Assembly: GCA_023515795.1 (NCBI GenBank)
Contig: JALGPX010000011.1
Location: 6,338-70,337 of the forward strand
Origin: Amoeboaphelidium occidentale
Taxonomy: Eukaryota; Aphelidiomycota; Aphelidea
Reading direction: 5' to 3'
Length of the DNA: 64,000 nucleotides
A program made the position numbers and the translations under genes. The number at the start of each line of letters is the position of its first letter. Positions within the stretch are counted from its first letter, which is position 1. Positions 1-64,000 of the stretch are shown piece by piece. Below the pieces are notes generated by a model, which ran no database searches, was not told the DNA's origin, and worked only from the letters and a program-made list of their open reading frames with translations.

Positions 1-418
1 AGAATGGCCATTGCTCTTCTTTCGCCAAGTCTGGGTTTTCTTTTCTCAATGTAGCAACTGCTTCATGTAACTTGTTTATTTTCTCAACAACCGAAGGAGT
101 ATTCACAGAAATATAAAAAGACCTGAAGACAGACGCAATTTCACATCCAAAGCGTTCAAGTTCATTCCCAAATACAGGCGGTATGTACTCGTCTGGATAA
201 AAGCGCTCTTTATAAGGATTCACGTAGAAACACTTGGCAAACTTGTCGATTTCATTTCTGTAGTAACGTTCTGTAAAGTAACTGTAGTAGAAGGAAACAT
301 CTGAAGTTGCAACGAGAACCGTAGCGCTTGATTCTTGAAAGTGGCTCAGATCCTCAAAGGAGTCAACATTCATTGCAATCTTTCGTATAAGCTCTGGTGG
401 AAGATTCAAAAGGTACAT
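1..418 (-). CDS. F-box-like protein, N-terminal part (runs off left edge)
   Basis: An open frame of 139 codons starts at an ATG at 418 and continues off the left edge without a stop. Residues 4-20 read LNLPPELIRKIAMNV, the usual opening of an F-box (hydrophobic, LPxEL, then a helix), followed by a short acidic stretch SFEDLSHF. F-box proteins link substrates to SCF-type ubiquitin ligases; that role is inferred from this short match only. The following residues are rich in Tyr, Phe and Glu and I do not recognise a second domain. The frame remains open upstream to about 535, but no earlier ATG is present, so the Met at 418 is chosen. The gene lies 129 bp beyond the stop of the WD40 receptor kinase on the same strand. 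Confidence 0.5.
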   Translation of the reverse strand, partial: MYLLNLPPELIRKIAMNVDSFEDLSHFQESSATVLVATSDVSFYYSYFTERYYRNEIDKFAKCFYVNPYKERFYPDEYIPPVFGNELERFGCEIASVFRSFYISVNTPSVVEKINKLHEAVATLRKENPDLAKEEQWPF

Positions 419-547
419 TTTCTTAGAAAAGAAGCCGCTGCTTCGTTTGTTTGGTTCTCCAGAAGAAAAGACGTGATCGTCGAGGCGCGCCAAACTTATC
501 AAGATGGTTTCAAGAATGGTTACATTGATGCCTTTTTGAAATCATTT

Positions 548-3500
548 TTATTTCCATGGCAGCTTACACTCGATAACTTCATAGACAATACATGCAAAAG
601 AGTAAATGTCGTACTTCTTGAAGTTTGCAGAACTAACAACTTTCGATCTGAAGTTATTGAAAGCTTCTGGGGATGCGTAATGCACAGATAGTCCACGAAG
701 GTTTACGATGTTGAACATTCTCGAAGCAACGATTTCCTCAGATAGGATTTGAGTGATTCCAAAATCAGTAAGATAGCATACCGGTACTTTGCCTTGTACA
801 TTAATCAAAACATTTTGTGTCTTCAAATCACAATGTGCCAAATAATGCGAGTGCATAACATCTAACGCTCTTGTGATTTCTATCAATATTTTAACCATAT
901 AATCATGAGCAGGTGTGTTATTGCGGAGCCAATCGAAAAGGGAACCATCGGGATAGTATTTCAGAATCATTGAAAGAGGTGAATCAGTATATCCTATGAT
1001 TTCACAGAAATGAGGAAAAGATGATAGCATAATCATTATACCGACTTCTTGATAAAAAGCTTCTTCGTGCAGCTTGCTCTTCACAAAGACAATTTTTTGA
1101 ATTACTGTGTCGCCTGTCTTTTTGCGCAAGACAGGATCCATAACTCTAGCAATGTAAAGTTCGCCGCCGCCTCCTGAAGCAATCTTTCTTTCTTGCGCGA
1201 TAGCGGACTGTTGCAGTAAGTATGCAGCATGCTTGGAAATCCCGATTACAGAATTTACAATTGTTTTCAAATCGGTTATTGTTGTACTTGAGAAAGTTCC
1301 AGTATCTGTAGTTAGTTTTGCGGAGTTTCCTCTCTGAATAAAAATATTGCGAAGGCCGAAAACTGAAACTAAAGTTAAAACTAAAGCAGCAGCTATTGCT
1401 AAGCCTAAGAAGACGCTAGAGTTGAAGAAAGAATCTGAAGCACTCTTGAGAGGCCATTTCACGACCGTTACTCTTTTTGCTCGCGACTGTTTAGAAGCTG
1501 TAGTCGGTAATGCACTTTTTGTACTTATTTCTTCTGGAAGCTCGGGAAGGAAGGAATAAACAGCAAAATCTTCTCCGCCTGAGAACACAGTAACATTGTG
1601 ACACAAAACAACGTTAACAGACTTTGTGTGGCCGAAATACACATCTTCATGATTTCCTGTTTGGGTATTCCACCTTCGCACGGTCAAGTCAGAACCAGCT
1701 GAGAATAGAACACCTCTGCACATCGATAAAGATTTAACCGGTCCCAAGTGACCCAAAGAGGAGGATGAGTATCTTTTCAACACTCGCTCTACAACCATAT
1801 CTTGTAATGACCACTTAATTATTGTCTTGTCGTCGGAAGCAGAGAATAGCGTAGGTCCATCAATAAGCAGTGAATTGACTTGAGACGTGTGAGTATTTAA
1901 ATCGAACATCAAGTCCAATGTCTCAGGATTCCATCCAAAGATAGCACCAAATCTTGAGCCGCCAATGACTAAATTCCCCGCTGCAGTTATACATGTCAGA
2001 GGTTCAACAACTTCTGTGGTTCTAATGCCATCTATGCTCAAGATGGGATCAAATTTAACAATTTGTAATGTATCAATTATAACGAAGAAGCTTCGAGACA
2101 GATATGTGAGTCCAATTATTGATTTCGAGGAAGTATTGAATAAAACGGTCGCCTCTTTCATGCGATCTTTTGCAAAGCTTTTTACTGTTCCGTCCCTAGA
2201 TGACGTAACAATATCGTCTTCGAACGTCAACATGGTTGTTATCGAGCTTTGGTGTTGCTGTAGAGATTCCAGCCTTGTGGCGTTATTTAAGTAAAAAGAT
2301 TGCACTTCACCGCCAGCTGTCCCAATAAACAAAATATTTTCAATTGCATTCATTGCCGTAATTGAACCATTTCGGTCCTCAAACGAGTATGCCACTCTTC
2401 TTGTCAACATGTTCCATCTTTTAACTGTACCATCTAAAGCTGATGAGTAAAGAATACCAGTTGCATCAAGTTGGACAGAATGAATATTATCTTGGTGTCC
2501 AACATACGTTTCAAGAACTTCAAGGGAATAAAAATCTCGAGATTTGATAAAGAAATCACCATGACCACTAAAGACACGAAGTTCCCTTGAAGCCAGACAA
2601 TTGCATCCGACTCCCTCCTCTAAACTGGCATCAAATGTGGCGGCCAAATAGTTGGAACTATGTATACCGCTTGTTGTGCAGATAACTACATATTCCTGGA
2701 CAACAAGAAGGGCATTCACAAAAGTGGGCATCGAAATGGTATTTCTGATATCGCCAGTTTTCCTATTCCAAATGACCACTCTAGAATCGGAGGCGCCTGA
2801 GAATAGCATCTCCTCGTTCAATTGAATTGAGTTTACTGTTGCTGTATGGCGGGCAAATTGGTTCGTTTGAAAACCTGTGGAAATATTCCATTGTCTGATA
2901 TTTCGGTCGTTTCCGCCGGAGAAGAGAAAACCATTCATAGAATTAATGGCTTGAACCCCGCGAGTGTGTCCTGAAAATTAGCTGAAGATCCTTACAACAC
3001 GTACCGTAAAATATTTTGGTATTAATGCGCTCAGACAGACTCCATTGCCTTATTGTCGTATCGGAGCTGCCAGAGTAAAGGACATCATCAGAAACGTGCA
3101 AACAATTAACAGTTCCGGTATGACCATCGAAAATAGCGAAAGGAGTATTGCTGTTGGATGATGTGTCTATAAGCCGAATCATTAAGTCTTCGCTGCCTGT
3201 CAAGGCAAATTCTTTCCATAATATCATTGTTCTCGGCATTTTTAAATTGGTTTTAAATTCAACAATCGGTGATGAATTCGTCAAGCTTCGTTTTATCACA
3301 GAGTTGCTACTGGACCCCGAGTAAAGATGGCCATTATGATAATGGAGATTTTGTACTGAACCTTCATGACCACTCGAAAAAGCTTCCAGCAAACTTCCTG
3401 TTGTGACATTCCACTTGAAAATCCCAGTATTAGAGCCTCCAGCATAAAGAACTCTATCCACAGCAACCAATGAATACACTTCTCCTTGAAAACCCGAAAA

Positions 3501-4239
3501 CGTCTGCAGCTTGACACCAGTGTTAATATCCCACGAATGAACATCAAAACCATAACCAGCAGAAAAAAGTAAGTTTCCACTCAAGTAAAGTGCAAACGCA
3601 GAGTTAGTATGTTCACTGTAAATCCTTTGCAGAGAAAGATCAGACAGGCGATGTTGAGTTAAGCCTGAACCAGATGCTCTGCTCCCGACAAATAGCGAGA
3701 AATCATTGGCAGTAACAAAGAATACTTCTGCTCCGATATCTTTACAAATATTAGTCACGTAACGATTTTAAAGCATTCTTACCAACTGATCTCAATACCC
3801 TTCCTGTAGTCAAATCTATGTGTCTGACCTTGTAATCGTTTCCTCCAGTGTACAATCGATTATCCTGGTATGTTATGGAATTAATCAAAGTGCTTGAAGA
3901 ACTCAGGCGTATTCTTCGCAATATAGCTGCAGTTTGCAAATTCCATACTACGATCATATCGTCAAACCCTGATGTGATCATTCTAGAATCGTTTGTTAAG
4001 GTAAAAGAGAATATTTGACTTAAATGTGCCCGGAATGTTCTTTCTATCGCACCAGTGTCGATGTTCTTTTGAACAATATCGTTAGCAGAGGTGATCAACA
4101 AGGAGTTCTCATAAGCAGCAATTCCAAGAACCTTCCCGCTTGAATCTCTCAACAGGAAACTCTTCTCATGTTCCAAGGTAACTGCGACGATGTTCAATAT
4201 GGCCAATACTATGACTTCCATTAGGACCTTGAAACTCAT
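548..4239 (-). CDS. WD40-ectodomain receptor-like protein kinase, C-lobe shortened
   Basis: Three exons (4239-3783, 3739-3005, 2970-548) give 1204 aa. Introns of 43 nt (3740-3782, branch point TGACTAAT) and 34 nt (2971-3004) keep the frame and rebuild WD repeats across both joins. Residues 1-22 form a signal peptide. About 30-880 carry many WD40 blades (repeats such as LFSGGNDRNIRQWN and LYSSALDGTVKRWN). Residues about 914-937 are a membrane span. From about 990 comes a kinase domain with a Gly-rich SGGGGE loop, HCDLKTQN catalytic loop and an intact DFG. The protein stops at LPWK, at the end of helix F, so subdomains X-XI are absent. No GT precedes the stop, so no further exon is apparent. 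WD40 domains are normally intracellular; an extracellular set is unusual. Ligand unknown. A role as a cell-surface sensor is inference. Confidence 0.85.
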
Positions 4240-4337
4240 CTTTTTAGTTCAAAGTTGAAACAAGACCAAAATTTTCAGCGAAAAGCTGTTTGATCCGCTG
4301 CTAGCCGTCAAGACTAAAAAGTTTATTAGCCTGCTCT

Positions 4338-5583
4338 TTATTGAAGCCTGTCAAAAATAGTGTTCCTATAGCAACGTCTAGCCATGCGTGACGAATACTT
4401 GACAATGCCTGAATTCTCAGACAAAATTCCGTGTATGAGCAACGGCGCTACTTCTTTTTGTCCTTCAGTGTCCAATTCTTTTATCGCCATCTCCTTGTCT
4501 CCAAAATATGCCTCTCTGAGGAAGTTTACTAGTTTTTCGGATTTTGGGCGAGGTGGCATCCCACCAAAACAGATGCTCATGGCAGAATTCATGTATCTGG
4601 ACAAGTAGTATTGTAGCGCCTCAGTCTCTGTTGGTTTCAAATTTTTCCGGAGATGGACACTTAGCGCCATGCAACACTGTTTCAATACCCCAATTTGACC
4701 ACCGCTCTCGTTAACGATCAAGTTTCTCAAACTTGAGTGCTTATTCATTTTTTCTTTCAGACCAAATCTCACGTCAGAAACGAAAGCATGAGACTCCTCC
4801 TCTGTCAAGATAAAATCATTGCTGTTAAAACCTTCTGCGGGCCTCAACTCAGCAAGATTGGGATCTCCAATTTCAAATGAATATCTTGCAGATATGATCA
4901 GTTTCATATTATCGATTTTAGGCAGCATAACTTTAATCAAAAGATTCCAGTCATCGGCCTCTTTATATATCATTTGAGCATCATCCAAAATTAAAATGTG
5001 AGGCTTATCGTCTTGAAACGGATTATCATACGTTTGAGCCTTCAGATCAATGCCAACATTCAATAGAAGGGTTCCAAATGTACCGCCACTCAAACAATTT
5101 ACATACGACACGTTGCTGTCTTTTAAACAGGTCTCCATGAACATCACAAGCAAAGTTGACTTGCCTACTATGCCACCAGGTGAGATGCAAACATGTTTAT
5201 TCCTGGCCACCATTCCCATCAGCTTCTCAAGGAGTTTTTCGCGATTAAAGTAACCATATGTTTTGTTAACAACGCCATAAAGCACATCTGCCAGTGTTCC
5301 ATCATCAAACAGTTGAACAAGACCATCAATCATGTTGTCTACAATTAAACGACAGATTAACCGCAGGTATTAGAAATAAAGCACCTGAAATGGGATACAA
5401 ATAATCAAACAATTGTACGCCTCTATATTTACAAAGTCTTTCCCACTCTTCTTTTGAAATTTTCCACAATTCTTTTACAGTCGAGTCATAATCTTTCTCA
5501 ATTTGTTGCAAAAGAGCTACAGGAACGGGTCGAAGACCTTTAATAAAAGTAATAAAATTATCCTTTACTAACAAGCGACTCAT
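4338..5583 (-). CDS. P-loop NTPase of unknown role (AAA/STAND-like)
   Basis: Two exons (5583-5385 and 5338-4338) joined across a 46-nt intron (5339-5384, GTGCTT...TGTAG) give 399 aa. About residue 110 has a Walker A-type motif PGGIVGKST and about residue 175 a Walker B-type strand HILILDDAQ, with downstream sensor-like ISARYS. The arrangement resembles AAA+, archaeal-ATPase or STAND NTPases that switch on nucleotide binding. The N-terminal 70 residues are helical and charged and I do not recognise them. No signal peptide or membrane span is present, so it is probably cytosolic. It sits between two receptor-like kinases on the same strand; a link in signalling is only suggested by position. 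The C-terminal part has no repeats typical of NOD-like receptors. Crinkler-type NTPases are an alternative family. Confidence 0.7.
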
Positions 5584-5748
5584 CTTTGGAATAATAAGTT
5601 GTAAGACTTGAACTTTGTGACTGATTTTTTTGGTGACTCGCGCTGGTCGATCTGTTTCAGAAGCGCGATTTTTGTTTCAGCTCGCGATACCGTGAATGCC
5701 GCTGTGTTTAATAAATTTATTAAGCTATTCGTGTCTTAGCTATAACTA

Positions 5749-8106
5749 TTATGCCCAGGGCTGCTTTCGGTGTAGTATTTCGTGAACAACCATTGCCCAT
5801 GCAAAAACATCTCTTGGCGTCCGGATTATGACTATCCTATTATTCTTTGGAAACACTTCAGGAGCAGCGTATGCAGTAGAGAAGATATAGTTTTCAGGAA
5901 CAATTGTATCTTTGATCTGAAGTGACTTCGGTGGTAAAGATTTTGCCATACTGAAATCAGAAATCAGACAATAAAGTCTCTTGGAATCCGCGTCGATATC
6001 AAGAAGTATGTTATCTGGCTTAACATCGCAGTGAACTATTCCTTTGGAGTGAATACTTTGAATACCTTTTGCTATATCTAGTGCCAAAGAGAACCGCAAC
6101 TTCCATGGTATTTTTGTTTCAGGATGGTAAAGAAACATCTTCAACGAGCCTTGAGGATAAAAGAGCATAATCATGGACACAGGGTTAGTGCAGTAACCAA
6201 TAACTTTTGCGCAATGCTTAAACTCGTGAACTGAAGCCATGAATTGTAATTCCAAATCAAATGCAGTTCTTACGGCGCCAGGGACAGCAACATCTACCAT
6301 TCCTATTTGCTTTACAATCACTACTTGTGCTAACCATTTTAATTGTGGACTTACTGCTTCTGCCAAAAAGATTTCTCCTATAGTACCTTTGGAAATGAAC
6401 TGAACAGCCTTATATTCATCACGATGAAATTCTCTCAAACCTGGGATAATTAAACCAGCATCGGCCATCTCAATTGTAACTCTTGCCATCTCAGCTGGAG
6501 TACCTTTAGGAATTCGGGGATCATTTATATTAGGATACTTTCTTCTTTTCCTAAATAATAGATAGAGCGCAGCCAATGCAAACAAGCCAACGACACCAGC
6601 AAAAATACCTCCCACCATTATTGGAGTACTGTTTTCGGCGCTGTTCTGGTCTAGATTTTCAACTGGAGGAGGCCTTGGTTGTATTCGGGTGAGGCTATCT
6701 GTAATGTTGCTACTTGAAGTAGTTGTGGTTTGTGCCATAATTCTTGTGTTTGATCGGATTATTGTGGTTTTTGCCCTGGTAGTATTGCTGAAATCGTAAG
6801 ACCACAAATCGTTTGTTATCGAAACACCTAATCCCTGTTGACCAATTATCCCTGCGAATAGATAAACCTTTTCACTATTCGGCTCATAAAAGGAAACACC
6901 AAAAGCTTTTGGACCAGGATGACATTTTTGGAACTGGCAAGACTCCTTTCGATTGGCATACAAAGCTCCACTACTTATCGTTATTGTTCCATCAATAAAT
7001 GCCCACTGCTCTTTCTCAGAATCAAATTGCCAAAGATCCCCAAGATATCCACTTCCTTGGCCAGATCGGCCGAAACCAACTCCGCCGTATACGATTAGAA
7101 TGCCAGTTTTAGTGATAAAAGAGGCTTGAGCACCATGTCTGCCTCCTGGATAGTTCTTTTCTTGGAAGACTCTAATAGTTTCATAGAATGCATAAGTTTG
7201 AAGGCTTTCCTCCAACAATCCTAATCTTTTCCATACTCCAGTATCGAGGCGATATTCATATATGGCGCTATAACTTTCTCCGCCTGTGTTGACATTTTCT
7301 TCTCCTCCATAAAGTATTATTCGATCATTATTTTCGTCGTATACCATACTTGCATGCAGTCTAGATGGAGGTTTGTTTACCTGGGACATTTCCTCCCAGT
7401 TTGACACTGAATAATTATACCTCCATAGTTTATCACTTGCGACAAACGGTCTTCCTGTACCTGAACCTCCAGTATATCCACTATAAAGATAGAAGGATTT
7501 TTCAGAAGTACCAGGTGCGTTAGTAAGACGTTGAATCCCCTTCATTTCTGCAGGAATATCCTTGTAAACATTCTGTCCAGGACTGTTGCCTGAAACCCAC
7601 ATCCATAGAGTACTATTAATATTGTATTTCCAATAGTCATCCAATGCTTGCGATGGTGTGTCTCCGCCAAAAAGGTGAAGCTGATCTTGAGTCTCGTCAC
7701 AAATTAATGTTGCGCGTCTTCTACCGCTTGGCCATCCTTCTTCGGTAAATGTTCCTCTACCACGGTAGTCACCAGCGTAATTAGGTATCAGGTATCGTCC
7801 AAGCCACGACCATTGTTCAATTGCAGAATCAAACGCCCACAGGTCAGATAAAGTTCCTGTTGCGCTCGAGAGGTCAAACCCTGTTCCGCCAAATATGAAT
7901 AGCTTTCCTAATCTGGCGTGATAGCATTGAGCCGTGTAAAGTCGAGCACTTGGAGTATAGTCATTATTGTACTCTCCCAAATCGCCGTAAACAGGTTTGC
8001 CACTCGCAGACTTTGATCCCGATATCCACGACCATTCATTAGCGTATCCCGAAACACCTGCGGCAAGAAGCACAAGGATCCGAGCGATGTAATTGATCGA
8101 TATCAT
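5749..8106 (-). CDS. Kelch-ectodomain receptor-like protein kinase, C-lobe shortened
   Basis: A single exon of 785 aa starting at ATG 8106. A signal peptide (about residues 1-22) is followed by kelch-type beta-propeller repeats to about 460 (repeated FIFGGTGFD, LHLFGGDTP, LIVYGGVGFGR and DLWAFD/DLWQFD strands). A Ser/Thr-rich stalk leads to a membrane span at about 498-520 followed by RKRRK, giving an extracellular propeller. The kinase domain (about 568-785) has VIVKQ with the ATP-binding Lys and an HCDVKPDN catalytic loop, but DFS in place of DFG. It ends KQPWA and then two stop codons, so the last part of the C-lobe is missing, as in its neighbours. An AATAAA lies about 30 nt beyond. It is a clear paralogue of the gene at 8297-10684. 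Whether it is catalytically active is open. Confidence 0.85.
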   Translation of the reverse strand: MISINYIARILVLLAAGVSGYANEWSWISGSKSASGKPVYGDLGEYNNDYTPSARLYTAQCYHARLGKLFIFGGTGFDLSSATGTLSDLWAFDSAIEQWSWLGRYLIPNYAGDYRGRGTFTEEGWPSGRRRATLICDETQDQLHLFGGDTPSQALDDYWKYNINSTLWMWVSGNSPGQNVYKDIPAEMKGIQRLTNAPGTSEKSFYLYSGYTGGSGTGRPFVASDKLWRYNYSVSNWEEMSQVNKPPSRLHASMVYDENNDRIILYGGEENVNTGGESYSAIYEYRLDTGVWKRLGLLEESLQTYAFYETIRVFQEKNYPGGRHGAQASFITKTGILIVYGGVGFGRSGQGSGYLGDLWQFDSEKEQWAFIDGTITISSGALYANRKESCQFQKCHPGPKAFGVSFYEPNSEKVYLFAGIIGQQGLGVSITNDLWSYDFSNTTRAKTTIIRSNTRIMAQTTTTSSSNITDSLTRIQPRPPPVENLDQNSAENSTPIMVGGIFAGVVGLFALAALYLLFRKRRKYPNINDPRIPKGTPAEMARVTIEMADAGLIIPGLREFHRDEYKAVQFISKGTIGEIFLAEAVSPQLKWLAQVVIVKQIGMVDVAVPGAVRTAFDLELQFMASVHEFKHCAKVIGYCTNPVSMIMLFYPQGSLKMFLYHPETKIPWKLRFSLALDIAKGIQSIHSKGIVHCDVKPDNILLDIDADSKRLYCLISDFSMAKSLPPKSLQIKDTIVPENYIFSTAYAAPEVFPKNNRIVIIRTPRDVFAWAMVVHEILHRKQPWA

Positions 8107-8296
8107 GGAAGCAATTATAAAATGTCAAGTATCACGGAGATGTTAACAACGAACTTCATCGTGAGTGTGAACCATGACGCCAGTTACAACCAATCAACGA
8201 ACTCTCTAGCAAAGTCCATGATTGTGAACGATGAAAGTCGCACCAGAGCAGTAAAGCCTTGCTCTATTTAATAATATTTCACTATGCGAAGGAACA

Positions 8297-10684
8297 TCAA
8301 AGCCATGGCTCGTGCTTATTCATCAAAGCAGAGCAAACCATTCCGAATGCATAAACGTCTCTTGATGGTTGACAAGTCTGTATCACTCCCTTCACGGGAA
8401 ACGTTTCTGGTGATGCGTATCGTATGTTAGTCGGAGGATAATGAGGCATCCGTGTGTCTGTTTTAGGCCTTTTTGATGGAACAAGAACAGCAGACCTGAA
8501 GTCAGTTATCACGCTGGTGTATCTCAATAGTGATCCATCAAAGTCTAATAAAATGTTCTCGCATGAAATATCGCAGTGAATGTAACCTTTCCTATTAATA
8601 GCGTTGATTCCTGCTGCCAGAGTCTGAATAAACCAATATCTCTGTCTTGATGAGAATATCTTTGACTTCTCATTTAATGCCTTCAGAAGAGATCCATGAG
8701 GATAGTATCTTAAAATTATGGATACAGGATTAGTGCAATATCCAATTATAGTAGCACAATGCTTAACTTCAACGAAAAGCTGCATAATTGTAATCTCATT
8801 GTCAAAAGAAGCTCGTAACTCTCCAGGAACAGCCTTGTCTAGTTGCCCGATTTGTTTCACTACAACTTTTGGACCGATTTTCTTCAATTCTGGGCTTACA
8901 CTATCAGCAACGAATATATCACCAGTGTTGCCACTTTTTAGCTTAGTTCCTAAGCGGAACTCTTGACGATAATACTCCCGGTATACAACAGCGTTACTGG
9001 TATTAACGGTGCCAAAATCAGTATTAACATCTTCGAGTGGTAAATCTTCAGGCCTGAATCCAGTGTTACTTCTTTCAATGTCAGTTGGGTAGGTGCTCCT
9101 GATATTTTTGGGTTCTTCTGTTTTACCATAGCTTTGGTATTGTTTAGCTCTAGTTCGATAACTCCACCAAATACACCAAATTAGAAGTACAACAGCAAAA
9201 GCCACTGAAACTGAAACTATTACAATACTATTACCGTCCATTTCATCCGAAACTGCGGGCGCAACTACTTCCGGTCCCCTGGTGTTCCTTCTCGGCTGAG
9301 ATACTGTAGCTGATGAGAGGAAGGTAGACGATTGGGTGGTAATTGTAGTTCGAACCTTATCACTGAAATCAAATGACCAAATTTCATTGGTATACAGCCA
9401 GGTACCGGTTACTGAGAAGAATTCCCCAAAAGTGATAACAAATGTCTCGGTTTCTGCATCAAAGAATGAACCTCCGGCTAATCTTCCTCCAGGATAGCAT
9501 GAAGCACAAGAGACCCCAGAACTTGCAGGGTGCCGTGATCTTATATTAATTTCTCTATCGCCAGAAATCCAAGCCCATTGTCCCTGCCCAAAATCAAAAA
9601 CAAACATGTCGTTCATAGCTCCATTTTGAGATGTAATTCGATCAAATCCAAGGCCGCCAAATATTATAAGCTGATCTTTAACGGAATTATATGCAACGTA
9701 TGAATATCTTCGAGAGCTAGGCCGTGTAAATTCGTCAAAAATGGAAATCCTGTTATAGTAGCCATAATCAAAAAACCCATCCATAGAAGTGAGGTTTTTC
9801 CACGAGCCTGTATGAGTATCGTATTCAATAATTGTGTTGAATAAGAAAAAGGTGTTGTCTGAACGATTCTGGAAAACCCCTCCAAACACCAACAGTCTGC
9901 TAGATGACTGATCGTCTCCAGGAAGTTTTCTTACAGCCATCGATGCGTCAATGCGAGCCATTGGCCATTCTTTAACACTCTCGTTAACTTGATTCCACGA
10001 CTCATTAGCATAATTGAAATTCCATAAAGAATCACTTTGTATTGCCGCGCTACCTGTACCACTTGTCCCAGAGTAGATGTAAAACGACTTTTCAGTTTCA
10101 ACTGTAGCTGAAGCATATTTTGAAGGCGATTGTAGCTCTTCTGGAATATCCTGATAATCAGACCTTAGAGGCATATTGCCTTTGACCCATCTCCATTTCG
10201 TCCCGTCGATATCATAAGCCCACACGTCATCCATATAATCGATTCCAACTCCAGAGAACAACCACAGCATATTCTGTTTGGAATCACATGTAAGATGACC
10301 AAAATGCCTTGAAGATGGCCATACCTGATCATCGAATTCGTTCCGTATCGAATAATCCCCCAAGTAAAACACATCCAAGAATCTTCCCAACCAACTCCAT
10401 TGATTAGTGTCTACAGAGTATTCCCATAGATCCGAGAGAAATCCGTCTGCTCTATTATGCATTCCAAAGCCTCCAAAGACGTAAAACTTTCTAGTGATAT
10501 GGTTGAAACAATTGGGTATGGCAGCCCTGCTAGATGGTGTGAATGAATCACCTGCCTGATACATTCGACCGAACTCAGCTGGAGAATTGACAGTCTTTGA
10601 ACCCTTGAGCCATGTCCATTCATTCTTGTATCCATGAACTATCGCTAGGATCGTCAGAGCTATCAAAGTGAATCTAAGGCTCAT
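8297..10684 (-). CDS. Kelch-ectodomain receptor-like pseudokinase
   Basis: A single exon of 795 aa from ATG 10684. It has a signal peptide, kelch-type repeats (FYVFGGFGMHNR, LIIFGGLGFDR, DMFVFDFGQ), a membrane span at about 481-505 and a kinase-like domain from about 574 to the end. The ATP-binding Lys is kept (VVVKQ). The catalytic loop reads HCDISCEN, so the Asp and Asn remain but the usual Lys is Ser, and DFG is replaced by DFR. Together with the end at HEPWL, just after helix F, this suggests a pseudokinase or a weak enzyme. The layout and sequence match the neighbour at 5749-8106, 190 bp downstream on the same strand, so the pair arose by tandem duplication. The ectodomain ligand is unknown. 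Confidence 0.85.
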   Translation of the reverse strand: MSLRFTLIALTILAIVHGYKNEWTWLKGSKTVNSPAEFGRMYQAGDSFTPSSRAAIPNCFNHITRKFYVFGGFGMHNRADGFLSDLWEYSVDTNQWSWLGRFLDVFYLGDYSIRNEFDDQVWPSSRHFGHLTCDSKQNMLWLFSGVGIDYMDDVWAYDIDGTKWRWVKGNMPLRSDYQDIPEELQSPSKYASATVETEKSFYIYSGTSGTGSAAIQSDSLWNFNYANESWNQVNESVKEWPMARIDASMAVRKLPGDDQSSSRLLVFGGVFQNRSDNTFFLFNTIIEYDTHTGSWKNLTSMDGFFDYGYYNRISIFDEFTRPSSRRYSYVAYNSVKDQLIIFGGLGFDRITSQNGAMNDMFVFDFGQGQWAWISGDREINIRSRHPASSGVSCASCYPGGRLAGGSFFDAETETFVITFGEFFSVTGTWLYTNEIWSFDFSDKVRTTITTQSSTFLSSATVSQPRRNTRGPEVVAPAVSDEMDGNSIVIVSVSVAFAVVLLIWCIWWSYRTRAKQYQSYGKTEEPKNIRSTYPTDIERSNTGFRPEDLPLEDVNTDFGTVNTSNAVVYREYYRQEFRLGTKLKSGNTGDIFVADSVSPELKKIGPKVVVKQIGQLDKAVPGELRASFDNEITIMQLFVEVKHCATIIGYCTNPVSIILRYYPHGSLLKALNEKSKIFSSRQRYWFIQTLAAGINAINRKGYIHCDISCENILLDFDGSLLRYTSVITDFRSAVLVPSKRPKTDTRMPHYPPTNIRYASPETFPVKGVIQTCQPSRDVYAFGMVCSALMNKHEPWL

Positions 10685-11108
10685 TTTATGTTCACAGTGA
10701 TCGAGATCTAAAAATAGAACTCTTGTTGGGTTGCCTGGAGAAGAAGGATGGCTTCAGGATTGATAATGAAGACATTGGCCGCGACATTGATCTATTGACT
10801 GATCAAGTGAGACCGTTGCACGATAGCCCGTTGACAACCGTTGCTAAGATGTGTTTGATTGAGTCGATTGACGAGTGTAAGACAAGAGGTCCGTTACACT
10901 TATTGAGAAGCTATAGTTGATCTATTCTTGGTTAATGAAATCCGCTTTCCAGATCCTTAACGAACCTTTTATCCTTAGAGAGAAGGATATATCATTTTTG
11001 GGCGTTGTATCAGCGACAGAAAGATGACATCAGGACATGCAAGGCGACAGTTAGAAGCTACCAGACACAAAAGATATGAACTTGTCATCATAAAACATAT
11101 CTGTTCAG
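10685..11108. other. Intergenic, no gene seen
   Basis: About 420 bp upstream of the kelch pseudokinase start and beyond the stop of the next minus-strand gene. Short frames are present but none starts with ATG and has recognisable content. It should hold the pseudokinase promoter. Confidence 0.5.
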
Positions 11109-11629
11109 CTAGTAAGCCTGCTGGTTCATTCTTCTTTCTTCAGCAATTCTGCCTGCTGCCGCGATAAGTATGTCGAATGCGAACAAGAGTCCAAAGTCTT
11201 TGATAATTGTTGATATTTGCGACGGGTAGAAGGCTTCATCCTTCTGTCCCATAACAACTGCCGACCAGATATTAAGGCTGAGAACCACGGTTGCAAAGAG
11301 TAATTTAGCCAAGAAACTACCCCATCCATTCTTGCTCCTTCTACTTCAATTAGAAACTTCACAAACATAACGTACCTACCTTGACTCATCAAGGCCAACT
11401 CTATCTTCCTCAAGGCTAACTTTTCCTTCCTCAAGGCTGACTCTTTCTGTGCCAATTCAGCTTTTGCCCGTTCAATGGAAGCCACGGCTTCCTTTTCAGC
11501 ATCGGACAAGTCCGTACGCCCCAAGTACGGTTCCAACATCTGTTTATACCTTTCATAGTCTTGTTCAACAGCCATTAACTTGGCGTCGACTTGATTCAGG
11601 CTGAGCTGGATGTCCTGTCCTCCGTCCAT
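11109..11629 (-). CDS. Small coiled-coil membrane protein, unknown
   Basis: Two exons (11629-11376 and 11340-11109) give 161 aa; the 35-nt intron (11341-11375, GTACGT...GTAG) keeps the frame. Residues about 5-85 are strongly heptad-like and charged (for example AEKEAVASIERAKAELAQKE), predicting a coiled coil. Residues about 95-115 and 135-150 are hydrophobic, so one or two membrane spans follow. The ATG at 11629 is the first in frame. I do not recognise the family. A membrane-anchored coiled-coil protein, perhaps a tether or adaptor, would fit, but this is only a description of shape. Confidence 0.6.
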
Positions 11630-11975
11630 GATTTCACTGAAACAAAAAAGGAAACCACGCAGCTCCAATCAGTGCCATGTTCGAACATGTTTCAGCGAAT
11701 CAGATGATTGCAAAGCTAACAATTTGGTTATTGACATACAAAACTATAGTTTTTTTGGTTCCGCTTTGAAATCTTCCATGGATCTGCTCTTGTATAACCG
11801 CAAGGAGTCAGGTAATGAAAATCAAAAATGGAGTCTTGGTGCTGATGGTGTTATCAGAAGTCATATTTCACCGTTTGAAATTGGTGCTTTACAAGGTGAG
11901 AATGGTGCTATGAAACTATGTGCAGTGAGACCTAGCACGGACTTCCCTACACGCTTCTACTTTCTCAAGGAATAA
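11610..11975 (+). CDS. Ricin-B-lectin-like fragment, doubtful gene
   Basis: An open frame whose second half reads like one beta-trefoil subdomain of a ricin-type lectin: NLVIDIQNY, then a Q-x-W signature in ENQKWSLGADGVIRS, ending at a stop at 11973-11975. Ricin-B domains normally have three such units, so this is at most a fragment or a one-unit relative. The only upstream ATG in this frame (11610) overlaps the start of the minus-strand coiled-coil gene; an internal ATG at 11778 would give 65 aa. An unseen upstream exon is possible. It lies just before the RING-CH gene. Treat as a remnant or partial gene. Confidence 0.35.
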   Translation: MSCPPSMISLKQKRKPRSSNQCHVRTCFSESDDCKANNLVIDIQNYSFFGSALKSSMDLLLYNRKESGNENQKWSLGADGVIRSHISPFEIGALQGENGAMKLCAVRPSTDFPTRFYFLKE

Positions 11976-12122
11976 ACAAAGATTTATGAAATGTCCTATC
12001 TGCTATCTTTTGTGGCACGTGAATGTGGCGCTAAGAATTCTGAGTCAAAAGCCAAACGACCTGCCCTGTTTGGACTAAAAAAGTGCCACACATTTCTTCT
12101 GTCGTTTTTAGTTTCAACTCGA

Positions 12123-12888
12123 ATGGAGAAAGTATGCCGTAATTGCTTTCAAGTTGAACCTCTGGATTATTTAATACAGCCTTGTAACTGTTCTGGGACT
12201 CAAGGCCTCGTTCATATTGGATGTTTGATGGACTGGATAATAGCTTCAAACAAAATAAGCACAATCTTGTCTGGGGCCTACAGTAGTCGACTAAAGTGTA
12301 CAGTATGCCTGTCTAGAATCAAGTTCCAGGGACTTTCTTCAGAAGACCCGCCGTATGTTGAAAATTTACTGTTTCGATTAATTGTCAAGTCTTTACTGTC
12401 TGCTATTCGAAACACGATAGTTCAAGGTTTTTGCCTGATCCTTCTTTCTTTCGGTGTGTTTCTTGTTTCCAATATCCTCTTGCACAATGAAGAGCTATCT
12501 ATGAAAAGCCAATTTTTACAGACTTTAGTTTTGATGTCTACAGGATCTATTGTTTCATCATCAAGCTTGATCAGTTTTTCCACTGTCAAGCAGANNNNNN
12601 NNNNNNNNNNNNNNNTTGCACAATGAAGAGCTATCTATGAAAAGCCAATTTTTCCAGACTTTAGTTTTGATGTCTACAGGATCTATTGTTTCATCATCAA
12701 GCTTGATCAGTTTTTCCACTGTCAAGCAGAATTATTTAAGTTTGATTTATGCATTAGTATGCCTTTGCGCTGGTGTGCTTGTGATATTAATGGCAAGCTT
12801 CACAAGCTACGCGTTGGATCAAATGTTTGGGTTTTACTCACAGTTAATGTTTTCGTTTATTCTGTTGTTTACTGCAGCGTCAATATAA
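12123..12888 (+). CDS. RING-CH (MARCH-type) membrane E3 ubiquitin ligase, broken by an assembly gap
   Basis: The frame opens with a RING-CH zinc finger: CRNCF at the start, then PCNCSGTQGLVHIGCL and, later, CTVC, which supplies the Cys4-His-Cys3 ligand pattern. Hydrophobic segments follow (about residues 97-120 and beyond), as in MARCH-type membrane E3 ligases that ubiquitinate membrane proteins. A run of 21 Ns (12595-12615) interrupts it, and the 115 bp before the gap (12480-12594) is repeated after it (12616-12730) with one difference. Leaving out the gap and one copy restores a single frame of 209 codons to the stop at 12886-12888, so the duplication is probably an assembly artefact. A start at 11991 in the same frame would add 44 residues. 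The stop is one base from the stop of the convergent RhoGEF gene. Confidence 0.8.
12480..12730. repeat. Duplicated contig ends around an N gap
   Basis: 12480-12594 and 12616-12730 are the same 115 bp apart from one A/C difference and flank 21 Ns (12595-12615). Best read as unmerged overlapping ends, possibly two haplotypes, not as a biological tandem repeat. Confidence 0.85.
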
Positions 12889-12889
12889 A

Positions 12890-15800
12890 TCACTCTGTTT
12901 TAGTTTCTTCGTTATTTTTTGAAGCTGCCGTTTCTGGTTGTGGTACAGCATTCCCAGAATCAGTTGGTAATTGAGCAGTTGCACTTAGGGCTGCTGCCTG
13001 GGCCTGTAAGTGTTGCATGTGGCGTAGTTTCTCTTCGTACAGCTTCTGCGCATCTTCAGGACTCAAGCTCTCAAACTCTTGCGTTGGAGCTGGAGTATAA
13101 TTCTTGAGCTGTTGCAAGGCAGAAGGATGATACCACGATGTTTCATTTGACGAAGTATTGTAGTAATAGACTGTCCCATTGCCTGCATCTACGCATCTCC
13201 AGTCTGGAAATCCAGGCACTTCAGTCGTCTGTGGAACGTTTGCTTGTTCTGTCGTAGACTCTGGCTGCGTCGCATTGGAAGTTTCAGGTTTTGAGCTCGA
13301 AGTTTGCGAGGTTTGTGCGGCATCAATAACAGCAACACCGTTGTTAGGCTGAGTAGTATTCTGGCTCGTTTCTGTTTCGGGTGGATTAAATGCGCCGTTT
13401 AAAGTTGGTCTGCTAGAGCTTTTCTGCCCGCTGTATGTTGTTGCATATTGATTATTCTTTTTGCCGCTTGCCTCAGGGGAATTTGTACCACTATTAAATG
13501 TTGGAGCTGTTACCCCACCATCAACATTATGATCTACATCTTCTGCGAGGTTTTCGTTTGAGGAATCTTTCTTTCTCCATAAACTTGGCCTTTTCCTCAT
13601 TGAAAGTGTATTGGATTTTTTAAGACTCGATCCACCTGATGCGTTGGATTGCATACTAGCCGAGGAATTGTTCTTTGAAAAGCTTCTACCAATAGTACCA
13701 GAGGTTGAGGAGCTATGTTGGCCTTGGAAGAGTGACGCTAAAAGAGGCTTCTTTTCCTGTTCCTTGACGGCGTCTTCGATCAATTGAGCCCATTTTGCTC
13801 TTTCTGCCTCAGTGGTACAATTCATAACAAAGGATTCATTCTTGTCATAAACAATCTCGAAACTTGTTTTAGCGAATTTAATAGTGCTCGCGTTAAAAAA
13901 CTTCATCGGTGGCACAGGTGAAATTGAAACTTTTGTCAATTCCAATGCCTGCTCAAACTGATAACGAACCTTGTTCATCATACTACTTTTACAAATAATG
14001 AGATAATCAGTAACAAGAACCACAAAGCGATCTTTGGTCTTTGTGGTGCTAAGCCTTTGAATCATACCGTCACGAATAACTCTTCTGCCTGTCTGTACAA
14101 GATCTAACATCGGATTTGCATCAATTTTGTTTTGGAGATCGATTAGTTTATCTCTATCTCCTGCAGCACGTGTTCTTTCATTGATCGCAGTTACAATCTC
14201 CTCGATTTTTTTCATTGATTGTTCAAGTAGCTGCTTGTCTTTGTGTCCAGGCGGAGTATGTTTCAACAACTCTCTTAATAACAGCGGATACTTACAAATT
14301 CTTTGAACGGGTTTAATCAAGTACGATTCAAGGGTCAAGCCTTTACATTCTGGATTCTGCATTGACTTCTCAATGTAAACTTTAAAATCATCTTTCGTTT
14401 TGAGTTCCTTATATAACGAGTTAGCAACTGGATAATTCGCGCAATAAATGTCGTAAATGTTGAATTGATCAAGAACTTGAACCAGCAAATCTCCCATTCC
14501 ATCAATAACTGGCTTTTCATCTCTTCTAGCAACAAGAATTTGAAGGAGCTTTTGATTTACAGGTAGAATTTCTTCTATGTTTGAAAAGAGTGTCTTCAAT
14601 TCTTTGTCTTGCAATAATTTTTTGTTCTTTATATCTTTAAGATGGACTTCAAGCAAAACATTCAAATCTCTAACAAAATCTGCTTCAGAATCAATAAACT
14701 CGTACAGAACACTTTGTCTCATAACTTCCTCCTTTGATAAATTCAGATCCAAAACTTCCTTAGGTAACTTAAATATTTTTGGCACAGCAGATGGTCCAAA
14801 CGGATTTCCTGCAGAAACAGGTGAAGCCGTAGAACTCGCTAAAGTTGCAGCACCAACAGTAGGCGGTGTTGACATAGCAGGAGCTCTTTGAGGAGTTTCT
14901 ACATTTCTTTGATTAACTTCTGAAACAGCCGATGGAAATGCATTAGGCCCTTTTAGATTTTGGTTGCTTCGTATTTGAGCCAAATTGTTATTAGTTGGCG
15001 AGAGCTGAGTGTTAGATTTCTTTCCGTCAACTAAGGCATGAGATGAAAAACTCTTTCGTCGTTGTTCCATCGTCTGGACCATATTTTGAAGCCCGGTCGC
15101 GGAATTACCGATAAGATCTGTGACTGACTTCAACTGATTTAGTTTAGCAGACACGTCTTCGAAAGCACCTAGGACGCCCTCAACGAGAGATTCAAGCTTA
15201 TTCTTCACAATATTTTGCTCAGCGTTAACTTTATCAAGTCTTTCCGTCATTGAAGAAACCATCGTAAACAGACTCTTGTTGCTTGCTTCCACCTGTTCAA
15301 GCTTTCCTACAAGCCTTTGGAATGATTCCAGATCTTGAACTGACAGAACAACTCTGGGATCATATGCAACAACGGGATTAGAAGGTTTTGACGTGATCAT
15401 TGTAATCAACGTACTCAGCTGCTCGAATGTTAGTGCGGCATACGGCTTTGCATAATCAAAAGGCGGAGCGACACTTGTCTGCTCCAGAACAAGCTTAACA
15501 AAGTAAACACCATTGATAAGTGCGTTCTCATTCTCATTCCTTAGAACATCAATCGGATCGAATATCCTGAATCTGTCCACGTTAAAGTATAGCTCACATG
15601 TTCTAACAAAGTTGGTTAGATTAGACATTTCAGCAAAAAGGTCCTTCTTTTCATTAACCTCTATGGGCGGTAGATTCTCCTCAACAAATTTTGGATTCAC
15701 GAGTAGAATATTGTTTAACGCAGTGCACAGCAATACTCCACTTTTAAGAGTATCGTACGCATTCAATCTTAGAGCCTCTTCTTCTTTAGAATCCTCGTTT

Positions 15801-16354
15801 AACAGGCGAATAGGATTCTGACCCTTTGCCAACCATTCATCAAGCCACAATAGCGATATGACCTTTCTTTTGAGGACTTCCTCCGCTGTTACAGCATGAT
15901 CTTGCACGTCTTTGTGCTGGTCCTCTTGTTCGACGGCGCCATCATCTTCATGATCATTGTAATCTACTTGATCTTCACCAACCATAGGATCACTGGTGCT
16001 GATGATCTTGTCTGTGAACATATCACCTCTCAAAGATTCATTCAATGCTGCTGTGATCAAATCTCTTGCTTCTTCTTCGCTAACTTTTGGGTCCTGTTCG
16101 ACCAGATGACGCAAACCACTTGTGCTTTGTACAAGCCTTGGTTGAGTCTGGCTCTGAGTAGATGAGCTCCTTGAGTGAGTATGAAGATCTCTCTCGACGA
16201 TGGAGTTATTTGAAACTGTATCACTTTCCACGACCTCTGACATATTTAACACTTGCGGAACTGGATCCACATCAAACACGGGTTCAACCGTTCCAAATCT
16301 ATTTTTATCACTCATCTTCGCCACAATGTCTGAACCGCTAACACATGCTACCAT
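12890..16354 (-). CDS. RhoGEF with CH, DH, PH and WW domains
   Basis: A single exon of 1154 aa from ATG 16354 (a second Met lies 13 codons in). In order: a low-complexity acidic N-terminus; a calponin-homology domain at about 165-300 (LLWLDEWLAKGQNPIRLL, LKSGVLLCTALNNI); a coiled stretch; a Dbl-homology domain at about 545-735 (YEFIDSEADFVRDL and the conserved LESYLIKPVQRICKYPLLL helix); a PH domain at about 750-868; Ser/Asn-rich linkers; and a WW domain at about 1046-1078 (two Trp, YYYN core, final Pro). DH-PH proteins load GTP onto Rho/Rac/Cdc42 GTPases; the CH domain suggests actin binding and the WW binding of proline-rich partners. The CH+DH order is known from amoeba and fungal GEFs; the C-terminal WW is less common. 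Confidence 0.9.
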   Translation of the reverse strand: MVACVSGSDIVAKMSDKNRFGTVEPVFDVDPVPQVLNMSEVVESDTVSNNSIVERDLHTHSRSSSTQSQTQPRLVQSTSGLRHLVEQDPKVSEEEARDLITAALNESLRGDMFTDKIISTSDPMVGEDQVDYNDHEDDGAVEQEDQHKDVQDHAVTAEEVLKRKVISLLWLDEWLAKGQNPIRLLNEDSKEEEALRLNAYDTLKSGVLLCTALNNILLVNPKFVEENLPPIEVNEKKDLFAEMSNLTNFVRTCELYFNVDRFRIFDPIDVLRNENENALINGVYFVKLVLEQTSVAPPFDYAKPYAALTFEQLSTLITMITSKPSNPVVAYDPRVVLSVQDLESFQRLVGKLEQVEASNKSLFTMVSSMTERLDKVNAEQNIVKNKLESLVEGVLGAFEDVSAKLNQLKSVTDLIGNSATGLQNMVQTMEQRRKSFSSHALVDGKKSNTQLSPTNNNLAQIRSNQNLKGPNAFPSAVSEVNQRNVETPQRAPAMSTPPTVGAATLASSTASPVSAGNPFGPSAVPKIFKLPKEVLDLNLSKEEVMRQSVLYEFIDSEADFVRDLNVLLEVHLKDIKNKKLLQDKELKTLFSNIEEILPVNQKLLQILVARRDEKPVIDGMGDLLVQVLDQFNIYDIYCANYPVANSLYKELKTKDDFKVYIEKSMQNPECKGLTLESYLIKPVQRICKYPLLLRELLKHTPPGHKDKQLLEQSMKKIEEIVTAINERTRAAGDRDKLIDLQNKIDANPMLDLVQTGRRVIRDGMIQRLSTTKTKDRFVVLVTDYLIICKSSMMNKVRYQFEQALELTKVSISPVPPMKFFNASTIKFAKTSFEIVYDKNESFVMNCTTEAERAKWAQLIEDAVKEQEKKPLLASLFQGQHSSSTSGTIGRSFSKNNSSASMQSNASGGSSLKKSNTLSMRKRPSLWRKKDSSNENLAEDVDHNVDGGVTAPTFNSGTNSPEASGKKNNQYATTYSGQKSSSRPTLNGAFNPPETETSQNTTQPNNGVAVIDAAQTSQTSSSKPETSNATQPESTTEQANVPQTTEVPGFPDWRCVDAGNGTVYYYNTSSNETSWYHPSALQQLKNYTPAPTQEFESLSPEDAQKLYEEKLRHMQHLQAQAAALSATAQLPTDSGNAVPQPETAASKNNEETKTE

Positions 16355-16387
16355 TGAAACAATACATTGAATGGTGATATTGATTTA

Positions 16388-19300
16388 TTATCTTGTTACA
16401 CTGCTGTTCTGAATTTGGTCCAAGATTTCAGTTATCCACTTCATTTGCAGTCTTGCTTTAGGCTCGTCAACCCAGCATTGTTCCATAATCTCACACAGTC
16501 CTGCAAGTCTTCTATCGATTTGCTTCTTTTCTCTCACTTCATCTGTTAACACTGGTCTCTCTCCGCGTAATACACGTTGAATAATTTCCATGGCAGGTTT
16601 GCCTTTGGGCCATGGCTGCTTCCTGTTAATAATTTCGTAGGAAACCATAGCAAAGGAGTAAACGTCAGAGGCCTTTACAATTTCCGGATTAACACTCTCC
16701 GCATCATCTGGGCCTTGAATTTTTCTCAGCACTTCTGGCGCCGCGTAAATAACTGAAACTCCGTCAATGTTGGCAAGTTTGAATGCCTGTACCAACAAGA
16801 CTGAATTTGTAACGACTCTCGAAATTCCAAAATCTGACAACACAGCAAACACACCAGAATCATCCTCATCAATTAAAATGTTTCCAGGCTAAAATAAGAT
16901 ACTACTCCTTCAAACTTACTTTAATATCACAGTGCGCAAAACCAGCTTCGTGCATTTCTTTCAAACCAGATGCTACATCTCTCAACAAGAAAAAAATCAA
17001 CTGCGAAGTCCATTCAATGTTCTGAGCATCATGATAAATCAAGTCTCCTAAGGAGCCTCGAGGGTACTGTTTCATAATGATTGTAGGTGGCGCAGTTGTG
17101 AATCCCAGCAGCTTAGCAAAGTTTCTGCTTGTTCTAAAGAACCACATTATTGAGATTTCTTGACTGAAAGAATCAATTTCTTCCTTGCTTGGCGATTGAT
17201 CTAAATTGTTAGTCTTTCATTATTGAAGCATACTATTCAAAACTTTTGCTACACACAGATTTGAACCATTTGCTCTGTTTCTTAACTCCGGAGTCAGAAT
17301 CTTGGCAAGAAATACAGAACCGGAACCGCCTTTCGCTAATTGTTGTCTAATGTTGAAATCAATGTCAACTTTGTACTGTAAGAATCCAGGAAGTGCCAAC
17401 TCTCGCTGATTAGAAATAACGGTATGTACTTGGGTAAACGTTGTTGTGAAATCCGGTTGAGTTTGCTCGCTGCTAACACTGCTTCTTTTTTCAATTTCCA
17501 TTTGGTTATTTACAAGCGGAGCAAAAGGTCCTGTGACAAACTCTTGTTGGTTACCCTCAAAAAAGGAATACTCTGATTGTTGTGCATTGGGTACGTTTGA
17601 AATCCTTCTGCTTCCTGAAGAAGGAGTATTCATCTGGTGATTTGAAATCAACATGGCTTGCTGAATAGAGTTTGTTGTCGAATGTATCTTGGACCTTTCA
17701 GAGAAATCTCTTGGAAGACCTCCAGTGCCTACTGCTGGGTTTCTAGCATCTTCTGATGTGCGGATACTTTTTGGAGCGGGACTATCTTCGACCAATGATA
17801 TTGCAGGACTATTGTGACCAGGATTAGTAGCATAAACGGGTCCTTGAGACTCAATGACGATAGGTCCCACAGGATTACCAGTCACTTTGTTTGTTTGCCT
17901 CGAAGGAAGTGCTATGACTGGCATTGGTGGCTCTTCGGGACCAACAACATCTGCAGAGTAGAGCGGATTTGTCTTTCTGAGTTTTTGGTCATTCTCAGCA
18001 TTTAATGAAGCAGTTGATTTCGGAAGACTCTTTCGTAGCTTTTGATCAACACTCAATGGCGTAGATTGTGATGAGATAGGTAATGAACCTACACCTCTAG
18101 GATCTAATCTTGGGCTCCCTTGAACTTGTGGGCTTCCTCTCAAGGATTCAGCAGGCTTTGCTGGAATAACGTTTTGGGGAAGTGGAGGCAGAGGCGTGCT
18201 GGAGCCGCTACCGTTACTCGTCTTGATACTCTTCATAGAGCCACTTCTGGCTATCAAGTTAGTTTTGGAAATATTCGCTTGAGGCGCAGGCCCATCTTCT
18301 GGCGGCAAGGTTGCAAGAGCAATTACATCACCTTTGCTTGGAGTTCTGAATATGTCATTCTTTGAATTTGACTTAATTCGAGATAATGTTGATGCACCCT
18401 CTACCATTTTAGCTTGTCGTAGCAAGTAGACTATGACTGCAGCAACCATAAGCACAATCAGAATTGAGAACACGATAATGAGAGATATAAAGACAGCGGG
18501 ATCACCTCCGGTTTCAAGTTGTGGTTTGGGCGTTTCTTCTTTGAAATTAGAATTCCTACATAAAACTTACCAATTGTTCGAGGTGTAATTCTAGAAGGGT
18601 CCAAAGATGTGAAATAACTCGAGCCTTCAGAAACGACAGCAATAGATATCCTTCTTTCAGTTAGAAGATACACTGATTCTATATTGATTGAGTTTGCTTG
18701 AACAAGTATTTGCCCTTGTAGCGAACCATCATCTCTAGAGAATTTGGCAGCATAGAAATTCATACTTCTTGTTGTCCATAACAGATAGACCTCCCTACTA
18801 GCAGTATTCAAGCTTAAAGATGTTGATACATCATCCCCTTCTCCGGTGTTAACTCCCGATTTCCATATTTCAGCTCCAGAGGGATTAACGCGATACAAGA
18901 ACAGTTGCACCTTGTCAGAGGAAGATCCGCTAGTAAGACCGTAAATAGCCCAATACATGTCATTAGAAATGAGAAGTAATTCAGCAGTGTGAACATTAGA
19001 ATACTCTTTTACAGATAAACCCCATACTGGTTCGAAATTTTCTATCCTGTACGCATTAAGTGACGTCGAATCATCTTCCAAATTGTCAATCGCAACATAA
19101 ATATAAGTCTCAAGACTATCAGCCACGATCGTTTTGAGTTCAGATGGTGCGCTATATTGTAAAGAGCGGAGTTGTGTTCCATTCTGCTGGGAGTGAAGAG
19201 AAAAGAAACCACCAGGAAAGGCAGCATCGCCTGAGCTTCCGCCAAGAATTATTCCTGAGCGTAGACTCAGAACAGAGTACAATCGACCACCAATGGAACT

Positions 19301-19699
19301 GAAAGGATATGTCCAGAGTCTTTGACCAGCGCCATTATATCTTGTCAGTGTGATCTTATCCGTATTTGACGGATTGTTTAAATCAAAAGGTCCTGATATT
19401 AACCCAGCTACGTAAACGTCGCCTTCTTCATCGACCGCCAAATAGAAAGAATCTTGTTTTGAAGGTCTTCCAAAAGATTCGAAGGATGTTAGACTTCCGT
19501 CGCTACTACGAACTTTGCCTGAGTACACGAAACTTGATCCATCAGTAGAGTTTTCAGCGGTACCTGCAATGAAGTAAAAGTTGCCAACCATTTTCATGTT
19601 AGTAAGTCTCAGCTTAGGGACATCTATCTTGAACTCTTCCGCAGCCACAGAGGATACGGTAAGCAGCAGCAAAGTGTTCAGGAGCTTCGACAGTCTCAT
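16388..19699 (-). CDS. SBBP-type ectodomain receptor-like kinase with complete kinase domain
   Basis: Four exons (19699-18571, 18538-17234, 17200-16920, 16888-16388) give 1071 aa; introns of 32, 33 and 31 nt all keep frame. A signal peptide (1-20) precedes a propeller-like ectodomain with SBBP-style strands (GDVYVAGLISGPFD, ITLTRYNGAGQRLWTYPF). A membrane span lies at about 389-412, then a long Ser/Pro-rich cytoplasmic linker, then a kinase domain at about 769-1060. The kinase keeps everything: KGGSGSVFLA loop, VAKVL, HCDIKPGN (rebuilt across the third intron), DFG, APE and a C-terminal ECW-x-EP-like QCWVDEPKARL motif. It is thus the only full-length kinase of this family in the window and resembles TKL/tyrosine-kinase-like enzymes. 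It is the reference for judging the shortened relatives. Confidence 0.87.
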
Positions 19700-20088
19700 G
19701 TCTATTTTTAAATTGAATAGGATCTCGCTTCACGTGGAGCTAAAAGCGAAGTTAGAATTATGCATTCAAATAAGAAAAAGCATAATTGGAGGGATTTAAG
19801 CTCTTATTTTTGACCAACCTTACATTGAAACCAGGTTTCGATGCCTTTCAAGATCACGCAAAATACCACCAGCTAGATTGTTTCAACTATTAAACTGAAG
19901 GGCATTCTACTGGTAGATGACATCTGACCGCGTTTGTGGTCAGAGTTGATGCTAAGGTGCCCAATATCTCAAGCAAAGTTGATGGAGATGGAAAACTACC
20001 AATCATATACATGCCATTACTGGACATCGTGACAATGATCAGATTCCATCAACCTTTCGTTTATTTTACTGCATTATTTGATATTGGA
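19700..20088. other. Intergenic region between divergent genes
   Basis: About 390 bp between the minus-strand SBBP receptor kinase start (19699) and the probable start of the first syntaxin. The plus-strand frame of the syntaxin is open back to about 19936, with an in-frame ATG at 20011, so part of this could be coding. Otherwise it is presumed promoter for both. Confidence 0.45.
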
Positions 20089-21051
20089 ATGAGAGATCGC
20101 ATGGAGGAACTCCGTGTAGATTTTCAAGAACCTGAAATGCCGATAGAAGTGTTTCTGGATGAATTAACTTACGCGGACGGGTCGTTGGAACGAATGCTTG
20201 ATGCAGTTGAAGCTATTGAGATTCTACATGACAAAATACTTGATTCCGTTTCTTCAGACGAGGAAAGAATGCTGGTGAGGCAGTATGAAGATGTCTGTTT
20301 CGAGTGTAACCAGGTGGCATCAATGATCAGAACAAAACTGAGAGCATTGGAGAACGCTAATCCCACGACAAACTCTGACTATAAAGTGAGGGCAGGACAA
20401 ACTGCGAATGTGGCCAAAAAGTTTATGGATATCCTGATGAGGTATCGTAAGTCACAGATGCTTTATCAAGATAGTCAAAGAGCGCGAATGAGGCGACAAT
20501 ATTTGATCGTTCACCCTGAAGCAACAGAACAGGAAATGGAGGAAGCTTTAAACGAAAAGAATTCATCTCCAATATTTGCTCAGCACTTGATAAATGGCCA
20601 GCGACACGCTGAAGCAGAAAGAGCCTTGAAAGAAGTGGAAGATCGGCACCGAATGGTGATAAAACTAGCAGAGTCTATACAAACATTGCAAGAGCTCTTT
20701 GTTGACATGGAATCTATGGTTGAAGCTCAAGATCATCTGGTTTTGGAAGTTAGAGATAATGTTGATGAAACGCGCCAAGTCACAGAGACTGCCGCAAAAG
20801 AGGTCGAGACAGCGGTAAAGCTAAAAAAGCTTAGCCGAAAGAAATGTCTTTATATCATTATCGCGGTTATAGTTCTCATTCTCTTGATTATTCTTATAGT
20901 TTATTTCTCGTACATTCATCCTTTGGTGATGAAATCTTTGGATGCAAAAATATCCGAGAATCAGTCACAGAATACAGACAGGACAGGACTGAATAACAAC
21001 ACCAGTACTGAGTTTACAAGCAATTTATTCTCTTCTAGCGACAGCGGATAA
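20089..21051 (+). CDS. Syntaxin (Qa-SNARE), first of a tandem pair
   Basis: The frame encodes helical N-terminal segments, a SNARE motif and a C-terminal membrane anchor. The SNARE helix contains ELFVDMESMVEAQDHLV, with the zero-layer Gln in EAQ, matching the syntaxin pattern DMAMLVESQG. It is followed by a basic SRKKC and about 25 hydrophobic residues (IIIAVIVLILLIILIVYF), then a short luminal tail. Syntaxins form the target-membrane half of SNARE complexes in vesicle fusion. I start at ATG 20089, which aligns with the start of the tandem copy; ATGs at 20011 and 20101 are alternatives. It is 127 bp upstream of the paralogue on the same strand. The Sec1/Munc18 gene at 38634 could act on it. 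Confidence 0.85.
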   Translation: MRDRMEELRVDFQEPEMPIEVFLDELTYADGSLERMLDAVEAIEILHDKILDSVSSDEERMLVRQYEDVCFECNQVASMIRTKLRALENANPTTNSDYKVRAGQTANVAKKFMDILMRYRKSQMLYQDSQRARMRRQYLIVHPEATEQEMEEALNEKNSSPIFAQHLINGQRHAEAERALKEVEDRHRMVIKLAESIQTLQELFVDMESMVEAQDHLVLEVRDNVDETRQVTETAAKEVETAVKLKKLSRKKCLYIIIAVIVLILLIILIVYFSYIHPLVMKSLDAKISENQSQNTDRTGLNNNTSTEFTSNLFSSSDSG

Positions 21052-21177
21052 GAATCAAATAGACTAGCAACTTCATTGAACATTGTTTCGAACCTTTCTG
21101 GTTGACCAATCGCGGGCTTTGAGAGCAAAGAGGATTGGCAGCTTAGCATCGTAACAATCCTCTCACTTTTCTACCTA

Positions 21178-22053
21178 ATGTCTGAGCGTTTTCTAGCCGA
21201 AGTAAGAAACATTGAAGAAGATATCGCTTCTTTGGATGGTCACGTTAAGGCCATTGATCAACTACAACGTCGTGCTGTTCAAGCAGTTAGCCAGCAAGAA
21301 GAGAAGAGAGTTTCAAACAGGGTTGCTGAGATCTCAAGAGAGGCCAATGCTTCTGCTAGTAATATTCGCAATAGGATGCACGGTTTGAAGGATCGCATTA
21401 ATCCACAGGCTTCTGATTATCAAATACGCAAGAATCATGTTGATAATTTGGCAAGAAAGTTCATGCAAGCATTGCAGCGCTTTCAAGAAGTTCAAATGAA
21501 CCATCAGCACAAACAACAAGAGAAAATTAGAAGACAGTACTTGATTGCTAATCCAAATGCTACAGAAGAGGAATTAAGAAATGCGATGAATGCTGATGAT
21601 GCATCACCAGTCTTCAGTCAAAGGCTTATGATGTCTCAAAGAGGCGCTGAAGCAAGACGTGTTTATCAAGATGTAGAAGACCGACATCAACAAGTTGTGA
21701 AATTGGCAAAGTCTATTGAGCAATTGCATGCGTTGTTCATGGATATGCAAACTATGGTTGAGACTCAAGATCAACTCGTTATTTCTATTGGCGATACTGT
21801 GGATAAGACTGAGCGTGCAACTGAACAAGCTGCAACTGAAATGCGCGAAGCTGTTGTTCAAAAGAAAGCCAGCAGAAAGAAATGCTTGATGTTGATATGT
21901 TGTTTGATCATCCTATTGATTGTTTTGGTACTCATCATTTTGCTTGTTCCTATGTTTGGAGAGAAACCATTAATATTTTCAATCGCACAATCTGGTGAAC
22001 CTGCTCCAGCACCATCCTCTGCTTCTCGGTTCATTACTGGAAACGATCAATAA
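21178..22053 (+). CDS. Syntaxin (Qa-SNARE), second of a tandem pair
   Basis: A single exon of 291 aa from ATG 21178. The N-terminal half is helical (Habc-like). The SNARE motif includes ALFMDMQTMVETQDQLV with the zero-layer Gln, followed by SRKKC and a hydrophobic anchor LICCLIILLIVLVLIILLV. It shares length, motif spacing and long stretches of similar residues (for example RRQYLIxxPxATEEEL) with the gene directly upstream, so the two are a tandem duplication. The extra luminal tail of about 35 residues after the anchor is longer than in most plasma-membrane syntaxins. Function: vesicle fusion at the plasma membrane or an endosomal membrane; which one cannot be told from sequence. Confidence 0.92.
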   Translation: MSERFLAEVRNIEEDIASLDGHVKAIDQLQRRAVQAVSQQEEKRVSNRVAEISREANASASNIRNRMHGLKDRINPQASDYQIRKNHVDNLARKFMQALQRFQEVQMNHQHKQQEKIRRQYLIANPNATEEELRNAMNADDASPVFSQRLMMSQRGAEARRVYQDVEDRHQQVVKLAKSIEQLHALFMDMQTMVETQDQLVISIGDTVDKTERATEQAATEMREAVVQKKASRKKCLMLICCLIILLIVLVLIILLVPMFGEKPLIFSIAQSGEPAPAPSSASRFITGNDQ

Positions 22054-22191
22054 TTCTAATAAATGTGTTTATGAGTTTACAAAGGCTAATTAAATGTGGC
22101 CTTTCACATAATATGCGCTCACGTTTGTGGATTGCCAAATTCTTGAACAACTTTCCAATCACAAAGAACTTGTTTCCGAGTTGAAACAAGC

Positions 22192-23904
22192 ATGATCTTG
22201 CTTCTAATTACTGCCCTGTTCCCCCTTTACTCAATACAGACTACGGGAGACTGGATATCAGTCTTTGGCAGAGAGATCGACTTTGTTGGTAATCCCAATT
22301 CAAACACAAACTACGGACCTTCCTCAAGAAAGTTGCTGTCATCTGTTTATGACACTAAGAGAGATGCTATATGGATATTCGGTGGTTTTGGCATAGACGC
22401 TATCGGCCAATATGGTTACTTGAATGACTTTTGGAGATATGAACTTGGAACAGGTCGCTGGTTTTACTTTGGTGGTTTTGATAAGGTTGACGACTATGGT
22501 AATTATGGTTCGAAAGGCGAGTACGGCGGTTGGCCCAGTGCAAGGTCCAGTGCTAAAATGATGATCAGCGAAGACTCTTCTGAAATTTATCTGTATGGTG
22601 GTAAAGTTTCGGATCCCATGGGCGGCACTTTCGATCTCAATTTGGACGACTTTTGGACATTCTCTATTAAAACATTGCAATGGCGTTACTTAATGGGTAA
22701 TGCGCCAGGATCTTCTAATTATATTGATAGTCCTCCTGCTAGGAGTAGATTTGCGGCTACTCTGAAGGACGAATCTGTTCACATTTACGGCGGATTCAAG
22801 AATTTAGAACAACAAATGTTCGATGATCATTTAAGATTTAATGTTCATTCTCACGAATGGTCATCGATAGTACCTGATGCTGGTCTATCTTCTCCTAGTA
22901 AACTTATTGACGCAAATATGGTTTACTCTGCGAACACCTCAAAGATTCTGTTGTATGGAGGATCAACCATGTTTGATAAAAAAGATGCTTTATCTGCTAA
23001 TTTATGGTGTTATGACTTTGATTTATCTTCATGGAGACAGTTGTTCGCAGTCTTTAGTGTGAATTCTTATGGTATTTACCCTGAAAAGAAGGCCTTGACT
23101 CTAAACGGTCATCCAGGAGCACGCAGTGGCTACTATAGTGCACTGGATACTATTAAGGATAAACTTTTAATATTTGGTGGATATGGTTATGCCAAAAATT
23201 CTGTTGGCATTTTGAATGATTTATGGGCTTACGATATAAGAAAGAATCAATGGATTTGGCTTTCAGGATCCTTCTACGTTGCTCAAGAATCTACATTTGA
23301 TCAGGATGTAACAACAGTCGGAACTCCTGGCGGAAGATGTCAAGGCGATGCGGTGTTTAGTCCTTCTGAAGGATTATTCTTTATCTTTGGTAAACTTTAT
23401 TGTTTGTGGACTACTAACTTTTAAGGCGGAACACTAAAACCCACAGTTAACTCACATTTCTTGGCAGATTTATGGTTCTATGACTTACAGTATCCAGAAG
23501 CTCCTAGAAAAGTCTACAGAACGCATTTTGAAACACTTTACGAAGAAGAGCCATATGAAGAACTACGTGATACTCAAACACTTACTGGTGCTTTGATAAC
23601 AGTTGTCGCACTAGCATTGTTGATTATTGTTACTGTCGCAGGGTTTCTACTCCGTGAAAGATATACTCTTAAGACTTCTGAAAGAAGATACAGAGATAGG
23701 AATGGTTTACTTTCAGACGATAATGAAGCAGAAGTTAAACCAGAAGTTAAGACTGATAGTTCACCAAAGAAACAGACCAAGAAGAAGAGCAGTAAAAAGA
23801 ACAAGAAGGACTTGGCGAAGGTTACTTTTGATGAAGAATCAGGCAGAGATTCAGATGCACAAGACGGTCCTTTGCCAATGGAAAATTTTAATGACGATAA
23901 GTAA
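22192..23904 (+). CDS. Kelch-ectodomain single-span membrane protein without kinase
   Basis: Two exons (22192-23389, 23426-23904) joined over a 36-nt intron (23390-23425, branch CTACTAAC) give 558 aa; the join restores a kelch strand FFIFGGTLKP. A signal peptide is followed by kelch repeats (IWIFGGFGIDA, LLYGGSTMF, LLIFGGYGYAK, DLWAYDIRK). Similarity to the ectodomains at 5749-8106 and 8297-10684 includes the shared GRWFYFGGF/WSWLGRYL spacing and tyrosine-rich strands. A membrane span at about 452-475 is followed by a tail of about 80 residues rich in Lys (KKQTKKKSSKKNKK) and acids with no kinase domain. AATAAA lies just beyond the stop. It could be a decoy, co-receptor or adhesion protein; that is inference. 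Confidence 0.87.
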
Positions 23905-24073
23905 AAGCGCGGCTTAAGAAATAAACTGTGATGATCCTTGGCAGTCTTTCGTACTCTGCGACCGCATAATTGTTGAATATCACACTCGACAATGTACTTG
24001 ATGCGTCAAGAAACTCGATCTAGCGGTCGCTGCCCAATCAGATTGCGGCAAGTTTTTTCCAAGTGAATTTCAA

Positions 24074-25109
24074 ATGGCTGAACCAACACCTTCAGTGAGC
24101 CCTGTACCATTCGGCAAAGAAGCAAATGATCACTCTGAATTAGTTAAAAGAACGCGCGTCCTCCATTACCTCACAACTTCAACTCAGAATTTGAATTACA
24201 ATCGTTCTAATCATTTGAATTTGGAGGAATTAGTTAATTGGACACATTTGGCCACTTTAACAGGAGTTGAACAGGAAGAAGCAAAGAAGATTTACAGAGA
24301 ATATTTCAATTCTTTACAGCCTCAGAGTGGATTACGCCCAGCAGAATGGAACGATGAAGAACGACAAGAGCTTTTGAAGGCGTATTTCCTGTGCTCTAAT
24401 AATTTGGAAGTAAAACTTCAGGAACCCTTCATATGGTCAAATATTAAATGCTTCCTGCCCAATAAGACAGCAAGACAGTGTCGCATTGAATTCTATAGAA
24501 TGCTAAAGTATGGCACCGCCGAAGAAGATGAATTTGATTTGGACTGGACTTGTGACATCAGCAGGATGCGTGGTAATTCTTATGAAATGTTGCAGATGAA
24601 GCTGAAGACTCAGGAGGTCGAAGCATCCGCAGTTCACCAAACACCGTCTAATGCAGGCTCAAAAGTATCACAATCACGTGTCGTGTCGTTTCCTGTTCCT
24701 CGCGACGAAGAAGGAAAGCTAGCTGAAGTACCACAGAGATCAACATATCCTGTCCCACTTGAAGAACACGGCTCTGTTACTATTACACCACGTTTTGGTG
24801 GTTATGGTGAAGTATCTACACAAGTACAAGGTAAAACTCTTATCGTAACGTACTAAATTTCTAGAAACAGAAAGTGTCAGGAAGAGGAAAAGAAAAGAAG
24901 AAATTTGTGAGTGGTGTGGAGGTAAATTTGCTACTTTGCATACACTCCAAAGGCATCAGAAGAAGGGCGTTTGTCTCAAACTGATGAAAATGGAAGGGAA
25001 GTTACCAGAAAATATTGTGTATGACGAAGAGAAAGGGTTCATAGTTAATGGAGAGCCTGTGCAAGGTTTTGATAAAGTAGAAGAGTCCGGGATTTCAGCT
25101 GGAATTTAA
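24074..25109 (+). CDS. SANT/Myb-like plus C2H2 zinc-finger protein
   Basis: Two exons (24074-24830, 24865-25109) across a 34-nt intron (24831-24864, TACTAAATTTCTAG) give 333 aa. About residues 92-155 form a SANT/Myb-like domain (EWNDEERQELLKAYF, then W-SNIKCFLPNKTARQCRIEFYRML), typical of DNA- or histone-tail-binding helices. The second exon, which is easily missed because the first frame runs into a stop in the intron, encodes a basic KRKRKEE stretch and a C2H2 finger (CEWCGGKF...HTLQRHQKKGVC, so C2HC-like at the end) at about residues 265-287. Together they suggest a chromatin or transcription factor. The middle region is Pro/Val-rich with no domain I recognise. Targets unknown. Confidence 0.8.
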
Positions 25110-25183
25110 GCGACTTGTCATTGGATCTTGAATAGATTTGTTGGTGTGATTGAATCTTGGTTCGAATTGTTATTCTTTGAGAC

Positions 25184-26080
25184 ATGATATTTCTTCAGCT
25201 TAGAAGTTTACTATGTGTTTATACTCTCCATTGTTTGTCTGTTAGTGCTCAGACGCCAACTTACGCGCCAAGCAACTTACCAGAAGCATCAAGATCATAT
25301 TCTACAGTATCGTGTCCTGGCGATAACTTTGTTACAGGTTTGAACTTCAAATTCTCAACGGAATATGGGCTGCAAGGCTTGAGAATTATTTGCTCTGGTG
25401 ATTCGTTCGCTAAAACGGTTGGGTTAGAAGTAGAACCCTCATCTGAATACGCTCAAACGCAAGGATTTCACTCATTTCAGGCATTCTTGAACAATGAAGC
25501 TGGTAGAATAGATGGAGTAACAGCTGATATTCAACAATGGGGTGTGGCTGGTCAAGGCACTCCTTATTCTAATGGCTTCAAGTTGCGCGGATTTGCGGTC
25601 GTGTTAAGAAAGGACGATCAGAACGGTGCTCAAATCCAAGCAATACAACCGTGGTTTACGGACAACTACGCAGCTACTCCGTTGGCTTTACGAATGGATG
25701 GTGGATTATTTGGAAACTTTTACTCGTTTCAATGTGCTCCAGGAAAGGCTGTAACTGAGATTGTTGGCCAATTCTCGGAAGATGTTTACCAAATCAAAGT
25801 TATCTGCAGTGACGGACAGGAAAGCCCTTTATTTGGCTCAGACACTGGATATGAGTTCAAATACACTAATCCGTCAGGAATAGGAAGAATTTACGTATTT
25901 TCAGCAAACAGGGTCAAGAGGTTTCTAGCTGCTAAAAATGCTGAAACTACAAAAGGTTCCAACTTAGAAAATACCATTCTATCGGTTCATAAAAGAGATC
26001 CTGGAATGAGAATGACTGGAATCCAAGTGTTTGCAGATACGCGAATTAATGCTGTTGGTTTCATGTATTCTGCTGTCTAA
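25184..26080 (+). CDS. Secreted protein with VMO-I-like repeats
   Basis: A single exon of 298 aa with a signal peptide cleaved near SVSAQ (residue 23). Two or more similar units follow: a Cys, a Gly/Val/Thr turn, an alternating beta strand, then LQGLRIICSG in the first and YQIKVICSDG in the second. This layout, with C-x-G-x-VTGL leading to a strand ending in a Cys-Ser-Gly/Asp-Gly, resembles vitelline membrane outer layer protein I, a beta-prism fold. The match is by eye and weak. No membrane span or GPI-like tail is visible. It may be a wall or extracellular lectin-like protein. The stop is 27 bp from the stop of the convergent HIT gene. Confidence 0.65.
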   Translation: MIFLQLRSLLCVYTLHCLSVSAQTPTYAPSNLPEASRSYSTVSCPGDNFVTGLNFKFSTEYGLQGLRIICSGDSFAKTVGLEVEPSSEYAQTQGFHSFQAFLNNEAGRIDGVTADIQQWGVAGQGTPYSNGFKLRGFAVVLRKDDQNGAQIQAIQPWFTDNYAATPLALRMDGGLFGNFYSFQCAPGKAVTEIVGQFSEDVYQIKVICSDGQESPLFGSDTGYEFKYTNPSGIGRIYVFSANRVKRFLAAKNAETTKGSNLENTILSVHKRDPGMRMTGIQVFADTRINAVGFMYSAV

Positions 26081-26107
26081 CTGTAATAGAAATCATCTAA
26101 TGCCTAA

Positions 26108-26782
26108 TCAGAGTCTATTTGAGTTTAGCATATTGAGCATAGTTTCGTACTTTTTTTGTAATTCTGATGGCCATTGTTTCATAGCATCGTTAAACTTGTC
26201 GACTGGAACTTTGATCTTCATGTGTAAGTGAGCATGATTCCGATAACTGCCGTGGTTAATGATCATAGTGGCGAAGGAACAGTTCATTGTCTCAAGAACG
26301 TCAACTGCGCTCTTGAACATGTCATGCAATCCTGCAGGGCTCAGCTCAGAGAGACGCTGATAATGTTCCTTTGGAGTATCAATGAACATGGGTCTTGCTT
26401 TTCCGTCGAACCAAACTCTATTGTGCCGTGTTTCAAGAATTAGCGCATCTCTAGATGACGGACCACCGAGGTTCTTTCCAAACACTCCCAAAGATAAAGG
26501 ACAATCGAGATCACAAGACATGCATCGTTCCACTTTCAAAGGCCCTGGTGGATTTCTCCCATAGTAAACTTCAACCGAAAATGAGGATTTGTGCGACAAG
26601 TTTATAACCTTCATATGATAATCCATCTGCTTCATATCCACTTCAATTTCCCTCAGAATATCAGAGAAGAATTCATTAAATAGGCTCTGGTTTTTAACAC
26701 AGTCTTGTAAGGATTCCGCAGAAGGTTCAGTTGATATCACAAAAGACTTGTCAGACAATCGTTTTGGACCAGAAAACTTCAT
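26108..26782 (-). CDS. HIT-superfamily-like protein
   Basis: A single exon of 224 aa from ATG 26782. Near residue 183 it has NHGSYRNHAHLHMKI, matching the histidine triad pattern H-hydrophobic-H-hydrophobic-H. HIT enzymes hydrolyse or transfer nucleotides using the central His. The N-terminal part, with Cys pairs (CMSCDLDCPL) and RHNRVWFDGKARP, is unlike short HINT/FHIT proteins and reminds of the HIT-like domains of larger RNA-processing or nucleotide-transferase proteins. No signal peptide or membrane span. Substrate unknown; a DcpS- or CwfJ-type role cannot be told apart from here. Confidence 0.6.
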   Translation of the reverse strand: MKFSGPKRLSDKSFVISTEPSAESLQDCVKNQSLFNEFFSDILREIEVDMKQMDYHMKVINLSHKSSFSVEVYYGRNPPGPLKVERCMSCDLDCPLSLGVFGKNLGGPSSRDALILETRHNRVWFDGKARPMFIDTPKEHYQRLSELSPAGLHDMFKSAVDVLETMNCSFATMIINHGSYRNHAHLHMKIKVPVDKFNDAMKQWPSELQKKYETMLNMLNSNRL

Positions 26783-26864
26783 CAATGAGTAAAGATCATA
26801 TATCCATTTTTATTACTCTCGATTCCCACAAGTTTTTAAAATTAGCGTGAAACCTGTTCAGCGT

Positions 26865-28547
26865 TTAAGCATCTTTGATGGGACTAGAAGATTCTGCTGA
26901 ACCAACGTTCATGCCACCAGATTGTACAACATCTCCTGCAATGTTCTGTCCGCCGGTTGGAGCTACTCCCGCTTCCATTTGAGCTTCTTGTAATTTCATC
27001 ATCATTTCTCTTCTTTGAGCCATCTGTTCCTTCAACTTCTTTACGTGGTAGTATCTTCCAACTAGGAACACTGCAACAACCATACCAACCAAAATGAAAA
27101 GATTTCCAATGACGATACCAGCGATTGCACCTCCAGAAATTGTGACTGGTTCTCTGACAGCATCACTGTTTTGAGCAACGGTTGACCTAAGTAGTCTACG
27201 CGAAGTTGCATTGCTGAAATCAGTCTCATACAAAGTGACCGGACTTGGAGCCTGACCCAATGGACGTGTTGTTGCATACCATTTTCCGAAATCAACAACT
27301 TGTTTTTTGGAACTCAATGTATCATTCACATTGAAAATAACCAAGTACCCAATGTTTGGTAAGTTTCTTCCGTAAGAACCAGCAACGAAACCAAAACCTT
27401 TAGATTCATCAATGACAATACCACCAGTATTGACAAACTGCCAGCCATTGTATCTGATCTGCAAACTTTGCTGGACTGTGCCGTTAAGATTAAATGTTGA
27501 GATGAAAGCAGGGCCTCTTGCTAGCGCGTATTCGACAAGATATATCAAATTTGTTTTAGCAAACTTTACAGAAGTGGCTGCCATGTTAGTTCTGGCCAGC
27601 CCTCTATCCCACTGACGAACCCAAACTGCTGTTTTAGTTTCAATGTCAAAGCTTAGACAGAAACCGTTTGAACCTGTGCCTGCATCATAATCATAGTAAG
27701 TGTCCAAAAAATTGGATGATGTTGTACCAACAACATAAAGCACGCCTTCTTCTGGGTTAATTGAAAGGTCGTAAGCAATAGCATAAGCATCTTCATCCAA
27801 ATCGACTTTCCAAAGAATGGAATAGTCAACTGGATCAATCGCCATAACGAAAGCAATAGTCGAGTAATAGTAATAAGTTTGCACGTTACCAACTACATAA
27901 ATTACATCTTCGGTAACCAACAAGCTCTTGTAATCAAATCTTTCGAGATCAGGATAGCGCTCCATATCGGCCTTAGTCAAACTGGAGTTCGTGATACGAT
28001 TAAGCATATTACCATCATTATCAAACCAAGTCAGAGCACCACGATCGCTATCGAAGCTGACCACTACAAGATTATGTCTCCAATCATCATAGTGGATATT
28101 GTAGTTCAAATCAGCACCAACGCTACCAAAAATACGAGTCCAAATCTTTGTACCATTACTATCAAACTTGGTGACAAAGTTATTGATGAAGCCAACAGGT
28201 TCTTGATCATCGAAACCAGTAAAAGGTGCTGTGACACCACTAGCGTAGACATCACCGGTTTCCTTGTCGATCGTTACACCATCGAATGCTTCACCTTCAC
28301 CGGTACCAACAAACTTGATCCAGCGAGCAAACCCAAAGTAGTCATAAGCAGCAATGGCAGCTTTACCACGCAGTACATCAGCTTGACCGACAACGTATAC
28401 TGTTTCACGCAAAACGTCAATTTCAACACCACTCACAAAAGTGATATTTTCAGCTAGATCAACGAAGTTAGCAAACTCTGGAGAGTATTGAGCGTTTAAT
28501 TGAGGGATCAAAGCCGCTAGCAAAGGTACTATCAGATTAATGATCAT
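26865..28547 (-). CDS. SBBP-type beta-propeller single-span membrane protein without kinase
   Basis: A single exon of 560 aa from ATG 28547 with a signal peptide (about 1-19). The ectodomain has repeated strands of the SBBP type (GDVYASGVTAPFTGFDDQ, FVTKFDSNGTKIWTRIFGS, VLYVVGTTSSNF, AFVMAIDPVDYSILWKV) with Asn-Gly-Thr sites, related to the ectodomain of the receptor kinase at 16388-19699. A membrane span at about 473-497 (GAIAGIVIGNLFILVGMVVAVFLV) is followed by a tail of about 60 residues that is Met/Gln/Gly-rich with no kinase. It parallels the kinase-less kelch protein at 22192-23904: each of these two ectodomain classes has kinase-bearing and kinase-less members in the window. Ligand unknown. 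Confidence 0.85.
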   Translation of the reverse strand: MIINLIVPLLAALIPQLNAQYSPEFANFVDLAENITFVSGVEIDVLRETVYVVGQADVLRGKAAIAAYDYFGFARWIKFVGTGEGEAFDGVTIDKETGDVYASGVTAPFTGFDDQEPVGFINNFVTKFDSNGTKIWTRIFGSVGADLNYNIHYDDWRHNLVVVSFDSDRGALTWFDNDGNMLNRITNSSLTKADMERYPDLERFDYKSLLVTEDVIYVVGNVQTYYYYSTIAFVMAIDPVDYSILWKVDLDEDAYAIAYDLSINPEEGVLYVVGTTSSNFLDTYYDYDAGTGSNGFCLSFDIETKTAVWVRQWDRGLARTNMAATSVKFAKTNLIYLVEYALARGPAFISTFNLNGTVQQSLQIRYNGWQFVNTGGIVIDESKGFGFVAGSYGRNLPNIGYLVIFNVNDTLSSKKQVVDFGKWYATTRPLGQAPSPVTLYETDFSNATSRRLLRSTVAQNSDAVREPVTISGGAIAGIVIGNLFILVGMVVAVFLVGRYYHVKKLKEQMAQRREMMMKLQEAQMEAGVAPTGGQNIAGDVVQSGGMNVGSAESSSPIKDA

Positions 28548-28606
28548 ATCGTATGGAAAAGTTCGAAGTTTATAAATAGCACACCTCTATTCATGATCGC
28601 GTCAGA

Positions 28607-30862
28607 CTATGAACCCGACGCCAACAATTTACTCTTGTACTTCTTTACTAAATTCGTGAATGAATCTTCTTCGATTTCATCTCTCGTCTTTCTTTTCTTG
28701 GTTTCCTTTTCTGGTTTTTGTTTTGAGTCCTTTGGAAGCTGTGGTTTGTTTTGAGCCTGTTTTGCTTTTACAAAGCCTTTGCTCTTCTTTGGCTTTTCCA
28801 CAGGTTTGGCTTTAGTATTATTATCCTTTCTCTGAAATCCTTTCTTTTTCTCTACAGGCTTTTCGTCTGACTTTTCAGTCTTGTTGAATACTTTTTGTAC
28901 TTTTTGAGCCCTTCTTTTTAGAATGCTTGTGTTTTCTACAGCAAACTCAACTACGATACGCTTCTGTGTTGGGCTCTCGGAATCTCTTAGGCCTCTCAAG
29001 CAAGCGAGTGCATCGTCATGATCATTGAACTCAATGAATCCAAAACCAAGACTTTTACCTTCTTTCTCGACAATCTTGCATTGTTTAATAGAAACTGCTT
29101 TCTTCAATTCTTCTTCATTCTGGGATCTATAAGCTTTAACAGCATCTAAGCATATTTCTTTCAATTTGCGAACGTCAATTCCCTTTCCTAAATGCCTAAC
29201 AGATAAACGCGTTCTTGACACACAGAACAAAGGATTTTCCAATTTCTTTCTTCTGGACTTGTGCAGTTGTTGCAAGTTATCCAAGAACTTTTGACTAAGA
29301 GTACTGTAGATAGGACTGGTTCTTGGAATCAACATTTCGCGCAGCAAATACAGATTTCTTTTGTCATTCTTCTCGTTCTTTTCAGTCTTCTGGATTTCTT
29401 CTGCTTTTAAGACTGGAAGAATATGGAGAGTGCGCCCGTTCAAAGAGAAGCCACTGTCAGGAACAAGGAAAGATGAATTTGCTTTCTGTTCGGATGTCAA
29501 TGTTGTTGAGGATATTGGCATATATCTATCCATAACTTGCGTAACCATCTCTGGCTTTCTGAACCTAACAAACGCAGTCCCTTTGCTGATGCCATCTTTG
29601 TAGCAAACTTTAGCATATAGCGGATTATACTCGCTAAACAATTCCATAATATCATCTTCTGTTGAGTCGAAATGTAAGTTTCTAACGAAAATGGTGCACT
29701 TTCTATCGAATTCCTCGTCTTCTGGTGTCTTCTCTTTTCTCTTTGGTTTCTCGTCAACAACCTTCTCCTCAGTCTCATCTTCTGAATCAAAAACAATCTC
29801 AGAACCTACATCTTCATCTTCAGCAATATCTACCTGCTCAACATCTTCATCTTGTTCTGCGTCTTCAACATCGCTTTCAAAAGACTCAATTTGATCTTCT
29901 ACGTCGTCATTTTTATCTTCATCAACCTTCATTGCATCAGCATTTTCAACTTGAGTCAAATATTCGTCCTTGTTAACAGCAAAATCAAAAACTAATTCTC
30001 TGTTCTGCAGCTTCTTACCAGTTAGCTTATCAACGCAATATTGTGCCATGTCCTTCTGAATGAACGTAACAAACGCAAATCCCTTCTTGAGGATCAACTC
30101 TGTCAACACCAACGACTTTTCGCAAGATTCTGTGCCTTCTTTATCAGATACACCACCATTAGACACGATAAAATCATAGAGTTCCTTCAGCGTCACGGCG
30201 AATGGAATGTTTCTTATCACTACACGAGATTCCTTTCTTGCTTCGGCGGATACTTTGAATGATCCTTCCTTCTCAAGAGCCTTCTTTGCTGAGTCCTCTT
30301 GGGCAAAAACAACAAGAGCAACTTTGTCATCACTAACAACATCACTTTCAGCGCATTCCACCTTCCCATTCAACAATAGATCAGATAGACAAGAACTTGG
30401 CCCAACATTGAACGGATTAATGATCTTCACAATCTGCCCATACTTCTGTAGCTTCTTTAAAGAACTCTTCGTGACATTATTGAATATGACCGATTTAGTG
30501 GCTAATCTGTACAATCTCTTCTTCTTGTTCAAGTCCTTCATACGCGGCTTTTCTTCCTTCGCGACTTCATCCTTCTGAGCGTAGAACGGAACATCATCAT
30601 CACCAGGGACGCCATTCGTACGATTTCGTGGTTTCGCGTAATCCACTTTATAATTCTTTGCCTTAGCGATCGCAGTCTTCGCGTCATCCAACAGAGCGTA
30701 CTTCACGAACCCATAAACCTTCTGAGCGCCTTCTTTACGAACAATGAAGCAGTTCTTAACTGGGCCATACTGCGAAAAGTAATTAGTCAAATCATCCTGG
30801 GTCGTTGTGGCAGGGATGCCTTTGATGAACAGCGATGTGCTTGGTTTTGCTTCCTCTGTCAT
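28607..30862 (-). CDS. NOP4: Multi-RRM nucleolar protein, Nop4/RBM28 family
   Basis: A single exon of 751 aa from ATG 30862. It carries at least four RRMs: near the N-terminus (LFIKGIPATTTQDDLTNYF with YGFVKY), around residue 215 (VVIRNIPFAVTLKELYDFI with FAFVTF), around residue 390 (IFVRNLHFDSTEDDIMELF with TAFVRF) and a C-terminal one (LGFGFIEFNDHDDALA). An acidic stretch separates RRM2 and RRM3 and the C-terminus is very Lys-rich. This matches yeast Nop4 and human RBM28, needed for large-subunit rRNA processing in the nucleolus. Length fits the family. It is divergent from HPPD with 179 bp between the ATGs. Confidence 0.88.
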   Translation of the reverse strand: MTEEAKPSTSLFIKGIPATTTQDDLTNYFSQYGPVKNCFIVRKEGAQKVYGFVKYALLDDAKTAIAKAKNYKVDYAKPRNRTNGVPGDDDVPFYAQKDEVAKEEKPRMKDLNKKKRLYRLATKSVIFNNVTKSSLKKLQKYGQIVKIINPFNVGPSSCLSDLLLNGKVECAESDVVSDDKVALVVFAQEDSAKKALEKEGSFKVSAEARKESRVVIRNIPFAVTLKELYDFIVSNGGVSDKEGTESCEKSLVLTELILKKGFAFVTFIQKDMAQYCVDKLTGKKLQNRELVFDFAVNKDEYLTQVENADAMKVDEDKNDDVEDQIESFESDVEDAEQDEDVEQVDIAEDEDVGSEIVFDSEDETEEKVVDEKPKRKEKTPEDEEFDRKCTIFVRNLHFDSTEDDIMELFSEYNPLYAKVCYKDGISKGTAFVRFRKPEMVTQVMDRYMPISSTTLTSEQKANSSFLVPDSGFSLNGRTLHILPVLKAEEIQKTEKNEKNDKRNLYLLREMLIPRTSPIYSTLSQKFLDNLQQLHKSRRKKLENPLFCVSRTRLSVRHLGKGIDVRKLKEICLDAVKAYRSQNEEELKKAVSIKQCKIVEKEGKSLGFGFIEFNDHDDALACLRGLRDSESPTQKRIVVEFAVENTSILKRRAQKVQKVFNKTEKSDEKPVEKKKGFQRKDNNTKAKPVEKPKKSKGFVKAKQAQNKPQLPKDSKQKPEKETKKRKTRDEIEEDSFTNLVKKYKSKLLASGS

Positions 30863-31041
30863 GCACAATGATCAAGTAAAAATGTTGCAGATATCTCTTC
30901 AGCATGTTTCATAACTTCCAAACTTTATCGACTTAACTCTGACAAACTCTGAGTAAGTCCGGAAGCGACTCGTGACAGGCCGATCGTGCTTGTTTGTTCT
31001 CACAGTGTGCCACACGCAACAATCAGAATCATCACTCTAAA

Positions 31042-32296
<1,255 letters not shown>

Positions 32297-32389
32297 GCAC
32301 TGTCAAGGGGTTTATGCATTCATTGTAAATATCCGCTACGTGCTGCCAAATTGCTGACTTTAGAAAATCTAAAAATAAAACAATTGAAC

Positions 32390-34632
32390 ATGTGGTTCCG
32401 TTTGAGCTTTTTCCGTAGCTTCATGAGCCAATTTAAAAGTGTATACACTTCTGTCAAGGCTAAGAAGTCAAGTACAAATGGAGAAAACAATTCAAAGTCG
32501 TTGTCTCATGTCTTTACCCCATCACCCACAACTTCGGTGTCGCAGCTCCACATTCAGGATGCAGCCTTTGCGCCATCAACTATGACAAAAGTCCTGTCAA
32601 AGAAAGATCGTATGATAAGCACGAATGATCTCAAAGATCTGCTGGATAAAGGTGAGTTCTTGATATTGTTACAGCATTGATCACAAAGGTATCACAATAT
32701 TCTTACAAAACTCGCAGCAGGGCACTCAGAAGTTAATCAGTAAGACTCTTTTACTGCACAGGAGATATGAAAAGGTATTGCGATTAGATCGATGTGTAAC
32801 GATTCGTAGCTCGAGATTATAATGGCAGGTCTCAGAAATTCAGAAGTCGGTGTATCTTTCGTTCCACGCAAAAAGTTTCTTGATCATACAGTACCAGCTG
32901 CTACAAATTACGATATATCAGAATGGATCTTCAAGAACTGTTCATGTTTCAGTACTGTAGAGGTTAAGAGGATCTTTCAAATCTTGTTGGATCATGGATA
33001 CTTGATTCCGTTGGATTTATCCCAAACTAAAGTCTCCGAAGATCCGGAAGCATTGTATGCGTTTCAAGTAGACATCAATCTGGTTCTACACCATACTTAT
33101 CTTTAGGCCGACTATTTCTATCCAAGCCAATACTGGGAAGCATCTGAAATTGATTATGGCATTCACTTGCTACGCAGATCTGGGAAAACTGGTGGACAAA
33201 TGATGTTGAGTAAAACTGAGATTGATAGATTCTATAAAATACAAAAGGAATTGGTGTCAGAATGGAAGAAAATTGTTCAAGGAAGCGAAAAGCAAAAGGC
33301 ATACCTTCAATCATTAGAAAAGAAAGACAGGAAACTATTGGAGCTCCGAGAGGCAGCATTCTGGAGAATTCAAAGACCCCAAGTGAGTATTACAGACTAT
33401 ATGTGGCTTAAATTTAGGGGAGCGTTCCTGCAGTAATTGAAAACTTACAGTTGGATATGAAATTAGAGCGTAAAGAGTTTAGCGAGGAAGAGTACTATGA
33501 TTTCTTGTCAGTCAGCTCTAGCGCCAAGGACACGTTGGATTACTTGAACGAAAAAGTTAAATACTTGACTTATCAGGATACAATAGTGCGGAAAGATGTT
33601 AGTTCAGCAGCGAAAAACTTGTTGAAACATACCAGAATGTGGGAACCTCTAGATCCCCTTCTGGTTCCATCACCTGACAATGTATGGACAAATGAAACTG
33701 CGGCGAGTCACTCGGAACCATCATCGGGCCCCTCTACAGAAATGAGCATTGAAGTCAAGCCGAAAGCAGCACAAGTAGCAATGTGGTTATCTTCATTCAA
33801 AGACATGCTTAATGATTCATTGGGAGTCAAATACTTTAGAAGATTCTTGGAAAAGGATTTATCTATTGAGAATTTAGAGTTCTACTTGGCATGTCAAGTG
33901 TTACAAGCAGTGCATTCACGAGAAGAGTTTTACGAGAAAGCAGAGCAGATTTTTAACGATTATATTGCTACAGGTTCACCAAAAGAAATTAACATTGACT
34001 CTACGATAAGAAAAGCTATAACAGAAAAGATTGTTTATTCTGATAAGAATAATCTGCCTTTGGATTTATACACGACTGCTGCAGAGCATTGCTTCACTTT
34101 AATGCAAACAAGCAGTTATCCAAGGTTCTGCGCTTCAGAGGAAATGAAAGAACTGCAGTTATCTTTAGATAAGCCTGATCGTTTGAATGTTGGATATTTG
34201 GGAGAGTCCAAAGCGAGTTTGGCAACGTTTGGCAGTAACAGTGATACAGATTATCCGAGATCTAGAACTATTTCTGGTATAAATGAGAAGGCCAAAGCAG
34301 GCGCAGGCTCATCTCTATACCGTGCTCTTACGTCCGACGTTCAACGAGCGGCTGCTTCAATGGAACGATTTATGAACAAGGGATCCCAAAATAATTCAAA
34401 TATCATCACAAGATCATCCTCATCAGACTCTTATGGAGCTACAACTAGTACTTCTTTAAGTAATTTGGCAGTGGGTCAAGTTGATAAACGAAAAGGCTCG
34501 CAACTTGCTGGTGATGCTCAATCTGTGCAAAACAGAAGCAACTCAGATTTGAAGAGAGAATTCCAAAGTTCATCTTCATTGGCTTTATCAGAGAAATCTA
34601 AAGGTACCAGTCACCATGAACCACAGCAATAG
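32390..34632 (+). CDS. R7-type RGS protein (DEP-DHEX-GGL-RGS)
   Basis: Seven exons are proposed: 32390-32651, 32675-32688, 32718-32739, 32762-32774, 32836-33067, 33107-33382, 33418-34632 (677 aa, frame kept throughout). The three short ones (14, 22, 13 nt) are inferred because they bridge the N-terminus to the DEP domain in frame and yield QKLIRDMKRNSEVGVSF, resembling the start of RGS6/7 DEP. DEP lies at about 105-180. The DHEX region carries YFYPSQYWEASEIDYGIHLL. A G-gamma-like domain lies at about 305-365 (LDYLNEKVKYLTYQ...KHTRMWEPLDPLLVPSPDN) and the RGS box at about 395-520 (FRRFLEKDLSIENLEFYLACQ, SSYPRF). R7 RGS proteins speed GTP hydrolysis by G-alpha and pair with G-beta-5 through GGL. 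The 3' end overlaps the next gene's ATG by 17 nt. Confidence 0.87.
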
Positions 34633-37600
34633 ATTTGAGCTTTTGGACCGAACATCAGTTTGCGTGGCCCAAACTTTTCAGCGCGCGATGAAACCATCAG
34701 ATGAACTCGAACTATCGAGCGTTGTGGTAGATGGAAGAGCATCGATTGAACATCAGATTTCCATTCACGTTAACGATTTATTCGATATCTTCCAATTCTC
34801 TCTCACAACATCCATAAATTCTAATCAAGTCTTGGCTGATCCCTCATCTGCAACTGCAGTCGAGCCTAATCAAGGGTATGGAACTTTTTAATCACTCGCG
34901 GAGTCAATTAAACGATTTAATTTGTAGAGCGATATCACTGAATGATGTCTTGCAAGGTCTGAAGTATGTAATGGATTACAGACTCAAAAGCAAAGTGTTT
35001 GCTCAGCGCCACACTAAAGGAAATGTATGGCATTTGGATAAGAAACTCATGAAAAGTTTATCAGATGGTCTTCTTAGTGTCATTAAGAGCTCAACTGCGT
35101 CACAAGCGAAGCGTGGTATCTTCACTTTTAACAGAAGTTCTGGTTCAAAGAAGGATAAGTTTACGGCAGAGAATGATTTGGGCTTAAAGTTGTTCCTTGG
35201 GTTCTTTGAAGAGGTTCACGAGTTTCGCGCAGTTGTCACTGGATATCCTGTGTATGATCTTTCGTTGTTGCTGAAGTTTTATGATCGAATCACCGTCTTG
35301 CCAACTATTGACGGCTCAGTGGACGGCAAGACATTAAGTCCAGACGAGGAACGTTCCAAGGATGCGTTACAGCTTCTCTCTGCAATGATTAAGCACTTTC
35401 CAGAGTATTTTTCATTTTCCGAGTTGGTTCCAGATTCAAACCCGAAGCAAGCAGAGGTGCAAGCAATTTATGATAGATACAAAGAGATTGTATTGAAAGA
35501 AGGCCCTAAGTCTATTGAACGAAAAGAAAAGGATATTTTGTTTCCGCCGTCTGCGTTATACTTTGAAAGAAGATCAGCGAGAGTTATTGACATGTTTAGA
35601 ACTGATCCAGACAAAGGTTTATCATCAGAGCAGTTGACATTGTATTATGAGCATTATGGTTTTAATGATTTACCAACGCCACCTAAACCTTCTCTTCTGA
35701 AAATGTTTCTTTCTCAGATTTTTGACTTCATGATTCTTATTCTGATTGTTGCATCCATCATCTCATTTACTACCCATGGTTGGGAATCAGGTCTCGTGTT
35801 GATAATTGTCGTGGTCATGAATGTTCTTATCGGTTTCATTCAAGAGGTCAAGGCAAACAAGGCTTTGAATGCATTACTATCGCTTTCTGTGCCAACGGCA
35901 ACAGTCGTTAGAGGCGGCAATACCGAGAGCATCCCAGCCAGAGAATTAGTCCCGGGAGACATCGTTATCTTAGAAGAAGGCGATTCTGTCCCTGCTGATT
36001 TGAGGTTAATTGAAGTTTCTCAGCTGGAAGTTATTGAAAGTATTCTGACAGGAGAATCTGTTGCTGTGAAGAAGACTGAGAAAGAAATTTTGGCTAGGAG
36101 TAGAAAAGTTCCTATTGGTGATTGTTTTAATTGTGCCTTCATGTCTACAGTTGTTTCAAAAGGAAGAGCTAAAGGTGTTGTGGTCAGAACTGGTGTGAAG
36201 ACTGAAATTGGAAAGATTTCCACTTCTCTATCCTCATCCGGAAAATCTAAAAAGAGCACAGCTAAAAAATGGCTTGGCTGGTTCAGTTGGATTGTTGAAG
36301 AGGAACAAACACCATTACAAAAGCGTTTAGGTCGTCTTGGGAAGTATTTGGTCATAATATCGGTGGTACTCTGCTTGTTGGTGGTCTTCATTGGTATGGT
36401 CGGATGGAATTACGACGGCAGAGAAATTGTTGAGATCGCTTTGTCTTTGGCAGTGTCTGTGATTCCTGAAGGTTTGGTTGCTGTTGTAACAGTTGCCCTT
36501 GCTATTGGTGTTACCAGAATGGCAAAGAGAAAAGCTATTGTGAGAAAGCTACCTTCTGTGGAAACCCTTGGAAGTGTTGGTGTGGTTTGTAGTGACAAAA
36601 CTGGTACTTTGACTGAAGGAAAAATGGCAGCTGTTAAACTATGGGTTAACTCTGGTAAGAATGTGAAGTCAGGATTCTATGAATTCAAGAGTTCGAAATC
36701 GGGGACTTGGGTTGATGGTTCTTGTACGAAAAATGATCAAGAGTTTGAGATTACTCTAGCAGATAAGTCGTTTGAATACGCTATGATGGCGTGCGCTTTG
36801 TGCAACAACTCTAACCTGAAGCAAAAAGAAAAGGAAGGAAAAGGTTTTACCATAGAACCAGTCGGAGATCCAACAGAAGTTGCGTTACTTGTAGCTTCCC
36901 TTAGAGCCAAGAGAGACAAGGAATACTATGCAACGGCGGGAGCACAGAGAATTGGGGAGTATGCATTTGATAGCGACAGGAAATTAATGAGTGTGATTTA
37001 TCAATTTAAGAAACTTTTCGACAAAGATGATGCTCATATTGTGCTTGTTAAAGGAGCTCCAGAATCCGTTCTTGACAATTCTGCATCTTTTCTTGACGAG
37101 GCTGGAAATATACACGAAATTACTGAAGATTATGAGCAACAAGTCGCAAAGAAATCCACTGAAATGGCTTCTCTCGGTTTGAGAGTTCTTGGTCTTGCCC
37201 TTCGCAATTTAGAATCAGCTAAAGCAGCTCAGTCTATTATTGATTCTAAAGACTCAAAGCAAGCGGAATCCAACTTGACTTACATTGGTTTAATTGGTCT
37301 TATCGATCCTCCTCGTCAAGGTGTCAAAGAGAGTGTTTTGAAATGCCGTGAAGCTGGAATTAAAGTCATTATGATTACTGGAGACCACGTGATAACTGCT
37401 GTTGCCGTTGCAAAAGAATTAGGTATTTTATCTGAAACTTCTCAAAGCGGAACATCGTTTCTTGATGGTGGAGCGATTAAAGGTGTTGATCTTGACTTGC
37501 TCTCTGATGAGAACTTGAAAGCTTTGAAACCTTTCCCGAATGTTTTCGCTAGAGTATCACCAGATAATAAGTTAAGAATCGTCACAATATTACAGGAAAA

Positions 37601-38525
37601 AGGATACTCTGTGGCGATGACCGGTGATGGTGTGAACGATGCCCCAGCGATTAAAAAAGCAACTGTTGGCGTTGCCATGGGTATCAGTGGAACAGAAATT
37701 ACAAAGCAATCCGCTGATATAGTTTTGGCTGATGACAACTTCACTACTTTGGAACACGCAATCGAGGAAGGAAGACTTGTTTTCGACAACATCCAGAAAT
37801 TTGTTGTGTACTTGTTATCCTGTAACTTTTCAGAAATCTGGATAATCTTGATTGCAATTTCGGCTGGACTAGCATCGCCATTCACATCCATTATGATTTT
37901 GTATGCAAACATCATTGCTGATGTTCCTCCGAGTATGGCAATCAGTATGGAAGAAAAGGAAGGTGATATTATGAGAAGAGAACCTCGAAAACCTGACGGT
38001 GGAGTTATTACAAAGAAGCCTTTGTTTTATATTGCATTTCAAAGTTCTATAATGGCTTCTCTGTCTCTGTGTGCCTATGTAGTTCAACTTTATGTAGATG
38101 GCAACCTTGGCTCTAGGGACCGCGATCCACATGCTCAAACACTTTGCTACGTGGTATTGACATCAATGCAATTATTCCAAGGTTTCATGTCACGAAGTTT
38201 AGAAGAATCAATTTTCACCACTGGATTCCTGAATAACAGATATATGGTTGCAGCGTATTTCGTTTCATGGTTCTTTCTGTTACTTGCGGTTTACGTTCCA
38301 GGAATGAATGATTTCTTTGAATTGATCCCTCTTACTCGTGGACTAGACTGGGCGTGGGTTTTTGGAACTCTTGTGATGCAAATCACCTTAAACGAAATTG
38401 TCAAGTTCTTTGTTAGACGCCACAGTAGAATGAAACGTATGGGTGCTTTTTCTGACCCCTCTACTCCAACTAACCGTATTCTTGTGAGAGTGGAATCAAA
38501 TCCTGCTGATCTCTCATCAGCTTAA
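34616..38525 (+). CDS. P-type cation-transporting ATPase (type II), long N-terminal extension
   Basis: Two exons (34616-34875, 34928-38525) joined over a 52-nt intron give 1285 aa. All P-type ATPase signatures are present: TGES in the actuator domain, phosphorylation motif CSDKTGTLTEG (Asp about residue 642), GDPTEVALL, KGAPESVL, TGDGVNDAPAIKK and about ten membrane spans. M4 reads VIPEGLVAVV and M6 has DVPPSMAISMEEKEGDIM, closer to ENA-type (IID) Na+/K+ pumps than to SERCA, whose M6 has a DGLPA pattern; a Ca2+ pump is not excluded. About 320 residues precede the first span, far longer than usual, with a helical region containing FFEEVHEFRAVVTGYPVYD that I do not recognise. The ATG overlaps the end of the RGS gene, so a downstream start is possible. 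Confidence 0.88.
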
Positions 38526-38633
38526 CGTAATCCAATAGAAACTGCCATATCAAACTCTGATTCCTCTTCTTTGTCTGCACCTCATCGTTTCTTTTCTGCA
38601 GCTGATTGAAACTGCGACTGACGCAACTCTGAA

Positions 38634-40857
38634 ATGAACACAACTCAAGCAACAGGAATAAAAGCAATAGTCCGTAAACGTAAACCCTTTTCTTATTGCC
38701 TTCTTTTGAATTAACTTTCTTTGCAGAAATACTCGAGTCGATGATCAGATCGGTCACATCAGCGCCTTCTGCTGCAGGAAAATGGAAAGTATTGATCCTG
38801 GATTCCGCTGCTCTGAAAATAGTCAATGCCGCAGTGAAAATGAATGAACTTATGGATGAGAACATAACTTTAGTGGAGACTCTGGAAAAGCGCAGACAAC
38901 CTTATCCGAATCTGGAAGCAATTTACTTTGTTTCACCCACAATTGAGTCTGTTACCAGAATTATAGAAGATTTTACCAGGAATAAGTACAACAGAGACGG
39001 AAGGCTTTACTATGCTGCTCATCTATTCTTTATCACATCGCTGGATGATCGACTGTTCTACAAATTGAAAAGTTCCACCGCTAACGCTTACATAAAGACA
39101 TGCAAGGAATTGTATATGGATTTTCATGCTTTGGAGTCAAATGTATTTTCATTGAGTAGGCCTCATGCTTTGATCACATTCTTTGGGTCTGAAGTCACAG
39201 GCGAGCAAGTTACAAAGGAATACATTGGCATCGCTAAACAGATTTGTTCTTTCTGTGTGACACTTAATGAGTTTCCAGTTATAAGATACTCTGCTGTTAA
39301 TGGATTTGATCGTATAACGAAAAGAATGGCTGCGTTGATAAACGATGAATTAGAAAAGTATTGTCGTGTCGATGAGGATTTTCCTTCGAAGGATCCTTCT
39401 CTTAATGGACCCAACAAGGCGCAGTTAATCATTGTTGACAGAAGTGTTGATATTCTTGCTCCACTGCTGCATGAGTTTACTTATCAAGCAATGGCTAATG
39501 ACTTGTTGCCATTAGTAGATGGTGGAACAAAGTATCGGTACACTTATCACTCAAACGTCGAAGGAAAGAAGGAGAAAGAAGCTTTATTAGATGCAGCACA
39601 GGATCCAATGTGGGCTTCTATCAGACATACGCATATAGCTGATTGTATTCAGTCACTTTTATCGCAGTTCAATAGGTTTGTAGAGGATAATCCCTCAGCA
39701 ACTGGTGGCAATTCAGGCGGCGACACAGTAAACTCTTTGAGAGAATTAAAAGAAAAATTGGCATCTGTTCCACAGTTCCAAGAGTTGAAATCCAAGTTTT
39801 CTGTTCATTTGAACATGGTTCAAGAGTGCATGCACATTTTTACTTCAAGAAAATTGGCAGAAGTTGGAGGCGTTGAACAGGATTTAGCAACTGGAGAAAC
39901 CGCGGATGGAGAAACTCCGAAACAGATTGAAATTAAAATGATTCCTCTGCTTGATGATCCTGCAGTGAATTTGTATGATAAAGTTAGAATGTTGATGGTT
40001 TATATTATTGGGAAATCTGGAGTTAAAGAGGATGATCGAAGGAAGCTATTTGAGCATGCAAATATTACTTCAGAATTAGTTACAGCAATAACGAATTTGT
40101 CTTTGTTAGGGGTAAAGTTGAGCACAGGTAAGATTTTTGCAACAATCGTTTTGTAACATTTAAAGATCAAAAGAGAAAGAATCCAAAGAAAGACAAGAAG
40201 AAAAAGAAGAACGAAGACGATGTGGCTTACGAACTGTCCAGATATGTACCTGTAATTAAGAATTTAATGACTGATCTATGTGATGGTGTTTTGAAAAATG
40301 ACGTGTTTCCTTACATCAAAGATCCTGCCCTTATGAATTCATTTGGAGGTAGAGCAGGCGATGGTGCCATGTCTGGTACAGTATCTTCCCTTTCATCTGT
40401 CACTTCTTCTTCGAGTAATCAACCAACATCTTTACGTTCAACGAAACCCTCTTGGCATACAAAGAAGGCATCGACTGAAGCAGCACCTACAAAAGGTGCA
40501 CCTCCAGAAGAGGAAAAGAAAAAGGGTGGAAAGATTATTCTGTTTGTAGTTGGAGGTATGACATTTTCAGAAATTAGAAGTGTCTATGAATTGGGAAAAG
40601 CTTTCAGAAAAGAAATCATCATTGGAAGCACTCATACAACCACACCAACCCAATTTATCGACGATCTTAAAGTTTTACGTCTGCCGCTGGTTATTCCAGA
40701 GAAACAGGAATCGATTCCTATGGGCAGCACAAGCAATCTAAGCAACAAGCAAGGAGGAAGCAACTCGTCCGTTGATAAAGACAAGAAGAAATTCCTTGGG
40801 CTTAAATTCAAAGGTTTGAAAATAGGCTCTTCAAAGAACAAGGACGAAAAGAAATAG
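38634..40857 (+). CDS. SEC1: Sec1/Munc18-family SNARE regulator
   Basis: Three exons (38634-38679, 38727-40127, 40166-40857) give 712 aa. The small first exon supplies MNTTQATGIKAIVRK, which joins ILESMIRS and then GKWKVLILDSAALKI, matching the Munc18 start. Domain 1 follows (ITLVETLEKRRQPYPNLEAIYFVSP), then the domain 3a core LIIVDRSVDILAPLLHEFTYQAMANDLL and the C-terminal GKIILFVVGGMTFSEIRSVYEL and EIIIGSTHTTTPTQFI signatures. Sec1/Munc18 proteins clasp syntaxins and template SNARE assembly for exocytosis; the two syntaxins at 20-22 kb are possible clients. A Lys-rich insert at the second join and a basic C-terminal tail are unusual. It is 32 bp from the stop of the convergent gene. Confidence 0.92.
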
Positions 40858-40889
40858 AACAATTTTAAGATTAATCAGATTTATTGCTT

Positions 40890-41585
40890 TTAGAAGACTG
40901 TGTTCAAGTTAGGAATGTTTCCGACCGGTGGAGCTGCTACAGGAGCCGGCTGTTGCTGCTGTGGGGCAAAAAATGCAGATGCTGCAACAGGTGCAGGTGC
41001 CGGAGCTACAAAAGGAGCAACAAAAGGAGCTGGAGCCGGAGCCGGTGCTGTTGCTGTTGCTGGTGATGGAAAATCAACATTACGCGCTGTGATGGGCGAC
41101 TCATTAAGTCTTCTAATTTCAGCCTCCATTCTGATATTGTCTGCCTTTTTGGATTCAACAACAGCTGCAATTGTTGCACCCAATGCACCAGCACCCAAAA
41201 CTCCAGCAGCAATAGCAGCGCCTGTTCTCCCATTAACAGCATGAGCTCTCTGCTGTTTCAACACGCTATTCTTTTGTTTCAATGCAGCAATTTCCTTTCT
41301 TTGCTGACGATACTTTTTCAGAGCAGCTTCAGGACCAACTTTCACACCAGGATTCTTTTTCTTATTGTTCAAAGGAGGAGGCGCTCCAGAAGAAGCAGCA
41401 GACGCGAAGGAACCAGCTTTTGAAGATGATGATGATGCTCCTGTTGAAGGTACTGCACCATCGCGTTGCACTGAGATTTGACTAGAACTAGTTGAAACAG
41501 ATGATGATGATGCAGCTTTTGAGTTTGTAGCATTAGCTGACGCAAACAAAACTGCTGCTGATAGTAAGACCAAGTAGAACTTCAT
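40890..41585 (-). CDS. Secreted or membrane low-complexity protein, unknown
   Basis: A single exon of 231 aa from ATG 41585. A signal peptide (to about residue 19, ANA-T) leads to a Ser/Ala-rich stretch, then a basic helical segment with heptads (YRQQRKEIAALKQKNSVLKQQ) and an Ala/Gly-rich hydrophobic run (about 121-145, AAIAAGVLGAGALGATIAAVV) that looks like a glycine-zipper membrane helix. The tail is rich in Ala-Pro (PAPAPAPF repeats) and Gln. I do not recognise the family. A small wall- or membrane-associated protein fits the composition. Confidence 0.6.
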   Translation of the reverse strand: MKFYLVLLSAAVLFASANATNSKAASSSSVSTSSSQISVQRDGAVPSTGASSSSSKAGSFASAASSGAPPPLNNKKKNPGVKVGPEAALKKYRQQRKEIAALKQKNSVLKQQRAHAVNGRTGAAIAAGVLGAGALGATIAAVVESKKADNIRMEAEIRRLNESPITARNVDFPSPATATAPAPAPAPFVAPFVAPAPAPVAASAFFAPQQQQPAPVAAPPVGNIPNLNTVF

Positions 41586-41719
41586 TTCTTTTTGTATTTA
41601 CAGAAAACAAATTAAAACAAGGGGCAAATCAGCTTTTATATTCTCCTTAATCGTGAAAACACGTGAACAGGAGTGCTCCTAGAAGCACATGATTCAATCA
41701 ATCAAACAAGGGGCAATAC

Positions 41720-42753
41720 TCAAAATTGCTCATGGCAGAAATCCAATACTAAATGTTCTTGACACAATCCACCAGTAGCAGCAGTGAAACCAAACCAACA
41801 ATTTTTTTCGTGTTGTTGTTGTTGTTGTTGTTGTTGTTGCAATAATACTATTTTACTTTGCGCCTTTTCAATCCTTATGATTCTGACATAATCTTTCTCT
41901 TCTTCAGAATCTGTGAAATAAACATTGAATTCATCTTTTTGACTCAAATACTCAACTACAACAAAATACCTGCTACCGTTACTCAATGAAGGCAAGTGTT
42001 CACAAACAGCAACAGAATAATCATGATGACTAGACAACTGAAACTCATTTCCAATAACAGGTCCTTGCTGCACTGAGATGTGATTTGAATTTGGATCATT
42101 ACACCTGTCCACAGATGCATATGTATCAATTTCTACTGCAATAGCTCTACCCTTTAGTCCATGATATCCCAATCCTGAACCACCTTGTCCCATTGTGGAA
42201 GCAGTAGCAGTAGCAGTAGCAGCAGCAGTAGTAGCAGCAGCGGTAGAAGTTTCCTGTTGAAGAACAAAAGCCATACCATCAGCACCTCCATTTTGATTAC
42301 CATTAATTCTAAAAGAGAAACCAATCCTAAAACTCTTCTTCAAATCAATCTTTTCTTTCAAATAGAATGCTGAACCAACACAATCATTCTTTGCAGGAGT
42401 CAACAAAAGCATTCCATCATTTTCATACTGAATCCTTGCAGTACCATTCAATTTCCATTCACCACCACCATCACCACCATTTAAAAATTTCATCCTCTTC
42501 ATTCCACTTGTACTCTTATTAAACATTTCCATCTGCTCCTTCTCCTGTCCAGAAGTAATGATTAAACTTGTACCAATTTCTCCTCTTGCTTTCCTCCATT
42601 CAACAGACCCACTTTGTCTTCCTAATAATTCTTCCTTCTTTAAACCATGTTCTTTAATTAAATCAACAGAATCCAATCTCTGTTCTAATTCTTCTTCTTC
42701 TTCTTCTTCTTCTCTTAATCTCCTTAATCTACATTCATCTGACAATGTCTCAA

Positions 42754-42788
<35 letters not shown>

Positions 42789-42992
42789 AAGAATTCTTTA
42801 ACAATCCTATAATCAACCAACCCAACTCTTCTCATGACCATTCCAATATAATCTCTTGNTTGTCTTCCTAATAATTCTTCCTTCTTTAAACCATGTTCTT
42901 TAATTAAATCAACAGAATCCAATCTCTGTTCTAATTCTTCTTCTTCTTCTCTTAATCTCCTTAATCTACATTCATCTGACAATGTCTCAAAG

Positions 42993-43031
<39 letters not shown>

Positions 43032-43894
43032 AAGAATTCTTTAACAATCCTATAATCAACCAACCCAACTCTTCTCATGACCATTCCAATATAATCTCTT
43101 GTATATCTTTTTGATACATCCACCACACAATGATTAGATGAATTACTCTTTAATGTAAACCCAAACACATATGTCAACTTCTTTCCCCATCCTACTTCAT
43201 ACATTAGAGGTGAATCATAAGCCTGTTCACATGGATCCAAATGTATCCATCTTTTCTGAGACGGAGAATAATATTCTACCCAAACATGATCAGTCAAATC
43301 CAGAATGTATCGTAAATCTACTTTTAATAATCCTGAAGATTTAAGAAATAATAAAAAACAATTTGCCCATTCTCCACAACGTCCTTTACGAGTTTCCAAT
43401 AATTTAAGAGGATCATTATACCTTGGAAATCTTTGAATTAGAAAACATTGTGGACACTTGTACAATTCTACTCTTATTGAAGCACCATAGAGTAATTCAT
43501 CTGACATTGTAGAAGGTGTTGTAGTTGTACCAATAAATTTACATTTTATCTTACATTCTAAACATTCCAATTCATTAAGCCATTCAAAGAAATCCTGTTT
43601 AAACCATTTCAATAATGCCTTTACAAATTCTACTTCATCATCTTCCTCTTTTAGTTTAAGAATATTTTCAGGAATTAATCTTTTGGCTGCTTCTTGTCTC
43701 TTGGAATCTTCATAAACAGACATTCTATTCAATTCATGTAACAATCTTTGAATGAACTGATGACTCATGTTATTATTATTATTATTGTTCCCATAGTATC
43801 TTCTGTTGATCCAATCAGCAGTCAATTCTCTAATGAATCTCTTTTGAGAAGGAAGTAGTAATAATAAATTATTATTATTATTGTTGTTGTTCAT
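41720..43894 (-). CDS. Peptide:N-glycanase fused to an L-type-lectin-like domain
   Basis: A single exon from ATG 43894; as written it has 724 codons, one of them unreadable (N at 42859). The N-terminal half is a PNGase: two CxxC zinc pairs (CLEC and CPQC), the transglutaminase Cys in KGRCGEWANCF, the His in DHVWVEYY and the Asp in HLDPCE. PNGase strips N-glycans from misfolded glycoproteins in the cytosol during ERAD. The C-terminal 240 residues (GGEWKLNGTARI, GADGMAFVLQQE, GSGLGYHGLKGRAIAVEIDTY, DPNSNHISVQ) match the concanavalin-like legume/L-type lectin fold in place of the usual animal PAW domain. A roughly 245-bp segment is present twice around the N and should probably be counted once. 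PolyGln, polyAsn and polyGlu tracts are frequent. Confidence 0.85.
42614..43101. repeat. Duplicated contig ends in the PNGase gene
   Basis: 42614-42858 and 42860-43101 are near copies on either side of one N. They differ mainly in the lengths of a GTT (Gln) and a TTC (Glu) microsatellite, as expected of two haplotypes or unresolved repeats. Confidence 0.85.
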
Positions 43895-44021
43895 TTTGAA
43901 AAGAGATTGTTGAACCTACCAATCAAACCAATCAAACCAATCAAACTCAAAACAAGACTCTGTTTCTTCCTTCCTTTTTCTTTCCTTACAAACAACAATC
44001 ACAAACAATCACAAACAGAGA

Positions 44022-44398
44022 ATGGAATCACTTCATAAATTCCTCTCTGAAAAGATTAAATTGAATCCTTCTTTTACTCTTAAGAAAGATGATTTATTAA
44101 AGAAATACAATGAATTCTGTTTAGAAAGTAAAAGTGAATTACTTTCTTCTGTTCAATTCCAAAAAGTATTAAAAGAAATGTATCCATCAGTTGAATTGAA
44201 GAGAATTGGGAGACAGAATGGGACACAATTGTACTATGAAGGGATTTCTTTAGTTTCATTGGAAGATATAAAGTCATCGTTTGTGTTGATACTTCAGAAA
44301 CATCACCAATCACTGTCTCTTTTATTAGCAAATAGAAGATTTACAGATGCAATTCAATTAATGCAAGATTTCTGGAGTAATTTTATTACTGATTCAAG

Positions 44399-44435
<37 letters not shown>

Positions 44436-45168
44436 ACTGAAAAGTTATTGGAATTGGAAGGAGAATTCTATAACAATACTTTTAATTTATTCTTTAATTC
44501 CAATCAAGTATTAATTCCTATTCAATTGGATTTATTGTTGGAGTATAGAAGATTCAGTAAAGGAATTCTTCAAGTATCAGTAGCAGCAGCAGCAGCAGTA
44601 GGAAGAAGAAGAAGAAATACTTCCAATGATGTATTCTTTAAGAAGAGATTGGAGTTGTTGAATGTGTTTCATTTGCTTGTATTAAAGTACACTACTCTGA
44701 ATCATTTACTACAGAGTGTTCAGCCTCTGTTTTCTTCTGAAGAATTTATTACTGTGCACTTAAAGAGAGAATTGGATCAGTTGGATATTAATCAGATTAT
44801 AAATGAGTATTCCCTTCTATTGTTTAGTAGTAATGATTGTGATTGTGATGTGGACGTTGAATCAGTGAGGCAATTCTATGATACTAGAGTCTATTCTCTT
44901 TTATTCCACACTCCCTTCAGGTACATTCTACTTTGTACTTCTTAATGGTTATAGGATCACGCTGCTGGAGGAATTGCTGGCACTTGTTAATCAAGTCATT
45001 TTATCTTCAAATAACTCATCACTTTTTTACAGGTTTGAGTGCTTTGCGCAGTTGGTTGTTAGGGATTTGTGTTTGAGGTCGAGTCCTGTGTTTGGATCAG
45101 TGTTGATTACCAAAATGTTCTTTGATGAGTACATCAAGTATTTGGAAGAAGAGAAGTGTATTGTGTAA
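44022..45168 (+). CDS. RFX-like winged-helix DNA-binding protein
   Basis: Two exons (44022-44920, 44955-45168) over a 34-nt intron (44921-44954) give 370 aa. Residues about 12-75 resemble the RFX/ARID2 winged helix: LLKKYNEFC, then SSVQFQKVLKEMYPSVELKRIGRQNGTQLYYEGI, with the R-x-G-x-R-x-x-x-T-x-YY-x-GI signature of RFX proteins. The rest is helical with an Asp tract from a GAT repeat (44399-44434), polyAla and polyArg, and could be the RFX dimerisation region. RFX factors bind X-box DNA; in animals they control ciliary genes and in yeasts cell-cycle and damage genes. In a flagellated fungus either role is possible. It is divergent from the PNGase gene with 127 bp between ATGs. Confidence 0.7.
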
Positions 45169-46035
45169 GAGAGAAAAAAAGTAAGTAAATAAACCCGATC
45201 AAAGTCCTCGCGTCCGGACTTTTCCATAGCAAACATCGGACTTCGTCAATCAATCGTTTGAGACCTCAACGACTATTTAGCTGCAGATAAACAGTAATAT
45301 CTTCAGATAAATTTCCTTTTCAGTCAACATTTATCTGTTCACAAATGGCAAATCAAAGCAGAATCTCTGAAAGACTTATGAGCGCAAAAAGTGATCATGA
45401 AACATCGCATCAGATTTCATCGCCCTCTGACACTTGGAGAAAGATATTATAATCACAGAGGTGAAATTTTAAATTCGCGCCAGGTAGCGGGACTAGATCT
45501 AGGAGCCCAGGTTTCGTGGATTCAAATTAATTCATGATCCATGTTCAGTGTGTCTTGGATGTTGTTTGAACTCACAAAAGCGTTGACAGGACGCCCTGAG
45601 TGATTCGAAACTCAAACCGAACAAGATGAGTGAAGTTGATGGTAAAGTGATACTTACAGAGAAAACGAAACCGGATGTGATCAAGTTGAAGGAAGAGTTG
45701 CTAAGAAGAAGCATCGATAGCTTTCTGAAAATACTCCAAGAAGCTCTTATCCTCGTGACATAATCCGAGAATGAAGGAACTAGAATTCTGAAGTGCAAAG
45801 ACTACAAGACCTCAACTGGTCTCTAGATCTTTGTTAAAAGGGATGTTAAAGCGGTTCATTACATGGCAAATATCGCGATTCAAGTGAACGGAGAAAAAGG
45901 GACTAGCAAATGTGTCTTTTTCTTTGGCAAACCTTTACTTTTAGTGTAGCAGATAAAACAATATCTTGACCCGAAATGAATGAATAGAATTTTTGCAATT
46001 TTCGTGATCGGTTCGAATCTTTTTCATATCAGAAT
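45169..46035. other. Gene-poor flank upstream of the Fanzor locus
   Basis: About 870 bp without a recognised gene. A short inverted repeat AAAGTCC/GGACTTT with an 8-nt loop lies at 45201-45222, around a GTCCGGAC palindrome. A 45-codon frame at 45626-45763 has an ATG and a helical KLKEELLRRSIDSF segment loosely like a SAP motif; I would not call it a gene without more evidence. Promoter and 5' leader of the Fanzor copy and 3' end of the RFX gene must lie here. No terminal inverted repeat matching the far side was found by eye. Confidence 0.45.
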
Positions 46036-46347
46036 ATGAAAAAGAAACGCAAACTACCTGATGAAGGTGACGAAGATTATGATCCTGATGTTGAGGATGA
46101 TGTTGCTGCTAAGCCCATAGATGAGCCTGCAGAAGAAGTGGAGGAAGACCTCACACCAGTCTCAGTAACTTCAATTGTAACGAGAAAGACTGGACTTAAT
46201 TCCTTGATCCCGAATGAAATATTGAGAACAAAGATAAGAGATATGGTTGATACAATTAATTTCATTCGATTTCATGGGTCCCGACTCCTTAATCTATATG
46301 TAGTTCAGATGTGCTCAGAAGGACGTGATTTGGGGTTGTTGACCTGT
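46036..46347 (+). CDS. Fanzor N-terminal part, copy A (cut at an N)
   Basis: From ATG 46036 the frame gives 104 residues up to the N at 46348. It opens with MKKKRKLPDEGDEDYDPD: a KKKRK nuclear-localisation-type cluster and then an acidic tract, followed by the region shared with the other copies (TRKTGLNSLIPNEILRTKIR, NFIRFHGSRLLNLYVVQMC). It is the only piece here with an evident start codon and NLS. Nucleotide differences from pieces B and C (for example TINFIRF where B has TMNFIRY) indicate a separate paralogue or allele. Confidence 0.65.
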
Positions 46348-46348
46348 N

Positions 46349-46866
46349 CCTGAAGAGGAAGAGGAGGAAGATATGACCCCTATCCCAATAGCGTCAATTG
46401 TGGCTAGGAAGACTGGCCTTAACTCCTTGGTCCCTAATGAAATATTGAGGACAAAGATAAGAGATATGGTTGATACAATGAATTTCATTCGATATCATGG
46501 GTCCCGACTCCTTAATCTATATGTAGTTCAGATGTGCTCAGAAGGGCGGGATTTGGGGTTGTTGACCTGTGGTTTTGGAGGCATTCTACGACACTTCTTT
46601 GTGGCAGTCTGTGATAATTCTGCCAACATCCGTACCACTCGTCTTGATGAAGATGTTGCCCCTCTGGCTGAAATTTATAGAAATAGGGCTTTTGAATCTG
46701 GTTTAGAGTTTCCTTTGAATACTGGCATATCCAGCACTTTGTACAATATGGTGGCGTCTTATGAGACCAATTTGATGAACTACATGACAACTACGACTTT
46801 TGGTAGAGTACGGAGGTGGTTAATGCACTTGTTGGAACTGGAATATCCGGATTGTTTCAAAGTCAA
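46349..46866 (+). CDS. Fanzor N-terminal/middle part, copy B
   Basis: In frame from 46349: a run of Glu, then the same N-terminal domain as copy A and further through LLTCGFGGILRHFFVAVCDN, EDVAPLAEIYRNRAFESG and RRWLMHLLELEYPDCFKV, ending at an N at 46867. Its last 250 nt match the beginning of the long C-terminal piece (47452 on) with only a few differences, so B and that piece are likely the two halves of one gene or of near-identical alleles. No catalytic motif is in this part; it corresponds to the recognition and wedge region of TnpB-like proteins by position. Confidence 0.65.
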
Positions 46867-46867
46867 N

Positions 46868-46934
46868 CGTCTTGATGAAGATGTTGCCCCTCTGGCTGAA
46901 ATTTATAGAAATAGGGCTTTTGAATCTGGTTTAG
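46868..46934 (+). pseudogene. 67-bp Fanzor fragment between two Ns
   Basis: A short piece equal to part of copy B (encoding RLDEDVAPLAEIYRNRAFES), flanked by Ns at 46867 and 46935. It is almost certainly a leftover contig end and not a genomic unit. Confidence 0.7.
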
Positions 46935-46935
46935 N

Positions 46936-47450
46936 TGAGGACAAAGATAAGAGATATGGTTGATACAATGAATTTCATTCGATATCATGGATCCCGCCTA
47001 CTAAATCTATATGTTGTGCAGATGTGCTCAGAAAGACGTGATTTGGGGTTGTTAACCTGTGGTTATGGAGGCATTTTACGACACTTCTTTGTGGCAGTTT
47101 GCAACAATGCCGGTCACTCTCGAACCACCAGGCTTGATGAAAATGTTTCCCCTCTGGCTGAAATCTATAGGAATAGGTCGTCTGAATTTGGCGTAGAGTT
47201 TCCTTTGAATACTGGAATTTCGAGTACATTAAATAGTATGGTGGCCTCTTATGAGACCAATTTGATGAATTATATTACAACGACAACTGTTGGTAGAGTG
47301 CGTAGGTGGTTGATGCACTTGTTGGAACTGGAATATCCGGATTGTTTCAAAGTTAAGAGGAGAAGCACCGCTGGTGCAAGTTATTGCATTACGTTGTTGA
47401 ATTCAATGCCACAAGATGATAATGCGTTACCGGAGCTTCCAGAGGTACTA
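46936..47450 (+). CDS. Fanzor N-terminal/middle part, copy C (diverged)
   Basis: In frame from about 46938 (RTKIRDMVDTMNF) to the N at 47451. It covers the same region as copy B but differs throughout: CGYGGILRHFFVAVCNNAGH in place of CGFGG...CDNSAN, ENVSPLAEIYRNRSSEFGVE in place of EDVAPLAEIYRNRAFESGLE, and RRSTAGASYCITLLNSMPQ where the long piece has QRSTSGANYCISSLSALLE. The changes include several amino-acid replacements, so this is a distinct paralogue and not a sequencing variant. Its C-terminal half is not in the window. Confidence 0.65.
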
Positions 47451-47451
47451 N

Positions 47452-49106
47452 GTCTTGATGAAGATGTTGCCCCTCTGGCTGAAATTTATAGAAATAGGGC
47501 TTTTGAATCTGGTTTAGAGTTTCCTTTAAATACTGGCATATCCAGCATTTTGAACAATATGGTGGCGTCTTATGAGACCAATTTGATGAACTACATGACA
47601 ACTACGACTTTTGGTAGAGTACGGAGGTGGTTAATGCACTTGTTGGAACTGGAGTATCCGGATTGTTTCAAAGTCAAACAACGGAGCACATCCGGGGCCA
47701 ATTACTGTATTTCATCGTTGAGTGCACTTTTGGAAGAGAATAATGAGTTGCCTGAGCTTCCAGATATTCTAGAAAAGTTTGCAAAGAAACATGACAGGGC
47801 GAGAATCGTGAGGGCTCTTAGAACAGTGCATAGAATTTTAGTGGCCGAAACAGTAGAGAAAAAACTTTATTTAGATAAGGAATTTTTGAAGGAATACTGG
47901 TACAAATTTTTTCACTTGCAGTATCATATTCTGAATCAATTCACAAAATACTCCGAGGCGGATGCGCAAGCTAGATTGGAAGAGAATCGGCGTGGCAAAG
48001 GTTTAAGACTTTTCACCATGGTGCCTTTGGCTGATGTTAAGACTTCTCATGTGTTTTTTGACGGAAGTGGTCTTTCCGAAGTGGTTCACCGGGCGTTCGA
48101 AGAAGAATCTTTTGTCGGCCCTCCCAATCATCCAAGAGATCTTAATGCTACAGAACGAAAGGCACTCTTTACAGGCAAAAAGTCGAGGGTGCCATTGTGG
48201 AATTGGGCTGTTAAGTTAAAATGTGTAAAACATAAGAATATGGACTTCAACTACTCATTTAGTACTGATGGGGTAAGTGTGTCTGTTCACTTTAAAAAGC
48301 CTGGTTTCAAGGAACGACTTAATGACAAAGGGTTTTTGTGGAATAATCACGAGAAGTATTCACCGATTGGCATTGAAAATCGGGTCGTTGTGGGTGTTGA
48401 CCCTGGTAGAATTGATTTGGTTGTTTGCAGTGATGGCTCAAGAAAGAGTTTTGGTTGTTCAGGAAAAGAATGGCAAGAGATCGCTGGCTTTAGGTATCAA
48501 AGATGGCGTCAGAAAAGTTGGTTAGAGAAGAACGACAATATCCAAACAATTGTTAAGGATATGCCTTCAGCAAAGGTTACAAAGGTCGAAGACTATCTAA
48601 CGTACCTGAACTACATTCTAAGACACTACACGGCTCTCTCTAATTTTTACGGTTCTCAAAAATGGAGGCAGTTAAGAAGAAAAACAGACATGAAGAAAAC
48701 CAAAGCCTTTGATATTGTGTGCAAAAGAATTGCTGGAAACAACTTTGAAAGAGTTGTTGCTTATGGCTCTGGTGGATTTTCTAGCTGTTCGCGTGGGCAT
48801 GCACCGTTACCGGTGAAGGGTTTGTTTAAAGCGTTGAAACAGAGGAATGCTCTTGTTCGTCTGGTTTGGGAACATCGTACAAGCAAACTTTGCTGTCAGT
48901 GTGAAGGCGAGTTACCTGAAGGCAAGAGATGGCAGGTGAGAATTTGTAAGACTTGCAAAATACACTGGAATCGCGACTTCAACGCTGCTAACAACATAAG
49001 AAAGATTCTGATACACATGGAGGAGAACAACGGAGAAAGACCATTTAATTTTCTAACGAAGAAACAACAAAAAAGCAAGGGAAACGACTTCATTGTCGGT
49101 GGATAA
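47452..49106 (+). CDS. Fanzor RNA-guided nuclease, middle and C-terminal part with catalytic core
   Basis: 551 residues in frame up to the stop at 49104-49106; the N-terminus is supplied only by the overlapping copy B. The RuvC-like core is complete: RuvC-I VVVGVDPGRIDLV (Asp codon 48399-48401); the strand that in TnpB carries the catalytic Glu reads RVVAYGSGG, with Gly at that site (48765-48767); a Glu lies just before the zinc finger in VWEHRTSKLC (48870-48872); a CxxC...CxxC zinc ribbon (CCQCEGEL, CKTC); and RuvC-III HWNRDFNAANNI (Asp 48975-48977). This shifted Glu is the arrangement known from Fanzor nucleases. A basic C-terminal tail (KKQQKSK) follows. Nuclease activity guided by an RNA from its own 3' end is inferred from the family. 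No internal stop or frameshift in this part. Confidence 0.88.
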
Positions 49107-49290
49107 CCTTGGCTAGCTGGAGTAAAGCATTATTACCAAAAATCATGAAATTTCACGTTGAAGGAGCTATTTGGTTTATCTATTTGGTTTCGGACCCGTG
49201 TGATTGATATGGTGAAATAAGTATATTTTGTGGAACTATCACAATATAAAGACTTGTGTGATGTTTGTTTTGTACATCTTTTTCTGATTG
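49107..49290 (+). ncRNA. Candidate Fanzor guide-RNA (omega/fRNA) region
   Basis: TnpB and Fanzor guide RNAs usually derive from the 3' end of the nuclease gene and the flank beyond it. This 184-bp stretch between the Fanzor stop and the convergent small gene has no coding content. It contains a direct repeat of ATTTGGTTT (about 49169-49191) and AT-rich sequence. I could not fold it, so this entry marks location only. Confidence 0.25.
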
Positions 49291-49605
49291 TCAAGTTGGT
49301 GCAGGTCTTAGTAGTGGTGGTGGTGGTGGTGGTAGTGGTATATCCTTCTCTTGATCTTTTTTAGTTTCTTCAATGTGCGGTGCTTGTTGTAACTTTCTGT
49401 CGAATTCTTGCTTGTACTTGATCACACGACAAGCATCAGAGAATAGTCCAATTACATTCAGAACATCCATATTGCACATTGTACGTTTGAGGAAACTGTA
49501 TTTTTCTTGTAGAGTCTGAGGAGCAGGAGCTAAAGATTGGCACTGTGCAGGTTGAGGCAGGAGAATCAGGAGTAACAATAGTGATCGTATCAGAGATATT
49601 ATCAT
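49291..49605 (-). CDS. Small secreted protein with proline-rich tail
   Basis: A single exon of 104 aa from ATG 49605. A strong signal peptide (about 1-22, LLLLLILLPQPAQC) precedes about 55 charged residues with two Cys (about positions 44 and 59) and a C-terminal polyproline run (LPPPPPPLLRP). I do not recognise the family. The region upstream has a short GT repeat (about 49611-49632). Small size and secretion could suit an effector or wall protein, but nothing specific supports it. Confidence 0.55.
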   Translation of the reverse strand: MIISLIRSLLLLLILLPQPAQCQSLAPAPQTLQEKYSFLKRTMCNMDVLNVIGLFSDACRVIKYKQEFDRKLQQAPHIEETKKDQEKDIPLPPPPPPLLRPAPT

Positions 49606-49790
49606 TTAGTGAGTGAGTGTGTGTGTGTGTGTCTGCGGTAGGATATCACGACTGAGAATAGTTATGGCGAAATCTCAAATCGGTACGACTTGAATCAAGA
49701 TTTACCCCTTGATTGCTCTCAACCAACGTTACATCATCACGTGAACTATGAAATCTATTCTTCTTTGCACTTTCTCGCACTTCCCTGGTC

Positions 49791-52700
49791 TTAAACAACT
49801 GTGTATCGCGCTTGTGGTCCTCTTTGTGGTCCTAGAAGTCCATTCTCCTTTGCTACATCTTTGGCTGCACGTACAACTTCTGCTTTTGCTGCACTGACAC
49901 CTGTTCTAGTCTCACCCATAATGATCATGTGTAGTTTCCGTTCACCAGTTGGTACTTTCCCCTCATAGAATTGACCACGAACTACAACGGTGCAACCAGT
50001 CCCAGATTGTAAATAATCATGAAATTCTTTTGACAATAGTTTCTGTCGAATCTGCATCGGATAATCGTTAATTTCCAATTCTGCAGTGAAATTTCCAACA
50101 TCGCCAAACACAGTAGAATGTTCAGAGTCACGTAATTGAAGATTCAACTTCTCAACAATATCTTCATCACCTCGTTCACTACGCATACCTGCTGCATCAA
50201 GAACAGTCATTGCTTGACGGTTAACTAATTCAGCATTGGATAAGAGTGCTAATTTGCGAGCATCAGAAACATCAGATATAGTTTGAGTGGATGGTTGTTG
50301 TGACTGTGGATTCTTGAATACAATTTCATCTCCTTCTACTCCCGTTTCTCCATCATCAGCATCCTCCTGATCTTCGGCTGAACCAAATGTCAGCTTTTGA
50401 GCCTTCTTGATTTCATCTCTTTCCTTCTCGATCTGTTCCAAACCTTTACCTCGGAATCCAGATCCTGGTTTAACAGCTTCACCTCGTTTCACTTTTTCCA
50501 TAAACAAATCAGCCATCAATTTCAATGATTCTGGTACTTCTGCTTTGGACTTCTTCATTGCCTTTACAATGTCTGGTGTATACTTTTCCTGATCAGGTGT
50601 TATAAATGTGTATGCTACACCTTTTCTGCCAGCTCTACCAGTCCTTCCGACTCTATGAACATAATCTTCCATATGATTTGGACAATCGAAATTTATCACC
50701 AAATTACACTCCTTCACATCCAACCCACGAGCAGCCACAGAAGTCGCAATCATTATTTGGAATACACCAGATTTGAAATTTGTCAGTGTTGAATCTCGAT
50801 CAGTTTGTTCTTTTCCACCATGCAGTGAACAACAAGGATACCCCCGACGCAGTAACTCTCTCAATAAATTATCAGCAGATTCTTGTCTATCAACAAACAC
50901 CAGTGTACGCTGATCTCTTTCTGGAGAATACCAAACACCCAAAACTCTCAATAATTGTGTAAACTTCTCATCTTCATTACTCAACAACATTACATTCTGT
51001 TCTATAGTATCTGCAACAACTGATCGTTTCCCAACAATAATCTCGAGTGGATTCTTCAAAATCTTTCTTGCAAGTGCTTCCATTTCTCTAGGAAAAGTAG
51101 CAGAAAACAAAACCTTTTGTGCATTTGGCCTAACCATTTGCACAATCTTCATTACTTGTTGCTCGAATCCCAAATCAAACATTCGATCTGCTTCATCCAG
51201 CACCAGAAAAGTACACCGTAACAAATTAACAACACGACCTGAATTCGCTTGCAATAAATCAATCAATCTTCCTGGAGTAGAAATCATAATCTCACACCCT
51301 CTCTTAGTTTCCGATATCTGTTGTTGCAACGGTGCACCACCATAAGCACAATTAACTCTAAACCCTAAAACTCTACAAAATTTCTTGGCTTCTGCATAAA
51401 TCTGCAGAGCCAATTCTCTAGTTGGAGCCAACACTACACCTATTGGCCCTTCTCCATTCTGTACAAGTGGCTGATCCTTAATATGCCGAAACATTGGCAA
51501 CAGAAACGCCAAAGTCTTTCCTGACCCTGTTTTTGCAACCCCAATCAAATCCCTTCCCTCCAGTATACATGGAATAGCCTGACACTGTATTGCTGTAGGC
51601 CTAATAAACTTGAACTGTTCTTTCAACAATAAAAAACACTGCAAAGGCAATCCACACTGTGACCATTTCATTACAGGCTTTGGACATTTCCTACCAGAAA
51701 CATGAATCTGATCATTCTCTTCCCGAAATAAACCAACTTGTTCATCACTCATCTTTTGTATTTCCTGTGATTCAATATAAAAATTCTTTCTAAAATTCGG
51801 ATAAGGATATTGCTGAGGGTTGTTTGAGTAGGAGTAGGAAGAGGTTTTTGTTGTTGTTATTGAAGTAGTAGTGGGTGGTAATACTTCAACAAGATTATTA
51901 TTATGATTAGTTGATGACTCATCCTTTACATCTCCCTTTAAATCATCATCATCATCATCTGAATCTGAATCTGAATCTATATCTCCTTCTAATTCCTGTA
52001 TTAAATTTCCCTTATTACTATTATTACCACCACCACCACCANATCATCATCATCATCATCATCATCATCATCTGAATCTGAATCTATATCTCCTTCTAAT
52101 TCCTGTATTAAATTTCCCTTATTACTATTATTACCACCACCACCACCAAATGATGACTCATTCTTTTGTAAATTCCTCATGAATTCATCCAATGAATCCA
52201 CTCCACTGGAATCTTTAGTTAAAACAGAAGTAGAAGTAGAAGTCTCTTGTCCTAATACTTCTTCTATTGGAGTCTGGGGAAACTTACGAAAAAGAAACTT
52301 TATTAAATATATCACAGCGGGTCACTTTCGAAAATCAAATTAAGGATTTTGCACACGACAATGAAGCAATACCCATGAAAGTCGTAATCAGTACTCCTGT
52401 AAGTTGTGGCGAAAAGAAACCAATCCTTAATTCTTTTGTTAACTCTNTTCATCCAATGAATCCACTCCACTGGAATCTTTAGTTAAAACAGAAGTAGAAG
52501 TAGAAGTCTCTTGTCCTAATACTTCTTCTATTCTTCTCTTCTTTCGTTGTTTTTCCATTTCTTCTGTTAAATCCTTTGAATCTTCCAAAGAAGAGGAATT
52601 AGAAGTAAAAGTAGTGGAATGTAGTTTCTTATTCTTTAGGAGATTATTTTTAGAATTATTTAAAGTAAACATAGTCTTCTTCTTAACAGGAAGTTGTTGT

Positions 52701-52855
52701 GGTTGTATATCTTCTTTAACTTTAACTTGAACAACTAAGGATTCAGTCAATGACTCATCATCATCATCATCATTCTTCTTCTTCTTCTTCTCCTGTTGCT
52801 GTAACGCTCTCTTCTCTGCAATCAACCTTCTCATTCTTTCCTTCTTGTCTTCCAT
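49791..52855 (-). CDS. PRP5: DEAD-box RNA helicase, Prp5/DDX46 family (N-terminal part disrupted by assembly)
   Basis: The helicase core is intact: AKTGSGKT, PTRELA, STPGR, VLDEADRMFDLGF, SAT, HGGKEQTDRDSTL, VAARGLD and HRVGRTGRAG. In front stand FRKNFYIESQEIQKMSDEQ and SGRKCPKPVMKWSQCGL, typical of Prp5/DDX46, and at the C-terminus the family's KH-like region (ELEINDYPMQIRQKL, GRQFYEGK-like). Prp5 helps U2 snRNP bind the branch point. The frame reads on above the Met at 51752 into a polyAsp and GSGVDSLDEFM stretch that resembles the family's DPLD motif, reaching an ATG at 52855 (MEDKKERMRRL). Between about 51943 and 52532 the N-terminal exon is broken by Ns at 52042 and 52447, by repeated contig ends, and by about 180 bp of unrelated sequence. 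The coordinates therefore span an artefact. Confidence 0.88.
51943..52148. repeat. Duplicated contig ends in the Prp5 gene
   Basis: The stretch of ATC repeats, then TGAATCTGAATC and on to CACCACCACCACCA is present on both sides of the N at 52042, with different numbers of repeat units. Likely unmerged ends at a microsatellite. Confidence 0.8.
52269..52446 (+). other. Unrelated segment inserted between duplicated Prp5 ends
   Basis: Prp5 sequence stops at 52268 and resumes after the N at 52447 by repeating 85 bp (52184-52268 equals 52448-52532). The 178 bp between is foreign to the gene. On the plus strand it is open for about 60 codons and protein-like (includes VTFENQIKDFAHDNEAIPM and VISTPVSCGEKK). 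It is either a misjoined piece of another gene or an insertion; I do not recognise the protein. Confidence 0.6.
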
Positions 52856-52907
52856 TCTGTGAATCACTTTTAGAAAAAGAATTAAAAATTTATTTTCAAC
52901 ACTCCTT

Positions 52908-53172
52908 TCAGAAAATGTTTGGATAATGTTGTGATAATTTCATAGTCTTTTCATAAGCCTGTAAATCAAATTCTTTTCCATTAGAAGAAGTCAAAGGTAA
53001 AATCAAATGTTCTGTAACAGTCTGATTGGGAGTGCTGATTGAACAAATACATTCTACAATCATTCCTTCTCCTAAAACTGCTGCATTTGAATTGTTATTT
53101 GTTCTTTTCAATTGAACCTTGTTTAAACCATCGCATTCCAAAGTGATGAAATTCTACTTAAATTAGTGTTAA

Positions 53173-53204
<32 letters not shown>

Positions 53205-53353
53205 CTTACTGGATTCATTGAAATGATTCTTCCTACTAATCTAACTTGTCTTTCCTTCACTTCAGAAGTAGAAGTAGAAGTAGAAGTAGAAGAATATAAT
53301 TCTAATTGGGAAGATAGGATTCTTGGCATTAAAGAGAAAATGTCAAATGTCAT
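52908..53353 (-). CDS. RFA3: Replication protein A small subunit (RPA3/Rfa3)
   Basis: Two exons (53353-53210, 53153-52908) over a 56-nt intron (53154-53209) give 129 aa; starting at the Met at 53329 (MPRILSSQLEL) gives 121, like human RPA3. The rebuilt frame has RQVRLVGRIISMNPNFITLECDG, the OB-fold start, and the family C-terminus FDLQAYEKTMKLSQHYP. RPA3 is part of the single-stranded-DNA-binding RPA trimer in replication and repair. A short Ser-Thr tract from a TAGAAG repeat is inserted near residue 22. The intron carries a CT tract on the coding strand (AG repeat on plus), perhaps acting as a long polypyrimidine tract. It is divergent from the membrane protein next door. Confidence 0.8.
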
Positions 53354-53699
53354 TTAATTGGAATGTTGTTTCAGTTTCTTTGGAGAAAAGAAAAGAGAAA
53401 AGAAATTCTGTTTCACCAATCATAACAACAACAACAATTGAGAGAGAGAGAGAGAATGGTAGTGCCAAAGGAGAGGAACTTTGATGTTAAATTGAAGGAT
53501 GCTGATGACGTCACTNGTCAAATGTCATTTAATTGGAATGTTGTTTCAGTTTCTTAGGAGAAAAGAAAAGAGAAAAGAAATTCTGTTTCACCAATCATAA
53601 CAACAACAACAACAACAACAATTGAGAGAGAGAGAGAGAATGGTAGTGCCAAAGGAGAGGAACTTTGATGTTAAATTGAAGGATGCTGATGACGTCACT
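53342..53699. repeat. Duplicated contig ends upstream of the membrane-protein gene
   Basis: 53342-53515 is repeated after the N at 53516 as 53517-53699, with more CAA units in the second copy and one T/A change. It carries the promoter and the first codons of the following gene, so the real distance between the two divergent genes is only about 100 bp. Confidence 0.85.
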
Positions 53700-54218
53700 G
53701 AAAAGTATAATCATTCAACTTTTGCAACAGAGAAAGATTCTGTTGTAGTGTTTTACTTTAAATCTATTCTATTCATTTCAATATCTGTTCTATTAGTTAG
53801 ATACTATGATTTGTATAATGTAGTTTATGAAGAAGTTGTTGTTGTTAGTAGCAGCAGTAGTAGTAGTAGTAGTAGTAGTAGTAGCAGCAGTAGGTTGACT
53901 AGGTATGCTTTTATAACCCTTTTCTTCCCTAATGTTTATAGACCTGTTTACTTTTGGTTGGGATTGATGTGTACTTTTGCTTATTCTCTAATCTTTCTGT
54001 ACATTTGGTTGTATTGGTCCAAAATTAGAAATGTTCCTATTGAATATGATAAATTGAAACAAGTTAGTCCCCTTCTAATTCCTACTGCTACTCTATTGAT
54101 ACTGTTGAGTGGATTGAGTTTCAGTGTTGCATTCTACTCAGTCATTGGAGTACTCACTCCTGTAGTTCTGTTTCTAATTTACTTGGGAGCAATAAGTTTC
54201 ATCAGTCTAATCTTTTAA
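53640..54218 (+). CDS. Multi-span membrane protein, unknown
   Basis: A single exon of 192 aa from ATG 53640 (an identical ATG is at 53456 in the duplicated copy). The N-terminus MVVPKERNFDVKLKDADD is charged and cytosolic in character. Four hydrophobic segments follow: about 36-56, 85-125 (FWLGLMCTFAYSLIFLYIWLYW, long), 140-160 and 168-190, with a polySer run from an AGT/AGC repeat (53847-53892) between the first two. I do not recognise the family; small four-span endomembrane proteins look like this. The stop is 46 bp from the eS17 stop. Confidence 0.7.
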   Translation: MVVPKERNFDVKLKDADDVTEKYNHSTFATEKDSVVVFYFKSILFISISVLLVRYYDLYNVVYEEVVVVSSSSSSSSSSSSSSSRLTRYAFITLFFPNVYRPVYFWLGLMCTFAYSLIFLYIWLYWSKIRNVPIEYDKLKQVSPLLIPTATLLILLSGLSFSVAFYSVIGVLTPVVLFLIYLGAISFISLIF

Positions 54219-54264
54219 CAGGAATAGATTTTTAGTTAATGGATTAGTTGGGGTTGGGGTTTAT

Positions 54265-54890
54265 TTATGCCCTTCTTGGCTTCTTTAGGCCTGGTGCACC
54301 TGCTGTAGCTCCGGTAGCTGCTGCTCCACTAGTTCCAGCTGCCTCACTTGGTGTCTGTACTCCAGGCAATTCATCCATACCTAGTGCCTTCAACATTTGT
54401 CTAGTTTCTCTGTCTACCAGAATCTTTTCGACTTGTAGCGCAGATGTTTCTGGAACGTAATTGTCCTTTCTCTCGCGTTCTTCTTCTTGCAATTTAAATG
54501 AAATGCCGCGGACAGGGCCCTTCTGGATGCGCTTCATTAAATGGGTGGTGAATCCAGCAATCTTGTTGCGGAGTCTCTTGGTTGGAATGATTGCAATTTC
54601 AGAGCATAACTTCTTGTTTGTCTGGAAGTCCAGAGTCAAACGAGGATAGTACTTTTCAATGATTACTCTTGCTGATTTCTTGACTGTCTTTGTTCTGACG
54701 CGGCCCTATACATTAAGAAGTGGTTAGGTCTGTTCTTAATACAAGAGGATGGACTAGATGGAATAGAAGTCTTCTGTTTTGATGCCTTTAAGGTCCAGCG
54801 CTCTCAGTCCTAATAGCCCCAAAGAAAGCTCGATTTAATGGTCCAGGTCGCGTCTATTCCATTTGCCCATTGTGTGGTTTTACTTACCAT
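54265..54890 (-). CDS. RPS17: Small-subunit ribosomal protein eS17
   Basis: Exon 1 is only the ATG (54890-54888). A 182-nt intron (54706-54887, GTAAGT...TATAG) follows, then exon 2 (54705-54265) encodes [20 protein letters not shown] and the rest, 147 aa in all. The family core is plain: [40 protein letters not shown]. eS17 is a constituent of the 40S head. The C-terminus has an Ala/Gly/Thr-rich extension compared with the roughly 135-residue human protein. The intron is the longest certain one in the window; I saw no clear snoRNA boxes in it. Confidence 0.96.
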
Positions 54891-55025
54891 TTTCCGAGAG
54901 TGTAAAAGAAAAAAATTTTCGTTGGGTTTTTTTTCAGATTGGATCGACAACCTTAGCGCGATTTTGGATTCATCACTGAACCGAAGAGCAGACTGAAGGT
55001 TTTGTTTGGTGGAATAGTATAGAGT

Positions 55026-57533
55026 CTATTCAGAATTATTCAATATTTTACTGTCATTCTTCTCTTTGCTGCTGCTGCTACTACTACTACTACTATCGGC
55101 GGCTTTCTCCAAATTATTGATGTAGTCTGGTTGATTCATAAACTCTTTAACGATATCAGAGTACTTTGATTTCATTCCTGATTGTTCCATCAGTTTCAGT
55201 ACTTCATCTCTTAAATTGCCTTCGAAACAATCTNNNNNNNNNNNNNNNNNNNNNCTACTATCGGCGGCTTTCTCCAAATTATTGATGTAGTCTGGTTGAT
55301 TCATAAACTCTTTAACGATATTAGAGTACTTTGATTTCATTCCTGATTGTTCCATCAGTTTCAGTACTTCATCTCTTAAATTGCCTTCGAAACAATCTAC
55401 AATATCCCATACTTGTTTCTCTGTTAATTTAACATCTGATCCAGCCATATCAATAACTGCTTCTCTTGCTTTTTGTTCATCAGTACTCGAAAGAATCTTC
55501 ACGTAATGTACCCATAAATCCGATGGTAATTTCTCGCTTTCTGATCGATACTTTTCTTCCATGACGTTAAAAACTTTCTCCAAAACATTCACCGAAACAT
55601 TTGAGCTCTTTAATAGATTCAAAGTGTACTTTAGTGCATTAGATTCTATACGTTCAGTGCCAGTTATTAGTAAATTAAAGAAATTCAACACTTTATCGGT
55701 TCTACCCTCCTGTGCACTCAAGCCCATCAGCATTACATAAGTACTGGAATTCGGTTTAACTTCTCTGGCTTCTTGCAGAACTTTTTGCGCAGTATCAAAA
55801 TCACCATTTCTGACACAGCCAGTAAGTAGTGCATTATAAGTCGCGATGGTAATCGGCATATTGCGTTTCTTCATTTCATTGTATATATCCCAACATTCTT
55901 CCATTGAATGGCCGTGCTTAGCGTATGAATAGATTAGAGCAGTGTAAGCTACAGAGTCCAACTGCAAAGAATTCATATCCTTGTAAATTTCATAAACTAC
56001 AGAGTAATTTCCAGCTCTTGCAGCTCCATTCAGCATAACTGTGCAAAGAACTGTATCTGGTTTAATTGACTGTGATTTCATATTTCTGTACAATTCCAGG
56101 GCTTCATCAAACATACCAAATGAACAGTAACCGTACATTAAGGAAGTCAGAGTGACTATGGAAGGTGAGATCGATTTTGAGTGCATTTCATTAAGCATCT
56201 GAACAGCATTTGAAATCATTCCTCGTTTAATGTAGCCATGCATTATGATAGAATGCGCCAAAAGAGCAGCATGAGCACTTTTGAAATCAGATTTTGGTAG
56301 TAATTGATTGAATTTCGCCAGGATATCTGTAGCCTTCATAATATGATCAATAGTAGTCGATTTGAAGCAATAAAGTTTTAGCATATCCAAATAAGATTCG
56401 ATATCTGTATAGCTCTGCAGTTTGAAATCATTTGGATGAGATTTACGAATACGACTGAATACAGCTTCAGCAGATACTAAATCTTCATTAACAACATGAC
56501 ATTTCAATAGAATCTTGTCATGATCATCTTCTGAGAGCAACTGATATTTTTCTAACCATTCCAAACACGATGTTTTATGCCCTGGTCTGGATGCATAACC
56601 TGTGCATATTGTTCTCAGAAAGGTTGCATCATATTCCGTAACGAACTCTTCAATTTCCTGTTCAATAAAATCTGTCCGTATAGTCGTGGTAGCTTTAAAC
56701 AAAGATTTAATATACAAGCCAATAGCTTCTTTAGTTCTTTCAGCTTGTCGAGAAACATTTTCTTTTAAATCTTCTTCCGAAGCTTTGACGATCTGTTGCA
56801 GAAACAAGCGAGCAGAAGAGAAATCAGAAACTTGACAAAACCCTTTAACAAAAGCATACTGTAAATTAGAGTCTCGCAACTCCTTATAAACTTCCAACGC
56901 GTAATTTGTATTGGAATGCCTGATCAAATACGGAATGATAATGTTCCAATCTTCCGTAGACAGAATCGAAGCATTCTCTTTAACTTCATCAATAAGACCA
57001 TATTCTGCACACTTTCGTATAAGCTGAGGAGTCTTTGTATGAAAAGTATCATAAATTAATTTCAGTTTTGTTCTGAATGAGGAATGCCCAAAAGCAGCAG
57101 CCGTAGAGGAATTATCTCCATTCAAGAGCAACGATGAGTCATCTTCTCCGGTAGTGCCTTCTTCTATTCCAGAATTCTCAGTAGAAGCTCGATCTTGAGT
57201 GTCGACAACAGATACGTCATCGCTGTCTTCTTCGCCGTAAAACCTCCTCCGAATGCCGCGAATAGAATTAAAAGAATTCCCAATAGTCACAAATGCCTTC
57301 ATTCGATCTCTGTCGTCCATCGTATCCCTGTTCAGTAGAAACCTATTCCATTCATTCTCTGATTCTTTTGATATCAATAAATTCCCCAAGACAAATTCCT
57401 TCCTATTGGTGCTGGTAAAAGTGTTGCATACAACAGGCGCAGAGTGGAACGCATTCAACCGTGTTTTATAGGAATTATGGAATGTGGGAAAGTGTGCGCG
57501 TTTACCGAAATGGCGCAGCAGCATCATCGGCAT
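55026..57533 (-). CDS. Pentatricopeptide-repeat protein, probably mitochondrial
   Basis: A single frame from ATG 57533 (MPMMLLRHFGKRAHFPTFHN) with a basic, Ser/Arg-rich N-terminus that suits mitochondrial import. From about residue 200 it has many 35-residue PPR-type helical pairs, clearest around residues 470-620 (for example TLTSLMYGYCSFGMFDEALELYRNM, with KPDTV and SIKPD turns). PPR proteins bind organellar RNA for processing, stability or translation. The C-terminal part is disturbed by an N run (55234-55254) whose flanks repeat each other, so the last about 50 residues are written twice. The tail holds a polySer run from an AGT/AGC repeat. It is divergent from ACBP with 61 bp between ATGs. 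Confidence 0.88.
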   Translation of the reverse strand: MPMMLLRHFGKRAHFPTFHNSYKTRLNAFHSAPVVCNTFTSTNRKEFVLGNLLISKESENEWNRFLLNRDTMDDRDRMKAFVTIGNSFNSIRGIRRRFYGEEDSDDVSVVDTQDRASTENSGIEEGTTGEDDSSLLLNGDNSSTAAAFGHSSFRTKLKLIYDTFHTKTPQLIRKCAEYGLIDEVKENASILSTEDWNIIIPYLIRHSNTNYALEVYKELRDSNLQYAFVKGFCQVSDFSSARLFLQQIVKASEEDLKENVSRQAERTKEAIGLYIKSLFKATTTIRTDFIEQEIEEFVTEYDATFLRTICTGYASRPGHKTSCLEWLEKYQLLSEDDHDKILLKCHVVNEDLVSAEAVFSRIRKSHPNDFKLQSYTDIESYLDMLKLYCFKSTTIDHIMKATDILAKFNQLLPKSDFKSAHAALLAHSIIMHGYIKRGMISNAVQMLNEMHSKSISPSIVTLTSLMYGYCSFGMFDEALELYRNMKSQSIKPDTVLCTVMLNGAARAGNYSVVYEIYKDMNSLQLDSVAYTALIYSYAKHGHSMEECWDIYNEMKKRNMPITIATYNALLTGCVRNGDFDTAQKVLQEAREVKPNSSTYVMLMGLSAQEGRTDKVLNFFNLLITGTERIESNALKYTLNLLKSSNVSVNVLEKVFNVMEEKYRSESEKLPSDLWVHYVKILSSTDEQKAREAVIDMAGSDVKLTEKQVWDIVDCFEGNLRDEVLKLMEQSGMKSKYSNIVKEFMNQPDYINNLEKAADSXXXXXXXXDCFEGNLRDEVLKLMEQSGMKSKYSDIVKEFMNQPDYINNLEKAADSSSSSSSSSKEKNDSKILNNSE
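55090..55398. repeat. Duplicated contig ends around an N gap in the PPR gene
   Basis: 55090-55233 and 55255-55398 are the same 144 bp with one C/T difference, flanking 21 Ns. The repeat starts at a CTA microsatellite. Likely an assembly artefact from two haplotypes. Confidence 0.85.
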
Positions 57534-57594
57534 TCTTTGCAATCTCAAAGCTTGATTTCTGGCTTTTCAAAAAAAGTTATCACTGCGACTCAAA
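57534..57594. promoter_or_regulatory. 61-bp shared promoter and leaders of PPR and ACBP genes
   Basis: Only 61 bp separate the divergent start codons of the PPR protein (57533, minus) and ACBP (57595, plus). Both core promoters and 5' leaders must lie here or inside the neighbouring coding sequence. A T/A-rich run (TTTTCAAAAAAAGTT) is the most notable element; no TATA box was recognised. Confidence 0.5.
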
Positions 57595-57926
57595 ATGGAA
57601 CAGAAATTCAAGAAGGCTGCTTATTTGATTAGAAACGGACCTCCAAGAGACGCTTCAAATGAGGAAAAGTTACAATTCTACTCTTACTTCAAGCAGGCAA
57701 CTGAAGGAGGTACGTTCTACCAGGGTGATTGGAATTCTAATTCTGTGTAGACGTCAAGGGTGAACAACCATGGCAAATCCAATTAGAAGCAAGAGCAAAG
57801 TACGACGCATGGGCAAAGTTAAAGGGAATGTCAAAGGAAGACGCAATGAAGCATTACGTTGATTTGCTGGCAAAGGGAGATCCAAACTGGGAGTCTCATT
57901 CTGCACTGAGTGGATACTCTGGGTAA
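57595..57926 (+). CDS. ACB1: Acyl-CoA-binding protein
   Basis: Two exons (57595-57709, 57751-57926) over a 41-nt intron (57710-57750, GTACGT...GTGTAG) give 96 aa, a little longer than the usual 86-90. The family signatures are present: FKKAAYLIRN, SNEEKLQFYSYFKQATEGDV, the loop then KYDAWAKLKGMSKEDAMKHYV. ACBP is a cytosolic four-helix protein that carries medium- and long-chain acyl-CoA esters. The conserved Tyr and Lys residues that hold the CoA are in YSYFKQA and AKYDAW. It is easy to overlook because both exons are short. The stop is 20 bp from the LSM2 stop on the other strand. Confidence 0.95.
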
Positions 57927-57930
57927 AGTA

Positions 57931-57948
57931 AATAAATTCAAATTTATT
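57931..57948. promoter_or_regulatory. Overlapping bidirectional polyadenylation signals
   Basis: AATAAA on the plus strand (57931-57936) serves ACBP, and AATAAA on the minus strand (57948-57943) overlaps the LSM2 stop codon. The two convergent genes share this 20-bp tail region. Confidence 0.6.
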
Positions 57949-58341
57949 ATGATTTAACTGAAGCTGTTGAAGTATTTAAACCAGATTCTCTTCTGGTTGC
58001 GTCTTGTAGTAAATCTACTTGTACTTCACTCTTTGGCAAGTGAACATATCTCAGCACACTTCCTCTTATGAAGCAACTCTTAATGCACGTCTAATTAAAA
58101 ACGAAAATCAGTCGCAATACGTAAAAGATAATTACCAGTTGGGGATAATCAGAGTTATCCACTTGAACATTATCAAGTTTTATACAAAGATACTGATCCA
58201 CTGATACAAGAGTTCCTGTTAATTGTAAATCATTCTTTAATTCCACAGTAACTTGTTTTCCAACCAAAGTTTTAAAGAATGAATAGAAAAGCTGTAAATA
58301 GTTAAAAGTATTTCAGGGGAAGTGGGAAGTAGATTTACCAT
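57947..58341 (-). CDS. LSM2: U6 snRNA-associated Sm-like protein LSM2
   Basis: Three exons: ATG alone (58341-58339), 58291-58136 and 58090-57947, with introns of 47 nt (58292-58338) and 45 nt (58091-58135), giving 100 aa. The rebuilt protein reads M-LFYSFFKTLVGKQVTVELK at the start, then the Sm1 core GTLVSVDQYLCIKLDNV and the Sm2 motif CFIRGSVLRYVHLP, and it ends with the family's LLQDATRRE. LSM2 is part of the Lsm2-8 ring on U6 snRNA in splicing and of the Lsm1-7 ring in mRNA decay. No long frame exists here, so it can be found only by joining the exons. Confidence 0.95.
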
Positions 58342-59029
58342 TTAGGATTTTGCGAATAGAAAAAGATCGCTCGCTAGCGTGATTGAGTGGAAAAAGAACC
58401 GGAAAACGCACAGAAAATTTTCTTCAAGTTCAAATGATGTTCGTATTTTGATGAAAATTCGATTAGTCTTTCCGATTAATGTACGCCTTAAACACGCGTG
58501 CATTACTGAGGACAATCTACGCAACTGATGAAAGTTTTCCCTCTTGGTCTTTATTGCGGCTAGGTCTAAGTTCTTTTTATAAACGCGCTATTATGAAAAG
58601 AACGTATTCTCAGTCTGTAATAAGATGATAGCCTTTTACAATTAGACCAACTGATGACTTCCAATAAATGTCAAGCTCAACAATCTGACTTCTGTGCTGA
58701 TATATTGGTATTCTGATGGTCTCTGTTAGTAATTTCCGCAGTCAAGACTAGAAATAGTGAGATGTAGTCTTCGTAGTAGTCCTAGTTCGATCTGATATCA
58801 AGTGAACTTCTGTAGCCTCAATGTGCATATCTGATTTCTAAATTTCTAAACTATTAATAGCTGAGAAGGCCTGAGGTCAAATTGTTTCATCATAAATTTC
58901 ACATAACGTCAGCACGTGTATCATAGCCATCAAACTCACAATCTGCTATAAGGTTTCAAACAATCATCTACAACCGCAAATAGTCCAAACTAGACAGATC
59001 TTTCACTTCAATTGCACACATTGATCATC
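58342..59029. other. Intergenic, no gene seen
   Basis: About 690 bp between the LSM2 start and the membrane-kinase start, which are divergent. No convincing coding frame. CTGATGA strings followed by CTGA occur (for example about 58651-58690), reminiscent of box C/D snoRNA boxes, but spacing and terminal stems were not convincing. Confidence 0.45.
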
Positions 59030-60454
59030 ATGGATAGTGCACAAATTGGAGGAGTTGTAGCAGCTGTCCTAGTACTTTTACTTTCTATTGCTTTGGTTCT
59101 CTGGTATTGTCGCAAGTATGATCCTACTAGTGGACTTGGAGGAAATAGAACTACTGATTCTACTGCAGCAGCCATTAGATCAAGATCTCAGTCGAAGAAT
59201 AGTCAGACCAGCGCTACCACTACACCCAAATCATCTATAACGGCTACTGCGGCAATTGGAAAGTAATTCTACTGCACTTTGAAACAGCGCTCTAACAGCT
59301 TTGTCTTTAGAAAGTATGACATTGGGATTAAAAATGAGAAGGGAATGAATGATAAAGCGATAAGGAACGATCCTGTTGTGCAGCAAGATCATAAGAACTC
59401 CAAACAGGATATTCGTCAAGTACAATCACAAAACTCTATGGGAGGAGCTCTGAACGATACGGACGATAAACATGGGACATCAACTGCTGATCATTCATTT
59501 GAAGATTACAACCAGAAGCACAGTCGATCTACTGGTAATGCTTCGAGCACCCATAGTGAGGATCAAAGAGCACAAGATGTTGATGAACAGTCTGGAGATG
59601 AGGAAGTATACGATCAGCAGAGACTTGATAATATGACTGTTGATCTATCTGGAACAACTTATGCAACAACAACTATAGGTAATTATGTCAGTGGTCGGTG
59701 TTAGTTAACGATTCTTTTAGGTCTTTCTCTGCCTGGGTTCTTGTATGCGGATCGACGATGTTTTGCATTGGCGCAGAAAATAGGGCAGGGTGGATATGGT
59801 TCTATTCATTTGGCAGAAGGCCGTATAGCGAAACTTCAAGAATACGGGAGTATAATTGTTGCAAAGAAATTTGCAGAGTCAGAAGCAGAATTGGATGCGC
59901 ACAAGAAGCTACTGTTCATGCAAGAAGTTAGTATATTTTACGCTTTGCACAGGGAAGAGCATATTGCAAAGATTCTGGGATTCTGTTTTTCACCTGTGTG
60001 TATTCTGCTGAAATTTTACAGTCTTGGTTCACTTGATGCTCTGATACATTCTAAAAAATGGGGAAATATAAAGAAGCGATACTCCATGTTGATGGATATT
60101 GCTAGAGGTATTAAATCTATTCATGCTCTAGATCTAGCCCACTGTGATATAAAACCGCATAATGTTCTTGTGGAACGCTTGCAGAAAGGCTATCGTTGTG
60201 TTTTAACAGATTTTGGAATATCGCATGTTCTATCTGCAAAGCTACTCAATGTGAAACATTTTACAATTATAAATAAGAATGGCTGTTCCTTTAGGTACGC
60301 CTCGCCAGAAACATTTATGAGATGTCATGGAGCTAAAATACCTCAAGTGAGGGAATCAGACGTATATTCTTTGGCAGTGGTGCTGAATGAAATGGCGACA
60401 AAAGTAGTTCCCTGGTCAGACATCGTCCCATTACAAGCAGAAACTAAACCATAA
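59030..60454 (+). CDS. Membrane-anchored protein kinase without ectodomain, C-lobe shortened
   Basis: Three exons (59030-59262, 59311-59678, 59721-60454) over introns of 48 and 42 nt give 444 aa. The N-terminus has only eight residues before a membrane span (about 8-28, GGVVAAVLVLLLSIALVLWYC), then CRKYDP and about 180 polar residues rich in Ser/Thr/Asp. The kinase domain (about 215-444) has IGQGGYGSIHLAEG, IIVAKKF, HCDIKPHN, DFGIS and ASPE, so the active-site residues are intact, but it ends PWSDIVPLQAETKP soon after helix F. It matches the receptor kinases at 0.5-10.7 kb in kinase sequence and in the shortened end. It may need a partner for sensing, such as the kinase-less propeller proteins; that is inference. 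Confidence 0.82.
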
Positions 60455-60522
60455 ACCTATTTGTTCTGTTCTGAAATCGAAGCTTGCGCGAATTTTGTCT
60501 TTTTCGAGTTTTCTTAGCAAAA

Positions 60523-61080
60523 ATGGCACCTTCTTCGAACTCAAATCAAAATAATTCTTCTTGCTGCGATTCTTGTTTCTTCACTTCATGTTGCTGTTGT
60601 CTAAGCCTCAAAACAGGCGCAATTATCATTCTGTTGCTTGCAGTTGTTGGATATGCTGCTTCCCTTTCGACTCTGATTGCTAACCCAAAGGATATTTTCT
60701 CTATCGCTATCGCTGTGCTCGGCGTTGTTCTTGCTCTAGTTGGCCTAATTGGTTCGATATATGAAAATCCCAGTGTTGTTCAATTCATTGCAACGGTTTA
60801 TCTCGTTTATATTGTTGTATGTCTGGGAAACATTGCCTATGCGCTGGTCCATGTTTTCTCCGGTGAATGGTACGATAATTGTGTAAAGGAATTAGATAGC
60901 TCATCCTCTATGGATTGTGACGATGTGCGTAATATTACGGCTACTATTGTTGGTGTTGCTGGAGCTATACAGTTCTTGATCAGTTTCTTGATCATTTGGG
61001 TATTGTTTTCATATTACAGAGAATTAAAGAGAGGATATGCGCGTATTCCTGTTCGTCATGTTCACTTCAACGATGCATGA
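60523..61080 (+). CDS. Cys-rich tetraspan membrane protein, family member 1
   Basis: A single exon of 185 aa from ATG 60523. After an Asn/Ser-rich start comes a Cys cluster (SCCDSCFFTSCCCCLS), then LKTGAIIILLLAVVG, the start of the first of four membrane spans (about 33-53, 60-83, 91-113, 145-170). The loop between spans 3 and 4 has Cys, Asp and Ser (NCVKELDSSSSMDCDD), and the short tail is basic. The layout is shared with the next two genes. The family name is unknown to me; the topology resembles MARVEL or LAPTM-like small tetraspans. The Cys cluster beside the first span is a plausible palmitoylation site. AATAAA follows the stop. Confidence 0.75.
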   Translation: MAPSSNSNQNNSSCCDSCFFTSCCCCLSLKTGAIIILLLAVVGYAASLSTLIANPKDIFSIAIAVLGVVLALVGLIGSIYENPSVVQFIATVYLVYIVVCLGNIAYALVHVFSGEWYDNCVKELDSSSSMDCDDVRNITATIVGVAGAIQFLISFLIIWVLFSYYRELKRGYARIPVRHVHFNDA

Positions 61081-61205
61081 AAGCCTTGAGGGGCAATAAA
61101 TCTGATTAATCGTTCCTTCTCTGGTGGAGAATTTGTCACATGCGTTTGTGCGTCGATCATTGTCAAACTTCACTAGCGCTTTTCAGTTTTTCTTGTCACT
61201 CTCAA

Positions 61206-61856
61206 ATGACTGGAAATTCTTATTATCCAATTGAGGATGCTGCGCCTAAGGACGGCTGCGTTGATTCCTGTGCTTTGAATGGATGCTGTTGTGGATGCTG
61301 CTCATTGAGAACAGGAGCAATCATCATTCTGGTTTTGACACTTATTGGGAATGTTGGCAATATTTCACAATTCGCTTCTTCTTCAACACTGAATGCTTTG
61401 CCACTCTGTGCTGGGATTTTGGGATTGTTGATTAACGCTGCTGGTCTTTACGCTGTTGTTAAAGAGAAGAAGCAATTGTTGAAATGGTTCACCATTGCTA
61501 ACTTTGTTCTATTGGTTGTTTCTGTCGTTGCTGTAATTGTTTCCATCGTATTGATGTCTACGCAGATTGGAAAGGACATGTGTATGGATGCTTACAAGGA
61601 TGAGAAGTTGCCAAAGGATTATGATCTTGACAGATTCTGCAGAGATGTTTTGGGCACTCTTATGGTGTCAGCTGGAATTGGTTTGAGCATTAGCACTCTT
61701 ATTAATGTTTACTGTATCTTGGTCTTATGGTCTTATTACAGGTTCTTGTGCAAGAATCAAAGAGTTGCCGTTTCATACGTGCCTGTGAATTCACATGCTC
61801 CGCCTGCCTACACCTCTAAGATTTATCCATCTGATTTAGAATCTCCTAGCAAGTGA
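61206..61856 (+). CDS. Cys-rich tetraspan membrane protein, family member 2
   Basis: A single exon of 216 aa from ATG 61206 (an in-frame ATG at 61140 would add 22 residues). It has the family's Cys cluster (ALNGCCCGCCSLRTGAIIIL), four membrane spans, a loop with two Cys (DMCMDAYKDEKLPKDYDLDRFC) before the last span, then WSYYRFLCKNQRVAVSYVPV and a Pro-rich tail with PPAYTS, a PPxY motif that could bind WW domains or Nedd4-type ligases. It is closest to the third copy. AATAAA lies 20 nt past the stop. Confidence 0.78.
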   Translation: MTGNSYYPIEDAAPKDGCVDSCALNGCCCGCCSLRTGAIIILVLTLIGNVGNISQFASSSTLNALPLCAGILGLLINAAGLYAVVKEKKQLLKWFTIANFVLLVVSVVAVIVSIVLMSTQIGKDMCMDAYKDEKLPKDYDLDRFCRDVLGTLMVSAGIGLSISTLINVYCILVLWSYYRFLCKNQRVAVSYVPVNSHAPPAYTSKIYPSDLESPSK

Positions 61857-61968
61857 AAATATTGTTGTTTTCAATAAATCAAACTTTGAAGTATCCTTTC
61901 TTCCAATCCCTGCTTCAGGAATCATTCGATTTGGTGCCAAAAAATGTTGCTACCTGTATTTCGAGAGA

Positions 61969-62667
61969 ATGAACAGAACTGGTGACAACTACAGATCTTT
62001 AGAAGATCCTTCCGAAAATAACGGGTCGCAGCGTGATACTTGTGCAGATCGATGCTTAATTCCTAACTGTTGCGGTTGTTGCGACTTGAAGACAGGAGCA
62101 ATGATCATTCTATCTTTGTCTTTGGTCTCAAGTATTCTTGGTTTCTTTAATTCTGCTGCTCAAGCTAATGGTTCTTCTCATAATATGTTGGCGAGCCTTT
62201 CAGGTCTCATTGTGACTTGTTGGGGCTTTTACGCGGTAATGCACGATAATGCTGCATTGTTGCGCAGCTATGTCAGAATCCAGGTTCTTCTCATGATCCT
62301 TGGTCTGATTCTTGACATAGTATTCCTTGTTGAGTTTTCTGGTCCTTCTGGTCACAAGTCTTGCACTCTGCAGTACAGCGGTGGTCAACTTCCTCGTGGT
62401 ACAGATATTGACAAGTTCTGTGATAATTTATTGAGAACTGTTGCAACCACTGTGGGAGTCACCTTGAGTGTGGCTTTAGCTCTAAGAATTTACTGTATTC
62501 TGATCTTGTGGTCATACTACAGATTCTTGTGCAGGAATGTTCAATTAACTGTTGCATTCGTCTCAGTAGCTGCACCACCAACTTCTCCCCTACCACCATA
62601 TGTACCTGCACCTCCAGCATATGAGAAAAAGTCACATGCTCCTGGAAATAACCCACAGATGCAGTAA
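61969..62667 (+). CDS. Cys-rich tetraspan membrane protein, family member 3
   Basis: A single exon of 232 aa from ATG 61969. It shares with its two upstream neighbours the Cys cluster (LIPNCCGCCDLKTGAMIIL), four spans, a loop with paired Cys (SCTLQYSGGQLPRGTDIDKFC) and the motif WSYYRFLCRN after the last span. The tail has PPPYVPAPPAYE, including PPxY-like motifs. The loop and tail align with those of member 2 at about half the positions by eye, so the three genes form a tandem array of duplicated genes. Function is unknown. Confidence 0.78.
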   Translation: MNRTGDNYRSLEDPSENNGSQRDTCADRCLIPNCCGCCDLKTGAMIILSLSLVSSILGFFNSAAQANGSSHNMLASLSGLIVTCWGFYAVMHDNAALLRSYVRIQVLLMILGLILDIVFLVEFSGPSGHKSCTLQYSGGQLPRGTDIDKFCDNLLRTVATTVGVTLSVALALRIYCILILWSYYRFLCRNVQLTVAFVSVAAPPTSPLPPYVPAPPAYEKKSHAPGNNPQMQ

Positions 62668-62723
62668 TCAATATATAATCACGTTCTTGATTTCTTGTTT
62701 GTTTCAGTTGTTTCAACCTTCAC

Positions 62724-64000
62724 ATGTCTAGCGTGAGGCAATATCAAATTGGCCCAGAGATTGGGGAAGGGACTTTTGCTACAGTTCTCTTAGCCCATGA
62801 CTCCAAAGCTAATAGACAAGTAGCTCTCAAAGTTATGCCATTGAATAAACAAGACAGAATTAAACAAGAAGTTACAATTCATCAAATGGCTAAGCATGTA
62901 AACATAATACGGCTGTATGAATGCTTTCAAGAGGGCAGTCATATTTTTATGGCTCTGGAGTGGGCTGCTGGTGGTGAACTTTTTGATAAAATTCAGCCAG
63001 ACGTTGGCCTAACAGAGGACTTGTCTCATTTCTACTTTCACCAGTTGATTAATGGCGTCTCATACCTGCACGCTAACGGTATCAGTCACAGAGATTTGAA
63101 GCCTGAAAATTTGCTGTTGGATAAAGATGGTAATTTACGTATTGCTGGTAAATTTCTTGTATTTGTTTCAAGGTTGAATGATGTTTGTTAGACTTTGGTT
63201 TGGCTACCATGTTCTGTAACAAGGGAAAAATACGAAGACTTCACACTGTCTGTGGCACAAAACCTTATGTTGCTCCGGAGGTACTTCTCGGTGACTATGA
63301 TGGAAGATCTTGCGATATTTGGTCTTGTGGAGTTATTTTGTATGTGTTAATGACGGGTCAAACACCATGGCATTCTGCCAACGAAGAGAGTATCGAGTTT
63401 TGTAGGTACGCAACAACAAAGGAAAGTTTCTTAAGAACAGAAATGCCATGGAAAACTTTTAATACAGATTTCATGCGGCTATTATGCGGCTTATTGGAAG
63501 TTTACGAACAAAAACGTTATAATGTTGATCAAATCAAACAGGATGGATGGTTTTGTAAGAGGAACTCGTTGTTGGTTTCTGGAAGATGCGCTGATCCTGA
63601 AGTATTAGCAAGTAGGCTCATGTCAAGTTTGAACATCGAAGACCAGCAAATGTTCTCACAAATGAGTATGGCTGCAACACAACAACAGCAGATAAAACAA
63701 TTGAATTCATCTGATTCCGTAAAAGAAAATTATGCATTCTCGCAGCCGATAAATATTGCTGGCGTAGGGTTCTACACTCAAGCTGTGCATATGGATTTAT
63801 CGCAACAAGTTATGGGAACGTCCAGTCAAAAACTACAACTGTTCCATGATCGTTTGACAAGATTCTTTTTGCCTATGAAGGCAGCAGGCATTCACAAGAA
63901 AATCAAATTGATATTTGAAGATTTCATTGTTCAGTTCAAAGAAGTTAGCTCGTTATCTTTAGCATTTTACACGGTGGACGATAAGAAATGTCCTTTGAAT
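62724..64000 (+). CDS. CHK1: Checkpoint kinase 1 (CHK1), runs off right edge
   Basis: Exons 62724-63147 and 63192 to beyond 64000, over a 44-nt intron (63148-63191), encode at least 411 residues. The kinase domain is complete: IGEGTFATVLLAHD, VALKVM, GGELFDKIQPDVGL (a CHK1 hallmark), HRDLKPENLLLD, DFGLATMF rebuilt across the intron, CGTKPYVAPEVL, and DIWSCGVILYVLMTGQTPW. A Gln/Ser-rich linker then leads to a KA1-like C-terminal region with RLTRFF. CHK1 is the effector of ATR in the DNA-damage and replication checkpoint. Unlike the receptor kinases nearby it has the full C-lobe. It is incomplete at the window edge. Confidence 0.92.

Follow-up and report, generated by a model that had tools for sequence, protein, structure and literature searches.

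Introduction

Fanzor proteins, as described in PMC10711439, carry a DPG motif and a glutamate six residues ahead of the zinc finger, and follow the pattern DPG-x(120-160)-E-x6-CxxC-x(12-18)-CxxC-x(4-8)-D. PMC11423790 assigns the glutamate to the loop that links the fifth strand to the zinc-ribbon domain, and the final residue of the site to a helix. Among the elements that encode such proteins, SPu-1 of Spizellomyces punctatus has SpuFz1, a Fanzor1 with a D/E/D site and a zinc ribbon, like the protein analyzed here (PMC10432273, PMC3627910). What Fanzors do for their elements is described as unknown (PMC10432273).

The present locus comes from Amoeboaphelidium occidentale, a minute algal parasite and a member of the aphelids, which are described as the sister lineage of Fungi (PMC10608142). 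It lies in a stretch of 64,000 nucleotides of contig JALGPX010000011.1, hereafter the window. We propose, with a probability of about 0.7, that the window holds a Fanzor1 gene on a multi-copy A. occidentale element that inserts in the sense orientation at AATAAA, probably the poly(A) signal following the stop codon of a host gene, with a duplication of ~9–16 bp that includes the signal. A Fanzor1 family in aphelids that inserts at probable host poly(A) signals is the main point of interest.

The Window Protein

The window encodes a Fanzor1 with the alternative-glutamate RuvC signature. One open frame of 550 codons, without a stop, is translated from 47454–49103 of the plus strand. The motifs that a preliminary description had read from the sequence, i.e., the DPG aspartate, the glutamate before the zinc ribbon, the zinc cysteines, and a trailing aspartate, are all present in this single frame. 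D316 is followed by proline and glycine, giving the Fanzor DPG at RuvC-I. E473 precedes C480 by six residues, and the canonical site ~50 residues upstream is without a glutamate; the VVAYGSGG stretch, residues 434–441, has no acidic residue. The zinc ribbon is of the C4 type and is followed by an aspartate, the arrangement being CxxC-14-CxxC-6-D508. The Fanzor pattern, written as a regular expression with spacings a little wider than published, fits with spacings of 154, 14, and 6. In the predicted model, which is poor outside residues ~300–545, D316 is at the end of a strand, a strand of residues 467–471 is followed by E473, and D508 is at the start of a helix extending from residue 507–524.

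The Pfam domain Cas12f1-like_TNB is matched at 1.6e-8, above its cut-off. A profile search of solved structures gives SpuFz1 at 2.7e-25, and SpuFz1, GtFz1, and PpFz1 rank at the top in that search and in the fold search. By sequence and fold, the window protein is closest to Fanzor1 rather than to Fanzor2 or TnpB, in agreement with the Fanzor assignment of the preliminary description. Canonical TnpB and Cas12f are ruled out by profile and fold, and the lack of a glutamate ~50 residues before the zinc finger, where a TnpB has one, rules out that class as well. The best relatives of the window protein are other A. occidentale proteins. The moved glutamate, which the preliminary description had singled out, is real (E473) but not special to this copy, since it is the usual Fanzor arrangement as given in PMC10711439 and PMC11423790. 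That is, the displaced glutamate is already known and ordinary for Fanzors.

Table 1. Positions of the element, its coding pieces, and its insertion-site copies in the window.
Feature	Position	Strand	Basis
AATAAA in left flank, 2 nt before element; left insertion-site copy	45188..45193	+	End comparison, flank analysis
Left end of element	45196..45323	+	Nine left ends in genome
N-terminal coding piece 1, begins MKKKRKLPD (NLS-like by eye)	46036..46347	+	Sequence
N-terminal coding piece 2, content overlaps piece 1, behind single N	46349..46866	+	Self-comparison
67-base piece between single Ns, 100% identical to 46640-46706	46868..46934	+	Self-comparison
N-terminal coding piece 4, diverged copy, 80-91% to other pieces	46936..47450	+	Self-comparison
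Fanzor1 coding piece, complete RuvC and zinc-ribbon part	47452..49106	+	550 codons plus stop; profile and fold searches
RuvC-I Asp, D316 of GVDPG	48399..48401	+	Pattern fit, profile match
Relocated RuvC-II Glu, E473 of VWEHRTSKLC	48870..48872	+	Pattern fit, profile match, model
Zinc ribbon C480/C483/C498/C501	48891..48956	+	Pfam match, pattern fit
RuvC-III Asp, D508 of NRDFNAANN	48975..48977	+	Pattern fit, profile match, model
Candidate omega-RNA region: last codons, stop, 3' non-coding part	49047..49214	+	Conserved between copies
3' non-coding part and right end, ends ..GATTGATATGGTG	49107..49214	+	End comparison
AAATAAG in right flank; right insertion-site copy	49215..49221	+	End comparison

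Organization of the Window Locus

Single Ns stand at 46348, 46867, 46935, and 47451, and the pieces between them repeat one coding region with 80–100% DNA identity (Table 1). From its sequence, the locus looks like a mosaic assembled from several element copies. The preliminary description had placed its motifs in one open frame at 47452–49106. That frame is upheld, but its start is an assembly join, the N at 47451, and not a gene start; the frame is open back to 46935 solely by way of an X codon. Because the MKKKRKLPD start lies at 46036, behind the Ns, segment 47452–49106 is the C-terminal part of the protein, with the N-terminus available in pieces only. Proteins P0002, P0004, and P0005 begin like the MKKKRKLPD piece. 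A genuine N-terminal duplication in the protein was considered and rejected, as the repeats are split by single Ns. The flanks of the element, AAATAAACC on the left and AAATAAGTATA on the right, differ and are thus not two copies of one target. No further ORF of ≥150 aa is found within 45196–49214.

The gene model of the A. occidentale protein P0007 (MP638_001082) begins in another protein and continues into the Fanzor N-terminus KKRKLPDEG; gene prediction has perhaps fused a host gene and a downstream element. A repeat similar to those of the locus surrounds a single N at 42859 of the window. This N is in the middle of a minus-strand gene, 41723–43894, in which an L-type (legume) lectin domain is fused with a transglutaminase/PNGase-like protein; as repeats flank the N on either side, the fusion is a provisional one. 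Three further minus-strand genes, close together at 551–2938, 5752–8106, and 8300–10684, encode proteins in which a kinase domain comes after a Kelch or WD40 propeller. By appearance these are receptor kinases, with membrane spans judged by eye.

Copies and Families

The Fanzor gene is multi-copy. At a threshold of E 1e-3 or better, the window protein matches at least 89 segments, a lower bound, on 43 of the 204 contigs of the 11.3 Mb genome. Our reading of a comparison of 30 loci plus the window distinguishes at least five Fanzor DNA families. The window's family, family A, has copies on contigs C173, C12, C29, C34, C200, and C187, and its ends are also found on C81 and C135. Six other family A copies have coding matches; stops interrupt three of them, and the remaining three are truncated at contig ends. 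Differences between family A copies, summed, occupy 289 of 1,962 cells at codon position 3 and 187 of 3,925 cells at positions 1 and 2. This third-position excess points to selection on the protein. With 550 codons intact and the third-position bias among copies, the window copy may be active, although the assembly does not give its gene in one piece.

By eye, copies of a second Fanzor family (loci L016, L017, L019, L023, L024, and L028) carry TTTGGAACAA-like sequence close to each end, the orientation being the same at the two. These ends are unlike those of family A.

Element Ends and the Insertion Site

The ends of the family A element can be placed by comparison of copies, and AATAAA is found on both sides. 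The left ends agree back to CGATCAAAGTCC, two of them only to AAAGTCC, and the right ends agree until about GATATGATG, with divergence after AAATAA. The genome was searched with each end, using a left-end query without flank. AATAAA starts 8–16 nt upstream in all nine distinct full left ends found, a count that omits C56, C16, C67, and C72, whose left sides are incomplete; the background is 0.0005 per position per strand. Right ends, searched with a query that includes 11 flank bases, are followed by AAATAAA (6/8), AAATAAG (1/8), or TAATAAA (1/8). Upstream of AAATAAA, the nine flanks compared share no bases by eye.

Four end pairs suggest target duplications of 9–16 bp, as follows. With both ends on one contig, the putative duplication is 16 bp on C173 and 9 bp on C12. 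Two pairs join contig ends, as if the contigs had been broken at the element: C34/C200, with a putative duplication of 14 bp, the last 5 of which coincide with the usual element start, and C81/C135, with one of 10 bp.

In the left end, AAAGTCC and GGACTTT can pair to form a 7-bp hairpin at 45201–45222, which is present in the predicted DNA fold, a fold no more stable than that of shuffles (z -0.43). No clear hairpin is seen in the predicted fold of the Fanzor right end. Terminal inverted repeats were rejected, the left and right ends scoring 12 against a shuffle mean of 12.2. Also rejected was the idea that AATAAA is the site common to all Fanzor families of the genome. In four other families, none of the boundaries abuts AAATAAA, among 17 right and 14 left stretches with crude BLAST ends, some loci being repeated and two left stretches lacking flank. 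The site is thus not a trait of Fanzor as such.

Upstream Open Frames and Probable Poly(A) Signals

Sense open frames end directly upstream of the element. In nine of nine left flanks, a sense frame of 99–496 codons stops 6–42 nt before the element; for the window element, the frame has 99 codons and stops 27 nt before it. By comparison, such a sense frame accompanies 15 of the 69 AATAAA copies of the window, a count that includes the site of the element itself, and 8 of the 104 at other loci. An RFX DNA-binding domain is encoded by the ORF that precedes the window element.

After the stops of window ORFs of ≥200 aa, AATAAA occurs within 60 nt in 7 of 25 cases; two controls, the antisense strand and a stretch further downstream, gave 1 of 25 each. 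Given this enrichment, AATAAA is probably a poly(A) signal here. The insertion sites are therefore reckoned, from sequence, to be probable poly(A) signals of host genes, the upstream open frames being predicted genes. Counting against the host-gene reading, antisense open stretches of 66–190 codons lie within 150 nt at six of the nine left ends. The pattern could also arise with transcription playing no part, if the motif is targeted and insertions within genes are removed.

Related Short Elements

Short elements with a different right end, ..GCTGCATAAAAGACGCAGC..CCACA, contain portions of the element's first 690 bp; a 5-bp hairpin is seen by eye in this right end. Such elements are found on C56 (L059 and L070), C159 (L045), C162 (L047), C67 (L060), C72 (L061), and other contigs. 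Seven of twelve short-element right ends are followed by AAATAAA and the other five by a one-base variant; a match within one base of AAATAAA has a background of 0.36%. Of C56, C16, C67, and C72, the copies lacking a full left side, C56 is the one whose left side was inspected. By eye, this short element, its left side cut, lies downstream of the end of a frame, the two being separated by AATAGA. The short elements resemble the "ghost" elements described for SpuFz1 (PMC10432273).

The Candidate Guide-RNA Region

Judging from SpuFz1 and TnpB, a putative guide-RNA scaffold is likely to lie in the 3' part of the element, the support here being limited to conservation. Between copies, the 25 nt directly past the stop have 2 changed cells out of 125, and the following 25 nt have 15 out of 125. 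Third-position differences number 2 in the 100 cells of the last 20 codons and 287 in the 1,862 cells elsewhere; these cells are not independent. The low third-position divergence suggests an overlap of the last 20 codons with an RNA. Codons 451–500 are likewise low (5/191), codons 151–175 are unusually high (41/91) and perhaps misaligned, and no 20-codon window is entirely free of change. A guide-RNA structure was not supported by energy, as segment 49040–49206 folds no better than shuffles (z -0.01). The 44900–49800 region has no Rfam match.

A Proposed Mechanism

We suggest that the conserved 3' end of the element would serve as the guide-RNA scaffold and that the DNA on its right would be copied into the guide. 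The Fanzor and this guide RNA would cut the matching empty site, and repair from the filled copy would restore or spread the element, as has been suggested for TnpB. More tentatively, the target-adjacent motif may lie within AAATAAA, because no other shared motif is found beside the insertions.

An extended form of this proposal, improbable in our estimate, runs as follows. The poly(A) signal would be the element's address. The element would land on AATAAA behind a host stop codon and copy the signal, and the second signal copy would end the transcript of the element, which would supply the guide RNA with a ready 3' terminus and with a guide matching the empty site, AAATAAA being the target-adjacent motif. 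If so, the host gene would keep one poly(A) signal after insertion, the element transcript would end shortly inside host DNA at the second signal copy, and each element copy would guard or re-invade one gene end.

In a compact genome, a poly(A) signal would be a site at which insertion does no harm. With this family, one can test directly if a eukaryotic element's insertion site and the target-adjacent motif of its nuclease are identical, and also what Fanzors contribute to their elements.

Alternative Readings

The origin and state of the gene can be read in two other ways. Contamination by a prokaryotic gene for TnpB or Cas12f has next to no probability: the Cas12f1-like_TNB domain is common to both, but Fanzor1 structures lead by sequence profile and by fold, the alternative glutamate is present and the canonical one absent, and the 157,554-base contig carries an RFX gene beside the Fanzor and, by eye, a DEAD-box helicase. 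The family might instead be dead or dying, the window frame being open by chance or through the joining of pieces of several copies. Consistent with decay, the copies on C173, C12, and C29 have stops or frame breaks, and single Ns divide the window locus. Among the loci compared, an open frame that holds the complete catalytic triad together with the zinc ribbon is found only in the window, L010, and L017, each with an X, under a strict expression that may miss copies; no full-length frame without an X is present. Yet the window frame is open for 550 codons, its catalytic residues are intact, and differences between copies are concentrated at third positions. We consider a dead or dying family unlikely.

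A further question is what moves the element. Another enzyme with a preference for AATAAA, or target-primed reverse transcription at TTTATTT, could carry the Fanzor gene as a passenger, with a Fanzor motif unrelated to AATAAA; we put this at a little short of even odds. Short elements with no Fanzor match nearby have the family's left part and its preference for AATAAA but end differently on the right, and 12 of 12 of their right ends read are within one base of AAATAAA. The duplications vary in length, and left ends are in some cases frayed or cut short. MULEs have terminal inverted repeats, duplications of 8–11 bp, and a MULE transposase. The genome has three MULE transposase matches, and some element copies have 9–10 bp duplications; yet inverted repeats are absent from the left and right ends, and comparison of the element with two MULE loci gives no match beyond 10–12 bases, leaving MULE genes present without a link. 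Helitron2 elements have a 5' hairpin, a 3' subterminal hairpin, asymmetric inverted repeats, and a RepHel partner. In the window element, a 5' hairpin can form, the right-end hairpin is unclear, and the repeat score between the ends is not above that of shuffles. The Helitron domain PF14214 was not found in a genome search in which the control gave no match either, and no transposase tied to the element was found. Favoring a link between site and motif, and thus speaking against a passenger, is the adjacent motif of SpuFz1, CATA, which holds the conserved CA beside its element as described in PMC10432273.

Comparison with Known Systems

In the main texts of the open-access papers searched, none mentions both a Fanzor and an aphelid. 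The window Fanzor is plausibly a new member and, at most, a new host record. In titles and the openings of abstracts, no case was found of a transposon at AATAAA or of a Fanzor with a polyadenylation signal.

As a protein, the window Fanzor is like GtFz1 and PpFz1, being Fanzor1 by profile and fold and having the alternative glutamate. Its third catalytic residue is Asp, which in GtFz1 is Asn (PMC11423790).

As an element, it shares with SPu-1 the multi-copy, single-ORF organization, the short elements without the gene, a conserved 3' region adjoining the right end, and conserved bases beside the left end (PMC10432273, PMC3627910). SPu-1 differs in its inverted repeats of ~30 nt, putative TA duplications, and CATA motif, whereas the window element has no inverted repeats that we could find, an AATAAA site, and duplications of 9–16 bp.

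The Chlamydomonas elements CRe-1, 2, and 3 are Fanzor1 genes in Helitron2, with duplications of variable length, 7–19 bp, as here (PMC3627910). Their site is T-rich, which the window site matches if read from the other strand, and both they and the window family have 5'-truncated copies; a 5' hairpin, which they have, can form in the left end of the window element (PMC3627910). Unlike the CRe elements, the window element has no Helitron protein in a search whose control was also silent, and no clear hairpin at its right end. It also differs from them in its AATAAA site behind open frames. The new observation is the insertion of this family at AATAAA, directly after open frames.
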